64,000 nt of DNA, taken from contig NZ_CP028858.1 in NCBI RefSeq assembly GCF_003058365.1, positions 62,001 to 126,000 of the forward strand, in the 5' to 3' direction. Shown piece after piece: positions 1 through 64,000 of this stretch. The notes below the pieces were generated by a model. That model did no database searches. It was not told where the DNA came from and saw only the letters and a program-made list of their open reading frames with translations. How positions within the stretch are numbered: the first letter of the stretch is position 1; every line of letters begins with the position of its first letter. A program made the position numbers and the translations under genes. Source of the DNA: Halococcoides cellulosivorans (GTDB lineage Archaea > Halobacteriota > Halobacteria > Halobacteriales > Haloarculaceae).

Positions 1-744
1 TCGGCCGGCGAGTCAGTCGACTACCTCTCGATCGTCCCCGACGGCGAACCGACGCTCGACGCGAACCTCGGCGGGACGATCGACCGCCTGCAGGACTTCG
101 ACGTGGACGTGGCGGTCATCTCGAACGGATCTCTGCTCGCGGATCCGGAGGTGCGGGCCGACCTGGCACGCGCGGACTGGGTGTCGATCAAAGTCGACGC
201 GGGCACGGCGACGACCTGGCGACAGGTCGACCGGCCGAACGGCCGGCTGGATTTCGAGGCGATCCAGCGCGGCAAAGAGGCGTTCGCGGCCGATTTCGAC
301 GGGACGCTCACGACCGAGACGATGCTCGTCGACGGCGTCAACGACGAGGCCCACCACCTCGATGCGACCGTCGATCGCGTCGCGGCGATCGACCCCGACA
401 CGGCCTACATCGCCGTTCCGACGCGTCCACCCGACGAGGACTGGGTTGACCCCGCAACGGAGGCGGCACTCGCCCGTGCGTATTCGATCTTCGACGAGCG
501 GTTGGACACCGTCGAGTACCTCATCGGGGCTGAAGGGCCGGCGTTTGCAGCGACCGGCGATATCCGAGCCGACCTGCTCGGCGTGACGGCGGTCCACCCG
601 ATGCGCGAAGCAGATGTCCGGGAGATGCTCGACCGGGACGACGCCGATTGGGCGGTCGTCGAGGACCTCATCGCATCGGGCGCATTGCTCGAACGGGAGT
701 ACGGCGGGACGACCTACTATCTCCGCGCGATCCAGACGGAGTGA
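1..744 (+). CDS. radical SAM family protein (5' truncated by window edge)
   Basis: Open from base 1 in frame 1, so the N-terminus lies outside the window. The visible 247 residues start near a GEPTL motif, which in radical SAM enzymes follows the Cys-x3-Cys-x2-Cys cluster loop and contacts S-adenosylmethionine, and continue with VISNGSLL and a VSIKVDAG strand typical of the TIM barrel. A C-terminal helical segment (HPMREADVREML onward) resembles a small winged-helix extension. It resembles the COG0731 type (relatives of wyosine-synthesis enzymes), but the cluster cysteines are not visible and the substrate cannot be assigned. The next gene starts 69 bases downstream on the same strand. Confidence 0.8.
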   Translation, partial: SAGESVDYLSIVPDGEPTLDANLGGTIDRLQDFDVDVAVISNGSLLADPEVRADLARADWVSIKVDAGTATTWRQVDRPNGRLDFEAIQRGKEAFAADFDGTLTTETMLVDGVNDEAHHLDATVDRVAAIDPDTAYIAVPTRPPDEDWVDPATEAALARAYSIFDERLDTVEYLIGAEGPAFAATGDIRADLLGVTAVHPMREADVREMLDRDDADWAVVEDLIASGALLEREYGGTTYYLRAIQTE

Positions 745-813
745 CCGAGGCCAGTCTCACCGATCGCACACGATCGCCGGGCGCTTTTCGCGGTCCTGCC
801 CCTATCACCGCCG

Positions 814-1503
814 ATGACCACACCGCGTGTCGCGCTGGTCGACGCCTCGCTTGGCTCGACGCCCGCCGAGCGGAATTTCCGCCGCGAGATCGATCTGCCG
901 ATCCGGGTCTGGCCGGTCAGCGAGGGCGATCTCCCGCCGCCGGTCGAGGACTGGGACGGCGACGCCGTGGTCGTGTCTGGCTCCCAGACGGCGGTCGACG
1001 ACGATCGCGCGTGGATCGATCGCACGGCCGCGTGGGTGGCCGACGCGGTCGCCCGCGACGTGCCCGTTCTGGGCGTCTGCTGGGGCCACCAACTGCTCGC
1101 TCGCGCGCTCGGCGGGCGGGTCGAACCGATGGGCGAGTACGAACTCGGGTATACGACGATCGACCGCGTGGCCACGGATCCAGTCCTCGACCTGCCCGAC
1201 GAGTTCTGTGCGTTCGAGAGTCACAGCGATCGGGTGGTCGATCTCCCGCCGGACGCGGCCGTCGTCGCGACGTCCGACCGCTCGATCCAGGCGTTTCGTG
1301 CCGGGTCGGCGCTCGGCGTGCAGTTCCACCCCGAGTACGATATCGAGACGGCCCGCTGGGTCGTCGAGAACAAACGCGAGGAGTTGTCCGACGAGCGCGT
1401 GGACGCGCTTCTCGCCGGGATCACGCCCGAGCGTCACGCCGAGACCCAGGCCGCGAAGCAGGTCTTCGAGGGGTTCGAGGAACTCGTTTCCCGCCGCGCT
1501 TGA
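814..1503 (+). CDS. class I glutamine amidotransferase (GMP synthase-like)
   Basis: 229-residue free-standing type 1 glutamine amidotransferase domain. The nucleophile elbow GVCWGHQ gives Cys89, and QFHPE gives His172 and Glu174, so the catalytic triad is complete. There is no synthetase domain, so this is not a full GMP synthase; it fits the family of stand-alone GuaA-like amidotransferases that hydrolyse glutamine or a gamma-glutamyl compound. The acceptor substrate is unknown. It stands alone between the radical SAM gene and a lipoprotein gene. Confidence 0.85.
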   Translation: MTTPRVALVDASLGSTPAERNFRREIDLPIRVWPVSEGDLPPPVEDWDGDAVVVSGSQTAVDDDRAWIDRTAAWVADAVARDVPVLGVCWGHQLLARALGGRVEPMGEYELGYTTIDRVATDPVLDLPDEFCAFESHSDRVVDLPPDAAVVATSDRSIQAFRAGSALGVQFHPEYDIETARWVVENKREELSDERVDALLAGITPERHAETQAAKQVFEGFEELVSRRA

Positions 1504-1635
1504 ATCAAACGGCCCGCGCCAGCGGATCCGGTCGACGGTTTCGTCGGTCGAGTCGGTCCCCCTGCGGCGGTCCTCGAATACGACAGACTGGGGCAAAATA
1601 ATAACAATTTTAACGATTCCTTCGAACGATGATGT

Positions 1636-2031
1636 ATGCGACGACGAAGGCTGCTAAAAGGAACGGCGATCGCTGCGACAGGGTCTATTGGCGCTCTCGC
1701 CGGGTGTTCCACCGGCACGAGCGGTGAGGTTGTGACGAACGAGTTTGACAACCTCGACGTGAAATCGCACCGCCTCGAAAACACGACTATTCTCGGAACT
1801 GAGGCCGTCAACTGCATCGTGACCGCAGAGAACACCGGGAATGAACCCATTGCTCTCGCGCTGAACGTGACGTTGTACGATGGTGATACGATCGTGGCAT
1901 CCGACGAACCCACCGTTGACGAGACGGTCAGGCCCGGCAATTCCAAGGAAATCTCGGAGGCTCACGAGGGCCGGAAAGAAAACGTGACGCGGTACGAGAT
2001 AAGTATTACTGAGCAGTCGTTCGGTTTCTGA
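1636..2031 (+). CDS. Tat-type lipoprotein with FxLYD-like domain
   Basis: 131 residues. The N-terminus MRRRRLLKG followed by a hydrophobic stretch and the lipobox LAGCS (Cys24) is a classical haloarchaeal Tat lipoprotein signal. The mature part contains TAENTGNEPIALALNVTLYD, an Ig-like beta strand pair seen in small extracytoplasmic FxLYD/DUF3426-type domains. It is presumably anchored on the outer face of the membrane. The two other ATGs just upstream are in a different frame, so 1636 is preferred. The AT-rich stretch at about 1592-1615 (aaaataataacaattttaac) is a probable promoter. Function unknown. Confidence 0.75.
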   Translation: MRRRRLLKGTAIAATGSIGALAGCSTGTSGEVVTNEFDNLDVKSHRLENTTILGTEAVNCIVTAENTGNEPIALALNVTLYDGDTIVASDEPTVDETVRPGNSKEISEAHEGRKENVTRYEISITEQSFGF

Positions 2032-2056
2032 ACTGTCGTCGGTGTCGCGCTTGTGA

Positions 2057-2731
2057 CTACTCGTCTACGAGCGTGAACCACCAGTCGTACTGCTCGTAGC
2101 CCTCGCTATCGGCCTCGCTCTCGCGCTCGGCCACGGCCTCGCGACTGCCCGGTGGCGGGAGAAGGACGCGATCACCGAAGCGCTCGTTGTCGGGCCAGTT
2201 CGCGGGCGTCGCGACGCCCTCGCTGTCGCTGTGCTGGAGTGCGTCCAGCGACCGCAGGATCTCGTCGACGTTGCGCCCGATCTCCTCGGGATAGTACAGC
2301 ACCTGCCGGACGATCCCCTCGGGGTCGACGAGGAAGACCGCCCGGACCGTGCTCGTCCCCGAGGCGGACTGGAGCATGCCCAGCCGACCGGCCATCTGGC
2401 CGCCCTCGTCGGCGACGATCGGGAACCCGATCTCCACGTCGAGTTCCTCGTCGATCCAGTCGGTCCACTTCAGATGGGAGTGGACGCGATCGACCGAGAG
2501 GCCCAGCAGGCTGGCGTTGCGCTCTTCGAAGGCCTCGCGGCGATCCTCGAAGGCGACGAACTCGCTGGTACAGACCGGCGTGAAATCGCCCGGGTGGCTG
2601 AACACGACGAGCCACTCGCCCGCGTAGTCGTCGGGCAGCGATCGGTCGCCGTGGGTCGTCTCGACGGTGATCTCGGGAAAGTCGTCGCCGATCAGCGGCA
2701 TCGACGTCGTGGGGTCGCGCTCTGATACCAT
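2057..2731 (-). CDS. 1-Cys peroxiredoxin (Prx6-like)
   Basis: 224 residues of the AhpC/TSA peroxiredoxin family, reducing peroxides. The active-site motif HPGDFTPVCTSEF places the peroxidatic Cys at residue 54. The long C-terminal part with PANWP and RVLLPPP is typical of the Prx6/archaeal type. Cys54 is the only cysteine in the protein, so recycling must use an external thiol. The frame stays open upstream but peroxiredoxin similarity begins at the ATG at 2731 (MVSERDP). The upstream region is AT-rich and likely holds the promoter. Confidence 0.92.
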   Translation of the reverse strand: MVSERDPTTSMPLIGDDFPEITVETTHGDRSLPDDYAGEWLVVFSHPGDFTPVCTSEFVAFEDRREAFEERNASLLGLSVDRVHSHLKWTDWIDEELDVEIGFPIVADEGGQMAGRLGMLQSASGTSTVRAVFLVDPEGIVRQVLYYPEEIGRNVDEILRSLDALQHSDSEGVATPANWPDNERFGDRVLLPPPGSREAVAERESEADSEGYEQYDWWFTLVDE

Positions 2732-2841
2732 TGCATAGTAGGGTGGTAGTTGCACAATATTAAATCGAACGATCCATTCCAGGCAAGATTTGTTTCGGGT
2801 GTCGAAATCAAGATTTGATTCGACAGAGACGACCGGATCGA

Positions 2842-3705
2842 TCAGACCATCGCGGCGACGTGCCAGAGGGCGACGATCGCGCCCGCGCCGGCGACCGTAC
2901 TCGCCACGGCGTGGCGGCGGAGTCGGTCGGCGTCTCGCGAGCACTCGACGCTGCCGTGGCCCGACTCGCTGTGGCTGCCCACGTGAGAACACTCGGGGAG
3001 CATGTCGACGGCGACGTGGGCGAACACGCCCGTCGAGACGCCGTAGAAGATCGCCTGCACGACCTCCGAGAGGTCCGGCATCACGAGCGAGACGGGGATC
3101 GCCGCGAGTGCGACCGCGGCGGCGGGGACGACCATTACGGTCCGGGGCAGTCCGGCGGTCCGGAGCGATTCGGACCCCGTGAAGCCAGCGGGGAACTTGT
3201 GGGCGAGGACGCCGAACCCGAACAGCGCCGAGAGGCCCGGGAGCGACCCGTAGACCACGCCCATGATCGTCCCCGCCGCCAGCGCGTGGACGGTGAGTTC
3301 GCTTACCGTCGCGTTCAGCGGCAGGTCGTGGTGGGTCAGGAGGTGCCCGAGTTCGTGGCCCGCGTACCCGAGCAGATAGCCCGCCGCGATGGCGAACCCG
3401 CCGTAGGTGGCCGTTTGCGTGGCGAACGCGCCCTGCGGGGCGATGGCCTTCGGCGCGAGCAGGGCCGCCGCGCTCGCGAGCATCGCACCACTCGCCAGAC
3501 CGTAGGCCCATATCTGTCGCCTGGGCCGGTCGAACTCACCGACGACGCTGATGGCCACGCCAGCGACCATCGCGACGAACCCGAAGGCGACGACGCCGAC
3601 CAGCGTCGTCCGGCCTCCCCAGAGTCCTACCGCGAGGACCGCCGCGAACGCTATCGCGGTTAGCACACTCACACCGGTCGCGAGTCGCGTGGAGTCGTCG
3701 TGCAT
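2842..3705 (-). CDS. ZIP family metal transporter
   Basis: 287 residues with about eight predicted membrane helices. Metal-coordinating motifs of the ZIP family are visible: a histidine-rich GHELGHLLTHH segment, HALAAG in the TM4 region, HKFPAGF in place of the usual HE(I/L)PEG of TM5, and HVAVDMLPE near the end. The family imports divalent cations such as Zn, Fe or Mn into the cytoplasm; the substrate cannot be told from sequence. A short His/Cys-rich loop (SHVGSHSESGHGSVEC) near the C-terminus may bind metal. It lies 48 bases downstream of the CoA-disulfide reductase-like gene on the same strand. Confidence 0.8.
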   Translation of the reverse strand: MHDDSTRLATGVSVLTAIAFAAVLAVGLWGGRTTLVGVVAFGFVAMVAGVAISVVGEFDRPRRQIWAYGLASGAMLASAAALLAPKAIAPQGAFATQTATYGGFAIAAGYLLGYAGHELGHLLTHHDLPLNATVSELTVHALAAGTIMGVVYGSLPGLSALFGFGVLAHKFPAGFTGSESLRTAGLPRTVMVVPAAAVALAAIPVSLVMPDLSEVVQAIFYGVSTGVFAHVAVDMLPECSHVGSHSESGHGSVECSRDADRLRRHAVASTVAGAGAIVALWHVAAMV

Positions 3706-3753
3706 CGTTCTATCGTTGCCACCGAACAGTATTGTTTGTTTTGGACACAGCTA

Positions 3754-5442
3754 TCACCGGAAGACCGTGCCGAGTTCCGCACTCGACTCGCGGGCGTCGC
3801 GGTCGCGTTTGGCCTGTCGGTAGAGTTCGTACCCCCCGGCGACGTTCGTCGCGTCGAACCCGTGCTGGGTGAGGATGCGCGTCGTGATGTACGATCGCAG
3901 GCCGGCCTTGCAGTGCGGGACGATCGTCGAGTCCTCGGGCAGTTCGTCGAGTCGTTCGCGCAACTCGCCGAGCGGGATCGTCGTCGCGTTCACGAACGCG
4001 CCGTCGTCGTGTCGTTCCTCGATCGGCCGGCAGTCGAGCAGGGTGTACGCGTCGGGATCGAGGTCTTCGAGGTCGTCCCAGTGGAGCACGTCGACGACGC
4101 CGGTGACGACGTTCCCGGCGACGAAGCCCGCCATGTTGACGGGGTCTTTGCCCGATCCGTACGGCGGCGCGTAGGCCAGATCCAGTTCCTGGAGGTCGAA
4201 CACTGTCGCGTCGAAGGCGATCGCGGTCGCGAGCACGTCGATGCGCTTGTCGACGCCTTCGCCGCCGACGATCTGCGCACCGTAGAGGTCGCCCTCGGTG
4301 GGATCGAACAGGACCTTGATCCACATCGGCTCCGCGCCGGGGTAGTAACTCGCGTGCGAGTGCGAGTAGGTCACCGAGGTCTCATAGCGGATGTCGGCCG
4401 CCCTGAGCGCGTCCTCGTTCGCCCCGGTCGCGGCGACCGTCCGGTCGAACACCTTCGCGATCGCGGTCGCGAGGACGCGCTCCTGGCTGTCCGGTGGCCC
4501 GGCGATGACGTTCGCGACGGTGCGGCCCTGCTTGTTCGCGGGGCCGGCCAGCGGGACGTGTGCTGGCTGGCCGGTCACTCGATCGGTCACCTCGATCGCG
4601 TCGCCGATGGCGTAGATATCGTCGGCAGCGGTCTCCAGCTGGTCGTCGACGACGATCCCGCCGCGGTCGCCAATCTGCAGGTCGGCGGCCGCCGCGAGAT
4701 CGGTCCGTGGGCGCACGCCCGTCGCGAGCACGATCACGTCCGCCGGAATCGCGGTCCCGTCGGCCAACTCGACCGTCGTCGGGTCGATCAGGTCGACCGA
4801 TTCCGCGCGGGCGTTGAGATGCAGGTCGACGCCCTGTTCCCGGAGATGGTTGTTGACCTGGGCGGCCATCTCGTAGTCCAGGGCCTGCATGACGTGGTCT
4901 TCCATCTCGACCAGCGAGACGTCCACGCCCGCCTCGGTCAGGCTCTCGGTCACCTCCAGGCCGATGTACCCGCCGCCGACGACGACCGCGCGCTCGGCCC
5001 CCTGTTCGACCCGCTCGCGGATCGACCGGGCGTCCGCGAGCGACTGGAGCGTGTGGACGCACTCGCAGGCCTCGATGCCGTCGATCGGCGGGACGATCGG
5101 CTCCGCGCCCGGCGAGAGGATCAGCGAATCGTACGATTCGACGGACTCGCGGTCGTCGTGAGCGACCGTCACCCGTTTCGCGTCGGGATCGATATCGAGT
5201 ACTTCGTGGCCCGTCCGCACGTCCAGATCGAAGCGGCGTTCGAGCGATGCGGGCGTCTGGACGAGCAGGTCCTCGATGTCGTCGATCGTCTCACCGACGT
5301 AGTACGGCATGCCACAGGTCCCGATCGAGACGTGATCGGTGCGCTCGAAGACGACGATCTCGCGGGACTCGTCCAGCCGACGGAGGCGGGCCGCGGCGCT
5401 GGCCCCGCCGGCGTTGCCGCCGACGATGAGGGTTCGGGTCAT
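3754..5442 (-). CDS. CoA-disulfide reductase-like FAD oxidoreductase with C-terminal rhodanese domain
   Basis: 562 residues. Residues 1-450 form a pyridine nucleotide-disulfide oxidoreductase: FAD motif VGGNAGGASAAARLRR at the N-terminus, single redox-active Cys43 in GTCGMPYYVG as in CoA-disulfide reductase/NADH oxidase, an internal NAD-binding GGGYIGLE, and the second FAD motif YAIGDAIE. Residues about 460-562 are a rhodanese domain with active-site Cys511 in the loop CKAGLRS. Fusions of this kind reduce CoA persulfides or polysulfides with NAD(P)H. The start overlaps (ATGA) a possible 29-codon upstream open frame, suggesting translational coupling. A TATA box lies at 5581-5590. Confidence 0.88.
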   Translation of the reverse strand: MTRTLIVGGNAGGASAAARLRRLDESREIVVFERTDHVSIGTCGMPYYVGETIDDIEDLLVQTPASLERRFDLDVRTGHEVLDIDPDAKRVTVAHDDRESVESYDSLILSPGAEPIVPPIDGIEACECVHTLQSLADARSIRERVEQGAERAVVVGGGYIGLEVTESLTEAGVDVSLVEMEDHVMQALDYEMAAQVNNHLREQGVDLHLNARAESVDLIDPTTVELADGTAIPADVIVLATGVRPRTDLAAAADLQIGDRGGIVVDDQLETAADDIYAIGDAIEVTDRVTGQPAHVPLAGPANKQGRTVANVIAGPPDSQERVLATAIAKVFDRTVAATGANEDALRAADIRYETSVTYSHSHASYYPGAEPMWIKVLFDPTEGDLYGAQIVGGEGVDKRIDVLATAIAFDATVFDLQELDLAYAPPYGSGKDPVNMAGFVAGNVVTGVVDVLHWDDLEDLDPDAYTLLDCRPIEERHDDGAFVNATTIPLGELRERLDELPEDSTIVPHCKAGLRSYITTRILTQHGFDATNVAGGYELYRQAKRDRDARESSAELGTVFR

Positions 5443-5528
5443 CGCCGATCACCGTCGAGGGCGACGGGGGCTCTTGGTCCAGTCGCGTGGTCGGCTGTCG
5501 GTTCGGCCGTGTGGGCGAACTCGGACAT
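5439..5528 (-). CDS. possible 29-residue leader peptide upstream of the CoA-disulfide reductase gene
   Basis: A 29-codon open frame starts with ATG at 5528 and its TGA overlaps the ATG of the downstream reductase gene in an ATGA arrangement. The peptide begins MSEFAHTAEP and has no cysteine or membrane segment. It would be the first frame on the transcript expected from the TATA box at 5581-5590. A perfect 7-bp inverted repeat sits two bases ahead of its start. Whether it is translated is not shown by the sequence; the overlap geometry is what suggests coupling. Confidence 0.35.
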   Translation of the reverse strand: MSEFAHTAEPTADHATGPRAPVALDGDRR

Positions 5529-5530
5529 AC

Positions 5531-5549
5531 CCCGGGTAGGCCACCCGGG
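5531..5549 (-). promoter_or_regulatory. leader hairpin (7-bp inverted repeat) before the mini-ORF
   Basis: CCCGGGT at 5531-5537 and ACCCGGG at 5543-5549 are perfect inverted repeats with a 5-base loop. It lies downstream of the predicted transcription start and two bases before the ATG of the 29-codon frame, so it would fold in the mRNA leader next to the initiation codon. It could equally be a DNA operator. Confidence 0.45.
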
Positions 5550-5580
5550 ACCGTCCGCTCGCGGCACAACACGTTGCAGG

Positions 5581-5590
5581 CTTTATATAG
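5581..5590 (-). promoter_or_regulatory. TATA box of the CoA-disulfide reductase transcript
   Basis: On the minus strand the bases read ctatataaag, a near-ideal archaeal TATA box. Transcription would start near 5557, leaving a leader of about 115 bases before the reductase start at 5442. Confidence 0.6.
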
Positions 5591-5615
5591 TCCACCGCGA
5601 CCATGCCGGGGGATC

Positions 5616-8048
5616 TCACCCGAACAGCCTGGTCCAGCCCCGGAGCGTCAGGGGTAAGATCGTCACCGTCGTGACGTAGGAGAACAGCGTGCTGATCCCG
5701 GTCAAGAGGCCGAACTCCCCGAGGATCGGGTTCACGGCGAGCGTCATACAGAGCACGCTCCCAGAGGTGGTCACCACGCTCGCGGTGATTCCCCCGCCGG
5801 TCCCGCCGAGCGTGACGAGCAGCGCCTCGTGGGTGGTTCCCCGGCGGTCGTACTCCTCGACGAATCGGTGGACGACGTGGACCGAGTAGTCGATGCCGAG
5901 GCCGATCGAAATCGAGAGGATCGTCGCCGTCAGCGCGTTGAACGCGATCCCGAGGGCGGGCATCGCGCCGACGAGCAACACGATGGCGACGGTGATCGGC
6001 ACCATCGTGACGACGCCCAGCGAGGGCCGGTCCTCGATGAGCCAGAAGACCGCCACCAGGAAGACGCCCGACAGTCCGTAGGCGAGCAGGAAACTCGACG
6101 CGGCCGACGCGAGCAGCGCCTCGGTCAGAGCCCGGAAGACGACTGTGTTGCCGGTGGCGACCGCGTCGTGGCGGGCGTCGGCGGCGAGAGCGCGGGTGTC
6201 CTCGGTCACGGCCTTCTGCCCCGCGCTCGCTTTCACCTGATAGACTACTCTGGTCGCCCGGCGATCTGCGGTGAGGTACTCGCGGGCCCGATCGCCGTAC
6301 TCGGAGGCGAACAGCGCGTCGTAGATCGGGTCGAGGTTTCGGTCGGGGACGCCGTTGCCCGAGAGGTCGTTGCGCTCGACGCGCGCCGCGAACTCGGGGT
6401 TCTCGCGGGCGTAGGCGTCGATCACGTCGAGGATGCTCTCGGAGACTGCGTGGCCGTCCTCGCGGACGAACGACTCGGGCGGATCGGACCCGGCACGGTG
6501 GACGGCTTCGAGGGCGTGATCGTCTTGCATGGGCCCCTCGACATAGAGGGTGACCTGTTCGGAGTTCGTGGTTTCGAAGGTCTCTGTGATGTATTGTGAG
6601 GTCGCCGTAATCTCGAACTCCGAGGGGGCGATCGCGTCGGGCAGGAGTGCGATCTGTGGCGGGTGATCGGCGTAGGGCAGGAAATCGTCACTTTCGAACT
6701 TGGACTCGACGTTGGTCGCCGAACTCGCTGCTGCGGTGGTGACGAGCAAGACGATGGCGACGAGCACGAGCGGGTGGCGTTTCGCGACGACCGCACTCGC
6801 TCTCAGCACGTCGCCCAGTCGGGACTGTTCGCCACCGATCGGCGTGATCGAGAACTGGCGGACGCCGAACCGCTCGCGGCCCCGATCGGCGAGCACCTTC
6901 GCAGCCGGCAAGAAGACACCGAACACGAGCAGGGTGAAGATCATCCCCACCGCGACGACGAGGCCGAACTCCTGGACGGGCGCGAGCGCACTGGAGACGT
7001 TCGCGAAAAACCCGATCACGTTCGTCACCGCGACGACGAAAAACGCCACCAGCAGACTGCGGACCGCGTCACGCATGCTCGGATCGATCGCCCGCCCGGC
7101 GACGCGCTCCTCGCGGTAGCGATTGATCGCGTGGATGCCGAAATCGATGCCGACGCCGAGCAACAACACTGGGACGGCGATCATCATCAAACTGAACGGG
7201 ATGCCGACCAGGCCCATGAACCCGAACGTCCAGACGATGGCGACGATCAGACTCACCAGCGCGAGCGCGAGGTCGATCGGGTCGCGGTAGGCCACGCTCA
7301 AAAAGAGCAAGATGAGGACGACCACGATCGGGACGATCAATCCGAGCGACTCACTGATCGCTCGATCGAAGCCCGCCGACTGGATCGCCGATCCGAACAC
7401 GCGAACGTCGCCGTCGCCGCTCTCGGCGGTCGCCTTTACGCGCTCCTGGACGGTCCGGAGGTGGGCGTCGTCACCCTCGGGGACCGTATGGGAGACCAAC
7501 AAGAGCGTCGCCGACGCCCGTGGCTCGTCGAGATTGCGCTCCTCACTGAGCAGCCGCGTGATCTCGGGGCGGCGATCGATCAGCGTCCGGGTCGCCGAGC
7601 GGACCTCTGCGGGTGAGGCCGTCTCGATCGCCCGGCGCTGGGCGTCGGTCGTCGTCGCCCATGGCTCGAGCACCCGGGCGGTGGCGCTGGCGATCCCCGT
7701 GACCGATCGGACGCGAAGCGACGGATCGGCCTCCAGTTGGGCCTGCACATCGAGCATGCGGAGCAACGCCCGCTTCGAGAGGACGTTTTCGTCGGTCACG
7801 ACCACCTGCGTCGAGGAGTCGTCGGGGTCGAACTGCGAGCCGAACTGGTCGTCGACGGTCTCCAGCGTGTCGTGTTCGGGGACGCTCTCGAAGAATCGCC
7901 CCGTCCCGGACTCGACGCCGACGCCGCCGAGTCCGCTCGCGAACACCGCGGTGAGGACGACGAACAGGACGACGATGCGGCCGGGCCGGTCGACGATCTG
8001 GTGGTCGACCGCCCTCACCACTCGCTCGGGGTCGACGATCGGGGCCAT
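5616..8048 (-). CDS. MMPL/RND superfamily exporter
   Basis: 810 residues with two similar halves, each a large extracytoplasmic loop followed by a cluster of about five membrane helices, plus one helix near residue 30. The conserved aspartate motifs GVGIDFGIHAINRYRE (near residue 300) and GLGIDYSVHVVHRF (near residue 735) mark the two MMPL domains. Proteins of this family export lipids or hydrophobic molecules driven by ion gradients. Its start is one base after the stop of the 1071-residue envelope protein gene, so the two are surely co-transcribed; the envelope protein is the likely partner. Cargo is unknown. Confidence 0.88.
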   Translation of the reverse strand: MAPIVDPERVVRAVDHQIVDRPGRIVVLFVVLTAVFASGLGGVGVESGTGRFFESVPEHDTLETVDDQFGSQFDPDDSSTQVVVTDENVLSKRALLRMLDVQAQLEADPSLRVRSVTGIASATARVLEPWATTTDAQRRAIETASPAEVRSATRTLIDRRPEITRLLSEERNLDEPRASATLLLVSHTVPEGDDAHLRTVQERVKATAESGDGDVRVFGSAIQSAGFDRAISESLGLIVPIVVVLILLFLSVAYRDPIDLALALVSLIVAIVWTFGFMGLVGIPFSLMMIAVPVLLLGVGIDFGIHAINRYREERVAGRAIDPSMRDAVRSLLVAFFVVAVTNVIGFFANVSSALAPVQEFGLVVAVGMIFTLLVFGVFLPAAKVLADRGRERFGVRQFSITPIGGEQSRLGDVLRASAVVAKRHPLVLVAIVLLVTTAAASSATNVESKFESDDFLPYADHPPQIALLPDAIAPSEFEITATSQYITETFETTNSEQVTLYVEGPMQDDHALEAVHRAGSDPPESFVREDGHAVSESILDVIDAYARENPEFAARVERNDLSGNGVPDRNLDPIYDALFASEYGDRAREYLTADRRATRVVYQVKASAGQKAVTEDTRALAADARHDAVATGNTVVFRALTEALLASAASSFLLAYGLSGVFLVAVFWLIEDRPSLGVVTMVPITVAIVLLVGAMPALGIAFNALTATILSISIGLGIDYSVHVVHRFVEEYDRRGTTHEALLVTLGGTGGGITASVVTTSGSVLCMTLAVNPILGEFGLLTGISTLFSYVTTVTILPLTLRGWTRLFG

Positions 8049-8049
8049 G

Positions 8050-11000
8050 TCACTCGGTGTCGTCTGGCGTTTCGGCCGATTCTGGCGCGTCAGTGGACTC
8101 CGCCGTTCCGGCCGACGCTGACGTGTCGGCCGACTCTGCCCCGGTCGGCGGTCGATCGACGAGACTCGTCAGGCGGTCGCGCCCCATGTGCCAGCCCACG
8201 ACGCTGGCGCCCCCGAGCAGGCCCATCGGGACGAGCCACAGCGGCAGGCCGCCCGACGATTCGCGTTCGACCCGGACGGGCACGCGGTAGGTATCGGAGA
8301 GTTCGCTGTCGCCGCGCGAATCGTCGAACCGGAAGTCCATCGACGCGGCGTAGGTCTTCGCACTCGCCCCGCTCGCGACCGAGAGATCCAGTCGGAGCGT
8401 CGCCGACTCGCCCGGCGCGAGTTCGGTCACGAACGCCGAGTCGTCGCCGCTGCCCAGCGGATCGTCGGTGAACAGTTTCGCCTGCACGTTCGAGAGCGTC
8501 TCGTTGCGTCGGTTGGTGATCGTCACCGCGAACGGGCCGGACTCGCCGGGCGCGAACGACCCGTTGGCCACCGCGACGTCGAACGCGTCGCGCTCGGCCC
8601 CGACATCGACCAGCAGGTCGCGGGCGTCGGTCTCGTGACGGTCGTCCCGCGAGCCACGATACCGGGCGGAGAGTTCGAACACGCGCGTCCCGCGTTCGGC
8701 CTCGGCGGTGATCCCGACGCGATACCGGACGGTCGCCGACTCGCCGGCGGCCAGCTCGCCGACCGTCGAGCGGGCGTTGTAGAAGTTTACGTTCTGGTCC
8801 TGACTCGCGGCGGTGACGACCAGGCCGTCGACGGTCCGGTTGGCGCGATTGGTCACGTTTGCGACGAGTGTCCCTTCCTCGCCGACGTGGAGGTCGCTCT
8901 CGACGCGGTCGTAGGCGAACTGCTGGGCGGGCAGGGGTCGAATGCCGACCGAGCGGGTGCGCTGTGGCATCGCGTCGCCACGAGCGTTCTCGTAGTCGAT
9001 CGACAGGCTGGTGACGTAGTTGCGGACGATCGCACTCTCGCCAAAGCCTGCCCGGAGCGTGACCGTGCGGTTCTCGCCGACGGGCCAGTCGCCGACGTAC
9101 GCCTGGGCGGTCGGCGAGCCCTGCTCGGGGGGATCCAGCGAGACGCCCTGGACCTCGACGGGTTCGGACCCGCCGGTGCCGACGAACATCGCGTCGCTCT
9201 CGGCGCTCGCGGTCAGGATGGCCTCCGAGGCGTCGACCGGGCCGTCGTTACGGAGCGTGAGCTGGACCCGTCCCGTCGATCCGATCGCCACGTCGTGATC
9301 GACCGACTCGACGACGAATCGAGGGTCACTCTGGGGCCGGATCGCGGCGTCGGCGGTGTACGTGCCCGCGCTGTTCTCGGCGTCGGTGTACTCGAAGGAA
9401 ATGTCGAACGGGTACTCGCGGTCGACCGCGGCCCCACTCGTGCCCACCCGGTAGGTGAACCGCCGGGTCGCACTTTCCTCCCACTCGGCGGCGCTCGCCG
9501 CCCCAGAGCGTGACCCCTCGGCACCGACGAAGAAGGCCGATTCCGCGGTCGATAGCGTCACCGTCACGTCGTCGAGGTCCTCGCCGGCGGTGTTCTCGGC
9601 GACGACGGTGACCGTCCCGATGCCGTCGCGTGGCACGTCGTGGTCGATCGACTCGATGGCGAACTGCTCGCGGTCGCCCGGCCCGAACTGCAGCGTCTCG
9701 GTCTGGGTGTTCACGTCGTTGTCGGCGTCGGTGTAGCGCACCTCGACGGTCAGCGGGTAGTCCCGATCGATGGCGTCGGCGCTGGTCGCCACGCGGACGG
9801 GCACCGACTCGCGTTCGCCACCCGTGAGCGATCCGAGCGCACTGCTGGCCGCCGTGGATCCGTCACCGCCGACCGACACCGCCCCGTCGTCGGCGGTGAC
9901 CCGCACCGAGACGTCCGAGACGCCCGTCGATCGCTGATTTTCGAGGGAAAGGGTGGCCGTCCCCGCCCCGGCCTCGGGCACGTCGTGGTCGGCGAGGTCG
10001 ATCGCGAACCGCTCGGGATCGGCGGGCGTGAACGCGAGCACCTCGGTCACGCTGTTCGCGTTGTCGTCGCGGTCGGTGTACTCGATGCCGAGTTCGACGG
10101 GGTAGGGTCGCTCGACCGCGCCCCCATCCGTCTGAACCCGGAACGTGAACTCGCGGGTCTCGTTGGGGGCCCATGCGGCGACTGCGGTCGTCCCCTGTGG
10201 CGAGTCGCCGATCGTCACCGTCGAGTCGGGGGCCGACGCCGTCACGCCGACCTCCGTGATGGTCGTGGGGGCGCCATTGGTCAGCGAGACCGTCAGCGTC
10301 CCCTCGCCCCCGCGGGGCACGTCGTGGTCGAGCGCGACGACCGGAAACTCCGTGCGATCGATCGGTTCGAGACCGATCTGCTCGCCGTCGCTCTGGCGAG
10401 CGCCGTCGCCGTCGGTGTACTCGACGGTGGCGTCGAGGGGATACTCGCGCTGGACGGCGCTGTCGGCGGTGCTGGCCCGGTAGGTCAGCGTCTTCGTCTC
10501 GTTGGCGGCCCACGATCCGACGTTCGCCGACGAACTCGCACCGCCGGAGCCAACGCTGAGATCGGCGTCGCCCGACGCGAGCGACACCGTCGCCTCGGAG
10601 ACGTTTGCCGACCCCACGTTGGTCACCGACAGCGCGACGGTGCCCTCCCCACCCAGGGGGACGTCGTGGGTCAGGTTCGTCACCGCGAACTGGGCCTGCG
10701 GTTCGATCTCGACGGTCACCGTGTCGGTCTCGGTCCGGGTGACGACCGACTCGTTGTAGGCGTACTCGCCGTCGGCGACTGACTCGTAGGTGACGCGTTC
10801 GGCGTGGCGATACTCCGTCTCGACGGTCAGATCGTACGTCCCGGCGGGGGCGTCCTCGTCGACCACCACGTCGAACGCCTGGGTCGCGGTCTCGCCGTCG
10901 GCGATCGTCCCGGCCGATCGATTGCCGGTCTCGACGGTCAGCGGTGCGCTCTCGTCGTCGAGCGCGACCGACACCGATCGTGCCTCGCCCGCCCGCTCGC

Positions 11001-11265
11001 GCGCTTCGGGCGGGTGCGTGGTCCCGTTGTCGTCGTAGGTCGCGTCGTTGGTCAGCGTGACCGTCACCGTGCCAGTCGCGCCCGGATCGAGACGGGCGTC
11101 GGGGGCCGACGCGTTGAGGTGGGGCGTGCCCTCGATCGTCGTCGCACTCGCGCCCTCGGCCGTCCCGACGCCCAACGGACCGGTCGACATCGCACTCGTG
11201 ACGACGAGAACGACCGCGAGTGCCACGATCTGCTGGCTCGACACGGGACGGTCTGGAGCGCCCAT
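8050..11265 (-). CDS. secreted repeat-rich envelope protein (COG1361/NEW3-like), membrane-anchored
   Basis: 1071 residues. Signal peptide at about 10-38, then from about residue 198 a series of five or six Ig-like modules of roughly 115 residues, each opening with a (T/D)HDVP-x2-G-x-GT-like motif and containing EYTD, followed by a divergent C-terminal module. A single membrane helix lies at about 1007-1027, followed by a 44-residue Ser/Thr/Ala/Asp-rich cytoplasmic tail. The composition is very acidic. The modules resemble the S-layer-like COG1361 and NEW3 families. The gene is first in an operon with the MMPL exporter. It probably acts as an extracellular scaffold or cargo-binding arm of the exporter, which is inference. 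Confidence 0.8.
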   Translation of the reverse strand: MGAPDRPVSSQQIVALAVVLVVTSAMSTGPLGVGTAEGASATTIEGTPHLNASAPDARLDPGATGTVTVTLTNDATYDDNGTTHPPEARERAGEARSVSVALDDESAPLTVETGNRSAGTIADGETATQAFDVVVDEDAPAGTYDLTVETEYRHAERVTYESVADGEYAYNESVVTRTETDTVTVEIEPQAQFAVTNLTHDVPLGGEGTVALSVTNVGSANVSEATVSLASGDADLSVGSGGASSSANVGSWAANETKTLTYRASTADSAVQREYPLDATVEYTDGDGARQSDGEQIGLEPIDRTEFPVVALDHDVPRGGEGTLTVSLTNGAPTTITEVGVTASAPDSTVTIGDSPQGTTAVAAWAPNETREFTFRVQTDGGAVERPYPVELGIEYTDRDDNANSVTEVLAFTPADPERFAIDLADHDVPEAGAGTATLSLENQRSTGVSDVSVRVTADDGAVSVGGDGSTAASSALGSLTGGERESVPVRVATSADAIDRDYPLTVEVRYTDADNDVNTQTETLQFGPGDREQFAIESIDHDVPRDGIGTVTVVAENTAGEDLDDVTVTLSTAESAFFVGAEGSRSGAASAAEWEESATRRFTYRVGTSGAAVDREYPFDISFEYTDAENSAGTYTADAAIRPQSDPRFVVESVDHDVAIGSTGRVQLTLRNDGPVDASEAILTASAESDAMFVGTGGSEPVEVQGVSLDPPEQGSPTAQAYVGDWPVGENRTVTLRAGFGESAIVRNYVTSLSIDYENARGDAMPQRTRSVGIRPLPAQQFAYDRVESDLHVGEEGTLVANVTNRANRTVDGLVVTAASQDQNVNFYNARSTVGELAAGESATVRYRVGITAEAERGTRVFELSARYRGSRDDRHETDARDLLVDVGAERDAFDVAVANGSFAPGESGPFAVTITNRRNETLSNVQAKLFTDDPLGSGDDSAFVTELAPGESATLRLDLSVASGASAKTYAASMDFRFDDSRGDSELSDTYRVPVRVERESSGGLPLWLVPMGLLGGASVVGWHMGRDRLTSLVDRPPTGAESADTSASAGTAESTDAPESAETPDDTE

Positions 11266-11302
11266 ACGATATCGAGGCCCCCCGTCTCAAAAACTGTTAT
11301 CA

Positions 11303-11337
11303 AACATAAAACAACTTACTACCAGTTTATTTATGTT
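11303..11337. promoter_or_regulatory. divergent promoter region with inverted repeat
   Basis: AACATAAA at 11303-11310 and TTTATGTT at 11330-11337 are perfect inverted repeats 19 bases apart inside an AT-rich patch unlike its surroundings. Each arm reads as a TATA-like element facing outward, one toward the envelope/exporter operon (start 11265) and the other toward trmB-type gene (start 11453). The dyad could also be the binding site of that regulator. Confidence 0.55.
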
Positions 11338-11452
11338 AAAATCGGGGGTATTTCCGGGGGATACGTGCCCGGTCGCCGTGTTCGTCCGACGCTGGAGCCC
11401 CACCGATCAATGCTATCGAAGTGTATACCACGATTCGGGACGTATCGTGGCC

Positions 11453-12262
11453 ATGGTCGACCTGCGCGACCTGGGGCTATCGAGTTACGAGGACCGGGCC
11501 TATCGGAGTCTGTTGGGCCTCGGGCCGGTGTCGGCGATGGACCTCGCCGCGGCGAGCGAGGTCCCCGAGGGGCGGATCTACGACGTGCTCGACGACCTCG
11601 AAACCAGAGGGCTCGTGCGCTCGCACAGTCACAGCCGGCCGAAGAAGTTCCTCGCCGTCGAACCGGAGGTGGCGATCGATCGCCTCGTCGACACACAGAC
11701 CAGAGAGTTGCGCGCAGAGATCGATCGGTTCGAGGTGCTCGCCGATCGGTTGATCGACGACCTCTCCGCGGAGGCGACCGTCGAGGAGCGCTTTCTGACG
11801 ACGGCGATCGGAACGGCCGACGCGACCGAACTCCTGCTCGAACGCATCGCCGTCGCAAACGAGCAGGTGGCGATGGTCGCCGACGTTCTCACGACGGAGT
11901 TCGACGTCGCCGAGCGGGGTCCAGACGTGCTGGATCACCTCGCCGACGCCATCGAGCGCGGCGTCTCGGTCTCGATGCTCGTGCCACACGATCTGGTCGC
12001 GGCCGTTCCTGGCGGGTTGGTCGACCGCGTCGAGGCGGAACCGTTCGACGCCGACGAGTTCGCCGTCCGGACGACCGAGGACGTCTATGGGGCCTTCTTC
12101 CTGGTCGATCACGTCGAACTCTGTTTCCAGGTGGTCAATCCGATGGAGCGGGCGGACGTGATCGGCCTGATCAACGTCAAGGATCCGTCGCTGACACACG
12201 AACTCGAAGCGCAGTTCCACAAGCACTGGGAAGAGTCCGAACCGTTTCGACCGGGCGAGTGA
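11453..12262 (+). CDS. TrmB family transcriptional regulator
   Basis: 269 residues. Residues about 8-75 form a winged helix-turn-helix (LGLSSYEDRAYRSLL through EVPEGRIYDVLDDLETRGLV, the TrmB signature). A coiled segment follows, then the C-terminal TrmB effector domain (about 110-269). TrmB proteins in archaea sense sugars or other small ligands and bind palindromes near promoters. The frame is open far upstream, but similarity begins at ATG 11453. It is divergent from the exporter operon, which it may control. Confidence 0.88.
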   Translation: MVDLRDLGLSSYEDRAYRSLLGLGPVSAMDLAAASEVPEGRIYDVLDDLETRGLVRSHSHSRPKKFLAVEPEVAIDRLVDTQTRELRAEIDRFEVLADRLIDDLSAEATVEERFLTTAIGTADATELLLERIAVANEQVAMVADVLTTEFDVAERGPDVLDHLADAIERGVSVSMLVPHDLVAAVPGGLVDRVEAEPFDADEFAVRTTEDVYGAFFLVDHVELCFQVVNPMERADVIGLINVKDPSLTHELEAQFHKHWEESEPFRPGE

Positions 12263-12304
12263 CGACCGGCGAAATGTCACCGTCGAAGGTATCTACGACG
12301 TCAC

Positions 12305-12931
12305 TCATTCACCGTCGTCGGCGTCTCCGAACGCTGCCCGCATCACCGTGGCTTCGGCCGCTCGGAGGCGTCGCGAGACCGCCGATTTCGAAATGTCGAG
12401 ATCGGCCGCCAGTGCGTCCAGCGTGACGCCTTTCTCGGCGTCGTAATAGCCCGCCTCGAGGGCCGCCTCGACCGCAGCGCGCTGTTTGTCGGTCAGCCGC
12501 GATCGATCGATCAGCGCCAGCGATCCCGGTTTGCCCTCCTCGTCAGATCCGGTGAGGTCCCGGATCTGTCGGGTCTGCACGTCGTAGCCCGCCGCCCGGA
12601 GGTCGGCGATCAGCGCGGCGATCCGGTCTCGGTCCGGCGGGTAGACGGCGATCCGAACGGTCGCTCCGTCGACGGCGGTGATCGTCGGCACGCAGTCGTG
12701 GCGGTGGACGATGTCGGCCACACAGTCGGGCCCGCGTTCGCGAGTCAGACGCACGACATCGTCGTCGACGACGACCTCACACTCGCAGATGTCGTCGATC
12801 TGCTGGGCGCGAATCCCCGCGATCGACCCGTCGATATCGGTCAGCGGGCAGGCGTCACCGACCCGAACGTCGAGGACGACGCGCAACGGGCGCTCGGATC
12901 GATGTGCCGGGTCGCTCGCGTCCGCACTCAT
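12305..12931 (-). CDS. HTH-10 (bacterio-opsin activator-like) transcriptional regulator
   Basis: 208 residues. The N-terminal two thirds form a haloarchaeal sensor-like domain with several cysteines (DACPL, DICECEV, DCVADIVHRHDCV) that could bind metal or sense redox. The C-terminal about 55 residues (LTDKQRAAVEAALEAGYYD, then a helix-turn-helix around DISKSAVSRRL) are the HTH-10 domain. The frame extends upstream to another ATG at 13012, which would add 27 residues; 12931 is chosen because the conserved region begins just after it. Divergent from the MIP18-type gene. Confidence 0.82.
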   Translation of the reverse strand: MSADASDPAHRSERPLRVVLDVRVGDACPLTDIDGSIAGIRAQQIDDICECEVVVDDDVVRLTRERGPDCVADIVHRHDCVPTITAVDGATVRIAVYPPDRDRIAALIADLRAAGYDVQTRQIRDLTGSDEEGKPGSLALIDRSRLTDKQRAAVEAALEAGYYDAEKGVTLDALAADLDISKSAVSRRLRAAEATVMRAAFGDADDGE

Positions 12932-13015
12932 CGACCCAGATTGGCGCTCCGGGCTGAAAGGACCGCCGATCGTGTCGGTGGCGGCCGGCCCAGCCCCGTC
13001 TGTCTTGTCCATGTG

Positions 13016-13029
13016 AGACAAAACTGTCT
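13016..13029. promoter_or_regulatory. short inverted repeat between divergent genes
   Basis: AGACA-AAAC-TGTCT is a perfect 5-bp inverted repeat with a 4-base centre, between the HTH-10 regulator gene and the MIP18-type gene. Its left half is embedded in TGTGAGACA, which recurs as TGTGAGAC in the palindrome at 37566-37585. Candidate operator only. Confidence 0.3.
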
Positions 13030-13055
13030 TCAATCTGTACCGCCGAGACCGCGTC

Positions 13056-13445
13056 ATGGCCGATGATCTCACCGCCGCGCGCGTCGAGGATGCCATCGCC
13101 GACGCCACGCATCCCGAGATCGACGCGACGCTCGTCGAGTTGGGCATGATCGACGACGTTCGCGTCGCCAGCGATGAGGTGACCGTCGACGTGGCGATCC
13201 CGATGGCGGGGATCCCCGATCAGATCAAAGAACTGCTCGCCCACCGTCTCGCGGACGAACTCGACGCGTTCGACGTGTCGATCACCGTCCAGTTCGTCCT
13301 GATGGACGACGAGACTCGAACCCGGTTTTTCGAGATGGAAGAGCAGAACTGGAGCGGTCTCGACGGCGAGGACGGCCCCGACGGGCCTGCCGCCGGTGAC
13401 CCTGACGCGCCAGCGGGGACCGAGGACACCGACGCGCCGTTCTGA
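13056..13445 (+). CDS. MIP18/DUF59 family Fe-S cluster assembly protein
   Basis: 129 residues. Residues 1-90 match the DUF59 (MIP18/PaaD-like) fold: a helix VEDAIADATHPEI, then VELGMIDDVRVASDEVTVDVAIPMAGIPDQIKE-type strand-helix order. These proteins help deliver Fe-S clusters to target enzymes. The canonical DUF59 cysteine after the conserved strand is absent here (IPMAGIP where other members have a Cys near this loop). The C-terminal 35 residues are an acidic, Gly/Ala-rich tail. It starts 125 bases from the divergent HTH-10 gene. Confidence 0.75.
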   Translation: MADDLTAARVEDAIADATHPEIDATLVELGMIDDVRVASDEVTVDVAIPMAGIPDQIKELLAHRLADELDAFDVSITVQFVLMDDETRTRFFEMEEQNWSGLDGEDGPDGPAAGDPDAPAGTEDTDAPF

Positions 13446-13561
13446 GTGCGGTCGGCCGCGCGTCTCCAGCCACGCCACTCCGCCCCGAAGGGCAGCGCCG
13501 CGGTTCAGTTGGTCTTGGGCAATATCCGAACTATTATTGCCGGCGATCTCCGCGTCCCGGT

Positions 13562-14989
13562 ATGAGCACCCACGTCGCGGTGATCGGTGCCTACGGGTCG
13601 GCGGGTGGCGCGGTCGCCCGCAGACTCGCCGGTGAATCGGAGATCGAACTCACACTGATCGACGACGGCGACCCCGGAGGGGGCCTCTGCATCCAGGCGG
13701 GCTGTATGCCCTCGAAGGAACTCATCTCGGCGGCCGAGCATCGGTTCGCCGCACGGCACGACGACCGCCTGGACGGCGTCTCGACGGTGGAGTTCGATCG
13801 GGTCGTCGATCGGAAAGACGATCACACCTCGAACTGGGCGTCGCGTCGGCGGACGGCGATCGAGGGCCTGGCCGATCGCGATGGCGTCGAGTTCGTTCAC
13901 GACACGGCGCAGTTCGTCGACGACCGGACGATTCAGGTCGGGGATCGGACGATCGAAGCCGACTCCGTCGTGATCGCGACGGGGTCGACGCTGGATCTGC
14001 CGCCGATTCCGGGCATCGAGGACGTGCCGGTCCAGACCAGCGCGGACGTGTTCGACGCGACAGAGTTCGCGGACAGCGCGGTCGTTCTGGGTCTGGGCTA
14101 CGTCGGCCTCGAACTCGCGCCGTATCTGAGCGAGGCGGCCGAGATGGACGTGACGGCGCTGGAACTCCAGGCCGAATTGCTCCCCGAGGCCGATCCGGGT
14201 TTCGGGGAGGACCTGGCCGGGTACTATCGGGACGCCTTCGACATGGACGTGCGCCTCGACGCCGCGGCTCAGTCGATCGAACCGACCGCCGACGGTGGGG
14301 TTCGCGTGACGGTCGAACAGGACGGTGAGCGCGAGACGATGACGGCCGATGAACTGTTCGTCTTTACGGGTCGCGCACCGAACCTCGACGGCCTGAACCT
14401 TTCAGCGACGACGCTCGATCCGGGCGAGGACTGGGTTCGAGACACCATGCAGGCGACGAGCGACGACCGGGTCTTCGTCGTCGGTGACGCTAACGGGCGT
14501 GAACCCATTCTCCACGTCGGCAAGGAACAGGCCGAAACGGCGGCCGAGAACGTCCTCGCCCACCGCGCGGGCGACAGTCTCGCCAGCTATCGGTCGACCC
14601 ATCACCACGTCATCTTCTCGGGGCTCGGCCGATTGCCCTACGTCCGGGTGGGTCACTCCGCCGAATCGGCCGACGAGGCGGGGATCGATCACGTCACGGT
14701 CGACGCCGAGGCGGCCGCCGACGGCGTGTTCAAGGCCAAAGATGCGCCCGAGGGCCGCGCGCGGTTGGTCGTCGGCACCGACGGGACCGTGCTGGGCTAT
14801 CAGGGCCTGCACTATCACGCCGACGTGATGGCCAAGACCGCTCAGATCGCCGTCGAGATGGGCCTGGACGTGCGCAAGCTCCCAGACCGGGCCTACCACC
14901 CGACGACGCCAGAGATTCTCGACAGACTGATCGCCGCGGCGAGCGAGCGACTCGACGCTCGCGAGGAACGCGCCGCCCCGGCGCAGTGA
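13562..14989 (+). CDS. class I pyridine nucleotide-disulfide oxidoreductase (dihydrolipoamide dehydrogenase-like)
   Basis: 475 residues. N-terminal FAD site (VIGAYGSAGG), redox pair Cys43/Cys48 in GGLCIQAGCMPSKEL, NAD-binding region VLGLGYVGLE, second FAD motif VFVVGDANG, and the C-terminal catalytic YHPTTPE motif. These features fit the dihydrolipoamide dehydrogenase/mercuric reductase group. There is no lipoyl domain and no E1/E2 gene next to it, so the true disulfide substrate is open. The start is preceded by an AT-rich element (aactattattg) about 30 bases upstream. Confidence 0.85.
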   Translation: MSTHVAVIGAYGSAGGAVARRLAGESEIELTLIDDGDPGGGLCIQAGCMPSKELISAAEHRFAARHDDRLDGVSTVEFDRVVDRKDDHTSNWASRRRTAIEGLADRDGVEFVHDTAQFVDDRTIQVGDRTIEADSVVIATGSTLDLPPIPGIEDVPVQTSADVFDATEFADSAVVLGLGYVGLELAPYLSEAAEMDVTALELQAELLPEADPGFGEDLAGYYRDAFDMDVRLDAAAQSIEPTADGGVRVTVEQDGERETMTADELFVFTGRAPNLDGLNLSATTLDPGEDWVRDTMQATSDDRVFVVGDANGREPILHVGKEQAETAAENVLAHRAGDSLASYRSTHHHVIFSGLGRLPYVRVGHSAESADEAGIDHVTVDAEAAADGVFKAKDAPEGRARLVVGTDGTVLGYQGLHYHADVMAKTAQIAVEMGLDVRKLPDRAYHPTTPEILDRLIAAASERLDAREERAAPAQ

Positions 14990-15032
14990 CCCGGAAGCCA
15001 ACGATTAACCTTCGGGCCGACTGCGTGTTCGT

Positions 15033-15455
15033 ATGCCCATCGTGAGCGTCTCGATGCCCGACGGCCTGGTCGAACGACTCGACCAGTTTGCCGCCGAGCA
15101 CGGGTACAGCGGGCGGAGCGAGGTGATCCGTGACGCCAGCCGCGAGTTGCTCGACGAGTTCGACGACCAGTCCCTCGAGGGTCGGGACCTGATGGCGACG
15201 GTGACGGTCCTGTTCGACTACCAGGCCGGCGAGGTCGAACGCGAGATGATGGACATCCGCCACGAGTTCGACGGCGTCGTCGCGTCGAACTTTCATACCC
15301 ACGTCGGTGACCGGTCCTGTCTCGAGCTGTTCGTCCTCGAGGGCTCGCTCGAAGCGATTTCGACGGTCGTCGGCGCGATTCGCGCGACCAGCGACGTCCA
15401 GACGGTCAGCTATTCGGTCCTCCCGATGGACGACGGCAACATTCTCGTGGAGTGA
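15033..15455 (+). CDS. nikR: NikR-type nickel-responsive regulator
   Basis: 140 residues. Residues 1-50 form a ribbon-helix-helix DNA-binding domain ([32 protein letters not shown]) and residues about 55-135 an ACT-like metal-binding domain (TVTVLFDYQ, then [20 protein letters not shown]), the NikR arrangement. The H-T-H and Cys in [10 protein letters not shown] match the nickel ligands of the family. NikR represses nickel uptake genes when nickel is plentiful. The CbiMNQO importer starts 530 bases downstream, beyond a Fic-like gene on the other strand, and is the likely target. Confidence 0.88.
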
Positions 15456-15464
15456 TTCGTTGAT

Positions 15465-15935
15465 CTACTCGTTCACCCAGTCGCGCCAGTCGTCGGTCTC
15501 GGGGTCGATTTCCACCGTCGTTTCCGGCATGGAGAAGTCCGGATTGATACGGCGGAGATAGAATTGGATCAGGGCAACGGCTGTTCGATGGTTGGCGTTC
15601 GGTAACGCGTGTGTGAGAATCAAATTCGACGCGAGGCATCCAGCGACCCCCGCTGCAGACCCTTGCCACGACGCCTCGTCAAACGCCTCGGACAGAGTTT
15701 CGGCATCCGCCCGCTTGTACGCTTTCACTGACGTTCCCTCTTCGTTCTCGTTCTGCGAAAGAAGTGCTTGGTAGATCTCGAAGAGTCTGACAACGATTGT
15801 CGCGTTGTCGTCGTCCATCTCGGCGAGGGCTTCCGTCAGGTCGAACTCGATATCACCCGAATGCTCCGGAAACGGCCTGACCGATCGATTTTCCCGGGAG
15901 TCGACGCGATCGACCCCCGTTATTATCACTGCCAT
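15465..15935 (-). CDS. Fic/Doc-like protein with variant active-site motif
   Basis: 156 residues. The C-terminal part holds THALPNANHRTAV, which aligns with the Fic/Doc core H-P-F-x-(D/E)-(G/A)-N-x-R: the His, Asn and Arg are kept, but the acidic residue that binds magnesium is Asn here and the P-F pair is A-L. The preceding helix SAAGVAGCLASNLIL is where the family has its structural helix. No antitoxin-like gene overlaps it. Its start faces the cbiM promoter, 50 bases from the cbiM ATG, so the two share a promoter region. It may be an AMP-transferase/kinase-type modifier or an inactive relative. Confidence 0.55.
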   Translation of the reverse strand: MAVIITGVDRVDSRENRSVRPFPEHSGDIEFDLTEALAEMDDDNATIVVRLFEIYQALLSQNENEEGTSVKAYKRADAETLSEAFDEASWQGSAAGVAGCLASNLILTHALPNANHRTAVALIQFYLRRINPDFSMPETTVEIDPETDDWRDWVNE

Positions 15936-15985
15936 CTCTATTGGGCCAAGATTAATAAAATAAGGATACAAATTACTAAACACGG
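15936..15985. promoter_or_regulatory. shared divergent promoter region, Fic-like gene / cbiM
   Basis: The 50-base gap carries an AT-rich block (attaataaaataagg, 15951-15965) that can act as TATA element in either direction, at about the right distance for near-leaderless transcripts both ways. A NikR operator is expected here or nearby but I see no clear long dyad. Confidence 0.5.
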
Positions 15986-16654
15986 ATGGCACACATACAC
16001 CTCGGCGAGGGGGCCTTTCCGCTGTGGGCCCTCGTGGTCTGGTCGCTGGTCGGCGGCGGGTTGATCGCGGTCGTCGTCTACCGGATTCGGCGCAGTGGAA
16101 TCGATTCGCGACGGATCGCACTCGCGGGCATCGCCGCCGCAGCGAGTTTCGCGGTCTTTCAGCTGAACATCCCGATCTGGGGCGGGATCCACCTGAACTT
16201 CACCGCGCTGGTCGGGATCCTCGCGGGCCCGCTGCTCGGCCCGATCGTCGCGCTCGTCGTCAACGTCTTCTCGGCGGCGCTCGGCCACGGCGCGATCGGA
16301 CTACTCGGCGCGAACACGCTCGTCAACGCCACCGAAGCGGTCGGCGCATTCTACGGGTTCTGCCTGCTACGCGGGGCCGACTGGGATCCATTCCCGGCGG
16401 GGACCGCCGCCGCCACACTCGGTCTCGCGGCGGGGGCCGTGCTCATGGGCGTGATCGTCGTCGTGAGCGGCGTCAACGGGAGCGCACTCGGGCGCTCTGA
16501 TCTGACGATCGCCGTCGCGGGGATGGTCGCGCTGAATCTCGGCGTCGCGGTCGTCGAGGGCCTGCTCACGGGGCTAATCGTCCGATTCATCGCGTCGATC
16601 CGGCCCGACCTGATCGACGTGGGGGTCGATCGGCTGGCGGAGGTGCGTGCCTGA
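15986..16654 (+). CDS. cbiM: CbiM/NikM-type substrate-capture subunit of a Ni/Co ECF importer
   Basis: 222 residues with about six or seven membrane helices. The N-terminus MAHIHLGEGAFPLW corresponds to the CbiM/NikM start M-H-I-x-E-G, whose N-terminal amine and His2 bind the metal; here an Ala precedes the His, so removal of Met1 would restore a His at position 2. HLNFTAL and the NVFSAALGHGAIG segment supply further conserved residues, including the family's internal His. First gene of a four-gene overlapping operon. With NikR nearby nickel is the most likely substrate, though cobalt is possible. Confidence 0.88.
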   Translation: MAHIHLGEGAFPLWALVVWSLVGGGLIAVVVYRIRRSGIDSRRIALAGIAAAASFAVFQLNIPIWGGIHLNFTALVGILAGPLLGPIVALVVNVFSAALGHGAIGLLGANTLVNATEAVGAFYGFCLLRGADWDPFPAGTAAATLGLAAGAVLMGVIVVVSGVNGSALGRSDLTIAVAGMVALNLGVAVVEGLLTGLIVRFIASIRPDLIDVGVDRLAEVRA

Positions 16655-16953
16655 TGGATCGCACGCGACAGTACGGCGTGCTCTCGGCCCTGCTCGCGGT
16701 CTTCGCGGGATTGGGCTACGCTGGCTTCGTCGCGACCGGTGGCGCGGTGCCCTACGGCAAGCGATTCGCGACCTCGATTCAGCGCGGCGTCGAGTCAGGT
16801 GGCGGATCGCTGGTCGATCTCGGACGGGGCGTCATCCTCGCAGGCCCGATCCAGTCGAGTGTCGTAGAGTTCGTCTCCGTCCTCGGCGTGCTGACGGCCG
16901 CCGGGGTCGTGCTGTACCGCTACGCCGACCGACTGGCCGAGAGGGGTCGCTGA
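16654..16953 (+). CDS. CbiN/NikN-like small membrane subunit
   Basis: 99 residues with two membrane helices (about 7-27 and 66-88) and a short extracytoplasmic loop containing PYGKRFATS. It begins on the A of the preceding TGA (TGATG), so it is translated together with cbiM. The size, topology and position between CbiM and CbiQ are those of the CbiN/NikN component, but primary sequence similarity to bacterial CbiN is weak by eye. It does not show the PDGLE motif of the alternative small subunit. Confidence 0.7.
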   Translation: MDRTRQYGVLSALLAVFAGLGYAGFVATGGAVPYGKRFATSIQRGVESGGGSLVDLGRGVILAGPIQSSVVEFVSVLGVLTAAGVVLYRYADRLAERGR

Positions 16954-17759
16954 TGGCGGCCCTGTCGAGTCACGTCCCCGACCCGCGACTGATGACGGCG
17001 ATGGCCGAACACGGCGACGGCCTGCTCCACCGCGTGAACCCCTGGACGAAAGTCGCGATCCTCGGTGCGCTCGTCCTCGCGGTGACGATCATCGACGGCG
17101 TCGCCCTGCTGGTGGGGCTGTACGCCGCCGTGTTCGTCGCGTATCTCACGGCAGGGTTGCCCGTTCGACGACTGCTCGGGTGGTATAGCCTGCCCGTGCT
17201 GTTCGTCGTCTCGATCGGTGGGCCGCTGCTCGTGATGGAGCCAGGCACGCCGATCGGGCCAGTACTCGCGACGCCGCTGGGCGGCCTGTCGGTCACCATC
17301 GAGGGCGCACGACTCGTCGTCGAACTCGCTGCGCGGTCGATGGCGGTCGTTACGTTCGTCCTCGCGACGACGATGACGACGCCCTACGCCGACGTCGCGA
17401 CGGTCGTCGACCGACTCCTGCCGCGGCCGGTCGATCAGGTCGCACTCCTGACCTATCGGTTCACGTTCGTCATGCTCGAAACGCTCGAAGATCTGGTCGA
17501 TGCGGCCCGATCGCGCGGGGCGACGCTGTCGGCGTTCTGGTCGAACCGGCGGGTGTACGCCCGGATGCTCGGGATGACGATGATCACGGCGATCGAGCGC
17601 TCGGAGCGACTGGTCGCCGCGATGGAGGCCCGGGGCTACGACGGGTCGATCGCGATGACCAGCGAGATCCCTCGCCCGCCGCTCGCCGAACTCGTCGTCG
17701 TCGCCGCGACCTACCTGCTCGTGGGTGGCTACGCAGTCGCCACGGGTGCGTTCCTATGA
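16953..17759 (+). CDS. cbiQ: CbiQ-type ECF transporter transmembrane (T) component
   Basis: 268 residues with about five or six membrane helices. The T-component coupling motifs are present after the membrane core: ARSRGA near residue 184 and MEARGYDG near residue 226 (the two A-R-G helices that touch the ATPase). The start ATG at 16953 overlaps the previous TGA. It links substrate capture by CbiM to ATP hydrolysis by the CbiO-type protein. Confidence 0.9.
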   Translation: MAALSSHVPDPRLMTAMAEHGDGLLHRVNPWTKVAILGALVLAVTIIDGVALLVGLYAAVFVAYLTAGLPVRRLLGWYSLPVLFVVSIGGPLLVMEPGTPIGPVLATPLGGLSVTIEGARLVVELAARSMAVVTFVLATTMTTPYADVATVVDRLLPRPVDQVALLTYRFTFVMLETLEDLVDAARSRGATLSAFWSNRRVYARMLGMTMITAIERSERLVAAMEARGYDGSIAMTSEIPRPPLAELVVVAATYLLVGGYAVATGAFL

Positions 17760-18619
17760 GCGAATCGACCGACCCGCTGATCGATCTCGAATGCCAGTCA
17801 CACACCTACCCCGACGGGACCGTCGGCGTCCACGACATCGAGTTCGGCGTCGTTCCCGACGAGATCGTCGCCGTCGTCGGGCCCAATGGCTCGGGGAAAT
17901 CCACCTGTCTCGAACACCTGAACGCGACACTCGTCCCCGACGATGGCGAACTCGTCGTGCGGGGCACCGCGATTACGGCCGACAATCGCGAATACGCCCG
18001 CTCGGAGGTCGGCTTCGTCTTTCAGGACCCCGACACCCAACTGGTCGCGCCGACCGTCATCGACGACGTGAGCTTCGGGCTGACCAACCGCGGCGTGACC
18101 GGCGCGGCGGCCAGAGCGCGCGCACGCGATGCGCTCGATTCTGTCGGGGCCAAACACCTCGAAGACCGCGTTCCGCACTATCTCAGCGGCGGCGAGAAAC
18201 GACTGGTCGGCCTGGCTGGCGTCCTCGTTCTCGACCCGAGCGTGATCGTGCTGGACGAACCGTTCGCTGGACTCGACCCTGCACGATCGGCGATGGTCGC
18301 CGACCGTTTGCGGGAGATCCGCGCGTCGGGCATTAGCGTTGTGCTCTCGACGCACGACCTCGACGTGGCTGCGGACCTCGCGGACCGGGTCTGTGTGATG
18401 GACGACGGCAACGCGATCGGTGGCGGGACGCCTCGGGAGGTGTTCTACGACGCGGCCCTGCTCGATCGCGCGAATCTCACACCTCCGTCAGCGGTCCGGA
18501 TCGCTCGCGAACTGGGCCTCGACGCGAGCGAGCGCCCGCCGGTCACCGAGCGCGACCTCGTCGATCGGCTCGATGGCGTCGCTGGCTCTCCCCGGAACAT
18601 TGCCGCATCAGACGACTGA
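17756..18619 (+). CDS. cbiO: CbiO-type ECF transporter ATPase
   Basis: 287 residues, ABC ATPase. Walker A GPNGSGKST at about 42-50, Q-loop in FVFQDPDTQLVAP (the PDTQ form typical of ECF ATPases), signature YLSGGEKR, Walker B VIVLDEPFAGLDP and switch His in STHDLD. It overlaps the cbiQ stop by four bases (ATGA). Only one ATPase gene is present, so it should act as a homodimer. It is followed by convergent genes four bases away. Confidence 0.92.
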   Translation: MSESTDPLIDLECQSHTYPDGTVGVHDIEFGVVPDEIVAVVGPNGSGKSTCLEHLNATLVPDDGELVVRGTAITADNREYARSEVGFVFQDPDTQLVAPTVIDDVSFGLTNRGVTGAAARARARDALDSVGAKHLEDRVPHYLSGGEKRLVGLAGVLVLDPSVIVLDEPFAGLDPARSAMVADRLREIRASGISVVLSTHDLDVAADLADRVCVMDDGNAIGGGTPREVFYDAALLDRANLTPPSAVRIARELGLDASERPPVTERDLVDRLDGVAGSPRNIAASDD

Positions 18620-18623
18620 CCGA

Positions 18624-19373
18624 TCAGAGCTGCCGGGTCCACGCGTCGGTGCCGAACTGCTCGTCGACGAGCGCTTGGGCGCGCTTGAGTTCGTCGTCGG
18701 TAAGCTTGCGCTCGGTCGCGCCGTGTCGCTCGCGAATCCCGTCGATCAGTGCGTCGATGACGGCCGATCGCGACACCTCAGTGTGATCGGTGATCCGTGC
18801 GACCCGGCGGTCGGCCGACTCGATCGCCGTCTCGGAGACGGTCTCTGCACCGACCCGGAGGACCCGCAGCATCGCCTCGATATCGAGGGCGTAACTCATC
18901 GTCGTGTGATGCAAGATCGCGTCGTCGGTGCGGCGCTGAGCCGACCCGCCGATCTTGCCTTCCTCGTGAGCAATGTCGTTCAACGGCTCGTGAAACGCGT
19001 CGAGGCCCAACTCCTGGAGCGTCTCGATCGCCCACCGATCGAGGTCGCTATAGCTCTGTCTGATGTCGTCGGTCACCCGGTCGGCGGGCAGGTACAGCGA
19101 GTAGGTGATCACCCGCTCTGGCTGGACGAACATCGCGCCACCGCCGGTGATTCGCCGGACGACGCTGATCCCCTCGCTGGCGACGTAGTCGGCGGCAACC
19201 TCGTCGGCGTACGCCTGGTATCGTCCGAGCGCGACCGCGGGCCGATCGCGATACCAGATCCGCAGCGTCGGCCCGATCGCGCCGTCTGCGACCCGATCGA
19301 GCAGGACGCGTTCGAGAGCCTGCTGGGTTGCCTCGTCGTACGTCCCCGAATCGACGATCGTCCACTCAGCCAT
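18624..19373 (-). CDS. lplA: lipoate-protein ligase, catalytic subunit (LplA N-terminal domain type)
   Basis: 249 residues of the biotin/lipoate ligase fold. RRITGGGAMF is the lipoyl-AMP binding loop, and GKIGGSAQRR carries the catalytic lysine. It activates lipoate with ATP and attaches it to the lysine of lipoyl domains. The C-terminal accessory domain of bacterial LplA is missing and is encoded separately by the preceding gene, which overlaps it by eight bases; this split form is known from Thermoplasma. The likely target is the lipoyl domain of the E3 fusion encoded directly upstream. Confidence 0.88.
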   Translation of the reverse strand: MAEWTIVDSGTYDEATQQALERVLLDRVADGAIGPTLRIWYRDRPAVALGRYQAYADEVAADYVASEGISVVRRITGGGAMFVQPERVITYSLYLPADRVTDDIRQSYSDLDRWAIETLQELGLDAFHEPLNDIAHEEGKIGGSAQRRTDDAILHHTTMSYALDIEAMLRVLRVGAETVSETAIESADRRVARITDHTEVSRSAVIDALIDGIRERHGATERKLTDDELKRAQALVDEQFGTDAWTRQL

Positions 19374-19638
19374 CGAGCGCCTCCCGTGTCACGTCCGCGA
19401 GGTCGTCGATCGAGAAGCCGATCGGCGTCGCCTCGACCGCGGCGAGCGCGTCGAGGAGGCGGTCACGATCGACCGTGCGCGGGTGGCCCTCGATCGCGGT
19501 CTCGAAGGCGGCGCGGGCGCTGGGCGGTTCGACGAAGAAGTCGCCGGTGATGGTCGCCCGATCGATGCGGTCGCTCACGTCGAGGTCGACGCGAACGAGT
19601 TTGCCGTCTGGGATCTTTCGTGAAGCGCGTGGTGACAT
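19366..19638 (-). CDS. lipoate-protein ligase accessory subunit (LplB-like)
   Basis: 90 residues matching the LplA C-terminal accessory domain: GKLVRVDLDVSDRIDRATITGDFFVEPPSA corresponds to the family's K-(G/L)-(L/K)-x-D-V x(n) I-x-G-D-F region. In split archaeal ligases this small protein is needed for lipoate adenylation by the catalytic subunit. Its stop lies inside the start of the lplA gene (eight-base overlap), so the two are translationally coupled. Confidence 0.82.
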   Translation of the reverse strand: MSPRASRKIPDGKLVRVDLDVSDRIDRATITGDFFVEPPSARAAFETAIEGHPRTVDRDRLLDALAAVEATPIGFSIDDLADVTREALDG

Positions 19639-19660
19639 TGGTAGACCGAAGCGGTGAGCG

Positions 19661-21505
19661 TCAGTTCGCGGTGTGGATCGCCTCGCCGCGGGCGTTCGCG
19701 GCGGCCTCCATGACCGCCTCCGAGAGCGTCGGATGCGTGTGGACGGTCTCCGCGAGGTCGGCCAGGCGGGCGTCCATCTCGATCGCGAGCGCGAGTTCTG
19801 CGATCAACTCCGAGGCCTCGGGGGCGACGATCTGTGCACCGACGACGAGTTCGGTCCGACGGTCGGCGACGATTCTGACGAACCCGGACGTATCGCCCAG
19901 CGTGAGCGCACGGCCGTTGCCCGAGAGTGGCATCTGCCCGACGACCGGATCGTAGCCCGCCTCGCGGGCGTCCTGTTCGGTCAGTCCGACGGTCGCGACC
20001 TCGGGGTCGGTGAACACGACCGCCGGCATCGCCTCGTGATCCAGCACGGCCGGCTCGCCGGCGATCGCGGCGGCGGCGACCTCGCCCTCGCGACTGGCGT
20101 TGTGCGCCAACATCGGCTCGCCGGCGACGTCACCGATCGCGAAGATCTGCTCGCAGGTCGTCCGGCCCTGGGCGTCGGTCTCGACGAACCCGTCCGCGTC
20201 GAGTTCGATCCCGGCCGCGTCGAGATTCGCGGTGTCGGTGACCGGTTCACGCCCGGCGACGACGAACACCTTCTCGGCCGTGATCGACTCGTGGTCGCCG
20301 TCGGTGTGGACGAGGACGCCGTCCGCGGTCGCCGCCCAGTCGGTGGCCGTCTCACCGAACCGGAAGTCGATCCCGAGCGATTCCGCGCGCTCGCGAACGA
20401 TCCGCGAGATATCGTCCTCGTAGCCGTCGAGGACATCGTCGAACAACTCGACGACCGTCACGTCGGTCCCGAGCTTCTGGTAGACCGTCGACAGCTCCAT
20501 TCCGATGTAGCCCGCGCCGATGACGACCAGCGAATCGGGCCGCTCGTCGAGTGCGAGTGCGTCCCGAGAGTCGAGGACGTGATCGCTGTCGAACCCGAAG
20601 TCGGGAATCTCGATCGGTCGGGATCCGGTCGCGACGATCGCGTTCTCGAAGTCGATGGCCGTCTCGCCTGTGTCGGTCTGGACTCGTGCGCGGCGGGTGT
20701 TGACGAACGCCGCCATGCCCTCGACGACCGTGACGCCGGCCGCCCGGCACAGCTGTTCGACGCCGCCGGTCAACTGCTCGACCACGCCGTCTTTCCAGTC
20801 GGTCAGCTGTCCGACGTCCACACTCGGGTCGGCGCTGATACCGAGGGCCTCGGCGGTTGCGGCCTCGTGGGCGATGTCCGCGCCGTGAATGAGTGCCTTC
20901 GAAGGAATACAACCGTGGTTCAGACAGGTGCCGCCGATCGCGTCGGCTTCGACGAGCGTCACGTCGAGTCCCAGTTGGCCCGCGCGGATCGCCGCGACGT
21001 AGCCGCCGGGGCCGCCGCCGATCACGAGCACGTCCGTCCGCTCGGGAATGCCGTCGACGGAACCTGGTTCTGGGACGTTCCCCGCCACGTCCCCGCCGAC
21101 GGGTCGGACTCTCCGCTCGGGGCTGTCCGCAGTGGCGGACGCGTCATCCGCGTCGTCCGCCGTCGTCCCCTCCTCCGCCGTCGTCTCGTCCGCTTCGCCG
21201 GGCGTCTCGTCCGCCCCGGCGCGCGTCTCGCGCATGGCACCGTCGGCCGCATCGGACTGGTCGACCTCGCTGGTCTCGTATCGAACCAACGGGTCGCCGA
21301 CCGCACACTCGTCACCCTCGTCTGCGAGCCAGGCCTCGACGGTCATCGCCTCGGGCGCGGTCACCTCGACGATCGACTTGTCGGTCTCGACTGCGGCGAG
21401 CGTCTCGCCGTCGGTGACCGTCTCGCCGGGCGCAGCGCGGCGCTCGACCAGGCGGCCCTCCTCGGCGCCGTCACCCAGGTCTGGGACCTCGAACAGTAGT
21501 GTCAT
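19661..21505 (-). CDS. dihydrolipoamide dehydrogenase (E3) with N-terminal lipoyl domain
   Basis: 614 residues. Residues 1-80 are a lipoyl domain with the modifiable Lys43 in the ETDKSIVEV turn. Residues 80-150 are an acidic, Thr/Ala-rich linker. Residues 155-614 are E3: FAD site VIGGGPGGYVAA, redox pair Cys194/Cys199 in GGTCLNHGCIPSKAL, NAD site VIGAGYIGMELS, second FAD motif FAIGDVAGEP, and the C-terminal HTHPTLSE catalytic dyad. It reoxidises dihydrolipoyl groups with NAD+. The gene is 22 bases upstream of the split lipoate ligase, but no E1 or E2 gene is nearby. Confidence 0.93.
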   Translation of the reverse strand: MTLLFEVPDLGDGAEEGRLVERRAAPGETVTDGETLAAVETDKSIVEVTAPEAMTVEAWLADEGDECAVGDPLVRYETSEVDQSDAADGAMRETRAGADETPGEADETTAEEGTTADDADDASATADSPERRVRPVGGDVAGNVPEPGSVDGIPERTDVLVIGGGPGGYVAAIRAGQLGLDVTLVEADAIGGTCLNHGCIPSKALIHGADIAHEAATAEALGISADPSVDVGQLTDWKDGVVEQLTGGVEQLCRAAGVTVVEGMAAFVNTRRARVQTDTGETAIDFENAIVATGSRPIEIPDFGFDSDHVLDSRDALALDERPDSLVVIGAGYIGMELSTVYQKLGTDVTVVELFDDVLDGYEDDISRIVRERAESLGIDFRFGETATDWAATADGVLVHTDGDHESITAEKVFVVAGREPVTDTANLDAAGIELDADGFVETDAQGRTTCEQIFAIGDVAGEPMLAHNASREGEVAAAAIAGEPAVLDHEAMPAVVFTDPEVATVGLTEQDAREAGYDPVVGQMPLSGNGRALTLGDTSGFVRIVADRRTELVVGAQIVAPEASELIAELALAIEMDARLADLAETVHTHPTLSEAVMEAAANARGEAIHTAN

Positions 21506-21529
21506 TGAAATACTGTCGTCCTGCTGGCG

Positions 21530-21865
21530 TCAGTCGTCGCCGGCGTCGTCGAGCATCTGGTAGGCCTCGATGGCGGAGGTCATCGCTGGCCCACCGCCCA
21601 TCATCGTGGCGACTTCCAGAGTCTCGATGATCTCCTCGCGAGTCGCCCCCGCTTCGAGCGCGGCGTCGAGGTGCCACTGGACACAGCCATCGCACGGCGT
21701 TGCCGCCCCGATCGCGAGGGCCATGAGTTCCGTCGTCTTCGTATCGAGCGCCCCGTCACTCTCGACGCCCTCGACGAAGCCCGCGTACCGTTTCATGGTG
21801 TCGGCCTCTCCGACGAGTTGCTGGAGACTCTGCTTCATCGCGGTGAGTTCGCTGTCGGTCGACAT
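21530..21865 (-). CDS. carboxymuconolactone decarboxylase/AhpD family protein
   Basis: 111 residues, all helical. The thiol motif CDGCVQWH (Cys-x2-Cys-x3-His) is that of AhpD-like reductases. AhpD passes electrons from dihydrolipoamide to peroxiredoxins, which fits its place 24 bases upstream of the lipoyl-E3 and lipoate ligase genes. No peroxiredoxin is adjacent; one is at 2057-2731. A leaderless promoter precedes it. Confidence 0.85.
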   Translation of the reverse strand: MSTDSELTAMKQSLQQLVGEADTMKRYAGFVEGVESDGALDTKTTELMALAIGAATPCDGCVQWHLDAALEAGATREEIIETLEVATMMGGGPAMTSAIEAYQMLDDAGDD

Positions 21866-21877
21866 CGTGTGAGACTT

Positions 21878-21897
21878 GCACTATTCGTGCATAAATG
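21878..21897 (-). promoter_or_regulatory. promoter of the AhpD-like/E3/lipoate ligase group
   Basis: On the minus strand catttatgc (21889-21897) is a TATA-like box centred 28 bases before the ATG at 21865, consistent with a leaderless transcript. It overlaps the inverted repeat GCAC-N5-GTGC at 21878-21890, a possible operator. Confidence 0.5.
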
Positions 21898-21973
21898 TGC
21901 TGATGTGGGATTTACGTGAAATACTCTGGAAAATGGTGCGCTGGACGCCCTCAGTCCAGTTCGGCGGTTCCAC

Positions 21974-23248
21974 TCAGTCAGACGCGGCCGGCACGGGCGT
22001 GTGCTCTCCCGGCAGTTCGACGTCCCGGGCGAGCAAGTCTGGCGACTGGCGCTGGACGCGTTGCCCGCTGGCGACGACGTCGCTGAGGGTCCCCATCGGA
22101 GCCAGGTCACCGATCAGGACGCCGCCGACGAGTTTCCCGTCGCGGAAGGCGAGGCGGCGCCACTCTCGGTCGTCGTACTGACGCTCCCGATAGGTCTCCC
22201 CGAGGGCCGGGTGCCCGAAGGAGGCCATCGGGAACTCGAAGTGCGTGACGGTATAGGAGGGGACGAACGCGAAGGCCTCGCGGTCGCCCCGGCCGGCGAG
22301 GAGGTTCTGCGCGACGAGGTCGCCCTGTGCGGCCGCCGACCCCCAGGAGCCGTTCTGCACGCGGCGATCGAGGCGGCGGTCGTGATAGCGTGCGACGTCG
22401 CCCGCCGCCCAGACACCTGGCACGTCGGTGCGGAGGAATTCGTCGACGCGGACGCCGCCCTCGGCGGCGATCGGCGTCTCCGCGAGAAAGTCCACGTTCG
22501 GTTCGGTCCCGATCGCGACGCCCACGCAGTCGCTGTCGTAGATCTGGCCGTCGTCGTCGACCGTCGCGCTGACCTGTCCCGTGCCGTCGGTCTCGAAGCG
22601 CTCGACTTCGGTCTCGAAGACGGGCGTGACACCACGCTCGCGGAGCGCGTCGTGGACGATCGCGGCCCCGGTCTCGGACATCGCCCGCGAGAACCAGCGG
22701 TCCTCCCGGATGAGATAGTGGGCGTCGACGTCCTGGGTGCTCGCGATCGCGGCGTAGTCGATCCCGAGCAGGCCCCCACCGACGATCACGCCGCTGTCGG
22801 CGCTCGCCGCCTGCTCGCGGATCCGCGCCGCGTCCTCGATCGTCCAAAACGAGGTCACTCCGTCGGCGTCGGCGTTCGGGACCGGCAGGCGGCGGGGCGA
22901 CCCACCGGTCGCGATCACCAGTTCGTCGGAGGCGATCTGCTCGCCGTCGTCGGTCTGGACCACGCCCGCCCTGGTGTCGAGGTCCACCACGCGCGTCGAG
23001 AGTCGCAGGTCGATCCCTCGATCCTCGTACCAGTCTCGATCGTGGATCTGGACGGCGCTCTCGGGGAGAGTCCCTTTCGCGAACTCCTTGATCATCACAC
23101 GATTGTACAGCGGTTCGGATTCGGCGGTGAGCACCGTAATCTGGGCGTCGGTCTCCGCGGCGAGAGTTTCGGCCGCCGAACTGCCGGCGATGCCGTCACC
23201 GACGATCACGTACCGGTCCTGAGTCGATGGAAGTGTGTCCTGAGTCAT
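21974..23248 (-). CDS. NAD(P)/FAD-dependent oxidoreductase (ferredoxin/rubredoxin reductase or NirB N-domain-like)
   Basis: 424 residues. FAD motif YVIVGDGIAGSSAAETL at the N-terminus, SEPLYNRVMIKEF, then the central NAD-binding VGGGLLGIDYA and the second FAD motif VWAAGDVARY. There is no redox Cys pair, so it belongs to the group that moves electrons between NAD(P)H and small redox proteins rather than disulfides. The C-terminal domain ends in a proline-rich tail. Partner unknown. A TATA element flanked by a dyad lies about 65 bases upstream. Confidence 0.85.
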   Translation of the reverse strand: MTQDTLPSTQDRYVIVGDGIAGSSAAETLAAETDAQITVLTAESEPLYNRVMIKEFAKGTLPESAVQIHDRDWYEDRGIDLRLSTRVVDLDTRAGVVQTDDGEQIASDELVIATGGSPRRLPVPNADADGVTSFWTIEDAARIREQAASADSGVIVGGGLLGIDYAAIASTQDVDAHYLIREDRWFSRAMSETGAAIVHDALRERGVTPVFETEVERFETDGTGQVSATVDDDGQIYDSDCVGVAIGTEPNVDFLAETPIAAEGGVRVDEFLRTDVPGVWAAGDVARYHDRRLDRRVQNGSWGSAAAQGDLVAQNLLAGRGDREAFAFVPSYTVTHFEFPMASFGHPALGETYRERQYDDREWRRLAFRDGKLVGGVLIGDLAPMGTLSDVVASGQRVQRQSPDLLARDVELPGEHTPVPAASD

Positions 23249-23306
23249 GGGAGCGAACCGGACACGACGCCGAGCGATCGTGTCCGTTCTGTGCAGTATT
23301 GGGGAC

Positions 23307-23328
23307 TACACACACTTATAGTTGTGTA
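23307..23328 (-). promoter_or_regulatory. TATA box inside an inverted repeat
   Basis: TACACA (23307-23312) and TGTGTA (23323-23328) are perfect inverted repeats enclosing a central actataagtg on the minus strand, a TATA-like element for the flavoprotein gene starting at 23248. A protein binding this dyad would block TBP. Confidence 0.45.
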
Positions 23329-23407
23329 ATTCATCTTATATGAACGATCACTACTGATCGACGTTGATGATATATGGCGAACAGTCATCCACGACTGGTC
23401 GGGGAAC

Positions 23408-24688
23408 TCACCCGGACGATTCGTCGGTCGACCCGCCGAGCAGTCGACGGGCCTCACACGAGGGCAGCGCCAGATAGAGCACGGCGGCGAACCCGGTGAG
23501 CGCGGCGAGCACCAATATTCCGCCGTCGAATCGGCCGATGTCCGCGAGGATCCCGACCATCGTGGAGGCGAGCGAACTCACGACGAACAGCGCGGAGCGA
23601 ACCCCGCCCCAGGCCGTGCCTTCGATCTCGGCGGGCAGACAGTCGATGATGAAGGCGTTCGACACCGGGGCGAAGCCCATCCGGATTCCGATCAGGAGGA
23701 CGCTCGCCCCGATCAGCAGGCGGTGATCGAAGACGACCAGTCCGATCAAGGGAAAAACGCTGACCGCGGCGATCCCGGCGAGGACGCGTGCGGACCGCCG
23801 GTCCGTGGCGATCCACCCGGCCAGCCACTGCGAGAGCGCGCCGACGACGAACAGGCCGCCAAAGAGGACGCCCGCCTCGCCCTGGGTGAACAGTGCGCGC
23901 TCGTCGACCAGATAGATCGTCACGAGCGCGGTGATCCCCTGAAAGCCGAAGTACATCACGATCGCCGCGACGATCGCCAGACCCGCTCTGCGGTTCCGGA
24001 CCGATCCGGCCGCCGCGCGGATCGCCGCCGGGATCGAGGGCGACGGTTCGCCACCCCCCTCGGTCGGCGTCGACTCCGGGTCGCCGCCGTCCGGTCTGGG
24101 CGTGGCGGTCTCGCGGCCGTCGTCGGTCCGGCGTGCGGCGATGTGAACGGCGACCGCGGCGATCGCGAACCCGGGGGCAGCGAGGCCGAGCGTCACGCGC
24201 CAGCCCAGGCCGTCGACGACGAGTGCCGCGATCGCGGGGAGGGCGGCGGCCCCGAGGCTCCCGGCGGCGAGCGTGAGTCCGATCGCGCGGTCGGCCCGGT
24301 CGGAGAAGACCCGTGCCAGCAGGGTTCCGCGGGGCGGCCCGTAGAGCCCGGTCGCCGCGCCGAACAGGCCGGTCACGACGACGAACAGCGAGAACACCGG
24401 GGTGAACGTAAACGCGAGCAGACTGGCCGCGGCGAGCACGAGACTCGCGACGAGCACGCGCGCTTCGCCCACCCGGTCGGCCGCGATCCCGGCGGGGAAC
24501 TGCGTCAGGCCGTAGGTCGCCCACAGCATCGTGATGGCGATGCCGGCCTGGGTTTCGGTCGCGTGCGGGAAGGATTCCCTGATCGTCGGGAGGATGCCCG
24601 GCAGGACGAATCGAAGTCCGAGCGCGAAAAACCAGCCGATGGCGACGCTCGCGAGCAGCAGGCCTCGCCCGGAATCGTCCCGGGTCAC
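23408..24688 (-). CDS. major facilitator superfamily transporter
   Basis: 426 residues with about twelve hydrophobic segments. The region between TM2 and TM3 (IAADRVGEARVL) matches the MFS motif G-x-x-x-D-R-x-G-R, and the central loop between the halves (around residue 190-230) is acidic and charged. Substrate cannot be inferred. It is followed on the same strand by the flavoprotein gene 159 bases away and preceded by a DUF89 gene 40 bases upstream. Confidence 0.85.
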   Translation of the reverse strand: MTRDDSGRGLLLASVAIGWFFALGLRFVLPGILPTIRESFPHATETQAGIAITMLWATYGLTQFPAGIAADRVGEARVLVASLVLAAASLLAFTFTPVFSLFVVVTGLFGAATGLYGPPRGTLLARVFSDRADRAIGLTLAAGSLGAAALPAIAALVVDGLGWRVTLGLAAPGFAIAAVAVHIAARRTDDGRETATPRPDGGDPESTPTEGGGEPSPSIPAAIRAAAGSVRNRRAGLAIVAAIVMYFGFQGITALVTIYLVDERALFTQGEAGVLFGGLFVVGALSQWLAGWIATDRRSARVLAGIAAVSVFPLIGLVVFDHRLLIGASVLLIGIRMGFAPVSNAFIIDCLPAEIEGTAWGGVRSALFVVSSLASTMVGILADIGRFDGGILVLAALTGFAAVLYLALPSCEARRLLGGSTDESSG

Positions 24689-24728
24689 GGCCTGCCCACC
24701 CCGCGACCGGCGGTCGATCGGGCGGCCG

Positions 24729-25550
24729 TCACGCGACGACCACGCTCCCCTCGGGCGCGCCGATGTCGTCGGCGACGACGCCGCATTTCACCAACAGCAG
24801 GAAGTAGATCGATGCGTCGCAATCGCTGAACAACTCGTAGTTGCCCTGGCCCTTGCTGATCACGACGTCGGCCGCCCGCAGGCGGTCAGCGAACCCGTCG
24901 GTGATCGTCCCCACGCCGTCCGTGCCGCGCGTCTCGACGGTGGCCACCTCGTCGATCCCGGCCGCAAACGCGTCCGCGGCGGTGACGTCGTTCAAAAACG
25001 GGTCGGCCTTCGCGACGGCAGTCACGTCCGCGTCGATCGATTCGATCAGGAGTCGATCGAGGACGACCTCGCCCGCATTGTCCAGCAGGTAGAGGACATC
25101 GTCGGCGTCGGCGAGATCGGCCCGGAGCGCGTCCAGCCGATCGATCGCGAACGATCGGTCGAGCACGTCGTCGATCGTCGCCTCGATGTCGACCTCGTGG
25201 CCCGGACCGACGTCGATGACGTTGCCCGCGATCGCCAGGCGAACCGCGCGCTCGAACCGGTCTGCCGCGCCGTCGAGGCGATCGACGAGTGCCGGGCGCA
25301 TGTCCGCGACGGTCTCGGTCGCCAGTCGCTTCCGGTCGCCGAACGGATCGTCGATTCCGGTCTCCTCGCGGACGATCGCTTGGGCCCGCGCGGCGATCGT
25401 CATCGGTGTTCGATCGAACGACATCTCGCCGATCGCCGTCGCGGTCCGCCGGACTGCGCGCCGTTCGGTCGCCACGTCGGCGTCGGTCTCGCGGACGGTG
25501 TCGAGGGCTTGCCGCAGCACACAGGGTCCACACTCCACGTGGGCGTCCAT
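24729..25550 (-). CDS. DUF89/ARMT1-like damage-control phosphatase
   Basis: 273 residues. All signature elements of the DUF89 family are visible: N-terminal Cys-x2-Cys (ECGPCVLRQ), the metal-binding LDNAGE motif in the middle, and SKGQGNYE near the end. The archaeal members are metal-dependent phosphatases thought to clear damaged or excess phosphometabolites. Start at ATG 25550 gives the expected position of the first cysteine pair. Confidence 0.9.
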   Translation of the reverse strand: MDAHVECGPCVLRQALDTVRETDADVATERRAVRRTATAIGEMSFDRTPMTIAARAQAIVREETGIDDPFGDRKRLATETVADMRPALVDRLDGAADRFERAVRLAIAGNVIDVGPGHEVDIEATIDDVLDRSFAIDRLDALRADLADADDVLYLLDNAGEVVLDRLLIESIDADVTAVAKADPFLNDVTAADAFAAGIDEVATVETRGTDGVGTITDGFADRLRAADVVISKGQGNYELFSDCDASIYFLLLVKCGVVADDIGAPEGSVVVA

Positions 25551-25609
25551 CGATCGAGTCTAGCGACTTCAACGCGAAAACGGCAACGATCACCGCAAAC
25601 TGAATGATC

Positions 25610-26371
25610 TTACATGTCCTTCAGCGTCGGGATCAGCGTCTGGCGGGTCTCCTCCGAGACGGCCTTGATCGATTCGATCTGATCGGCGCTGAAGGGGACG
25701 TCCACGAACTCCGTCGAGACGTCGACCGACGCCGAGGACTCGCCGCGCAGTCTGAGTCGGCCGTCGTCCATCGCGCTGACCAACACCGTGTCGGCGGCGG
25801 CCTCGATGCGCTCGATCTCGTCTTCGAACGCCGACGTGCTGACTGCGAACAGCCGTGTGAGGTCGTCGTCGCGTTCGACCGCGTCGAGCAGCGTATCGAT
25901 CGCCTCCTCGCGGTAGGTCTCCGAGAACAACAGCAGGTTCAGCGCCGAGGCGACGACCAGCGTTCCGGGTCCGTCACCGTCGACCCTGGCGACGGCCCGG
26001 TCGATCGACGCCCGCCAGACGTCGTCGGCGAGCAGGTTCGCCCGGATCGGGCCGTCGGCGGGTGACTCCATCGCCGTGACCGACGGGTCCATCTCGGGAT
26101 CGAAGTCGACGAACGCGACCTGGTCGTCCCCGGTCACGTCGAGTCCGTACAGCCGATCGATCGTCTCGACGACGAACTCGGGCCCGGAGTTGGTCGCCAC
26201 CACGACGACGCTCCCGCCGGCCCGGAGCCAGGATTCGACGACGGCGAACCCGATCAGCGGCTTGCCGGACCCGCCCGCCCCAGCGATGACCGTCGTCTCA
26301 CCGACGGGTACGCCGTCGGGGGCGACCTCGCGGACCCACGCGTGCGCCGGTTCGAACTGTGTCGGTGCCAT
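25610..26371 (-). CDS. KaiC/RecA-like (HTR-like) protein with unusual P-loop
   Basis: 253 residues with the shape of a single RecA/KaiC-type domain: a Walker A-like IAGAGGSGKPLIG at about residues 28-40 and a hydrophobic strand TLVVASALNLLLF where Walker B/DSL would be. The residue after the P-loop lysine is Pro instead of Ser/Thr, and no acidic residue ends the Walker B strand, so ATP hydrolysis may be lost. Haloarchaea carry several such HTR-like proteins of unknown role, often in signalling. The next gene downstream starts the DUF89 unit 60 bases away. Confidence 0.65.
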   Translation of the reverse strand: MAPTQFEPAHAWVREVAPDGVPVGETTVIAGAGGSGKPLIGFAVVESWLRAGGSVVVVATNSGPEFVVETIDRLYGLDVTGDDQVAFVDFDPEMDPSVTAMESPADGPIRANLLADDVWRASIDRAVARVDGDGPGTLVVASALNLLLFSETYREEAIDTLLDAVERDDDLTRLFAVSTSAFEDEIERIEAAADTVLVSAMDDGRLRLRGESSASVDVSTEFVDVPFSADQIESIKAVSEETRQTLIPTLKDM

Positions 26372-26533
26372 TGGCTAAACGATACAATACCGATGCACTA
26401 ATCTCCACCGATTCGGTCGGCGCTGTGGCCGAAAAACTCTGAATAGGCGCCTTTCAGGCGACTCTATCCGAATCGGGTGCGGGTTCGATGGCCGCGTCGG
26501 CCAAGCAGTCTTGTGGGGATCGACAACAGCCGG

Positions 26534-26848
26534 TCAGTCACCCACCGGGGCGTCGAGGTCCTGGCGGTCGCGCAGGACGGTCCTGATCGTCGCCATCCCC
26601 TCGGCGATACGCGGATCGGCCAGTCGATACCGGTTGTAGACGCCTTCGGAGCGGCGTTCGACGACGCCACGCTCGCGCATCATGCCGAGGTGTCGCGAGA
26701 CGCTCGACTGTGGGATGTCGGTCGCGGCCTGGATCTCCGAGACGGCGTGCTCCTTGCCGTCGGTCAGCACGTCGAGAATCCGGAGGCGCTTGGGATTCGA
26801 GAACACACTGCAGAACTCGGCCTGGCGGTCGTAGACGTCCCGGCCCAT
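26534..26848 (-). CDS. ArsR family winged-helix regulator
   Basis: 104 residues. CSVFSNPKRLRILDVLTDGKEHAVSEIQAATDIPQSSVSRHLGMMRERGVV-type helix order (recognition helix around QSSVSRHL) is the ArsR fold. There is no clear metal-binding cysteine motif, only Cys13. Divergent from a GTG-started regulator gene, with two TATA-like elements in the 95-base gap. Confidence 0.85.
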   Translation of the reverse strand: MGRDVYDRQAEFCSVFSNPKRLRILDVLTDGKEHAVSEIQAATDIPQSSVSRHLGMMRERGVVERRSEGVYNRYRLADPRIAEGMATIRTVLRDRQDLDAPVGD

Positions 26849-26888
26849 ACGACTCGTTAGGGGGGCACCTGCAAGTGCGTTCGGAAAC

Positions 26889-26915
26889 GTGCATATTCGG
26901 ATAACCAGATATATG
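26889..26915. promoter_or_regulatory. divergent TATA-like elements between two regulator genes
   Basis: The stretch gcatattcggataaccagatatatggc holds gatatatgg facing the GTG-started regulator (about 35 bases upstream of its start) and, on the minus strand, gaatatgc about 40 bases upstream of the ArsR gene. Confidence 0.4.
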
Positions 26916-26943
26916 GCGAACGGCCCACTAGATCGCCTCGACC

Positions 26944-27330
26944 GTGAGCCTCACCGAACAGATCCGCTCCGAGACGACGCCCGAACGCGCCCTGGAGGCG
27001 GTGTTCGATCTCACGCAGACCGAACGGCGGAGCTACGCAGCGATCGTAGACGCCGACCGCCCGGTGACGGCCCCGCGTCTCGCGGCGGCCATCGACTGCG
27101 CCGAGACCTCGGCCTACCGGCACCTGTCCGCGCTCGACGAGTGCGGTCTGGTCCAGCGTGCGACCGCCGATTTCGAGGGCACGGGCCGGTCGGCCTACGT
27201 CGCGACGCCACCCGATGAGGTCGCCGATCGGATGGCCGACCGCGTCGAGGAGACCTACGAGGAGTGCCGGGAGACCATCGACGCGTGCCGGCCCGCGTTC
27301 GCGGGCGAGAGCACCGATCGATCGGCTTGA
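26944..27330 (+). CDS. winged helix-turn-helix transcriptional regulator (GTG start)
   Basis: 128 residues. A helix-turn-helix at about 30-85 (TERRSYAAIVDADRPVTAPRLAAAIDC, then TSAYRHLSALDECGLVQR) is of the ArsR/TrmB type. The C-terminal 35 residues form a charged helix with two cysteines. No ATG exists in this frame near the conserved region; GTG at 26944 is the only sensible start. The ATG at 26912 is in another frame. Confidence 0.75.
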   Translation: MSLTEQIRSETTPERALEAVFDLTQTERRSYAAIVDADRPVTAPRLAAAIDCAETSAYRHLSALDECGLVQRATADFEGTGRSAYVATPPDEVADRMADRVEETYEECRETIDACRPAFAGESTDRSA

Positions 27331-27352
27331 CGCCCGATCGATCGGTCTGAGT

Positions 27353-27402
27353 CTCGATCTAACTCGATCTAACTCGATCCGACTCGATCCGACTCGATCC
27401 AC
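27353..27402. repeat. five-copy 10-bp tandem repeat at the 3' end of the TrmO-FmdE gene
   Basis: Five consecutive 10-bp units of the form ctcgatc(t/c)(a/g)a run from 27353 to 27402. The stop codon of the TrmO-FmdE fusion gene (27369-27371) falls inside the second unit, so the last ten or so residues of that protein are made from the repeat. Copy-number change would alter the C-terminus, since 10 is not a multiple of 3. A shorter partial duplication (gatcgatcgg twice) lies just before it. Confidence 0.75.
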
Positions 27403-28487
27403 GAACAGCCACGCCCGTCGAGTTGGTGATACTCCGCGCCGGCACAGGCCCGACAGAAGCGCTCGGCGTCGCGTTCGACGGTCTTCGGCGCCATCACCGA
27501 CTCGCCACAGGCTGCACAGATCGCATCCTCGTAGATCGGGGCGGGATCGGGCAGATCGACCGCGACGCCCGTCTGGATGTCACACAACTCGCCGATCGGC
27601 CGGTCGAGCAGGTCGAACGCGACCTCGGCCCAGCGCTCGGCGAGTCGCTCGCGGTCGGCGTCGGTGCCCTCGCCGTCCGCGATCACGCGCTCGAACAGCG
27701 CGTTGGCCTCCGGATAGTCGCGCTCGACGATCGCCTCGCGTTCTTTGACGTGAACGCGCACGCCCGCGTCGGGGGCCGACCGCCTGACGAGCGTCATCGC
27801 GGTCTTCCCGAGGTCGCGATAGACCAGGGCGTTGTTCCCGACCGTACAGCCGGTCGCGACCTGCACCCCGTCGGCGAAACAGCTGTTCGTCTCCGTGACG
27901 GCGATCAGGTCCTCGAACCCGTCGCTGGTCGCGCCGAGTTCGCGCATGGCGTGGACGCCCGCCATCACCCCGAGCGCGAGATACGGGCAGTAGTGGCCGT
28001 GGATCCCGCCCGCCTCCAGGAGGACGGCCTCGCGATCACGGTCGGCGATCGCGCGCTCGACGTGCCCGCGCGGGTCTGCGCGCCGGTCGGTCTCGCGCGT
28101 TGGCCGGTCGAGACTCGGCGCGTAGGGCTTGAGATCCAGCACGGGCGTCCCGTCGATGGCGTCCAGGCCGCGAACGAGCAGTTCACGGCCGTCGCGCTCC
28201 AGCAACTCGACGGTCGTCGTCCCGATCGGACTCGGGCGGTGCGGACTCCGCGACGCGAACGTGCCGCGTTCGACGCCGTAGCGCCGTGGCCCCCGAAGCG
28301 TGGGCGCGTCGGCCTCGTGGATGTAGAACACGACCACGAGGTGATCGCTGTCCTCGATCCGATACAGCCCGTCGCTGTAGGCCTCGTCGATCACGATCGT
28401 ACTCTCCCGCTCACGCATCGTCTCGGGATCGCTTGGCTCGTCGAACGCACTGTGCACGGTCCCGATCTGTGTAATCGCCTCGAACAT
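27369..28487 (-). CDS. TrmO (TsaA)-FmdE fusion protein with C-terminal zinc ribbon
   Basis: 372 residues in three parts. Residues 1-125 are a TrmO/TsaA-like SAM-binding beta-barrel domain (ITQIGTVHSAF, SRSPHRPSPIG, LDAIDGTPVLDLKPY). Residues about 150-325 are an FmdE domain with its GIHGHYCPYLALG metal/cluster motif and TETNSCFADGVQVATGCT. Residues about 328-355 are a four-cysteine zinc ribbon (CAACGESV and CRACAG). FmdE is associated with molybdenum/tungsten enzymes and metal handling; its function is unproven. Three bases separate it from the upstream ABC ATPase gene, so it is the last gene of a four-gene operon. Its C-terminus is made of a tandem repeat. Confidence 0.82.
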   Translation of the reverse strand: MFEAITQIGTVHSAFDEPSDPETMRERESTIVIDEAYSDGLYRIEDSDHLVVVFYIHEADAPTLRGPRRYGVERGTFASRSPHRPSPIGTTTVELLERDGRELLVRGLDAIDGTPVLDLKPYAPSLDRPTRETDRRADPRGHVERAIADRDREAVLLEAGGIHGHYCPYLALGVMAGVHAMRELGATSDGFEDLIAVTETNSCFADGVQVATGCTVGNNALVYRDLGKTAMTLVRRSAPDAGVRVHVKEREAIVERDYPEANALFERVIADGEGTDADRERLAERWAEVAFDLLDRPIGELCDIQTGVAVDLPDPAPIYEDAICAACGESVMAPKTVERDAERFCRACAGAEYHQLDGRGCSWIESDRVGSS

Positions 28488-28490
28488 GAG

Positions 28491-29348
28491 TCAGTCCTGA
28501 GTCGTTGGCTCGGCGTGGTCGGTCGTCGGTCGGGGTCGATCCGGGTCGTCGCCCGGATCGGTCGCTCCGCGGTCGCCTGCGGCGGCACTCGGGACGGGCG
28601 CGTCGGGCACGATCACCCGTCGATCGCGATGGGTCAGGACGCTCGCTTCGACGCCGTAGACGGCCTCGATGCGCTCGGGCGTGAGGATCTCCGGCCCGCC
28701 GACGGCGTGGACCTGCCCGTCGGCGAGCAAGGCGACGCGATCGCAGGAGCGCGCGGCGAGGGTGAGGTCGTGGATCGCGACGATCCCCGCCACGTCGTCG
28801 CCGACCTGCCTGCGAATCTCATCGATCACGCGGAGGCGGTGCTGTAAATCGAGCGCGCTCGTCGGTTCGTCGAGGACGAGCACCTCGGGATCACCGACGA
28901 GCGCGCGACCCAGCCGTACTTTCTGGCGCTGCCCACCCGAGAGATCCGCTATCTTCCGGGTCGCGAGGTCCGCCAGGCCGAGGCGGTCGATCGTCTCACG
29001 GACCGCCGCGCGGTCGCGCGCGCTCGGTGCCCACCCGCCGTGGGGGCGCCGGCCCTGCAGGATCGTCTCGAACACCGTCGCGGGGAACGCTCGCGACTCG
29101 GACTGGGGGACGTAGCCGACCCGCCGGGCGCGCTCGTCGCTCGCGAGGTGGTCGATCGGCGTGCCGTCGAGGGTAATCGACCCGGCGTCGGGGTCGAGCA
29201 GGCCGACGACACACTGCAGCAGGGTGGACTTGCCCGACCCGTTCGGGCCGAGCACGCCGAGGAGTTCGCCTGCCTCGACGCGCAGGCTGAGGCCGTCGAG
29301 GACGCGCTCGTCGTAGCCAACGTGTAGGTCGTCGATCTGGAGGGTCAC
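28491..29348 (-). CDS. BtuD/FecE-type ABC transporter ATPase
   Basis: 285 residues. Walker A GPNGSGKST at about 37-45, Q-loop in GYVPQSE, signature LSGGQRQKVRLGRALV, Walker B VLVLDEPTSALD and switch AIHDLTLAA. It belongs to the iron-chelate/cobalamin importer subfamily. The frame is open upstream, but similarity begins at the GTG at 29348, which overlaps the permease stop as GTGA. The C-terminal 30 residues are a polar, Asp/Pro-rich tail. Confidence 0.9.
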   Translation of the reverse strand: MTLQIDDLHVGYDERVLDGLSLRVEAGELLGVLGPNGSGKSTLLQCVVGLLDPDAGSITLDGTPIDHLASDERARRVGYVPQSESRAFPATVFETILQGRRPHGGWAPSARDRAAVRETIDRLGLADLATRKIADLSGGQRQKVRLGRALVGDPEVLVLDEPTSALDLQHRLRVIDEIRRQVGDDVAGIVAIHDLTLAARSCDRVALLADGQVHAVGGPEILTPERIEAVYGVEASVLTHRDRRVIVPDAPVPSAAAGDRGATDPGDDPDRPRPTTDHAEPTTQD

Positions 29349-30367
29349 CAGTACGCACCGCCCCGAACGACGAGATAGAGAAAGAGTGGCGCGCCGAGCA
29401 GCGAGGTCAAAATTCCGACCGGGAGGACGACCGGTGCGAGCACCGTCCGGGCGGCGGTGTCGGCAGCCACCAGCAGCGTCGCCCCCGTCAGGATCGACCC
29501 GGGGAGGAGAGACCGCTCGGTCCCGCCGATCACCATCCGGACGAGGTGCGGGGCGACGAGGCCGACGAACCCGATGATGCCGACGAAGGAGACGACCAGC
29601 GCAGTCACGAGCGACGCGACGGCCATCCCGCCGATCCGGAGGCGTGTCACGTTCACCCCGAGACTCCGTGCGGTCGCGGTGCCGGCGTCGAGCACGTCGT
29701 AGTCCCAGCCGTGCCGCAAAAAGTACAGGCTCGCGAGGCCGACGACCGCCGCCAGCAGGCCCACCTGCCACCACCCCGCCCGGCCCAGATCACCGAACGT
29801 CCAGTAGACGATCGCGGCGGTCTCGGTGTCGCTCGCGAGATACTGGATTAGCGTCAGGCCGGCCGAGAACAGCGATCCGAGCGCGACGCCGGTGAGGATC
29901 ATCGTCTCCGGGGTGGCCTCGCGATAGGTGACCAGCGCGAGGATGACGCCCGTCGAGACGAGGCCGCCCGCGAACGCTGCGATCGGGGTCTGGAGCGTGC
30001 CGAGTGGGCCGTCCGTGATTCCGGCGACGATCGCGATCGCCGCGCCGAACGCCGCCGCCTGTGAGATCCCCAGTGTGTAGGGCGCACCCAGCGGGTTTCG
30101 GAGGACGGTCTGCATCACCGCGCCCGCGACGGCGAGTCCCCCGCCCGCCAGCAGCGCCGCGAGCACGCGCGGGACGCGCACCTGCCAGACGATCGTCCGG
30201 GCCGTCGCGGTCCCACCGCCCACGAGAGCGGCGAGCACCGCGCTCGCGGACAGGTCCGCCGATCCGATCGCGAGCGCGCCGAGCGTGGCGAATAGCGCCA
30301 GGCCGACGCCGCCGAACAGGCCGACGCGCTCGCGAAGCCTCGATCGCTGAGTGATCGTTTCGGTCAT
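29345..30367 (-). CDS. BtuC/FecCD-type ABC transporter permease
   Basis: 340 residues with eight to ten hydrophobic segments. LAGGGLAVAGAVMQTVLRNPLGAP-like sequence near residue 75 is the hallmark of FecCD/BtuC permeases (A-G-A-x-x-Q-x-x-x-x-N-P-L-A-x-P). The start ATG 30367 overlaps the stop of the binding-protein gene (ATGA). It would carry a metal chelate or corrinoid across the membrane. Confidence 0.92.
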   Translation of the reverse strand: MTETITQRSRLRERVGLFGGVGLALFATLGALAIGSADLSASAVLAALVGGGTATARTIVWQVRVPRVLAALLAGGGLAVAGAVMQTVLRNPLGAPYTLGISQAAAFGAAIAIVAGITDGPLGTLQTPIAAFAGGLVSTGVILALVTYREATPETMILTGVALGSLFSAGLTLIQYLASDTETAAIVYWTFGDLGRAGWWQVGLLAAVVGLASLYFLRHGWDYDVLDAGTATARSLGVNVTRLRIGGMAVASLVTALVVSFVGIIGFVGLVAPHLVRMVIGGTERSLLPGSILTGATLLVAADTAARTVLAPVVLPVGILTSLLGAPLFLYLVVRGGAYW

Positions 30368-31446
30368 GGATCGATGCGCTCGATGGCAGGATACGCTTCG
30401 CGGAGGTCGTCGATCAGCGGTGCCCCGAGCATCGCCTCGAAGATCTCGTCCGCCCGGGCGGCGACACGCACGTCCGCGAACCGGTCGGGATAGACGGTTT
30501 TGCCGACGAAAGTCGCGTTCGCGAGGATCGAACCGTAGTTGTGGTGATAGCTGGCGTGGGGCAACAACGTGTAGAGTTCCCCGGTCTCGATCGCGTCGTT
30601 CGAGGCGTACGTGGAGTCGTCGAGATCCGCACGCGCCCGGTCGAGGTTGTCGGCGGCGAGAAACAGCGTCGCGGGATCCCACGCCAGCAGGCGCTCGGGG
30701 TCGATCTGGACCGACGGCGCGTCGGTGTCGATGTCGCTGGCGACGTTGTCGACTCCGGTCCAGCGAAAGGGGGCGAACCGCTTGCGCGTCGTCGCGAGGC
30801 CGTGCGCGCCCTTGTAGCTGATCGCGCCCGCGTACGCGTCCTCGCGCTCGGCGTCGGGGATCGACGCGGTCCGTTCGGCCAGGTCGTCGATCGTCTCCTC
30901 GACGAACGCGATGAGCGTCTCGGCGCGATCACCGCGGTCGAGGACCGCTCCCAGCAGTCGCCAGGTCTCGAACATCGTCGCACGCGACTCCCGATCGACG
31001 ATGTCGACGATGTCGAGGGCGAGGACGGGCGTGTCGGTCTGGGACTGCAGGGTCTCCGCACGGGATGGGTCGCCGTAGAAGACGATCAGATCGGGGTCCA
31101 CCCCGAGGATCGCCTCGGTGTTCCCGCCGGCGTTCGGGCCCGCCGATCCGATCACCGGCCGGTCGGCCAGATCGGGATTCGCCAGGCGATAGGGGGTGAC
31201 GCCGACCCCCACTTCGGACTCGACGCCCACCACGCGGTCGGTCGCCCCGAGGTAGGCGATCTGTCTGAGTGCGCCCGGCCCGACGCCGACGAGGCGCTCG
31301 ACCCGGTCGGGGACGGCGACCGTCCGACCCATCCCGTCGGTGACGGTCCGCTCGGCCGCTCCCGCCCCATCGCCGCTCGAACACCCCGCGAGCGCGACCG
31401 TCGCGCCCGCCCCCAGCGTCTGCAGGACCTCGCGTCGTCGTGCCAT
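30364..31446 (-). CDS. BtuF-type substrate-binding lipoprotein of the metal-chelate importer
   Basis: 360 residues. Tat lipoprotein signal MARRREVLQTLGAGATVALAGCSS (lipobox Cys22), then a periplasmic-binding class III fold beginning with the typical MGRTVAVPDRVERLVGVGPGALR. VDPDLIVFYGD is the usual second strand of the first lobe. It captures the substrate outside the membrane. First gene of the four-gene operon; a nested palindrome starts 26 bases before its ATG. Substrate (Fe, Ni, Mo/W chelate or corrinoid) is not shown by the sequence. Confidence 0.9.
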   Translation of the reverse strand: MARRREVLQTLGAGATVALAGCSSGDGAGAAERTVTDGMGRTVAVPDRVERLVGVGPGALRQIAYLGATDRVVGVESEVGVGVTPYRLANPDLADRPVIGSAGPNAGGNTEAILGVDPDLIVFYGDPSRAETLQSQTDTPVLALDIVDIVDRESRATMFETWRLLGAVLDRGDRAETLIAFVEETIDDLAERTASIPDAEREDAYAGAISYKGAHGLATTRKRFAPFRWTGVDNVASDIDTDAPSVQIDPERLLAWDPATLFLAADNLDRARADLDDSTYASNDAIETGELYTLLPHASYHHNYGSILANATFVGKTVYPDRFADVRVAARADEIFEAMLGAPLIDDLREAYPAIERIDP

Positions 31447-31471
31447 TCCGTCGCGGTACTGGCCCTCGAAA

Positions 31472-31497
31472 TATTACGGTTTCGAAACTCAGTAATA
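31472..31497 (-). promoter_or_regulatory. nested palindrome at the promoter of the metal-chelate importer operon
   Basis: TATTAC (31472-31477) and GTAATA (31492-31497) form an outer inverted repeat that encloses the perfect palindrome GTTTCGAAAC (31479-31488). On the minus strand gtaatattt (31470-31478) is a TATA-like box about 25-30 bases before the ATG at 31446, so a leaderless transcript would start at the gene. A repressor on the dyad would cover the TATA box; a metal-dependent regulator of the DtxR/SirR type is a plausible but unproven owner. Confidence 0.55.
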
Positions 31498-31590
31498 CTC
31501 TCTGTCGACCGGACTCGATCGCGCGTTCGGCAGTCGGGGCACGCGGGCGATCCGCAACGACTTTCGATATCGGCAATCCTTTCGTCACAC

Positions 31591-32823
31591 ATGGTATCGG
31601 TTCGCGCCGTCGGGGTGGCCGTCGTGATCGTGCTTTTCGCGGCCGTCGCTGTCGGCGGCGCACTGGCCTCTCCAGGCCACGGGAACGGGGCCGCGGTGGG
31701 TGTCGACACGAGCGACTCGCTTTCACCGGCCGAAACGCACGCGGCCCAGCACCCGGCGACCGAGAACGCGACCGTCGAGATCGTCTTCTTCCATCTGCCA
31801 ACCTGTCCGCACTGTGCGAACGTCGAGGCGTATCTCGACGAACAGCGTAGCGAGTACGACTTTCGAGTCGAGAAGTACAACGCTCGGGACAACTCCGAAC
31901 GGTTCACGGAGTATCTGCAGGAGTACGACGTTCCACGGGACGACTGGGGGGCCGTCCCGGCGGTCTTCGTCGACGACGAGTACGCCATCGGAGACCGACC
32001 GTCGATCGATCTGATCGAGTCCAGGTTGGAGGCGGCGACCGAGGCGCCCACGGAGACGACCGACGGGGTGGCCGGCGACGCCTCGAACGCCGAATCGGAT
32101 GGCGATCTCGAAGCGGTGACGCTGGTCGGCCTCGCGGGGATGGCGGCGACCGACGCGGTCAACCCGTGTGCGCTCGCGGTGTTGCTCGTCTTGTTGACGA
32201 CGATCCTGACGCGCAACCCCGAGGATCACGGCCGCGTCCTCCGGGCGGGCCTGGCATTTTCGATCGCGGTCGCACTCACTTACGCCGCGATGGGTGCCCT
32301 GCTGGTGTTCGGACTCAAATCCGTCGCCTCGGTCGGATCGATCGATCTGCCGATCGTCCGGCGACTGTTCGGCGTGCTCGCGATCGGCCTCGGCCTCCTG
32401 AATCTCAAGGACGCGATCAGCCACGGTGCTGGCGGGTTCGCGATGGAGGTGCCAGAGCGCTGGCGCCCCGCGATGCAGCGGCGACTCACGGACCCGCTGT
32501 GGACTCGGGAGAGCGCCGTCGTTGGGTCGGCGCTCGCGGGCGTCGGCGTGAGTCTGTTCTTGTTGCCCTGCACGGCGGGCCCGTATCTCGTCGCGGGCGG
32601 CCTGCTCGCAAACCAGGCCTGGCCGACGGCGATCGCCCTGCTCGTGGTCTACAACCTGATCTTCGTCGCGCCGATGCTCGCGATCACCGTCGCCGTGTCG
32701 GGTGGGTTCGCGACCGCCGACGCGGTCGGGACCTGGCGCGAGCGACACGTCGAGGGACTGCACCTCGTCGCGGGCCTGTTGCTCGTCGCGATCGGTGTGG
32801 CGCTCGCAGTCGGCCTGCTCTGA
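31591..32823 (+). CDS. thioredoxin-like domain fused to CcdA/DsbD-type membrane protein
   Basis: 410 residues. Residues 1-30 are a signal/membrane anchor. Residues about 60-150 are a thioredoxin/glutaredoxin-like domain with FFHLPTCPHCANVE (Cys-x2-Cys) exposed outside the cell. Residues about 180-410 form a CcdA-type six-helix membrane part with a conserved cysteine in each repeat: VNPCALAVLL and FLLPCTAGPY. Such proteins move reducing power from cytoplasmic thioredoxin to the outside. The long open frame upstream is ignored; homology starts at ATG 31591. Divergent from the importer operon. Confidence 0.85.
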   Translation: MVSVRAVGVAVVIVLFAAVAVGGALASPGHGNGAAVGVDTSDSLSPAETHAAQHPATENATVEIVFFHLPTCPHCANVEAYLDEQRSEYDFRVEKYNARDNSERFTEYLQEYDVPRDDWGAVPAVFVDDEYAIGDRPSIDLIESRLEAATEAPTETTDGVAGDASNAESDGDLEAVTLVGLAGMAATDAVNPCALAVLLVLLTTILTRNPEDHGRVLRAGLAFSIAVALTYAAMGALLVFGLKSVASVGSIDLPIVRRLFGVLAIGLGLLNLKDAISHGAGGFAMEVPERWRPAMQRRLTDPLWTRESAVVGSALAGVGVSLFLLPCTAGPYLVAGGLLANQAWPTAIALLVVYNLIFVAPMLAITVAVSGGFATADAVGTWRERHVEGLHLVAGLLLVAIGVALAVGLL

Positions 32824-32878
32824 GGCGGCCAGTGCGCGGATCCACAGCTATAGGGGCGGTCACGTCCCAGTCGCGTGC

Positions 32879-33364
32879 GTGACCGACGAATCGCGTTTCG
32901 CACCGATCGGTCGGATTCGGACGCCGTACGACTCCCTCGAAGGAATGCCGATCCAGCCCTCGATCGCTGACGACACGCCCGGGACCGTCGACCTCGACGA
33001 GGACTACGCCCCCGCGCTCGCCGATCTCGACGGCTTCTCGCATTGCATTTTGCTCTACCAGTTCCACGAGGCCGATGGGTACGAGCCAAGCGTCACCCCG
33101 TTTCTCGACGAGGAATCGCGGGGCCTGTTCGCGACGCGCGCGCCGACCCGCCCGAATCCGATCGGGCTCTCGGTGGTGGCGATCGAATCGGTCGAGGGCG
33201 CGAGCATCGCGGTTCGCGGGATCGACGTGCTCGACGGGACGCCGCTGCTCGACGTGAAACCGTTCGTGCCCGACTTCGACGTGCCCGAGGCGGCCGAGAC
33301 TGGCTGGATGGCCGCGGTCGACGAGGACGACGGCCGCCGATACGCCGACGATCGGTTCGTGTGA
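32879..33364 (+). CDS. trmO: TrmO (TsaA), tRNA m6t6A37 methyltransferase (GTG start)
   Basis: 161 residues, a single TrmO/TsaA beta-barrel domain: FAPIGRIRTPY at the N-terminus, ATRAPTRPNPIGLS (the core SAM-binding motif) and GIDVLDGTPLLDVKPFVP. In bacteria TrmO methylates N6-threonylcarbamoyladenosine at position 37 of tRNA-Thr. The start is a GTG at 32879; there is no nearby ATG in frame. It follows the thioredoxin-CcdA gene by 55 bases. A second TrmO domain sits 4.4 kb away in the TrmO-FmdE fusion. Confidence 0.85.
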   Translation: MTDESRFAPIGRIRTPYDSLEGMPIQPSIADDTPGTVDLDEDYAPALADLDGFSHCILLYQFHEADGYEPSVTPFLDEESRGLFATRAPTRPNPIGLSVVAIESVEGASIAVRGIDVLDGTPLLDVKPFVPDFDVPEAAETGWMAAVDEDDGRRYADDRFV

Positions 33365-33406
33365 GGCGAGCGTCCCGCTGGTCAGGACCACCCGATCGCT
33401 CCTGCT

Positions 33407-33506
33407 GCTCCGCGGCTCACTTTGCTCCACGGCTCCGTTCCGAGGTCGCTCGCTGGGCTCCGCGGTTCGCTGTGCTCCACGGCTCCGTTCCGAGGTCGTT
33501 CGCTCC
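33407..33506. repeat. two-copy 50-bp imperfect tandem repeat
   Basis: Two 50-bp units, 33407-33456 and 33457-33506, differ at only a few positions; each contains tgctccacggctccgttccgag. They sit in the 256-base gene-free stretch between the convergent trmO and aspS genes, which is made of short ctccgc/gctcgc-rich motifs of a kind often found between haloarchaeal genes. I see no gene or RNA there. Confidence 0.75.
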
Positions 33507-33620
33507 ACCCACGACCTCGCTACCGCTCGCCGTTTCGCTACGAGGTTGCTCCCGGTGGTCGCAACCTCGCTTCGCTCACCGCTCCGCTTCGAGATTCCTC
33601 GCTGACGCTCGGAATCTCGC

Positions 33621-34925
33621 CTACGGCGAAAGCCGTTGCCTGTCTCGCGGGAAGAGCACGGCTTCACGGATGTTGTCCAGGTCGAGCATCGTCATCACCA
33701 ACCGCTCCGCACCCAGCCCCCACCCGGCGTGGGGCGGCATGCCGTACCGGAACATCTGGGTGTAGTAGTCGAACGCCTCGGGATCGAGGCCCTGCTGCTC
33801 GAACCCCTCGACGAGATGGTCGAAGCGGTGTTCACGCTGCCCGCCGGAGACCAACTCGAGGCGGGGGTGCATCATGTCGAAGCCCGTCGAGACCGTCGCG
33901 TCGTCGTCGCGATCCTTGATGTAGAAGGGCTTGATCTCGCTGGGCCAGTCGGTGATGAAGTAGTGCTCGCCCACGTCCTCGCCCAGCGCCTCCTCGGCGG
34001 GCGTCGAGAGGTCGTCGCCCCATTCGAGTGTCTCGTCGACTGCGCCGGTGGCGTTGATCCGATCGAGGGCCTCCTCGTAGGTGATCCGTGGGAAGCCCGC
34101 CTCTGGCACCGTGAAGTCCTCGGCCAGTCCGAGCGTTTCGAGTTCCGCTTCGCAGGTCTCCGCGACGGCCTCGTAGGCCCCGCGGACGATGGTCTCGCAG
34201 GCGTCCATCGCGTCGCTGGCGTCGGCAAACGCCGACTCGAAGTCGATCGAGGTCGCCTCGTTGAGGTGGCGGGGCGTGTTGTGCTCCTCGGCGCGGAAGA
34301 TCGGGCCGATCTCGAAGACCCGTTCGAGCCCAGACCCGATCATGAGCTGTTTGAACAGCTGTGGGCTCTGATTCATGTAGGCTTCCTGGGCGAAGTAGCT
34401 CACGGGGAACAGTTCGGTCCCGCCCTCGGTGCCGGTCGCGACGATCTTCGGGGTCGTGATCTCCGTGCAGTCGAGATCGCGGAAACTCGCGCGGACGCCC
34501 GCGAGTGCCGCCGAGCGGATCTCGAAGACCGCCTTCACGGCGGGCTTGCGCACGTCGAGCGTGCGGTTGTCCAGCCGCGTATCGAGGCCGGCGTCGACTT
34601 TCCCCGAGGGGTCCAGCGGGAGTTCGGGGTCGGCCGCGGCGACGACCTCGATCGACTCGGGGACGACCTCGACGCCCGTGGGCGCGCGCTCCTCGTCTTC
34701 GACGGCGCCCGAGACCTGCAAGACGCTCTCGCGGTGGGCGTCGAGGCCGGTCTCCACCATCGCGTCGTCCATCTCGTCTTTTTCGAGTTTGACCTGGATC
34801 TTCCCGCTGCGATCCCGGAGGATCAGAAAGGCGATCCCGCCGAGATCGCGGGTCTCGTGGAGCCAGCCCGCGATCGTCGCGGACTCGCCCGGCTGTGCGT
34901 CGGTGGCGAGGGTTCGGTCGTCCAT
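33621..34925 (-). CDS. aspS: aspartyl-tRNA synthetase (archaeal type)
   Basis: 434 residues. N-terminal OB-fold anticodon-binding domain (about 15-105: [25 protein letters not shown]) followed by the class II catalytic core with motif 2 [19 protein letters not shown] and motif 3 [11 protein letters not shown] at the C-terminus. The short archaeal form lacks the bacterial insertion domain. Archaeal enzymes of this type may also charge tRNA-Asn. Start at ATG 34925 (MDDRTLATD); the open frame upstream is not conserved. Confidence 0.95.
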
Positions 34926-35011
34926 ACTACTGCTGGCGGGCCCGGTGGTTGAAAGCCCACGGGTTTCGAATCGAACGACCCAGAGCATAGATCCAAAAGG
35001 CCCGGGCCAGA

Positions 35012-35968
35012 ATGCCCGGTATGAATGCCGCGGTCGGGTCACGCCGCCTCACCGTTCGCATGCTCGCCACGCTGGTCGCCCTCGTCGTGCTGACGGGCAC
35101 GTTGGCGGTGGGGATCTGGGCGATGGCGTGGGCGCTGTGTCGCGCCATGGAAATCCGTCCGCCCGCGCTCTGGGCGACCGTCGTGACGGCACTCGTCTTC
35201 GTGACGGTCGCCACCCTCGATTACCGTCGCGACCGCGAACAGGGCGCTGAACGCACGCCGGTCGAGCCCGGCGATCGCGTCCACCGCATCGCGACGCGGA
35301 TCGCCCGGCAGTTCGATCTTCCGGTGCCGAGACTCGTGATCGCCGAACGGCCTGCGCCGGTGGCGATGGCGGTCGGCCACCGATCCGGCGATCCCGAACT
35401 CGTCGTCTCCCGGGGGACGCTCGACGCACTGGACGACGACGAACTCGAAGCCGTGATCGCCCACGAATTCGCGCACCTCGCGAATCGCGACGCGTGGGTC
35501 ATGCGCGTCGCTGCGACCCCGGTGATGATTGCCGACGGCATCACCGATCGACTCCGCGTGCACTCGCCCCGCGATCTCATAACCGGGGTGATGAAACTGT
35601 TCGCGCTCACGACCGAGTGGTCCGGCCGGATCGTCGTCGCGATCTTCGGCCGCGAGCGCGAACGCGCGGCCGACCGGGCTGCCGCGCGCGTGACTGGGTC
35701 GCCCGCTGCGCTGGCGAGTGCGCTCGCGACACTCGACGCATCGGTCGCCGAGACGCCGGATCGCGATCTGCGCAGCGTCGCCGGCGAATCGACGATGTCG
35801 ATCGTCGCGCTCGACGATCCGACCGAACCGCTGATGCTCGGCCCCGATGGCGAGCGCAGACCGGTGCTGTGGCCCGTTCGCAAGCGATTCCGGGTCTGGA
35901 CGCGCTCGCACCCGCCGACCGCCGAGCGGATCGAACGCTTGCAGGCGATGGCGGCCGACCAGTCCTGA
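35012..35968 (+). CDS. htpX: M48 family membrane metalloprotease (HtpX-like)
   Basis: 318 residues. Two N-terminal membrane helices (about 18-42 and 50-70), then the zinc motif [15 protein letters not shown] (His-Glu-x-x-His form) and the third ligand in EREREAAD-like [16 protein letters not shown]. HtpX proteases act in membrane protein quality control. Start could also be the ATG at 35021. Divergent from aspS across an 86-base gap. Confidence 0.88.
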
Positions 35969-36035
35969 CCGAGGCCTTCGTACGCCATCTTTCGGGAATC
36001 ACAACGCTTGTCGCTCCCGCCGGCTATCGCCCGGT

Positions 36036-37259
36036 ATGGACAACGGCCCGCCAGTGCGCCGTCTCGCCGACTGGGATCACGATCGGCTGGTCGCTTTCGC
36101 CGACCGGTTCGAAACCCCGCTGTACGTTCTCGATCGCGAGCGCGTCCGCGAGAACTACCGCCGGATCGACAGCGCGTTTCCCGACGCCGAGGTGATGTAC
36201 GCCGCGAAGACCAACACCGGGCGGGCGGTCCTCGAAAGCGTCCTCGACGCGGGTGCGACCATCGAGGGGGCCGCCGCGGGCGAACTCCAGCGCGCGATCG
36301 ACGCCGGGGCCGATCCCAACGATCTCCAGTACACCGCGGTCAACCCACCCGATCGCGAACTCGAATACGCCGTCGACCTCGCCGCCGAGGCCCCGGGGCT
36401 GACGATCACCGCCGGTGCACGGGACACCTTCGACCGCCTCGAAGCGCTGGGCTATTCGGGCCGGGTCGCGATCCGTGTCAACCCGGGCATCGGGACGGGC
36501 CACCACGACGACGTCGCGACGGGCAAACACGCGAAGTTCGGCATTCCCGGCGACGACCTGCCCGCCGTCGCCGACTCGGTCCGCGAGCGGTTCGACCTCG
36601 TCGGCGTCCATGCCCACGTGGGTAGTGGCGTTTTGGGCGACGAGATCGACGAGCACGCCCGCGCACTCGAAGTGGTCGCCGATCTCGCCAAAGGGGTCGA
36701 ACCGATCGAGTTCCTGGACGTCGGCGGCGGGTTCGGCGTGCCCTATCGGGAGGATACCGACCCCCTCGACCTCGATCGGGTCGCCGACGCGATTCGCGAT
36801 GCGGTCGCGGGCGTCGATGCGGACCTGAAACTCGAACCCGGGCGGTACGTCGTCGCCGACGCCGAGTGCATCGTGACGCGTGTCAACACGATCAAGGAGG
36901 TCGGATCGACGGTGGTCGGCGTCGACGCCTCGCTCGCGACGCTCGTCCGGCCGGCGATGTTCGGGGCGTACCACCCGATCCGGAACGTGAGCGCGCCCGA
37001 TCGCGAGGCCACGCCCGTCTCGGTCGGCGGGCCCTGCTGTACCGGCGCGGACGTGTTCTGTACCGATCGGCCGATCGCCCGGCCCGAGCGCGGCGACGTG
37101 CTCGCGATCGGGATGGCCGGCGCGTACGGCTACGACCTCGCGAGCCAGTTCCACTCTCAACCCCGGCCCGCGGAGGTCGCCATCGACGGCGATCACGTCG
37201 CGGTCGTGCGTCGGCGGGAGACCATCGACGACGTGACGCGGGTCGAACGCAGCGGGTGA
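36036..37259 (+). CDS. lysA: diaminopimelate decarboxylase
   Basis: 407 residues, fold type III PLP enzyme. The PLP lysine is Lys58 in EVMYAAKTN; GVHAHVGSG and FLDVGGGFGVPY are the phosphate-binding loops; the acceptor-site motif GGPCCTGADVF supplies the catalytic cysteine. It converts meso-diaminopimelate to lysine. The matching M20 desuccinylase gene lies 445 bases downstream, so this is a lysine biosynthesis locus. The open frame upstream of ATG 36036 is not conserved. Confidence 0.93.
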   Translation: MDNGPPVRRLADWDHDRLVAFADRFETPLYVLDRERVRENYRRIDSAFPDAEVMYAAKTNTGRAVLESVLDAGATIEGAAAGELQRAIDAGADPNDLQYTAVNPPDRELEYAVDLAAEAPGLTITAGARDTFDRLEALGYSGRVAIRVNPGIGTGHHDDVATGKHAKFGIPGDDLPAVADSVRERFDLVGVHAHVGSGVLGDEIDEHARALEVVADLAKGVEPIEFLDVGGGFGVPYREDTDPLDLDRVADAIRDAVAGVDADLKLEPGRYVVADAECIVTRVNTIKEVGSTVVGVDASLATLVRPAMFGAYHPIRNVSAPDREATPVSVGGPCCTGADVFCTDRPIARPERGDVLAIGMAGAYGYDLASQFHSQPRPAEVAIDGDHVAVVRRRETIDDVTRVERSG

Positions 37260-37282
37260 GCGTCGCTGGCTCCGATCGGGAC

Positions 37283-37528
37283 TCAGGAATTGTCGAGACC
37301 GAGCTTTTCTCTGGCGTCCTCGGCCGAGACCGTCTCCCCTTGTTCTCGCTGGTCCCGACTCTCGACGAGGTCGTCGAGTGTCCCTTCCGAGAGTTGCGGC
37401 GAGGGGGTCACCCAGTCCCGCAGAGCGTCCCGGATCGCCGCCGATCGAGAGGCGTAGCCACGTCGGGGGTACTCCTCCTCGATAGCGTCGAGCAACGGCG
37501 CTGGCACCCGAACGTCGATCTTGGCCAT
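37283..37528 (-). CDS. ribbon-helix-helix (ParD/CopG-like) regulator
   Basis: 81 residues. Residues 1-45 are a ribbon-helix-helix domain (KIDVRVPAPLLDAIEEEYPRRGYASRSAAIRDALRDWV); the rest is polar and acidic. The same frame can start 11 codons earlier at a GTG (37561), directly next to a perfect 20-bp palindrome at 37566-37585. No toxin gene is adjacent, so an antitoxin role is doubtful; a stand-alone autoregulated repressor is more likely. It sits opposite in strand between lysA and the M20 peptidase gene. Confidence 0.75.
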   Translation of the reverse strand: MAKIDVRVPAPLLDAIEEEYPRRGYASRSAAIRDALRDWVTPSPQLSEGTLDDLVESRDQREQGETVSAEDAREKLGLDNS

Positions 37529-37565
37529 CCGGTCGTCGCCGTCGTCGGTGTCCGTGCTCACACCG

Positions 37566-37585
37566 TGTGAGACGGTTGTCTCACA
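37566..37585. promoter_or_regulatory. perfect 20-bp palindrome upstream of the RHH gene
   Basis: TGTGAGACGGTTGTCTCACA: two 8-bp arms with a 4-base centre, ending 38 bases before the RHH gene's ATG and 5 bases before its alternative GTG. It is also 119 bases upstream of the divergent M20 peptidase gene. A dimeric ribbon-helix-helix protein binding its own operator is the simplest reading. Confidence 0.6.
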
Positions 37586-37703
37586 GATTCCGTCGGTGAC
37601 GACGAGACTCGGGTCGAACGCGACGGGAAAGCGTCGCTGGCCTGCGATAGACGACCCGCTCGACGACCGCGACACTATTGGCCCGCCGGCCGGTAGGCCC
37701 GCC

Positions 37704-38783
37704 ATGCCAATCGATCTCCACGGCTTCCATCGCGCGGCCGTCGAGACACCCTCACACGACTCTGTCGAGGCCATGCGTGATCTCCTCGTCGAGACGCTCG
37801 AATCGGCGGGTCTCGATCCCTGGATCGACGACTCGGGGACCGTCCGGGCCGAGCGGTCGGCCGGCGACGGCGGCCACCTCCTCCTCAATACGCACCTCGA
37901 CACGGTCCCACCGCATCGCCCATATCGCCGCGACGGCGATCGGATCTACGGCCGGGGATCGTGCGACGCGAAAGGCCCGCTCGCGGCGATGATCCACGCG
38001 TTCGAGGCGGCGACGATCGAGTCCGGCCGGGTCACGCTCGCGATCACGCCCGACGAGGAGACCAGCCAGCACGGCGCGGCCCACCTCGCGGAAACGCTCG
38101 CCCCCGATCACGCGATCGTCGGCGAACCCACGGGGCTGGACGTCTGTGTGGGGGCACGGGGCCAGTTCGAGGGGACGATCACGCTCTCGGGCGCAAGTGC
38201 TCACGCCGCGGGCACCGACGGGATCAACGCGGTCGCCGCTGCGGGGCCCGTCCTCGACGCGATCGGGACCTTCGACCGCGAGCGCGGGCCCGCCCCGGAC
38301 GACCGCCTCGGCCCCCCGTCGCTGACCGCGACCGAAATCGCCGGCGGGACCGCCCCGAATCGCGTGCCCGAGACCTGTACGATCACGTTCGATCGCCGCC
38401 CGGTTCCACCCGAGACGCCCGCCGCGTTCCGCGACGCGCTCACCGAGCATCTCGACGCGGCGCTCGACGACGCAGGGAATGCGGCCACGGTACGGGTCAC
38501 ACTCGCCGACCGCGAGGCCCCACAGCTCGGGGCGTTCCGGACGCCAGACGACGCGAGCGTGGTCACGGCGCTTCGGGCGGGGGGCGCGGGCTCGATCCGG
38601 GCGTTCGGCGCGGCGACGGAGGCGTCGCTGTTCGCGGATCGTGTGCCGACGGCGATCTACGGTCCGGGCGTGCTCGCGGATTCGGAGGGCCCGGTCGCAC
38701 ACGCCGATCGAGAGTACGTCGAGCGCGACGACCTGGACGAGGCAGCGAAAACGCTGACGACGGCGATCGAAACCCTGTGTTAG
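37704..38783 (+). CDS. dapE: M20 family metallopeptidase, probable succinyl-diaminopimelate desuccinylase
   Basis: 359 residues. Metal-binding motifs of the M20 family: LLNTHLDTVPPH (first His and its Asp), RGSCDAKGPLAAM (bridging Asp), TPDEETSQHGA (catalytic Glu and ligand Glu) and the C-terminal FGAATEASLF/VAHADREY region with the last His. The dimerisation lid domain lies at about 160-270. The neighbour lysA supports a lysine-pathway role over ArgE or LysK functions, which have similar sequences. Confidence 0.82.
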   Translation: MPIDLHGFHRAAVETPSHDSVEAMRDLLVETLESAGLDPWIDDSGTVRAERSAGDGGHLLLNTHLDTVPPHRPYRRDGDRIYGRGSCDAKGPLAAMIHAFEAATIESGRVTLAITPDEETSQHGAAHLAETLAPDHAIVGEPTGLDVCVGARGQFEGTITLSGASAHAAGTDGINAVAAAGPVLDAIGTFDRERGPAPDDRLGPPSLTATEIAGGTAPNRVPETCTITFDRRPVPPETPAAFRDALTEHLDAALDDAGNAATVRVTLADREAPQLGAFRTPDDASVVTALRAGGAGSIRAFGAATEASLFADRVPTAIYGPGVLADSEGPVAHADREYVERDDLDEAAKTLTTAIETLC

Positions 38784-39712
38784 TCGATCGGGACGGCCTC
38801 GTCGCCGTCGACCAGAATGTCTGCGTTCGGTTCCGGTAGTGTGACCACGTCACCCGTTCCCAAATCGTACGTCCGATCGTCGACGCCGAAGATCTCGCCG
38901 ACCTCGTCGGTCACCTGGACGGTCCGGCGATCGATGCGCCCGCCGTCGGCGGCGGGATCGCGCGGTTCGTCGGCGGTCTCGTCACCGCTCTTACCGCCGG
39001 GACCGTCCGGTGGGCTCGCCTCGTCGCCCGATTCGGCGGCCGGACCGGGCCGATCCGCGGTCGCCTCGGCGGGCGGGATCTGGTCGGGGGTGACGTCCGC
39101 GTCGATCCTGTCGGGCGCCTCGCCCGGTGCCGTCCCGCTGGACGCGTCCGCGTCGGCTCCCGCGGGCGATGCACCGCCGTCGCTCTGTGCCGGCTCCTCG
39201 GGCGGGACGGGTCGGCCGTCCGCCGCCGCGGCGTCGTCGCCCATCGCCGCCGCGGCCGACACGCCGTCCGCGTCGGAAGCGGGTGTCGCGTCGGTCGCGG
39301 TGGCCTCGCCGTCACCGCTCGCACTCCCCCCGTCGAGGACGTCCATGACGCGCCCGCGATTGGATTCGATGGCTGCGACGAGCGTCTCGAAGAGGTCCTG
39401 TTCCTCGTCGGTCAGCCCTTCGTCGTCGACGGCCATGTCCGCAGCGGCGAGCGACGCCAGCTTGACGATCTTGCCGACGCGGCGCTCGTAGATCGCTTCG
39501 ACGGTCTGTTCGGCGGTCTCGATGTCGTGGCTGAGCCGCGAGACCTCGGGGTCGGAAAAGGGGTCGTCGGCGACCTCGGCGGCACGCGCGCGCCGGTCGC
39601 GCAACTCGCCGACGAACTCCGCGGTCGCTGTATAGAAGTCCGACTGCAGCGACTGCACGCTGTCGGTCTGTCGCTCGCGACTCTGGACCGACTGGAGGGT
39701 ATCGAGATCCAT
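38780..39712 (-). CDS. archaeal GINS complex subunit (Gins15/Gins51 type)
   Basis: 310 residues. Residues 1-115 are the helical GINS A-domain (DTLQSVQSRERQTDSVQSL start, then ERRVGKIVKLASLAA). Residues about 130-260 are an extremely acidic Ala/Asp/Gly/Pro linker, much longer than usual. The last 50 residues form the small beta B-domain (RRTVQVTDEVGEIFGVDDRTYDLG). GINS couples Cdc45/RecJ-like protein and MCM at the fork. One base separates it from the stop of priS upstream, so the two replication genes form one operon. Confidence 0.88.
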   Translation of the reverse strand: MDLDTLQSVQSRERQTDSVQSLQSDFYTATAEFVGELRDRRARAAEVADDPFSDPEVSRLSHDIETAEQTVEAIYERRVGKIVKLASLAAADMAVDDEGLTDEEQDLFETLVAAIESNRGRVMDVLDGGSASGDGEATATDATPASDADGVSAAAAMGDDAAAADGRPVPPEEPAQSDGGASPAGADADASSGTAPGEAPDRIDADVTPDQIPPAEATADRPGPAAESGDEASPPDGPGGKSGDETADEPRDPAADGGRIDRRTVQVTDEVGEIFGVDDRTYDLGTGDVVTLPEPNADILVDGDEAVPID

Positions 39713-39713
39713 G

Positions 39714-40889
39714 TTATTCGGGTGCTTTCGCGGCGTCGCCGCGAGCCATCAGCGAGACGCCGACTGGTTCCGGGACGGAACGAACGCCCGGGTCGAGTGT
39801 AAAGCTATCGCCGTCGAGTTCGATCGACGTCTCGTCGCTGACCTCGACGGTGATCTCCCGTCCGCGGAACGTCTCCGGGACGGCGTCGACCAGTGGGTCG
39901 AACGCGGCGATCTCCTTCCGATCGAGGGGCACGACTTCGAGGCCACTCCCGCCGTGGAGACTCCGCGGCAGTCGAATCAGGCGGTTCACGTCGGTCGTCA
40001 CTGGCTCGTCGATCGGGGCCATCCGGTCAGCGAGCGCCTCGCTGATCACGTGTTTGGCGACCATCGTAAACCCGGGGTGGACGTCGACGTTGCCCGCGCG
40101 GATCGCGTCGCCGTTCGCCTCGATCGCGCGGTAGGCCGCCTCGGCGCGCGTCTGACCGATGCCGTCGTAGGACTGTAACCGTTCGATCGCCTCGTCTTCT
40201 GTGGCCGCTTCGAGCGATTCGACGACCTCCAGGAGGTACTCGTGGGCGCGTCGACTCCACCCGCCGTCGGTCGGGAGCGTCTGTTTCTGGGCGGGACTCT
40301 CTCTGCCGACCGACCCGCCGACGGCCTCCTCGCGGATCACCGCTTCGGGGTCGAGGCCGATCCCGCGGACGTAATCGACGATCTCGCGGCGCGCCTCGCT
40401 TTCGAGCGGTTGGATCGATTCGTCGCGAACGTGGACGTGATAGCCGCGCCCGCCAGAGAAGACGACCGAGCACTCCTCGAAGCCCAGATCGCGATCCAGA
40501 AAGTCGAGTAACCGCTGGAGCGCGTCCTTGCAGGCCGCGAGCATGTCCGCGTACGACGTCTCCGCCGGGTCGACGCTGGGGAGATGATCGGCGTCGAGAT
40601 CGAAGACCACGTCCGACCCGCGCCAGCCTTTCGCGTCCATGCCGCGGGTCCCGGGGTCGTCGTACCGACCCGCCGAGAAGTAGACGTGACGGGGGCGCTC
40701 GCGGGCGAGAAACTCCTCCAGTCGCCCGATGTCCAGGAGTGTGCGATGGCGGACCATGCGCGTCCCGCCGTCGGTAAACGGCATGTAGCCCCACTCGCGG
40801 GCCTCGGCGCTCGGCGGCGGATCGATCGTCGTCCGGCGGTAGTGGTCGCCGAACCGACCACGGAGGTACGCGCGCGTCCGCTCGTCCAT
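39714..40889 (-). CDS. priS: DNA primase small (catalytic) subunit
   Basis: 391 residues. The catalytic aspartates are Asp97 and Asp99 in DVVFDLDADH; FSGGRGYHVHV is the conserved nucleotide-binding S-G-(G/R)-G-x-H motif. It synthesises RNA/DNA primers together with PriL. Start taken at ATG 40889 (MDERTRAYLRGRF), which matches the conserved N-terminus; an ATG nine codons upstream is possible. The next gene in the operon encodes the GINS subunit. Confidence 0.95.
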   Translation of the reverse strand: MDERTRAYLRGRFGDHYRRTTIDPPPSAEAREWGYMPFTDGGTRMVRHRTLLDIGRLEEFLARERPRHVYFSAGRYDDPGTRGMDAKGWRGSDVVFDLDADHLPSVDPAETSYADMLAACKDALQRLLDFLDRDLGFEECSVVFSGGRGYHVHVRDESIQPLESEARREIVDYVRGIGLDPEAVIREEAVGGSVGRESPAQKQTLPTDGGWSRRAHEYLLEVVESLEAATEDEAIERLQSYDGIGQTRAEAAYRAIEANGDAIRAGNVDVHPGFTMVAKHVISEALADRMAPIDEPVTTDVNRLIRLPRSLHGGSGLEVVPLDRKEIAAFDPLVDAVPETFRGREITVEVSDETSIELDGDSFTLDPGVRSVPEPVGVSLMARGDAAKAPE

Positions 40890-40935
40890 GCTGGCGATAC
40901 GAGAACGCGAGGCCACAAGAGTGGTTCGGGACCGA

Positions 40936-42402
40936 TCAGTTCGCGAACGCTGCGATCTCCGTTCGGAAGACGACCGCGTGAGCCAGTCCGACGAGCGCGA
41001 TCGCGCCCACGAGATACCCCCATCCGGGGACCGACCCGAGCAGGTCGCCGAGCGTCGTCAGCGCGGCGGGGAGGCCACCGAGGATCGTGAACACCAGAAA
41101 CACCGGGAGGACAGTCGCGATCAGGGCCAGCCAGGGCGTGGCGAGCGCGTCGGTAACCCGCCCGCCCCCGAGACGGAGTTCGTCGGTCGCCTCGTCGCGC
41201 AGGATCCACACCGCAAATAGCAGGAACGCCAGCAGGCCCGTCGCCAGGCCCAGATTCGCGAGGTTGTCCGCGAACAGCGCGAACACGTCGCTACTGAGCG
41301 CACAGACCGTCCCCGTCGCCGCGAACAATAGGGTGATCCCGACCGTGGCGCGTTCGCGAGCGATCGCGTGCTCGTCGACGAGGTACGCGACCAGCACCTC
41401 CATGATCGAGATGGCACTCGACAGCGCCGCGAGCGCGAGGACGAGATAGAAGATCGCTCCGATGACCCGCCCGGCGGGCAACTGACTGAACGCCTGGGCG
41501 AGGCTGACGAAGATCACGCCGGGCCCGCCCGATCCCGCCTCGATCGAGCCAAACGAGAAGACGATCGGGAAGACGACCAGCCCCGCGAGCAGGCCGATCG
41601 CGGTGTTCAACACGGCGATCGAGGCCCCGTCGACGAACAGTGACCGGTCTTCGTCGAGGTACGAGGCGTAGGTGAGCATCACGCCCGCCCCGACCGAGAG
41701 GGTAAACAGTGCCTGCCCGGCGGCGGCCTCGACGACACCGATCAGGTTCGCGGCGAGATAGTCGATATCGGGCGCGAGATAGAAGGCCAGCCCCTCGGCC
41801 GCCCCCTCCAGGGTAAACGCCCAGGCCGCGAGACCGATCAGCAAGAGGACGATCGCCGGCACCATGATCTTCGTCGCGCGTTCGATGCCGTCCGCGACGC
41901 CGAAGTAGACGATCGCGCCCGTCAGCCCGATGAAGACCAGGTGGGCGATCAGCGCCGCCGGCCCGACCGAGATCGCACCGAAGTGCGCGCCGGGTGATCC
42001 GAACGCGGTCGTGCTCGCGAGGCCGACCGACTGCAAGAGGACGTCTCCACCGGCGCTGTCGAAGAGATATCGCAGCACCCACCCGCCGGCGACGCTGTAG
42101 AATGTCAGCACGATCAGCGAGGTGAGCACGGCGATCCACCCGATGGGTCGCCAGGACGACGAGCCGAGCCGGGCGAACGTCCCGACGGGGTTGCGCTCGC
42201 CCCGGCGGCCGACGACGAACTCCCCGATCAGACCCGGCAGCGCGACCGCGAACACGATCGCGAGATAGACGACGAGGAACGCACTCCCGCCGTTGTCGGC
42301 GGTCATCCAGGGGAATCGCCAGACGTTGCCCAACCCGACCGCCGACCCGACCGCCGCGAGGATGAACCCCAGCCTGGTCGCCCAGGCGTCACGCTCACTC
42401 AT
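40936..42402 (-). CDS. neurotransmitter:sodium symporter (NSS/SNF) family transporter, second copy
   Basis: 488 residues with about twelve membrane helices of the LeuT fold. AAVGSAVGLGNVWRFPWM is the TM1 sodium- and substrate-binding signature. The family imports amino acids or related solutes with Na+. Start at ATG 42402. It overlaps the end of a 52-codon membrane protein gene by eight bases, which in turn overlaps the first NSS gene, so three genes form one unit. Substrate unknown. Confidence 0.88.
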   Translation of the reverse strand: MSERDAWATRLGFILAAVGSAVGLGNVWRFPWMTADNGGSAFLVVYLAIVFAVALPGLIGEFVVGRRGERNPVGTFARLGSSSWRPIGWIAVLTSLIVLTFYSVAGGWVLRYLFDSAGGDVLLQSVGLASTTAFGSPGAHFGAISVGPAALIAHLVFIGLTGAIVYFGVADGIERATKIMVPAIVLLLIGLAAWAFTLEGAAEGLAFYLAPDIDYLAANLIGVVEAAAGQALFTLSVGAGVMLTYASYLDEDRSLFVDGASIAVLNTAIGLLAGLVVFPIVFSFGSIEAGSGGPGVIFVSLAQAFSQLPAGRVIGAIFYLVLALAALSSAISIMEVLVAYLVDEHAIARERATVGITLLFAATGTVCALSSDVFALFADNLANLGLATGLLAFLLFAVWILRDEATDELRLGGGRVTDALATPWLALIATVLPVFLVFTILGGLPAALTTLGDLLGSVPGWGYLVGAIALVGLAHAVVFRTEIAAFAN

Positions 42403-42553
42403 CGGTGTCACCTCCGTCGCGGTCTTCGGAGTCGCCGGCAGCGCCGTAGCCACCCGACTGGAAGGCGATCCAGAGTGTGACCGCGAGGCCGCCGAACAGG
42501 AACGCAAAGCCGAAGATAGCCATCGCGAGCGCGCCGGGGTCGATCGCGGTCAT
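42395..42553 (-). CDS. MetS-like small membrane protein associated with NSS transporters
   Basis: 52 residues starting MTAIDPGALAMAIFGFAFLF with one membrane helix (about 8-32) followed by an acidic Gly/Asp-rich tail. The start overlaps the stop of the first NSS gene (ATGA) and its own stop lies eight bases inside the second NSS gene. Bacterial NSS transporters such as MetP need a small one-helix subunit (MetS) encoded next to them; size, topology and position match. This gene is easily missed because it is under 60 codons. Confidence 0.75.
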   Translation of the reverse strand: MTAIDPGALAMAIFGFAFLFGGLAVTLWIAFQSGGYGAAGDSEDRDGGDTDE

Positions 42554-44022
42554 GCCTCCTCACCCCCCGAAGCCGCTTCGACGGCGTCCGATCGGTGGGT
42601 CACGGAGGACGCGATCGCCGCCGAGACGATGATCACCAGCGGTGCGATGAGCCCGGTCTGGCCGTCTGCGAAGATCTTCGAGAGGATCGTATAGCCCAGC
42701 GCCGTCGGGACGACGATCTGGAGGACGACGGCGTACACCCGCGGCGGGATCGAGAAGTCGCTCACCGCGTTCGCGGCCGTTGCGATCCGCTGGCCGCCGC
42801 CGAAGGCCCCGACGCCGTAGACCCACCCGAAGATGAGCGTCTCGCCCAGCGCGATCATCGGCAGCGTGTAGGTCGCACTCGACGTGTCGAACATCCCGAG
42901 CAACTGGAGAGACTGCCCGACCGCCTCGCCCTCACCCAGCAGGCCCAGCGGGCCCTCCAGCGCGATGACGAGACTCAGGGCGACCCCCGCCAGCGCCACC
43001 GCGTTGACTGTCTCCGTGCGGCCGAGGTCCAGTTTCTGTCGGAGTGGGCCGACCTGGGCCTCCGCGAGCGACAGTGACGAAGAGAGGCCCGCAAGCGTCA
43101 AGAGGAGGAAAAAGATCGCGCCCACGATCGGCGTGAACGGAATCGTCTGGAACGCCTGTGGGAGCACGACGAACGCCAGGCCGATGCTGTCGGTCGCGGC
43201 CGCGTCCGCGGCGACCAGATACGGGAAGATCGCGAAGCCGGCGAGAAAGGCAAACCCGCAGTTCGCAAAGGCGATGATGAAGGCGTTGTTGGTGATGTCC
43301 TGGCCCTCCGGCTGATAGGACGCGTAGGTGATCATGATCCCCAGCGCGACACTGAGCGTGAAGTAGATCTGCCCGAACGCGGCGATCCAGATGCCGGGGT
43401 CGGTCAGCGCCCCGAAGTCGGGCGTGAGATAGAACTCCAGACCCTCCAGCCCGCTGGGCAACATCAGCCCCCGAACCGCGAGCAGGATGACGAGGACCCA
43501 GATGAACGGCACGAACAGTTTGTTCGCCCGTTCGAGGCCGTCTTCGACGCCCAACTGGAGGATGACGTAGTTCACCGCCCAGATGACGATCACGCCCGCG
43601 ACGGGGTACCACGAGGTCAGAAACGCCTTGAACGCGGTGAACAGGTCGCCCGTCGGCAACTCCGACCCGTGGGTGACCGCGAACACGATAAAGGCGGCCG
43701 ACCACCCCAGGATGACGACGTAGTAGGCGTTGACGATGAAGCCGTTCAGGACCGCCCACCACCCGAGGAACTCGCTCTCTTCGAACTTCTCGCGGATCGC
43801 CAGCGGCGTCGTCAATCCGGTCTCACTGCCGAGCCAGATTTCGACGAGGAGCACCGGGATGCCCGCCAGCACGAGCGCGGCGAAATAGGGTATCAGAAAG
43901 GCCCCGCCGCCGTTGGCGTGCACCTGGTAGGGGAACCGCCAGATGTTCCCGAGTCCGATTGCCGATCCAACTGCCGCGAGGATGAACCCGAGGCGAGTCG
44001 CCCAACCGCCACCCTCACTCAT
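42550..44022 (-). CDS. neurotransmitter:sodium symporter (NSS/SNF) family transporter, first copy
   Basis: 490 residues, about twelve helices. AAVGSAIGLGNIWRFPYQ is the TM1 signature. It differs clearly from the downstream paralogue in the external loops and C-terminus, so the two probably differ in substrate. First gene of a three-gene unit with the MetS-like protein and the second NSS transporter. Confidence 0.9.
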   Translation of the reverse strand: MSEGGGWATRLGFILAAVGSAIGLGNIWRFPYQVHANGGGAFLIPYFAALVLAGIPVLLVEIWLGSETGLTTPLAIREKFEESEFLGWWAVLNGFIVNAYYVVILGWSAAFIVFAVTHGSELPTGDLFTAFKAFLTSWYPVAGVIVIWAVNYVILQLGVEDGLERANKLFVPFIWVLVILLAVRGLMLPSGLEGLEFYLTPDFGALTDPGIWIAAFGQIYFTLSVALGIMITYASYQPEGQDITNNAFIIAFANCGFAFLAGFAIFPYLVAADAAATDSIGLAFVVLPQAFQTIPFTPIVGAIFFLLLTLAGLSSSLSLAEAQVGPLRQKLDLGRTETVNAVALAGVALSLVIALEGPLGLLGEGEAVGQSLQLLGMFDTSSATYTLPMIALGETLIFGWVYGVGAFGGGQRIATAANAVSDFSIPPRVYAVVLQIVVPTALGYTILSKIFADGQTGLIAPLVIIVSAAIASSVTHRSDAVEAASGGEEA

Positions 44023-44191
44023 GCGTCGTCTTTCTTATCACAATCTCAAAAACGATTCGGAATGTCGATCGACGCTCCGAGCGGGTCGAACGCCCCGAAA
44101 ATTCGGAGACGGCTCGCTGATGATTGCCGACGACTCGAGGATGTGTTAGAATTGCTGTCGGTCGTCTACCAGACCATTTTGCCGGAAATCG

Positions 44192-44479
44192 TCACCCGAA
44201 CAGCCACTCGCGCAGTCGATCCACGGCGTCGCCGTTCTCCTCCTCGGGTCCGATCGCGTGCTCGCGCGGGCGGATCACCGTCCGCTCGCCCTCACTCTCG
44301 ACGGTGATGAGATCGTCGCGATCGAGCGCCGCGAGCGCGTCTTCGAGGTCGTCGATCGGGTGATCGACGCGGGAGCGCAACTCGAAGACCGTCAGTCCCT
44401 CCTCCGCCCGCGCGGCGAGCGCGTCGAGCACCGCCACTTCGACGGCCGGCCGATCTCGATGCTCGGGGGTCGCGCGCAT
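44192..44479 (-). CDS. DUF6432-like small winged-helix protein
   Basis: 95 residues. EVAVLDALAARAEEGLTVFELRSRVDHPIDDLEDALAALDRDDLITVESEGE-type helix-helix-wing order predicts a compact winged helix; the tail is acidic and ends RLREWLFG. It matches the pattern I know from haloarchaeal DUF6432 proteins, whose function is not known. It may bind DNA. Confidence 0.7.
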   Translation of the reverse strand: MRATPEHRDRPAVEVAVLDALAARAEEGLTVFELRSRVDHPIDDLEDALAALDRDDLITVESEGERTVIRPREHAIGPEEENGDAVDRLREWLFG

Positions 44480-44618
44480 GGAGATCTATTGGTCGACCGT
44501 GAACTTCAGCGTTCCCGTCGGGGTGATCGCGTCCGGGCGGGGCGGTCCCACCCCGATCGATCGGGTGAGTTCGGGCCTGCGCACCCCGTTGAGCGTTGGA
44601 TCATGGTAACCAATGCCG

Positions 44619-44649
44619 GGATAACACTATAACCATCGAGTCGTTATCC
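44619..44649 (+). promoter_or_regulatory. promoter with flanking dyad upstream of the UPF0058 gene
   Basis: GGATAAC (44619-44625) and GTTATCC (44643-44649) are perfect inverted repeats that enclose cactataacc, a TATA-like element about 30 bases before the ATG at 44660. The arrangement suggests a leaderless or near-leaderless promoter with an operator around it. Confidence 0.5.
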
Positions 44650-44659
44650 GGGACTGCCC

Positions 44660-44896
44660 ATGAAGAAACAGGAGCTCATTCATCTTCACGGCCTGCTCGC
44701 GCAAGTACAGGACCACTACGAACACACTACGGGTGAGACCGTCGATCACGATCGATACACCGAACTCGGCGTCCGACCCACGTCCATTCACAAATCGAAG
44801 ACCGACCACAAGCGCGCCGTCTTCGCGCTGTCTGGCGGGATCGTCGACGAGATGCGCTCGGAGACGACCGACGCAGTTTCTGCGACGGCCGACTGA
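44660..44896 (+). CDS. UPF0058 family protein
   Basis: 78 residues, helical, beginning MKKQELIHLHGLLAQVQDHYE, the conserved start of the UPF0058 family, with several histidines (HLH, HYEH, DHDR, IHKSKTDHK) that could bind metal. Archaeal family of unknown function. Free-standing, with its own TATA-dyad promoter. The 201 bases after it contain nothing I can identify. Confidence 0.85.
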   Translation: MKKQELIHLHGLLAQVQDHYEHTTGETVDHDRYTELGVRPTSIHKSKTDHKRAVFALSGGIVDEMRSETTDAVSATAD

Positions 44897-45097
44897 TCGG
44901 AACGCGGCGGGCCAGAGCTCCCACGCACGGGGGTGGGTGGGGCGGTGGGCCCTCGCACGATTGCTGACCGCCGAGCGGTGGCTCGGCTGGTCGACCCACG
45001 ACCACGGAGAACAGTCAGCGGCGACGATCGCCAGTCACAGCCGATCGATCCGTTCGCCTTCGAATCGTTCGTCCACGATCCGCTCGCCTTCGACCCA

Positions 45098-45613
45098 CTA
45101 ATCTTCGATGAGTTCTTCGAACTCCGGAAGCACGTCGTCGCTCTCGCCGTCGTCGCTGGCCGCATTCTCGGCTGACGCCGGCGCGTCGTCACGCTCCGCT
45201 GTGAGGTCTTCGTCGTCCGCTTCGCTCGCATCACCCACCTCGCTCGCGTCCTCGCTGTCGATCGGCTCGCCGTCCGCGTCGAGTTCCTCGATTTCGAGGA
45301 CTTCCAGGGGGATGTTTTCGAGGCGCTGGCCGATCTCTTTGCGGGCGATGCGCGCGGCGTGTTCGTCGCGTTCGACGTTGAAGACGGTCATCTCCAGTTC
45401 GAGCGCGACGAGACTCTCGTCGGCGGCGATGAAGGCCGAATCGAGCCCCTCGCCACAGTGCGGACAGGCCCGTTCGGCCATGTCGATCTCGACGTAGTTG
45501 AGATCGGGATTGAGCATCTCGCCGGTCTTCGAGATGGCGATCCGGACCGCCTCGTCGGGCGTTTCGACGTCATAGACGGGGACAGCGGCCTCGACGACGA
45601 CTCTGCAGTCCAT
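45098..45613 (-). CDS. UPF0212/DUF555 family protein
   Basis: 171 residues. Residues 1-115 are the conserved archaeal DUF555 core: DCRVVVEAAVPVYDVETPDEAVRIAISKTGE, then ACPHCGEGLDSAF with a Cys-x2-Cys metal site. The last 55 residues are a very acidic Asp/Ala/Glu tail typical of halophile surface adaptation. Function unknown. Its start faces the DNA glycosylase gene 92 bases away. Confidence 0.85.
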   Translation of the reverse strand: MDCRVVVEAAVPVYDVETPDEAVRIAISKTGEMLNPDLNYVEIDMAERACPHCGEGLDSAFIAADESLVALELEMTVFNVERDEHAARIARKEIGQRLENIPLEVLEIEELDADGEPIDSEDASEVGDASEADDEDLTAERDDAPASAENAASDDGESDDVLPEFEELIED

Positions 45614-45704
45614 GGCTGAGGCTATTCGGGCCTCCGACAAGAAGGTTAGCCCGCACGAATTTCCCACTCGAAACGCCCAACACCACGCCGCGCGTGGCCA
45701 CGCT

Positions 45705-46640
45705 ATGCACACCGGGACGATCGACCCCGCGACGATTCCCGGCGGGATCGATCTGGGTCTCACGCTCGAAAGCGGCCAGTCGTATCTCTGGACGCGCGCC
45801 GACGGCGACGGGTATACGGGCGACCCGGACGGTAGCCAGTGGTACACGACCGTCACGCGGGCGGCCGGCGCCCCTCCCGGGGGCGAGTCCCGCGAGGGCG
45901 ACCCCCGGGTCCTCCAGGTGCGCGAGCGCCCGGACGGCGGCCTCGACTGGCGGGCGACGATGCCCGCCGCTGCTCTCGTCCGTGAGCGACTCCGTCTGGA
46001 CGACGACCTCGACGCCATCGCCGCTCGCGCGCCATCGGATCCCGTGATCGGGGCCGCGTTCGACGCCCACCGTGGCCTGCGACTGATCGACGATCCCGCG
46101 TATCCGACGCTGATCGCTTTCATCTGCTCGACCCAGATGCGCGTCGCGCGCATCCACGGCATGGTGACCGACCTCCGCCGCGACCTGGGCGATCCGGTCG
46201 AATTCGACGGCGCGACCGTTCACGCGTTCCCGACGCCCGAACGACTCGCGGCGGCGGGCGAAGACCGCCTGCGCGAACTCGGCCTGGGCTATCGCGCACC
46301 CTACGTCGCCGAGACCGCGCGGATGGTCGCCGACGGAACCCACCCCGCCGACGCTGCGGGGATGCAGTACGAGGACGCCCGCGAGTGGCTCACTCGCTTC
46401 GTGGGTGTCGGCGACAAGGTCGCGGACTGCGTCGCGCTGTTCGCACTCGGCTTCGACGAGGCGGTCCCGCTCGACACCTGGATCCAGACCGCCATCGAAG
46501 AGCGCTTTCCCGACTGCGATCGCGATTCCTATGCCGAAACGAGTCGGGCGCTTCGAGACCGGCTTGGCCCCGACGCGGGGTACGTCCAGACGTATCTGTT
46601 CCACCACCTCCGGACCGCCGAGGCCGCGACGGCGGATTGA
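45705..46640 (+). CDS. 8-oxoguanine DNA glycosylase/AP lyase (OGG1-type HhH-GPD)
   Basis: 311 residues. N-terminal beta domain (about 10-110), then the helix-hairpin-helix-GPD core: FICSTQMRVARI parallels OGG1's ICSxNNNIARI, the hairpin GVGDKVADC carries the Schiff-base Lys238, and VPLDTWIQ has the catalytic Asp257. It excises oxidised guanine and nicks the abasic site. The frame can start at 45612, but similarity begins after ATG 45705. Confidence 0.87.
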   Translation: MHTGTIDPATIPGGIDLGLTLESGQSYLWTRADGDGYTGDPDGSQWYTTVTRAAGAPPGGESREGDPRVLQVRERPDGGLDWRATMPAAALVRERLRLDDDLDAIAARAPSDPVIGAAFDAHRGLRLIDDPAYPTLIAFICSTQMRVARIHGMVTDLRRDLGDPVEFDGATVHAFPTPERLAAAGEDRLRELGLGYRAPYVAETARMVADGTHPADAAGMQYEDAREWLTRFVGVGDKVADCVALFALGFDEAVPLDTWIQTAIEERFPDCDRDSYAETSRALRDRLGPDAGYVQTYLFHHLRTAEAATAD

Positions 46641-46723
46641 GGCGATCGGAGACGGGATCGCCGCCCGTCGCAGTGCTCGGATCGACGGGAACGTATAATG
46701 CGGTGCCCGCCCCAGCCCCGACC

Positions 46724-47002
46724 ATGAGCGAGCGACGGCGAGCGCACGTGTTCGTCTCGGGGCGCGTCCAGGGCGTCTACTTCCGGGCGACGACCCGCGA
46801 TCGGGCCGAAGACGAGGGCGTCGACGGCTGGGTGCAGAACCTCTCGGACGGCCGCGTCGAGGCGGTCTTCGAGGGCGACTCTGACGCGGTCGAGACGATG
46901 GTCGCATTCTGTCAGGAGGGCCCCGAGCGCGCCCGGGTGGACGGCGTCGAGCGCCACGACGAGTCGCCCGAGGGACTCACGGGCTTCGAGATCCGACGAT
47001 GA
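46724..47002 (+). CDS. acyP: acylphosphatase
   Basis: 92 residues. Catalytic Arg21 in GRVQGVYFR and Asn39 in WVQNLSDGRV are in place, and the length is that of the family. It hydrolyses acyl phosphates. Its stop overlaps the start of the NAD(P)HX repair gene by four bases. Confidence 0.95.
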   Translation: MSERRRAHVFVSGRVQGVYFRATTRDRAEDEGVDGWVQNLSDGRVEAVFEGDSDAVETMVAFCQEGPERARVDGVERHDESPEGLTGFEIRR

Positions 47003-48468
47003 GCGCGTGGACCTGGGGCCTCGGTGAGACTCTCACGGGACAAGATATCGGGGTCGTGGACGCGAACACCGCCGCGCTCGGCGTCGCCCAGATGCAGTTG
47101 ATGGAATCGAGTGGCCACGCCCTCGCCCGAGCGGTCCGCGCGGCGGCCGCCCCCGACGACCGGATCGCGATCGTCGCCGGCCGGGGCAACAACGGCGGCG
47201 ACGCGTTCGTCACGGCGCGATTCCTCGACGATCTGGACGTTCGCGTCCACCTGCTCGGCCGACCCGAGACGATCGGGACCGAGATCGCGCGCGCGAACTG
47301 GGGCGCCCTCGCGACCGCGAGCGTCGAGCGACGGGCGGTCGGCGACTCTCGGGACCTCGCACTCGACGATCCGGACGTGATCGTCGACGCCATGCTCGGC
47401 ACCGGGATCACGGGCGAGTTGCGCGAGCCAGTCGCGAGTGCCGCCCAGACGATCCAGGACACCGATGCGACGGTGATCGCCGCGGACGTCCCGTCGGGAC
47501 TCGACGCCGCGACCGGCGACTGTGCGCCCGGGACGCCCGTTCCCGATCGTGTCGTCACCTTTCACCGGCCGAAGCCCGGACTTAGCGCGCTCGATGCGCC
47601 CGTCGAGACCGCGGACATCGGCGTGCCGGCAGAGGCCGAGCGCGCGCTCGGCCCGGGCGATCTGGGGCGGCTGGACCGTCCCGCGGACAGCCACAAGGGC
47701 GATGGTGGGCGGATCCTCGTCGTCGGCGGGGGCCCCTACGCCGGCGCGCCCGCACTGGCGGCACTCGCGGCGCTTCGGGCGGGCGCGGATCTGGTTCGCG
47801 TCGTCGCCCCCGAATCGGTCGCCGATTCGATCCAGGGGTACGCCCCCGATCTCATCGTCGAGTCGGTCCCTGGCGAGCGGATCGGGTCCGATCACGTCGA
47901 TCGCCTCGTCGCGCTGGCGACGGAGCGCGACGCTGTGGTCGTCGGCCCGGGACTGGGCGGGGCCGAGGACTCGCGTGCGGCCGTCGCGGACCTTCTCGGG
48001 CGGATCGACGGCCGCGTCGTTGCCGATGCCGAGGCCATCGACGCCGCCGCGGCGGTCGAGACCGACGCCGATCTCGTCGTGACCCCTCACCGCGGGGAGT
48101 TCGCCCGCGTCGGCCGATCGGTCGACGGAGCGGACGAACCCGCCCTCGCCGACGCGGTCGCGACCGCCGCGAGCGACCTCGACGCGACGGTGCTCCTGAA
48201 GGGACCGACCGACGTGATCTCGAACGGCGAGCGCGTGCGGGTCAACCGGACGGGCAACGCGGGCATGACCGTCGGCGGGACCGGCGACGTGCTCGCGGGG
48301 ACGGTCGGCGCACTGCTCGCCGTCGAGGATCCGATGGTCGCGGCGGGCCTGGGCGCGTTTCTGGTCGGCCGCGCGGGCGATCGCGCCGCCGAGCGGTCGG
48401 GCCGGGGCCTGATCGCCTCGGAACTCCCCGACGACGTGGGGGCGATCCTGGGCGAGCACGGGGTGTAG
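46999..48468 (+). CDS. nnr: bifunctional NAD(P)H-hydrate epimerase/ADP-dependent dehydratase
   Basis: 489 residues. The N-terminal half (about 1-210) is the YjeF_N epimerase domain with GRGNNGGDAFVTARFL. The C-terminal half (about 225-489) is the ribokinase-like dehydratase domain with HKGDGGRILVVGGG and the active-site GGTGDVLAGTVGALLA. Together they repair hydrated NADH and NADPH. The start overlaps the acylphosphatase stop (ATGA). Confidence 0.93.
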   Translation: MSAWTWGLGETLTGQDIGVVDANTAALGVAQMQLMESSGHALARAVRAAAAPDDRIAIVAGRGNNGGDAFVTARFLDDLDVRVHLLGRPETIGTEIARANWGALATASVERRAVGDSRDLALDDPDVIVDAMLGTGITGELREPVASAAQTIQDTDATVIAADVPSGLDAATGDCAPGTPVPDRVVTFHRPKPGLSALDAPVETADIGVPAEAERALGPGDLGRLDRPADSHKGDGGRILVVGGGPYAGAPALAALAALRAGADLVRVVAPESVADSIQGYAPDLIVESVPGERIGSDHVDRLVALATERDAVVVGPGLGGAEDSRAAVADLLGRIDGRVVADAEAIDAAAAVETDADLVVTPHRGEFARVGRSVDGADEPALADAVATAASDLDATVLLKGPTDVISNGERVRVNRTGNAGMTVGGTGDVLAGTVGALLAVEDPMVAAGLGAFLVGRAGDRAAERSGRGLIASELPDDVGAILGEHGV

Positions 48469-48568
48469 CGGACTCCGGAGGGGGACGGAGACCGCTGGAT
48501 CTCTGGACGCGGTCGACAGTCTGTGTGTCTGACCAACGCCTATGGCGTGCCCACACATACCACTCTCC

Positions 48569-49762
48569 ATGCACCAGTCGGTCCCGACCCGACGCCAGGT
48601 CCTCAGCACAGGTCTTGGCCTCGGAACGGCCGGGATTGCGGGCTGTAGTGAATCTGAGACTCGTTCGACGACGGACCGCGCCGCGGACCCCGACTTCGAG
48701 GTCGATACCGTCGCGGAGGGACTGACCCACCCCTGGGGGCTCGCTGCCCTCCCGGACGGCGATGGCCTGCTGGTCACCGAACGACCTGGTCGGCTGCAAC
48801 TGGTCGATCCCACGGCGGGCACGACGACAGAGATTGCGGGCGTCCCCGACGTCTACGCCAGCGGGCAGGGTGGCCTGCTGGACGTGACTGTCGCCCCCGA
48901 TTCCGGCGGCTGGGTGTATCTGACCCAGAGCGTCTCGAACGAGCGCGGCGAGACGACGACACAGCTCTCACGGGCCCGACTCGACCGAGCGGGGCCCGAA
49001 CTGACCGCTCTGGAGACGCTCTACGTCGCGAGGCCCTTCGTCGAGTCGAGCGGCCACTTCGGCTCGCGGGTCGTCGTCGGTCCGGACGAGATGCTGTACG
49101 TGACTGTCGGGGATCGGCAGTTCAAGAATTTCGGGCCCGATCACGTCGCCCAGGACCCGAGCAACGACCTCGGAACGACGCTCCGACTCGCGCCCGACGG
49201 GTCGATTCCACCTGACAATCCCTTCGTCGCCGATCCCGAGAAACGGGACGCCGTGTTCAGCTACGGCCATCGTAACGCCCAGGGCATGGCGGTCCACCCG
49301 GAGACGGGTACGATCTGGCAGACCGAACACGGGGAGCGAGACGGTGACGAGATCAATATCGTCGAAGCGGGTGGGAACTACGGCTGGCCGGTCGCCTCGG
49401 AATCGTGTCGGTACGGGACCGACGACCCAGTCGGCGTGAGCCACGACGAGCGCCCCGACATCGTCGATCCCGCACACTACTGGCCCTGTGGCAGCGGCGG
49501 GTTCGCGCCCTCTGGCCTGGCCTTTTTCACTGGCGATGCGGTCCCGGCGTGGCAGGGCGATCTGTTCGCTGGGACGTTGGCCGGGCGGTACCTGGGCCAT
49601 TTCACGGTCGAGGGGGAGACGGTCACGGAGGTCGATCCACTCCTCGACGATCGTGGGTGGCGGATCCGGGCGGTCGAACAGGCACCCGCGGCCGGGACGC
49701 TGTTCGTGGCCGTCGATGCCAGGGACGCGCCGATCGTAGCGATTCGTCCGACCGAGGAGTGA
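48569..49762 (+). CDS. PQQ-dependent aldose sugar dehydrogenase-like lipoprotein (GDH/sorbosone dehydrogenase family)
   Basis: 397 residues from the preferred start. Tat lipoprotein signal MHQSVPTRRQVLSTG... with lipobox GIAGCSES, then a six-bladed beta-propeller: LTHPWGLAALPDGDGLLVTERPGRL, SGHFGSRVVVGPDEMLYVTVGDR, FSYGHRNAQGMAVHPETG and IWQTEHGERDGDEINIVEAGGNYGWP are the classical family blocks. It probably oxidises sugars outside the cell if PQQ is available. An ATG nine codons upstream (48542) is possible but puts extra residues before the twin arginine. Confidence 0.85.
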   Translation: MHQSVPTRRQVLSTGLGLGTAGIAGCSESETRSTTDRAADPDFEVDTVAEGLTHPWGLAALPDGDGLLVTERPGRLQLVDPTAGTTTEIAGVPDVYASGQGGLLDVTVAPDSGGWVYLTQSVSNERGETTTQLSRARLDRAGPELTALETLYVARPFVESSGHFGSRVVVGPDEMLYVTVGDRQFKNFGPDHVAQDPSNDLGTTLRLAPDGSIPPDNPFVADPEKRDAVFSYGHRNAQGMAVHPETGTIWQTEHGERDGDEINIVEAGGNYGWPVASESCRYGTDDPVGVSHDERPDIVDPAHYWPCGSGGFAPSGLAFFTGDAVPAWQGDLFAGTLAGRYLGHFTVEGETVTEVDPLLDDRGWRIRAVEQAPAAGTLFVAVDARDAPIVAIRPTEE

Positions 49763-49765
49763 CTG

Positions 49766-49888
49766 GGTGCGCCGATCAATCTGGGCGACGTGCTCGTCGC
49801 GGGTGTCTGCAGACAGCACGGCGCTCGCATCGTCACGCGCGACGCCGATTTCGAGCGCGTCCCCGATCTCACCGTCGAGTCGTACTGA
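49766..49888 (+). pseudogene. 3' remnant of a VapC-type PIN-domain toxin gene
   Basis: Forty codons in frame with, and directly after, the sugar dehydrogenase stop codon read INLGDVLVAGVCRQHGARIV followed by TRDADFERVPDLTVESY and a stop. This is the C-terminal end of a VapC PIN domain (the D-x-L-I-A helix and the T-R-D-x-D-F metal-site motif). There is no start codon or N-terminal half, and no VapB gene, so it is a decayed fragment left by a deletion or rearrangement. Confidence 0.8.
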
Positions 49889-49905
49889 CTCGATTCGAGG
49901 GCGTG

Positions 49906-50358
49906 TCACCCGCCGACTTCGACGACGATGGGGATCTCCGTCGCGTTCTCGTGGCTGTGGTTTTCGGAGTGGTAGATTGCCGCCGTCGTGCGGTAGATTC
50001 CGGGCGTCGCGCCGCTGTCTGCCTGGATCGGGAGCTCGACCGTTACCGTGGACTGTCGGTCCTCCCACCACCAGTAGGGCGGGAGCGTTTCGTAGACGCG
50101 ATCCGGTCGTGGCGAGAGGGTCGCGCTAGTGAAGTCGATGGTCACGTTCTCGTCGGAGATTCGGCCCACCCGCAGCTCACTGACGTCGGTGGCTTCGACG
50201 GTGATCGTCGCGGTATCGCCCGGCTGGACGGTCACGTTCGGATCGGGGCTCCCGGCCGTCACTGTCGCTCCCGTGGACGGCTCACCGTCCGCGGCGGGGC
50301 CACCCAGACACCCCGCCGCGAGGACGACCAGACCGGCGATCGCGAGCTGTCGGTACAT
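49906..50358 (-). CDS. secreted lipoprotein with Ig-like domain
   Basis: 150 residues. A short hydrophobic signal MYRQLAIAGLVVLAAGCLGG ends in a lipobox (Cys17). The mature part is beta-rich with Asn-rich stretches (HSENHSHENATEIPIVVEV) and a WWW cluster in YWWWEDRQ. It resembles small extracytoplasmic beta-sandwich lipoproteins of haloarchaea. Function unknown. Confidence 0.7.
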   Translation of the reverse strand: MYRQLAIAGLVVLAAGCLGGPAADGEPSTGATVTAGSPDPNVTVQPGDTATITVEATDVSELRVGRISDENVTIDFTSATLSPRPDRVYETLPPYWWWEDRQSTVTVELPIQADSGATPGIYRTTAAIYHSENHSHENATEIPIVVEVGG

Positions 50359-50416
50359 GGGAACGTGTGCTCGCCAGGAGTATTCAGATTTTCTGGAGGA
50401 TTCGACGGCGACCCGT

Positions 50417-50962
50417 TCAGTAAAACCCGCGATCGACGTTCTCGTCGACGATGTCTTCGAACTCCATTTCGAGGACTTCCTCGGCCTCTTCGAACGTGTC
50501 CGCGAAGTTCTCGACGCCCTCCGGGCGATCGCGCGGGTCGAACTCCATCGGGCCGTAGGCGGGGCTGTCCATCGCGTCCATGACGTCCTCGAAGAAGGCG
50601 TCGGGCGTCGTCGGCGCGTCGGCGTGGGTCTTGACGACCTGCTCGACTTTGCTCGCGGTGCGTTCGGCGTCTTTTTCGTCCTCGATGGGTGGGCTGACGC
50701 CGAACTGGCCGGTGCCCTCCTCCGGAAACAGTGGCTCGATGTCGTCGTCGACCGAGCGGGCCACCTGCGTCCCGATCCCCTGGACTTCGTAGGGGTTGCG
50801 CGCGTAGGTCTTTATCTGGAAGACGCCGACGGCGGGGTGCCCGATGTAGAGGTCTTCACCGATGCCCGAGCGCCGATCGCCGCCCACCGCGCGCCAGCCC
50901 TGGGGCTCGGCGCTACTCTCGACGACGTCGGTCATGATGTCCTGCCAGTCGCGCACGCGCAT
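50417..50962 (-). CDS. conserved-looking acidic protein of unknown function
   Basis: 181 residues, no signal peptide or membrane helix. It contains a beta-rich middle (EDLYIGHPAVGVFQIKTYARNPYE) and an acidic helical C-terminus (FADTFEEAEEVLEMEFEDIVDENV). The start could be ATG 50962 (MRVRDWQDIM) or 50935; 50962 is chosen for the amphipathic helix it adds. I do not recognise the family. Codon use and acidity fit a native haloarchaeal gene. Confidence 0.65.
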   Translation of the reverse strand: MRVRDWQDIMTDVVESSAEPQGWRAVGGDRRSGIGEDLYIGHPAVGVFQIKTYARNPYEVQGIGTQVARSVDDDIEPLFPEEGTGQFGVSPPIEDEKDAERTASKVEQVVKTHADAPTTPDAFFEDVMDAMDSPAYGPMEFDPRDRPEGVENFADTFEEAEEVLEMEFEDIVDENVDRGFY

Positions 50963-51092
50963 GACCGATGGTTGGCGAGTCCCGGGAATCAACGTGTCGG
51001 TCGGGGTCGTTCTGACTGTCGGAGATCTGGTTTCTGGGGGGCCTGGAAACCGACACAGTTTCACCGACGACGCCGACACCTTCGATCGGTCG

Positions 51093-51743
51093 ATGGATCT
51101 GTTCGGCGACGAGTCCGGGACGCTTCGGAGTGTGCTGAACGGACGCGACGAGATCTGTGTCGTCGCTGTCGTCGGTGGGGATCGGATGGACTGTATTCGG
51201 TGCCCCAAGAAAGCTGTCCGGCGCGTGCGGGACGTCACCGAGGCGCGTTGGTCCGATCTGATGGACGATCAGAAGCGGCGAGTCCTCGACTGTATGGAGG
51301 CCGAAGACCTCCAGTTCGGCGTCTGTCGGATCACGACGGATGCGTTGCACAACCTTTCACACTCCTACAAGCTCCACCAGGATCGCCTCTCTCCAGCGTG
51401 GGACCTCGTTCTCAAGGGGGACGCCTACGCCGAACTGGTCGCGGCGATCGACAGCGGGGCCCAACGGTCTCGGTTTCGGTTCGACATGGTCTCCGATCGG
51501 AGCAACGCCGAGTCGATCGTCGAGATCGTCGAATCTGGAACCGAGGTCGATGCTGATTGGGGCAATTCTCGGCAAATCAAGGGGATTCAGGCCGCGGACT
51601 GTCTCGCCGGAGCGACGGCGGACCACGTCCGGCACGGCGAGGACTGGATCGACCGAATCTCGACCGATCGGATCGTCGATCGAACGGATGCCGCCCTCGA
51701 ACGGTTAGAGATGGCTCTCGAAAGTACTGATTCCGGCCCGTGA
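51093..51743 (+). CDS. DUF3800-like protein (RNase H-like fold)
   Basis: 216 residues. MDLFGDESG places an aspartate at the end of the first strand, RFRFDMVSDRS a second acidic site, and IQAADCLAGATAD a third near the C-terminus: the pattern of DUF3800, a predicted RNase H-fold metal-dependent nuclease often found in mobile or defence-related regions. In-frame codons upstream of 51093 are open but the first strand fits a start here. The neighbourhood (vapC remnant, direct repeats, broken mscS) is consistent with an accessory island. Confidence 0.7.
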   Translation: MDLFGDESGTLRSVLNGRDEICVVAVVGGDRMDCIRCPKKAVRRVRDVTEARWSDLMDDQKRRVLDCMEAEDLQFGVCRITTDALHNLSHSYKLHQDRLSPAWDLVLKGDAYAELVAAIDSGAQRSRFRFDMVSDRSNAESIVEIVESGTEVDADWGNSRQIKGIQAADCLAGATADHVRHGEDWIDRISTDRIVDRTDAALERLEMALESTDSGP

Positions 51744-51843
51744 TCGGCCTCCCACCCGCCAGCCCGCATCTGTGTATCTGCCTCTCGGCAGGATTGATCT
51801 GTGCGGACGAGGTGCTTTTCACACCTCTGCGGGGTCATCGGCC

Positions 51844-51859
51844 TCTCACGGCGTTACCG
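51844..51859. repeat. direct repeat, left copy
   Basis: TCTCACGGCGTTACCG matches 52061-52076 at 15 of 16 positions. The two copies start 217 bases apart and enclose the segment with the hypC-leader-like motif. Confidence 0.6.
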
Positions 51860-51936
51860 GTGTATGGAAATTGGGTAGAACACCAAATAAGCGTATCGCC
51901 TGGAACTGAGTGGCCCTTCTCGGACGGAGGCCCCTG

Positions 51937-51980
51937 GGAACTCCTGCCGAAGAGGTTCGACCGAAAGCCAGGGGGGTTGG
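51937..51980 (+). ncRNA. candidate structured RNA motif, copy A
   Basis: A 44-base stretch (ggaactcctgccgaagagg, then ttcgaccgaaagcc and ggggttgg) is nearly repeated at 58717-58759 upstream of hypC. The 3' part can fold as a stem (GCCA with TGGC) around a G-rich loop; the other copy forms a longer version of the same hairpin. It could be a small RNA, an RNA leader element or a shared binding site. Confidence 0.35.
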
Positions 51981-52060
51981 CGTCGCTCTCGACCACGTCG
52001 CTCACAGTACCCCGCAAGTCGCAGACGCGTCCGGTCGAGACGCAGTCTGGTGAGTCGATT

Positions 52061-52076
52061 TCTCGCGGCGTTACCG
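52061..52076. repeat. direct repeat, right copy, covering the mscS stop codon
   Basis: TCTCGCGGCGTTACCG; the mscS stop (TAA on the minus strand, 52071-52073) and last codon lie in it. One mismatch to the left copy at 51844-51859. Confidence 0.6.
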
Positions 52077-52986
52077 TGATTCTCGCTCGCTGATCGTCCG
52101 CTGTGGGAACGGAATCGAGATGTCCTCCTCGTCGAACTGCGTCTGAATTGCCGAGAGGACGGTCGTCTGGGCCTGGTTGATGGCGATCGGTCTGGGCTCT
52201 TCGACCCACATTTTTACCGCGAGCGTGATCTGTGAGTCGTCGAAGTCCTTGACGGTCGTCGGGTGGTAGCCGTCGATGTCGTTGTCCGCGTGCTCGATCA
52301 GGTCTTCGAGGATCGCGTCACAGACCGACGTCGCGTGGTCGATGTCCGTCGCGAAATCGACGCCCACCAGCACGTCGTTACGATACCGGTCCTTGCCGAG
52401 GTTCGTGATGTCGCGTTTGATGACCTCGTCGTTCGGGATGACGTGGGTCTCGCCCTGTGGACTCCGCAACATCGTGTTGAACAGCGTGATCTGCTCGATC
52501 TGGCCGAATCGATCCGTTGATTTTCACCCAGTCGCCCACCCGAAAGACGTCCGTCGAGAAGAGGCTGACCCCCGCGAACACCGAGGTGAGCGTCTGGCGG
52601 GCCGCCAGGGCCAACACGACGCTGGTCACCCCGGCGCCGAGCAGGACGTTCGCGACGCTGACCTCCCAGACGTGGACGATACTGACGACCAGAACGCCCC
52701 CGTAGGACACCATCTGGAGGAAGCGGTACGCCGCCTCGATCTGATGGGGCGTGGCCAGACCGCGCCGTTCGAACACGAGGATTGCGTCACCGACGACGCG
52801 GACGGCACTGATTACGGCCCCGAGCAAGACGACGGTCAGCAGCATTCTCGTGGCTGGTTCGGGGAGGAATTCGTCGAGTGGTCCGTGCCACACGGACCAT
52901 AGCAGGCCGACGAACAGCACGACGACGCCCGCGGCGAGCACCGTCCGAACGGGCGACGGGTCGTCGTTCACACGCGTCGTGGGCAT
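52071..52986 (-). pseudogene. mscS: MscS family mechanosensitive channel gene, frameshifted
   Basis: The first part (from ATG 52986) encodes three membrane helices, the pore helix region (LALAARQTLTSVFAGVSLF) and the start of the beta domain (DVFRVGDWVKING), then runs out of frame. The homologous continuation (RFGQIEQITLFNTMLRSPQG, then VIPNDEVIKRDITNLG) is in another frame from about 52510 down to the stop at 52071. One extra C in the run at 52514-52515 explains the break: without it the junction reads VKINDRFGQIEQ. It is either a real inactivating insertion or a sequencing error. Confidence 0.85.
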
Positions 52987-53150
52987 GCGATAGCTCAGGA
53001 GCGAGTCGGGTATAGCTGTCGTGGCCGCGACTGCTGGCGGAGACGGTGACTGGACTCTTCGAGCGGATCGATGTGGCCAGTGTCTCTGGGCCGTCCGATT
53101 GCGCATGCGTCGCCGCTACATGTAATGCGGTCGTCTGCGTGTGGACGACT

Positions 53151-55667
53151 ATGTCTCCAGTCTCGTCATCGCTCCGAGTCCTCGTCGTCGGGCCGAGCGC
53201 CCTCCAGGACTCGATCCGAGACGCGATCGGTGGCGACGGAGCGGCGATCGACCTCGTGATGGCCGACAGCACCGATGAGGCAGTCGATCTGGCCGGCGGC
53301 GCGCCGGTCGACGCCGCCATAGTCACCGACTCCACGCCCGGCACGGAGCTGGCGACGACGATCGACAGCGTCCACGACCATTTCGACGCGGTGCCGGTGG
53401 TGGCTGTCCTCGCTGCGGACCGCACCGACGCCACCGACGCGCTCGCGGCGGGGGCGGACGACTGTCTGCGGGCCGACCTGATGGTCGCTCACCCGCCGGT
53501 CGCGCTCTCGCGGCTTCGAGGCGTGGCCGATCGGGCGGGATCGACTCGGACAGAGCCGTCCGAAGCGAGCGGCATCCCTGGTCTGGACCCCGCCGCCGGA
53601 TCGGGGGCACCGGTCGCCGGGGACAGCGTCACCGAAGCGATCTTCGACGCGTTCCCGAACGGCGCCGTGACACTCGTGGGACCAGATCTCACCTACCGAC
53701 TCGCGGGCGGCGCCCTGTTCGATCGGATCGACGCGACGCCCGAGGACGTCATCGGGGCGCCGGTGGACGACGTCCCGGCGGGTGAGCGAGACGTGTTCGT
53801 CGAGGCGTACAGCCAGGCACTCGACGGCACCGAGACCGCGACCGAGACGACGCTGGGCGAGATGACGCTCGTGCTTCGGACCGCGCCAGTCCTCGACGCC
53901 GATGGGTCGGTCATCGCTGCCGTCGGGATGACCCAGGAGATCACCGAGCGCAAGCGGACCGAACGCGAACTCAAGCGCCGCGAGCGCATCTTGGAGGAAC
54001 TTCACGTCGCGATGCGAGACCTGTATCCGCCCGCCTCGCCCGAGGCTGTGCGATCGTTTCTCGTCGAGTTCGTCGAGGAGTCGTTCGGGTTCGCCTACGT
54101 CAGCGTGAAACGGTTCGACGAGGAGGCGGGGGTGTTACGGCCCGATCGGAAAGCGACGGCGTTCGGGACGGACATTGAGGGCCCTGGCGTGATCGACCCC
54201 GGGTCGGGCCCGCTCTGGGGGGCCTACCGCACCGGCGAGTCCCGTTCGATCGACGGCTCCGCGGTGCCGGGACTGGCCGACACTCTCGTGAGGGACGTGC
54301 TCGCGATACCGATCGGTCGGTTCGGCCTGATCGTCGTCGGCCAACGCGACGGGGGGATCGATGCGGTCGATCGCGATCTGATCGAGATGATGGCGACGAC
54401 CGCGACGGCGGTGCTGGAAACACTGAAACAGGAGCGTGAACGGTCGACGCTGGCCGGCGAACTTCGCTCACAGCGCGACTCCATCGCGGAGTTGCGAACG
54501 ATCGCCACCACGACCCAGGCGATTCAGGAGCGAATCACCGCGGGTGAGAGCCGTGATGCCATCGAATCGGCGGTCTGTGCGGAACTGATCGACATCGATC
54601 CGATCGAATTCGTCTGGATCGGCCGGCCACAGGGCCGCGACACGAATCTCGATCCCGCCGCCTGGGCGGGTGCGGGCGCGGAGTATCTCGATTTCGTCCT
54701 CCAGCAGGAGACCACGTCGCTCCCGGCCCGCCGGGCCGCTGAGAGTCGGGAGACACAGTTCGTCCCGCGAATTTCCGAGCGAGTCCACGACGATCGGTGG
54801 GCGACTGAAGCGCTCTCCGCCGGGTTTCGATCGGTGGTGAGTGTCCCGCTGCTGTTCGACGAGGTGCTGTACGGCGTTCTGACGGTGTATCTCTCCGAGG
54901 ACCGCACCGCGGCGCCGTACAGGGACCTGCTCGAAGACGTGGCCTCGCTGCTGGTGACGTACGGCCGCCTGCTGGAACAGCGCCATCCGGACGCGGCCGA
55001 CGAAATCGTCGCCCTCGAATTCACGGTGACCGATTCGAGATGCCCGCTCCACCGACTCGCCGCCGAGACCGGGACGCGAATTCGATTCGACACCGTGGCC
55101 GAGACCGACGACGACACCGTCCGGATTCTGATCACCGTGACCGACGGCGACGGCCAGGCGGTGGTTGACCGGGCCAGGGAGGCCCCCGACGTCCGCCAGG
55201 CGGACTGGTTCGGGGACAGCGACCCGGGCCAGGTGACGCTCACGCTCGACCGGCCGTTTCTGGCCGGGATCATCGGGAAACACGGCGGGACCCTCCAGAC
55301 CGCCGTCTCGGGCCCTTCGGAAACACGACTCGAGGTGACGGTCCCCCAGTCGGCATCGACCCGTCCGCTTCTCGAAGCACTGACCGACCGGTACGCCGAT
55401 ATCGACCTCACCGCCCAACAGACCAGACGGCCCGACCCTGGGACCGACCGACTGCTCACCGATCGGCAGCGAGAGATTCTGACCGCTGCGTATCACGGTG
55501 GATACTACGATATACCCCGAACCGTGACCGGCGAAGACCTCGCCAAATCGTTCGATATATCCGGTCCAGCAGTGTCAAATCACCTGAAATCCGCCCACCG
55601 TGCGGTGGTCGCTGAGTTCCTGGACACGACCGAAGAAATCAAATCCGATAACGAAGACTTACCATAG
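53151..55667 (+). CDS. Bat-like multi-domain sensor regulator (receiver-like, PAS, two GAF, HTH-10)
   Basis: 838 residues. In order: a receiver-like domain (about 8-125, with VTDSTPG at the phospho-site position), a PAS domain (about 155-275), a GAF domain (about 300-425) and a second GAF (about 455-615), the bacterio-opsin activator domain (about 625-755) and a C-terminal HTH-10 (LTDRQREILTAAYHGGYYD, then SFDISGPAVSNHL). Such proteins are one-component redox/light/oxygen-type regulators in haloarchaea. The frame opens 35 codons earlier, but the receiver begins after ATG 53151. It lies 87 bases upstream of the chemotaxis transducer gene. Confidence 0.85.
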   Translation: MSPVSSSLRVLVVGPSALQDSIRDAIGGDGAAIDLVMADSTDEAVDLAGGAPVDAAIVTDSTPGTELATTIDSVHDHFDAVPVVAVLAADRTDATDALAAGADDCLRADLMVAHPPVALSRLRGVADRAGSTRTEPSEASGIPGLDPAAGSGAPVAGDSVTEAIFDAFPNGAVTLVGPDLTYRLAGGALFDRIDATPEDVIGAPVDDVPAGERDVFVEAYSQALDGTETATETTLGEMTLVLRTAPVLDADGSVIAAVGMTQEITERKRTERELKRRERILEELHVAMRDLYPPASPEAVRSFLVEFVEESFGFAYVSVKRFDEEAGVLRPDRKATAFGTDIEGPGVIDPGSGPLWGAYRTGESRSIDGSAVPGLADTLVRDVLAIPIGRFGLIVVGQRDGGIDAVDRDLIEMMATTATAVLETLKQERERSTLAGELRSQRDSIAELRTIATTTQAIQERITAGESRDAIESAVCAELIDIDPIEFVWIGRPQGRDTNLDPAAWAGAGAEYLDFVLQQETTSLPARRAAESRETQFVPRISERVHDDRWATEALSAGFRSVVSVPLLFDEVLYGVLTVYLSEDRTAAPYRDLLEDVASLLVTYGRLLEQRHPDAADEIVALEFTVTDSRCPLHRLAAETGTRIRFDTVAETDDDTVRILITVTDGDGQAVVDRAREAPDVRQADWFGDSDPGQVTLTLDRPFLAGIIGKHGGTLQTAVSGPSETRLEVTVPQSASTRPLLEALTDRYADIDLTAQQTRRPDPGTDRLLTDRQREILTAAYHGGYYDIPRTVTGEDLAKSFDISGPAVSNHLKSAHRAVVAEFLDTTEEIKSDNEDLP

Positions 55668-55754
55668 TAACCTCATCTTACGGCGAGGTATTCTCTCCTT
55701 AACACGTTTGCTCACAACACTTGCCGGCGTGTATGCGGAGAGAGGACGCTACAG

Positions 55755-58118
55755 ATGTCATTCATTGATCGAATCACGATCGATCGGTTCGACCTCCGGC
55801 CGAAACTGATTCTCGCGTTCGTGCTCGTGGCAACACTCGTTCTCGTCACCGGGGCGATCGGCTACGTGAGTGTCGGGACCGTCGATGGACAACTTCACTC
55901 CGTCGTCGAGGACGACGTCGCGGAGGCAGACGCGGCGATGGAGATGAGATACGACCTGGAATCAGAGCGCCGTTCGCTCCTCGCTGTCGTGACCGGGCAC
56001 GAGGGTGCCGTCGAGGAGTATCACAGTGCCGCCGCGGACTTCGAGACACAGTACACGACACTGGCCGAGCGAGACGATCTGACCGACGAGCAACGGGACC
56101 GTCTCTCGGAGATCGAAACGGCCCACGCCGAGGCGAGTCAGACGGCCGAGGCAGCGATCTCGGCGATGGAGGCCGGTGACGAGCAACTGGCTCGCGAGCG
56201 GGTCGACGAGATCGACGGCGTCTACGAGGACCTCGAAGCGGACACCGTCGCCTTCGAGGAGGACGCGAACGAGAAGATGGCGGCCTCCGTCACGGCGGCC
56301 GATCGAATGACCAACCAGAGCCACCTGCTCATCGTCGTGATGACCATCGGGGCCTTTCTCGCCGCGATCGCGATCGGCCTGTTCGTCGCTCGCCGGATCA
56401 CGAAACCTGTCAAACAACTCGAAGCGGCGTCGATCGCCATGAGCGAGGGCGATCTGTCCGTCTCGGTCGACGAACACGTCGAAGACGACGAACTCGGGCG
56501 GATGACTGTGGCGTTCACCGAGATGCAGGTCAACCTTCGGGCGGTGTTCGACGAGATCGACACCTTCGGCACCAATCTCGCATCCGGGGACGACGATCTC
56601 CAGGAGCGCGAGCGCCGGACGGACTTCCCCGGAACGTACGGCGAGATCATGACGAATCTGGATCGTGGGGCCACCGAGATGGTCGGCGGGTTCGAGGAGA
56701 TTCGATCGGCCAGTCAAGACCTCCAGGCCGGTCGTCTCGACCAGAAGATCGACACCGACCGGCCGGGCCAGTACGGCGCGATTCTGACGAGCTTCGACGA
56801 CGGCATGCAGACGCTGTCCGGGAGCTTCGACGAGATCTCGACGGCGAGCGAGGGGCTGAAAGACGGCGATCTGGATCAGCGCCTCGACACGGACGCGCCC
56901 GGTGCCTACGGCCAGACGCTCGCAGATCTGGAGGCGGGCGTCCAGCAACTGGGCGACAGCATCGAGTCGGTCCAGTCGATCGCCACCGAGGTGGCCGCCT
57001 CCAGCGAGGAAGTGACCGCCAGCGCCGAGGAGATCGAGGCCGCGAGTGAAGAGGTCGCGACCTCGGTCGAGGAGATCTCGCACGGGGCAGAAACCCAGAC
57101 CGAGAACCTCCAGGAAGTCGCCGGCGAGATGAACGACATGTCCGCGACCGTCGAGGAGATCGCCTCCTCGTCCGAAGAGGTCGCCGCGACCGCCACGTCA
57201 GCGGTCGAACGCGGCGAAACCGGGCGCGAACACGCCTCCGAGGCCTCTACCGAGATCGAAGCCATCGAATCCACTGCCGACGAGGCCACCGATCAGGTCC
57301 AGCAACTCGACGACAAGATGGAAGAGATCGGTGAGATTGTCGAAATGATCACCGGCATCGCGGAGCAGACCAACATGCTCGCGTTGAACGCGTCGATCGA
57401 GGCGGCCCGGGCCGGCGAAGCGGGTGAAGGCTTCGGCGTCGTCGCCAACGAGATCAAGTCGCTCGCAGAGGATGCCGGACAGGCGACGACGAAAATCGAA
57501 GCGCGAATCGAGGAGGTCCAGGCGACGACCGACGAGACGGTCTCGGAGATGGAAGAGATGCGAGAACGGGTCGCCAGTGGGTCCGAGACGATCGAAGACG
57601 CGATCGCCATGTTCGACGATATCGCCGATTCGATTCAGGAGGCCGAAGACGGCATTCGTGAGATCAGCGAGGCGACCGACGATCAGGCCGCGTCCACCGA
57701 AGAAGTGGTGTCGATGGTCGATCAGGTCTCCAGTGTCAGCCAGCAGACGAGTGCTGAAGCGAGCAACGTCTCGGCGGCGACCGAAGAACAGTCGTCGTCA
57801 CTCTCGGAAGCGACCCAGACGCTCCAGGACCTCTCGATGCTGGCGGACGATCTCCACGACGAGGTCTCGGATTTCGACGTGGAGACGGACGGAAGTCAGC
57901 GACCCGCGACGCGTACCCGCGGGTCGATCGGCGCGACTGACCGCTCTGGGGTCGACACGTCGTCGACGCGCACCGAATCGACGTCAGAGCGGGCTGTGAT
58001 GACGAACGATGGCCGGCTAGAGACCGAAGACGACGGCTCACCGAAAACGGTCGAGTGGTCCGATTCGGCCGGCGCCGCCCTCGACGACGAGGCCGACCAG
58101 ACGGAGGGTGACGACTGA
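55755..58118 (+). CDS. methyl-accepting chemotaxis transducer with poly-HAMP region
   Basis: 787 residues. TM1 at about 16-38, an extracytoplasmic four-helix-bundle sensor (about 40-188), TM2 at about 190-213, then a HAMP domain ([20 protein letters not shown]) followed by at least two more HAMP-like repeats ([16 protein letters not shown] and [16 protein letters not shown]). The signalling hairpin tip is [29 protein letters not shown]. Glu/Gln-rich helices carry likely methylation sites. The tail is polar and acidic. CheW overlaps its stop. Ligand unknown. Confidence 0.92.
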
Positions 58119-58555
58119 TGTCCCCTGCCGCGACCCTCGAACCGCCCTCGCAAGTCCTCGTGTTCGCGCTGGGTGACGAACGGTACTGTGTCGGGATCGA
58201 CCAGGTCGAGGAAATCGTCGCGACCCAGCCCATCAGCCCCGTTCCAGACTCCCCACGGATGGTCGAGGGAGTGATGGACCTGCGTGGAACGACGACCACG
58301 ATCGTCGACCCGACGGTCCCGTTCGGCGTCACCGGCCCGGTCGACCAGCGCCAGGTCATCGTCTTCGAGGCCGACGACCAGCGGCGGATCGGCTGGCTCG
58401 TCGATCACGGTGAGCGTGTCCGGGAGTTCGAGAGTCCGGACGTCGAACCGGCCGAGGACACCCAACAGATCACCGGCATCCTGAACGCAGACGAGGAGTT
58501 CCTCTTCTGGGTCGATCCAGACCCGATCAACAGTCAGATAGCGAACTCCGAGTGA
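58118..58555 (+). CDS. cheW: CheW adaptor protein
   Basis: 145 residues, a single CheW domain: QVLVFALGDERYCVGIDQVEEIVA, then VEGVMDLRGTTTTIVDP and the terminal ITGILNADEEFLFWVD. It couples the transducer to CheA. It begins on the A of the transducer's TGA (TGATG), so this transducer has its own dedicated CheW. Confidence 0.92.
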   Translation: MSPAATLEPPSQVLVFALGDERYCVGIDQVEEIVATQPISPVPDSPRMVEGVMDLRGTTTTIVDPTVPFGVTGPVDQRQVIVFEADDQRRIGWLVDHGERVREFESPDVEPAEDTQQITGILNADEEFLFWVDPDPINSQIANSE

Positions 58556-58716
58556 ACCGCCTCGGGACGGGGCTCCGGGCCTGCGTCCGTCGTCTCGTGG
58601 AGGACGATCGCGACCAGTGCGACCCACTCGACGCGTCGTCTACGGTCGAGCTACGATGCGGTCGCCGTCCGCGGTCCGGGCCGATCGAGGTCCGACACCA
58701 CAACCATCGACCGTGA

Positions 58717-58759
58717 GGATTCCCGCCGAACGGGTTCGACCGAAAGCCCAAGGGGTTGG
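58717..58759 (+). ncRNA. candidate structured RNA motif, copy B, in the hypC leader region
   Basis: Near-copy of 51937-51980. Here CCCG-CCGAA-CGGG forms one short hairpin and AGCCCAA-GGGG-TTGGGCT a second, perfect 7-bp stem with a G4 loop. It lies 57 bases before the hypC ATG, so it may be part of the hyp leader or a separate small RNA. Confidence 0.35.
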
Positions 58760-58783
58760 GCTGGCCTAAACCCGACTACGAGC

Positions 58784-58806
58784 GCCGGGACCCGGTGGGG
58801 CCCGGC
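58784..58806 (+). promoter_or_regulatory. GC hairpin just before the hypC start
   Basis: GCCGGG (58784-58789) and CCCGGC (58801-58806) are perfect inverted repeats ten bases before the hypC ATG. cctaaaccc at about 58764-58772 is the only TATA-like element nearby, so the hairpin would be in the mRNA leader and could mask initiation. Confidence 0.35.
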
Positions 58807-58815
58807 CCCCAAACC

Positions 58816-59094
58816 ATGTGCTTAGGAATCCCCGGTGAAGTCATCGAAATCGACGGTAACGAAGCGACCGCGGAGTTCTGGGACGTCACCAAGACGGTCC
58901 GGATCGACGTGGTCGACGAACCGATCGAGGTCGGCGATCACATCCTCAATCACGCGGGCTTCGCGATCCGCAAGATCCCCGACGACGAGGTCGAAGAGAC
59001 CCTCGCGATCTACGAGTCGTTCCTCGACGGCGACGAGGACGAAGCGCTCGACGAGATCGGGGCCCGCGACGCCGAACTCGGACTGGAGGGCTAA
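58816..59094 (+). CDS. hypC: hydrogenase maturation chaperone HypC
   Basis: 92 residues. The start MCLGIPGEV fixes the N-terminus, because Cys2 must follow the initiator Met to bind the Fe(CN)2CO unit; the 20 in-frame codons upstream are therefore excluded. The C-terminal 35 residues are an acidic helix. HypC works with HypD in assembling and delivering the iron centre to the hydrogenase large subunit. First gene of hypCDEAB; one base before hypD. Confidence 0.95.
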   Translation: MCLGIPGEVIEIDGNEATAEFWDVTKTVRIDVVDEPIEVGDHILNHAGFAIRKIPDDEVEETLAIYESFLDGDEDEALDEIGARDAELGLEG

Positions 59095-59095
59095 C

Positions 59096-60208
59096 ATGGC
59101 CGCCAGCACCGATCGGGACCTGCAGTTTCGCGATCCCGAGAAGGCCGAGCAACTCTCCGACCGCCTCGAAGAGTTGATGGCCGAGATCGACGGGCGCGTC
59201 GACGTCATGCACGTCTGTGGTTCTCACGAGCAGGCGATCGCGAAGTTCGGCCTGCGGAGCGTCCTCCCCGACGGCCTCAGCGTGCGGATGGGCCCGGGCT
59301 GTCCAGTGTGCGTGACGGACATGCCCGAGGTCGACGAGGCGGTCGCTCTGGCCGAGGACGGAAAGATCGTGACGACCTACGGCGACATGCTCAAAGTGCC
59401 CGGGACGGCCAAGAGTCTGGCCGACGCCCGCGACGAGGGCGCGGACGTGCGCGTGGTCTACAGCGCGAGCGAGGCCGCCGAGATCGCGGCGGAGACGGAC
59501 GAGGATGTCGTCTTCTTCGCGACGGGCTTCGAGACGACCGCCGCACCGACCGCCGCCGTGCTCGCGGACGATCCGCCCGCGAACTTCTCGATTCTCTCGG
59601 CGCACAAGTACGTCCCGCCCGCGATGGAGGTCGTCGCGGAGATGCCCGACACGAACGTCGACGCCTTCCTCGCGGCGGGCCACGCCGCGGTGATCACGGG
59701 CTCTGGCATCTTCGAGGAGTTCGTCGACGAGTACGAAATCCCGACCGTCGTCGGTGGGTTCGAACCGCTCGACATCCTGCTCGGCCTCGTGAAGATCCTG
59801 GAGTTCGTCCGGGACGACGAGGCGGGCCTGGCAAACGCGTACCCACGCTGTGTCACCGAGGACGGGAACGTACCTGCCAAAGAGGCGCTCTGGGAGGTCT
59901 TCGAGACGACGCGGGGCGAGTGGCGCGGCATCGCGGAGATTCCCGACGCCGACCTGGCGCTCCGGGATGAGTACGCCCAGTACGACGCCCGCGAGATCTT
60001 CGACATCGACGCCGCCTACGAGGACGAACAGGACCCCCTCACCGCCAAATGCATCAGCGGCGATATCATGGCGGGCAAGGCCGATCCCGACGAGTGTGAA
60101 CTGTACGGCGAGGAGTGCACTCCCGAGAACCCCGTCGGGGCGAGCATGGTCTCCAGCGAGGGCACCTGCAAGATCTGGCTCGAATACGGTGGGCACCCCG
60201 ACCTATGA
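59096..60208 (+). CDS. hypD: hydrogenase maturation protein HypD
   Basis: 370 residues. MHVCGSHEQAI holds the conserved first Cys, MGPGCPVCVTDMPE the redox cysteines, and GFETTAAPTAAVL, LSAHKYVPPAM and VVGGFEPLDIL the other family blocks. The [4Fe-4S] cluster cysteines are in the C-terminal KCISGDIMAGK, ECELYGEEC and SEGTCKIW segments. HypD holds iron with HypC while CN and CO ligands are added. Confidence 0.96.
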   Translation: MAASTDRDLQFRDPEKAEQLSDRLEELMAEIDGRVDVMHVCGSHEQAIAKFGLRSVLPDGLSVRMGPGCPVCVTDMPEVDEAVALAEDGKIVTTYGDMLKVPGTAKSLADARDEGADVRVVYSASEAAEIAAETDEDVVFFATGFETTAAPTAAVLADDPPANFSILSAHKYVPPAMEVVAEMPDTNVDAFLAAGHAAVITGSGIFEEFVDEYEIPTVVGGFEPLDILLGLVKILEFVRDDEAGLANAYPRCVTEDGNVPAKEALWEVFETTRGEWRGIAEIPDADLALRDEYAQYDAREIFDIDAAYEDEQDPLTAKCISGDIMAGKADPDECELYGEECTPENPVGASMVSSEGTCKIWLEYGGHPDL

Positions 60209-61314
60209 GTGAGAACGCCGAGACTGACGCCGAGGAGACGAACGCAGACGGGGCGGCCGAGGACACGACCGGCGACGGCGCGACCGCCGACGACGCGGCC
60301 GACGCCCCGGAGGCCGTGATCGACGCCGGCGTCGGCGCTGGCGGCGGGCGGATGCGCGAGTTCGTCGAGAGCGAGATTCTCGCGCGCTTCGGAGACGGGA
60401 GCGCCCGGGTCGGTCTCGGCGCACTCGAAGACGGATCGGTTCATTCCGTCGAGGGTGATATCGTGCTGACGACGGACACCCACGTCGTCGATCCGCCCGT
60501 CTTCCCCGGTGGCGACATCGGTGAACTCGCGATCTCGGGGACGGTCAACGATCTCGCGATGATGGGGGCGACCGACCCGATCGCACTCACCTGCGGGCTG
60601 ATCGTCGAGGCGGGCACGCCAGAGTCGCTGGTGACCGACGTGCTGGATTCGATGGCGGCCGCCGCCGACCGGGTCGGCGTCGAGATCTCGACTGGCGACA
60701 CGAAAGTGATGGGCGCGGGCGAGATCGATCGGATCGCGATCAACACGACGGGGATCGGCCGCGTCACGGGCGAGCCCTTGCAGGCCGCCCGCCTCGAAGC
60801 GGGCGATCGGATCGTCGTCTCCGGTCCGATCGGTGAACACGGCCTCGCGGTGCTCTCGGCCCGCGAAGGGTTCGATTTCGGCGGCGACCTCGCGAGCGAC
60901 GTCGCGCCCGTGAACGACCTCGTCCGCGCGGCGATGGCGGCCGGTACCGTTCGGACCGCGACCGACCCGACGCGTGGCGGCCTCGCGATGGCGCTCAACG
61001 AGTTCGCGAGTTCGGCCGACGCGGGGATCGCGGTCGAAGAACGCGCGATTCCGATCTCGGAGGCGGCCTCTGCGGCGGGCGAAGTGCTCGGGATCGAACC
61101 GCTCGACGTCGCCAACGAGGGCGTCGCCGTCTTCGGCGTCGCGCCCGACGATGCGGACGCGGTCGTCGATGCCCTTCGCGAAGCGGGGGCGCCGGACGCA
61201 ACGATCGTCGGTGAGGTCCTCACCGATCACCCGGGCCGGGTCGTCCTCGACACCGGGATCGGGCGGCGCTATCTCGCGGAACCCACTGGGGAGCAACTCC
61301 CCCGGATCTGCTGA
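60205..61314 (+). CDS. hypE: hydrogenase maturation protein HypE (carbamoyl dehydratase)
   Basis: 369 residues. The first 40 residues are an acidic extension not found in bacterial HypE. The rest is the PurM-like fold: GDIVLTTDTHVVDPPVFPGGDIG, TVNDLAMMGA, ISTGDTKVM and TRGGLAMALNE. The C-terminus PRIC supplies the cysteine that carries the thiocarboxamide later dehydrated to thiocyanate, the source of the cyanide ligands. Start overlaps the hypD stop (ATGA). Confidence 0.95.
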   Translation: MSENAETDAEETNADGAAEDTTGDGATADDAADAPEAVIDAGVGAGGGRMREFVESEILARFGDGSARVGLGALEDGSVHSVEGDIVLTTDTHVVDPPVFPGGDIGELAISGTVNDLAMMGATDPIALTCGLIVEAGTPESLVTDVLDSMAAAADRVGVEISTGDTKVMGAGEIDRIAINTTGIGRVTGEPLQAARLEAGDRIVVSGPIGEHGLAVLSAREGFDFGGDLASDVAPVNDLVRAAMAAGTVRTATDPTRGGLAMALNEFASSADAGIAVEERAIPISEAASAAGEVLGIEPLDVANEGVAVFGVAPDDADAVVDALREAGAPDATIVGEVLTDHPGRVVLDTGIGRRYLAEPTGEQLPRIC

Positions 61315-61706
61315 TGCACGAGTTCTCGATCGCCACCGGGATCGTCGACGTGGTCCGCGAGGAGGCCACCGACCACGGCGCCGACCGCGTCGAGTCGATC
61401 ACCGTCGCGGTCGGTGAGGCCAGCCACGTCAACCCGGAACAGCTGGAGACCTGTCTGACAGTCGCCACGGAGGACACCATCGCCGCCGACGCGACCCTCG
61501 ACATCGAGACGGTCGAGCCCTACGGCAGTTGTTCGTGTGGCTGGGCCGGTCGCCCCGAGACGAGCGATCGCGCGCTGGCGTACGCCCCCGATCTGCGCTG
61601 TCCGGAGTGTGAGGCACGGATCGACCTCGAAGAGGGCGACGGCTGTCGGGTGATGGAACTGGCCGTGCCGAGCGAGGACGCCGACGAGACAGAGACGACA
61701 CCATGA
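61314..61706 (+). CDS. hypA: hydrogenase nickel-insertion protein HypA
   Basis: 130 residues. MHEFSIATGIVDVV gives the nickel-binding His2-Glu3. The zinc site has RCPECEA (Cys-x2-Cys) as its second half, but the first half is GSCSCGW, a Cys-x-Cys rather than the usual Cys-x2-Cys. HypA passes nickel from HypB to the hydrogenase. Start overlaps the hypE stop (TGATG), and the stop overlaps hypB (ATGA). Confidence 0.92.
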   Translation: MHEFSIATGIVDVVREEATDHGADRVESITVAVGEASHVNPEQLETCLTVATEDTIAADATLDIETVEPYGSCSCGWAGRPETSDRALAYAPDLRCPECEARIDLEEGDGCRVMELAVPSEDADETETTP

Positions 61707-62539
61707 TTCATCGAACGTCTACGACGGCCCGCATCGACGCGTCGATCACTCGCATCGACGCCTGGCTGGACCGCCTCGTGGGCCCACTGCGGGCCCACCG
61801 CATCGGGATCGATCAGGAGCACGGCGACGAGGGGCACGACCACGGCGAGGGGACGGCCGACATCCTCGAACGGTTCGCCCGCCAGGCCGACGCCCTGCAC
61901 GAGGAGTTGGTCCACGACCGTGGCCTCCGAGTCGTCGGGTTCGTCGGCGCGACGGGCGCGGGCAAGACCCGCCTGATCGAGCGACTCATCGAGCGGACCG
62001 ACGACCGCGTCGGCGTGATCGTCGGTGACGTCGCCGGTGAGGACGACGCCGAGCGGTTCCGCGCGCTCGGGGCCGACGTCGCGAGCGTCGCGACCGGCAA
62101 GGAGTGTCATCTCGATCCCGGGCTCCTCGAGGATGCCCTCACGGAGATCGACCTCGACGCGATCGACCGACTCTACGTCGAGAACGTCGGGAACATGGTC
62201 TGTCCGGCGGATTTCCCGCTGGGCGCACAGGCGCGCGTGGTCGTCGTCTCCGCGACCGAGGGTGACGACGTGATCCGCAAACACCCCCTCCTGTTCCAGG
62301 CGGGCGATCTCGCGGTGATCAACAAACGTGACGTCGCGGACGCGGTGAACGCCGACCTCGACCGGATGGAACGGGACCTCGCCGCCATCGCGCCCGGGAT
62401 GGACGCGATCCGGACCGACGCCGAACACGAGGCTGGCATCGACGCCCTCGCGAGTGCGATCGACGAGCGGGTCGAAGCGCACAGCCATCAGGACGCCGAT
62501 CACGATCACACGCCCGGCCACGACCACGGCCACGACTGA
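61703..62539 (+). CDS. hypB: hydrogenase nickel-insertion GTPase HypB
   Basis: 278 residues. P-loop GATGAGKTRL at about 81-90, TGKECHLD (the metal site shared by HypB dimers), YVENVGNMVCPADFPLGA and NKRD for guanine. The N-terminal Cys-x2-Cys-Gly-Cys nickel site of bacterial HypB is absent; instead there is a short His-rich stretch near residue 40 (EHGDEGHDHGEG) and a longer one at the C-terminus (DHDHTPGHDHGHD). These could store nickel. Confidence 0.94.
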   Translation: MIHRTSTTARIDASITRIDAWLDRLVGPLRAHRIGIDQEHGDEGHDHGEGTADILERFARQADALHEELVHDRGLRVVGFVGATGAGKTRLIERLIERTDDRVGVIVGDVAGEDDAERFRALGADVASVATGKECHLDPGLLEDALTEIDLDAIDRLYVENVGNMVCPADFPLGAQARVVVVSATEGDDVIRKHPLLFQAGDLAVINKRDVADAVNADLDRMERDLAAIAPGMDAIRTDAEHEAGIDALASAIDERVEAHSHQDADHDHTPGHDHGHD

Positions 62540-62610
62540 ACCGTTTTCGTCGTCGCGTTCTGCGACCGCCGAGTCGAAACTGTCTCGGGCGGGCCGGCCG
62601 ACCATCGTCC

Positions 62611-63435
62611 ATGGGCGACGTGAGCGACGACCGGGTGTACGACGACGATGGCCCGGCATCGACGGCGTATCTCGGCACGGTCGACGGGGTGGTCACACTC
62701 GACGTCTCGACCGATCGCATCGGTCGGTTCGCACTCGAACACAGCGCGGTCGTGCGCGACCTCGCGGTCGTCGACGACCGGGTCGTCGTCGCGACCGCCG
62801 AGGACGTGGTGGTCCTCTCGGACGGCGCGACCGCGACGGGCTTCGGGGAGGCCATCGCCGTCGGGGGCAGCGATACGATTCTCGCGGCCGGGCCCGAAGG
62901 CCGTATCGCACGGCTCTCGGACGGCGTCTGGTCGACCGTCGGGGACCTGCAGGACGTTCGCTCGATGGCCGGCCCCTACGTCGGGACGGGCGATGGAGTG
63001 TATCGCGCTGGCGACTGCCTTGCCTACGAAGGACTCGTCGGCGCGAACGCGCTCGCGGCCCCAGATCCTGGCTGGGCCGGAACCCACGAGGGCCTGTATC
63101 GCATCGCAGACCAGGGCTACGAACACGACGGCGTGATCCGTGCGGTCGCCGCCGCGGGTGACGCGGTCCACGCTGCGACCGCCGAGGCGGTGTTCGAACG
63201 CGACCCCGAGGGCTCGGGCGGCCCGAGCGCGTGGACCGACCTCGATCCGCCGACCGAGGCGCCGATCGCGGCGCTGGCCCACGGACCGCGGGGCCCCGAC
63301 GGCCAGCGCACGCTGCTCGGCGTGACCGTCGACGGCGTGGCCGTCCTCCGCCCGGCGGCGAGTGCGGACGGCGGCGACGAGTGGCGACGGCGCACGCTGG
63401 GCTTCGAGGGCATCGCGGGCCTGGTCGTCGCCTGA
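62611..63435 (+). CDS. HVO_0234-type beta-propeller protein
   Basis: 274 residues made of repeated short beta strands (YLGTVDGVVTLDV, DDRVVVATAEDVVVLSDG, YVGTGDGVYRAGD, WAGTHEGLYRIAD) with no signal peptide, predicting a cytoplasmic beta-propeller. Similar haloarchaeal proteins are known as the HVO_0234 family, without known function. It is 71 bases after hypB and 48 before the PRPP synthetase gene. Confidence 0.75.
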   Translation: MGDVSDDRVYDDDGPASTAYLGTVDGVVTLDVSTDRIGRFALEHSAVVRDLAVVDDRVVVATAEDVVVLSDGATATGFGEAIAVGGSDTILAAGPEGRIARLSDGVWSTVGDLQDVRSMAGPYVGTGDGVYRAGDCLAYEGLVGANALAAPDPGWAGTHEGLYRIADQGYEHDGVIRAVAAAGDAVHAATAEAVFERDPEGSGGPSAWTDLDPPTEAPIAALAHGPRGPDGQRTLLGVTVDGVAVLRPAASADGGDEWRRRTLGFEGIAGLVVA

Positions 63436-63483
63436 GCGATCGCGATCGAAACAGGGTAATTCGAGGCCCGACCCCCTTCGACC

Positions 63484-64000
63484 ATGATCTTCAGTGCGTC
63501 CAGTTCACAGGCGCTCGCGGCGGCGCTGGCCGACGCGACCGCACACGATCTCGGAGCGGTCACCGTCGAGCGGTTCGCGGACGGCGAACGCATGGCGCGG
63601 ATCCACGACGACCCCGGCGCACACGCCGTCGTCGTCGCCGCGACGACGTCGGACGCGGCCCACGTCGAGTGTCTCCAACTCCAGGACGCCGTCCGCGAGG
63701 CTGGCGCTGACTCGGTCACGACAGTCCTGCCCTATATGGGCTACGCCCGCCAGGACGATGCCTTCCGCTCGGGTGAACCCGTCTCCGCACGCGCGATGGC
63801 CCGGGCGATCGCGACGGGCACCGATCGGGTCGTGCTGGTCAACCCTCACGAGAAAAGCGTCGTTGAGTACTTCGACGTGCCAGTCGCGGTCGTCGACGCG
63901 TCGGATCGTCTCGCGGCGGGCCTGCCCGACGATCTGGCGGATCCGCTCGTCATCGCACCGGACGAGGGCGCGACCGCGCTGGCCGACGGCCTCCAGAACG
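63484..64000 (+). CDS. prs: ribose-phosphate pyrophosphokinase (PRPP synthetase), 3' end outside window
   Basis: 172 codons visible, running off the end. MIFSASSSQALAAALA, then VERFADGERMARIHDD, VLPYMGYARQDDAF (the family's P-Y-x-x-Y-x-R-Q-D motif) and LVIAPDEGATA (the start of the ribose-phosphate loop region) identify it. It makes PRPP from ribose 5-phosphate and ATP. Start at ATG 63484. Confidence 0.93.
   Translation, partial: MIFSASSSQALAAALADATAHDLGAVTVERFADGERMARIHDDPGAHAVVVAATTSDAAHVECLQLQDAVREAGADSVTTVLPYMGYARQDDAFRSGEPVSARAMARAIATGTDRVVLVNPHEKSVVEYFDVPVAVVDASDRLAAGLPDDLADPLVIAPDEGATALADGLQN

Follow-up and report, generated by a model that had tools for sequence, protein, structure and literature searches.

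The window analysed here is a stretch of 64,000 nucleotides of Halococcoides cellulosivorans (contig NZ_CP028858.1, positions 62,001 to 126,000), and all coordinates below refer to it. On its minus strand lies a single tight operon of four genes. These encode a btuF-like lipoprotein substrate-binding protein (30364..31446), a btuC/FecCD-type permease (29345..30367; PF01032, 307 bits), a btuD-type ATPase (28491..29348; PF00005), and a protein of 372 amino acids, identified by its Pfam domains and predicted structure, in which a TrmO barrel, an FmdE domain and a zinc ribbon are fused (27369..28487). The btuF/btuC junction is an ATGA overlap, the btuC/btuD junction is a GTGA overlap, and the fusion gene starts three bases past the end of btuD; these gene coordinates agree with the arrangement proposed in an earlier sequence-only reading of this DNA. 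The first protein has an N-terminus of the Tat lipoprotein type (RRR...LAGC) and matches Peripla_BP_2. Its best solved relative is 2etv (E 6.7e-58), which we take to be TM0189, and a literature search on that name found no paper. With the FecCD permease and the ABC ATPase, it makes up a complete type II importer set of the BtuFCD/FecBCD kind. Since the gene order and the fusion were found again in Halorhabdus and in Spirochaetota, the arrangement is not a chance one.

In the fusion protein, the TrmO_N domain, a class VIII SAM-binding barrel, occupies residues 18-127 (28107..28436, minus strand; Pfam 103 bits) and the FmdE part occupies residues 162-302 (27582..28004, minus strand; Pfam 122 bits). 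They are followed by a C4 zinc ribbon at residues 318-354 (27426..27536, minus strand; C324, C327, C345 and C348), which matches zf-dskA_traR with 27 bits against a cut-off of 24.9. The predicted structure (mean pLDDT 80) matches the TrmO structures 2nv4 and 7btu and the FmdE structures 2gvi and 2glz. The three-part fusion that had been read from the sequence was thus confirmed by Pfam matches to all three parts and by a predicted structure resembling TrmO and FmdE. The metal ligands of the FmdE part, whose positions we took from PMC2954224, are H163, H165, C167 and C203 (HxHxC and a distal Cys), and they were invariant in 20/20 relatives. The same paper describes the crystal structure of an FmdE homologue in which this site held a mixture of Zn and Ni. 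The four cysteines of the ribbon were also invariant among the relatives; that is, the C-terminal zinc finger of two-domain FmdE members is present.

The TrmO part keeps three of the four SAM contacts. Residues R82, D111 and K122 of AF0241 are retained in the type-A domains, being R80, D109 and K120 in the fusion of the window, and they are strictly retained even in proteins that have no FmdE. The fourth contact, a Gln (Q22 in AF0241 numbering), was absent from 18/18 type-A domains, and its loss may mean weak SAM binding or another role. The Asn of the RPNPIG motif, which is among the conserved residues of TrmO (PMC4132733), is Ser in the fusion of the window and Ser or Thr in 17/18 type-A domains. 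The C-terminal DPRxxY domain, which binds tRNA, is absent, the barrel being followed by FmdE and the zinc ribbon. The DPRxxY domain belongs to the bacterial enzymes, and archaeal homologues are generally without it.

A canonical TrmO/YaeB with intact IQP and RPNPIG motifs, found by profile match, offers a contrast (32882..33364, plus strand). It lies outside the operon, only 1.4 kb upstream of it, so the fusion is not the sole TrmO of the genome. This gene had not been mentioned in the sequence-only reading. One explanation of the fusion is that it is a tRNA methyltransferase tuning translation to nickel status, as its class VIII SAM barrel and its match to TIGR00104, the TrmO equivalog (99.6 bits, just over the cut-off of 93.25 bits), would allow. 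However, the DPRxxY domain that it misses is required in E. coli, and archaeal tRNA has never been shown to contain m6t6A, the discoverers of TrmO having noted that archaea possess the protein although the modification was undetected (PMC4132733). Moreover, the Gln is gone, the Asn is mostly replaced, and the gene stands beside importers under predicted nickel control. With a canonical TrmO in the same window as well, we rejected the tRNA enzyme as the main reading and regard this explanation as very improbable. The earlier view that the fusion is not a tRNA enzyme is therefore very probably right: it does not keep the full set of TrmO residues, and it is not the only TrmO.

A predicted NikR operator, AGTATTACTGAGTTTCGAAACCGTAATATT, lies 24 bp upstream of the btuF start (31470..31499, minus strand). 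This 30-bp site is common to the nickel loci of Halorhabdus, and its only exact copy in the own genome is the one at the operon. The pattern AGTATTAYT-N13-GTAWTATT, which is mainly a direct and not an inverted repeat, was found upstream of btuF in 7/7 operon-bearing genomes of the window/Halorhabdus kind, of which five carry the fusion and two only TrmO. In seven Halorhabdus genomes the 30-bp site also occurs between nikR and nikMQO, five times exactly and twice with one mismatch. When whole genomes were searched, 12/12 exact copies (seven genomes) were located either upstream of btuF or between the divergent nikR and nikMQO. In Halorhabdus genome G078, which has no operon, the sole copy is the nikR-nikM site, with one mismatch. 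The own genome has two NikR genes, one of which is in the window (15033..15455, plus strand; PF08753, 72 bits), together with genes on the plus strand for an ECF substrate component, nikM/cbiM (15986..16654; PF01891), a transmembrane component, nikQ/cbiQ (16950..17759, start uncertain; PF02361), and an ATPase, nikO/cbiO (17756..18619; PF00005). NikR is encoded in 20/22 carrier genomes checked.

The published NikR box consists of the halves GTGTTAC and GTAACAC with an N13 spacer (PMC545781). We searched bacterial carriers for it, permitting the half-site GTRTTAY, and found mismatch-free halves ahead of the fusion operon in G393, G469, G1462, G1398 and G1474, five genomes of Spirochaetota and of a Clostridia-type phylum. 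In G393, G1462 and G1398 this box is the only such site in the genome. The 5.3-Mb genome G469 has three, all before nickel genes, the other two preceding nikM and larE-larB. Thus, in Halorhabdus and in G469, the operon has a predicted NikR operator in common with nickel genes of the same genome. As controls for chance we used letter shuffles and the reversed pattern, which gave no match in the three site-bearing Clostridia-type genomes, one in G393 and three in G469; for the latter two genomes, therefore, the argument rests on the position of the sites and not on their number. The search found no NikR box before the Archaeoglobi-type and methanogen operons or before those of G448 and G1180.

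The neighbourhood of the fusion was compared at 20 loci. It adjoins BtuFCD at 17, NikABCDE at one, larEBC-nikR at one (G1180), and none of these at one (G805). The claim that the fusion always stands beside an importer thus holds for 18/20 loci and fails for the other two, and we do not regard the fusion as an obligate importer partner. Among the neighbours are nikR (G268, G393, G1180 and G1462), larE-larB-larC1-larC2 (G1180 and G1462), nikABCDE (G1398 and G1326), additional methyltransferase genes in several operons, and, in G1420, a CbiM-type gene labelled cobalt by NCBIfam. In other genomes the TrmO domain alone occupies the same operon slot, within one clade (support 100/98). The constant element is a TrmO domain beside a nickel importer, and FmdE is fused to it in some lineages and off the operon in others, having been joined to it at least twice. 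The system can do without FmdE, since the operon has none in two Halorhabdus genomes and in those of Methanosarcinaceae type. A haloarchaeal TrmO-like group (L019-L028), considered as a source of further importer partners, had unrelated neighbours in the cases examined.

The FmdE family name had suggested a link to Mo/W enzymes, and the 2024 archaeal survey tentatively placed the fusions of Methanosarcinales and Archaeoglobales with formylmethanofuran dehydrogenase (PMC11237513), of which the fusion would then be a regulatory subunit. However, no gene for an fmd/fwd catalytic subunit was recognised around the operon of the window or in the haloarchaeal, Spirochaetota and Clostridia-type loci examined, only 13/208 FmdE genes lie near fmd, and the predicted regulator is NikR and no Mo/W regulator. 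Mo/W genes were not recognised at most loci, the exception being a downstream tungstate-like PBP_like_2 transporter in G1180. The clues (NikR operators, nikR, nikMQO, nikABCDE and larEBC) point to nickel, and we give the Mo/W explanation hardly any credence.

We therefore think that the cargo of the operon is most likely nickel, with cobalt as a possible one, and that the fusion is probably a cytosolic nickel-handling protein. The sequence-only reading had the fusion act on what the importer brings in; operon, operator and context, as computed here across phyla, place it functionally with metal import, and the Mo/W part of that reading finds no support. The protein is tied to importers of two unrelated types, from which we expect its target to be the cargo; it would be a partner of the supply line and not of the transporter itself. 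In the mechanism we prefer, NikR would leave its operator when nickel is scarce, and the operon would be expressed. The BtuF-like lipoprotein, the BtuC-like permease and the BtuD-like ATPase would take in a nickel chelate. In the cytosol, the TrmO barrel would bind SAM, and a SAM-dependent change of the chelate or its ligand would free nickel to the HxHxC and Cys site of FmdE, from which it might be handed to nickel enzymes; the genome encodes a [NiFe] hydrogenase with RICGIC and DPCLSC motifs. On balance, we consider it fairly probable that this is a nickel-uptake operon under NikR in which the fusion partners nickel supply, with SAM-dependent processing of the chelate as the likely chemistry.

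The fusion might instead be a nickel metallochaperone or sensor without methyl transfer. SAM would then be bound as a metabolic signal, and nickel would be carried or reported by the FmdE site, with NikR, LarC and hydrogenase maturation as examples of possible recipients. Metal sensing was suggested for FmdE by JCSG (PMC2954224), the metal ligands are fully conserved while the Gln and the RPN Asn are lost, and in G1180 and G1462 larC and nikR belong to the same operon as the gene. Against this, the strict retention of R80, D109 and K120 even without FmdE and the extra methyltransferase genes favour chemistry, and we regard it as unlikely, if still worth weighing.

Staphylopine and nicotianamine are SAM-derived metallophores. 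In a staphylopine-like scheme, the fusion would build a nickelophore by transfer of a methyl or aminocarboxypropyl group from SAM, and this chelator would be exported and re-imported with nickel, as a SAM-binding protein beside BtuFCD and NikABCDE importers might suggest. However, neither an exporter nor any further biosynthetic gene recurs consistently, and at the larEBC-nikR locus the fusion has no such importer beside it, which makes this scheme improbable. The broader proposal, that a class VIII SAM enzyme makes or dismantles a nickel metallophore with FmdE as nickel acceptor, in haloarchaea, methanogens, Archaeoglobi-like archaea, Spirochaetota and Clostridia-type bacteria, we put forward tentatively, its chances being somewhat below even. 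If true, archaeal YaeB-type proteins and FmdE would have a function in common, a nickelophore pathway that concerns neither tRNA nor molybdenum. Confirmation of a SAM step in the use of nickel chelates would extend nickel metabolism by a new element, one that precedes hydrogenase and nickel-pincer cofactor assembly. Under our preferred reading, the importer-linked subset is reassigned to nickel supply, and a regulator, a predicted operator and test genomes can be named for it; the FmdE and archaeal TrmO families gain a testable job, and relatives of the gene in distant bacteria come under the same predicted nickel-sensing switch.

Compared with the delta-proteobacterial NikR regulons (nikMNQO and hydAB; PMC545781), the operator is of the same type, with 7-bp halves 13 bp apart. 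Their halves are inverted or reversed, whereas those of the present systems are also direct, and the haloarchaeal variant is GTATTAC/GTATTAT. The regulon predicted here also takes in the BtuFCD importer with the TrmO-FmdE fusion and, in a single genome, larE-larB. With TrmO/YaeB (UPF0066; AF0241 and E. coli TrmO), the fusion has in common the barrel fold and the residues corresponding to R82, D111 and K122, but it forms a separate clade without Gln22, with RPN mostly changed to RP[ST] and no DPRxxY domain, coexists with canonical TrmO and is joined to FmdE. The fusion architecture itself was published earlier, as the FmdE-UPF0066 fusions of JCSG in 2010 (PMC2954224) and of the 2024 archaeal survey (PMC11237513), and the former recorded FmdE genes adjoining metal transporters. 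The available portions of both make no link to nickel uptake, NikR or LarBCE and contain no observation of TrmO alone in the operon slot. Our literature search, in which subscription literature was scarcely covered, found no paper that connects FmdE or TsaA to NikR and the uptake of nickel. The FmdE (PF02663) structures 2glz, 2gvi and 3d00 have the HxHxC and Cys metal site in common with the fusion, and 3d00 also the C-terminal C4 zinc finger; here, FmdE is joined to a TrmO barrel and belongs to a predicted nickel regulon, not to an fmd operon. The NiuBDE system of Helicobacter belongs to the FecCD/BtuCD superfamily. It is named as a nickel importer in PMC7840056. The transporter described here, whose cargo is probably nickel, would likewise be a member of this superfamily serving nickel instead of iron or B12, but its operon also encodes a dedicated SAM-binding/FmdE accessory protein and has predicted NikR boxes like those of delta-proteobacteria.

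The sequence-only reading had placed, at 27369-31446, a BtuFCD importer operon (btuF, btuC, btuD) whose last gene fuses TrmO, FmdE and a zinc ribbon, and this four-gene arrangement was confirmed in its coordinates, on the minus strand, its ATGA and GTGA overlaps and its three-base gap before the fusion gene. Pfam likewise recognised all three domains of the 372-residue product (27369-28487): TrmO_N, FmdE and a zf-dskA_traR ribbon. In an AlphaFold2 model built with 25 relatives (mean pLDDT 80.1; residues 57-81 poor), the predicted FmdE part resembles 2gvi and 2glz, and the predicted TrmO part 2nv4 and 7btu. The host, a haloarchaeon with a 2.72-Mb genome, has one FmdE gene and two clear TrmO genes, a third match being weak and below the cut-off; the second TrmO gene, which is canonical, lies within the window at 32882-33364.

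Crystallised FmdE homologues bind metal through His, His, Cys and a distal Cys, and a Desulfitobacterium homologue shows mixed Zn/Ni occupancy (PMC2954224). The counterparts in the fusion are H163, H165, C167 and C203. All 20 relatives keep these ligands, and also the four cysteines of the zinc ribbon, unchanged.

A scan of genome contigs found the same four genes as an operon in two MAGs each of Halorhabdus and Spirochaetota. Wider searches added full-length fusions from haloarchaea, Spirochaetota, the rest of the window's phylum and a Clostridia-type phylum (the labels Clostridia-type, Archaeoglobi-like and Methanosarcinaceae-type are our own reading of those genomes). Counting each genome once gave 20 fusions, 19 full and one short. 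The expectation that such a fusion always accompanies the importer held for most of them: BtuFCD adjoins it in 17 genomes (G000, which is the window's own, G144, G268, G318, G139, G239, G392, G393, G448, G469, G887, G879, G942, G982, G1420, G1474 and G1462), with the G942 operon cut within btuF by the contig end and the G469 ATPase not called as a single open frame. In the other three it is not the neighbour: NikABCDE adjoins the fusion in G1398, larE-larB-larC1-larC2-nikR adjoins it without either importer in G1180, and none of these adjoins it in G805. Near the G805 fusion (locus L137, 7097-8179) no metal importer was recognised, and a P-type-ATPase-like gene lies about 2 kb upstream. Gene order differs in the Archaeoglobi-like genomes (family f15), with the fusion ahead of btuF and not behind btuD.

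Other genes recur in these neighbourhoods. An ARMT1/DUF89-type metal-dependent phosphatase gene is found near the operon in haloarchaea and at two Spirochaetota loci (window 24729-25550, minus strand; L004 12192-13013; L064 3380-4198; L006 9036-9923; L007 13706-14587). NifX/FeMo-co-type (PF02579) proteins also recur (L043 4574-5865; L044 8276-9570; L005 12667-13886; L006 12892-15854; L007 2741-3520), in most such loci alongside a metallo-beta-lactamase-fold protein; in Halorhabdus G049 and G088 this pair directly follows TrmO, in the slot that lacks FmdE. A flavin-reductase-like gene follows the G1420 fusion (L221 8038-8556; Pfam match) and an FmdE gene in G947 (L155 5912-6493; similarity of the start). 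These flavin-reductase-like neighbours hint at a reductive step.

The metal concerned is almost certainly nickel. Within the window, nikR and nikMQO lie 12 kb from the operon; nikMQO lies 3.4 kb from it in G318, and in G268, G393, G1180 and G1462 nikR is an immediate neighbour of the fusion or of its importer. The G1180 and G1462 operons also contain larE, larB, larC1 and larC2, the nickel-pincer cofactor genes, and all of those scanned exceed their NCBIfam cut-offs.

Upstream of btuF, all window/Halorhabdus-type operons examined, in seven genomes, carry a 30-bp element, AGTATTAYT-N13-GTAWTATT. The window's copy, a predicted NikR operator that reads as an imperfect inverted repeat, occupies 31470-31499 and is separated from the btuF start by 24 bp. 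When eight whole genomes were searched with up to two mismatches, all 12 exact copies fell at the fusion-slot operon or between divergent nikR and nikM; the reversed pattern, used as a control, matched no more than once in any genome. G078, the sole Halorhabdus without the operon, has the nikR-nikM copy only, with one mismatch. The only other match in the window's own genome is a low-complexity site with two mismatches. The host has two diverged NikR paralogues (window 15033-15455; G000:C1:1098620-1098953), and Halorhabdus up to three; neither nikR of the window's own genome showed an exact copy of the 30-bp site. Divergent from btuF, and about 150 bp away on its upstream side, is a gene (31593-32823, plus strand) that apparently encodes a thioredoxin-like domain fused to a CcdA-type membrane part; the two genes share the intergenic region that holds the predicted site.

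The NikR signal of delta-proteobacteria consists of GTGTTAC/GTAACAC halves, inverted or reversed, 13-14 bp apart (PMC545781). Allowing GTRTTAY halves and zero mismatches, we found predicted boxes ahead of the nikR/importer/fusion unit, at 19-43 bp from its first gene, in G393 and G1462 (reversed), G1474 (inverted), and G1398 and G469 (direct). This box is the sole such site genome-wide in G393, G1462 and G1398. G469 (5.3 Mb) has three sites, before the fusion operon, before nikM, and before larE-larB beside a NikR-like gene, these genes being named by reading their protein sequences. G1474 has one additional site with no nickel neighbour, G448 a single site away from the operon, and G392 and G1420 boxes with one mismatch only. 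No box was found upstream of the operon in G1180, G448, the methanogens or the Archaeoglobi-like genomes.

In a maximum-likelihood tree of 51 sequences, 18 importer-linked TrmO domains (type A) form a single clade (support 100/98). Eleven are fused to FmdE, G805 among them without an importer nearby, and the other seven occur in the importer operon as stand-alone TrmO (Halorhabdus G049 and G088; methanogens G1003, G1070, G897, G789 and G972). Stand-alone TrmO directly follows btuD in two methanogens (L149 7112-7501; L151 about 7060-7440). The four Archaeoglobi-like fusions cluster with the TrmO/YaeB protein AF0241 (99/93), which means that TrmO was joined to FmdE on two or more occasions, always next to BtuFCD. 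The suggestion that the fusion is not a tRNA enzyme is very probably correct. Compared with AF0241, type A keeps the equivalents of R82, D111 and K122 and lacks Gln22; this column is loosely aligned, and the loop stretch is without Gln in all type-A rows except G469, where MQKK places Gln just after the conserved Met. The hallmark Asn is Ser or Thr in 17 of 18 type-A domains. In E. coli TrmO, mutations of the Gln, Arg, Asp and Lys at these positions impair m6t6A; the paper that describes them reports none of this modification in archaeal tRNA and proposes a different substrate for archaeal YaeB (PMC4132733). Two further TrmO or TrmO-like groups were seen. In one clade (L152, L153, L154, L156, L008), whose neighbours include FmdE and ABC genes of the metal/peptide type, Cys replaces the SAM-carboxylate Arg (CSPARPNP), and at two loci the protein is joined to a class I methyltransferase; a third haloarchaeal group, TrmO-like (L019-L028), carries RPNPIAQT in unrelated gene neighbourhoods.

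Linkage to two unrelated importer types, occurrence beside larEBC-nikR without either, and nickel control argue that the fusion acts on the cargo, as had been proposed, and does so within the cytosol rather than as a transporter part. The main rival is that it serves as a chaperone or sensor without chemistry. A SAM-dependent reaction is favoured because the SAM-pocket residues are conserved and extra methyltransferase genes occur in the methanogen and Archaeoglobi-like operons, which leads us to prefer a role in processing the nickel chelate brought in by the importer. We infer that the fusion would process the chelate by a SAM-dependent reaction and that nickel would pass on to the FmdE site.

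The FmdE-UPF0066 (TrmO) architecture is already on record in a 2010 (PMC2954224) and a 2024 (PMC11237513) report, the latter giving a tentative formylmethanofuran-dehydrogenase role. In the literature searched we found no link of the fusion to nickel uptake, NikR or LarBCE. NikR-controlled nickel import is already known as a type of system; the accessory protein and the extended regulon make this a new version of it.
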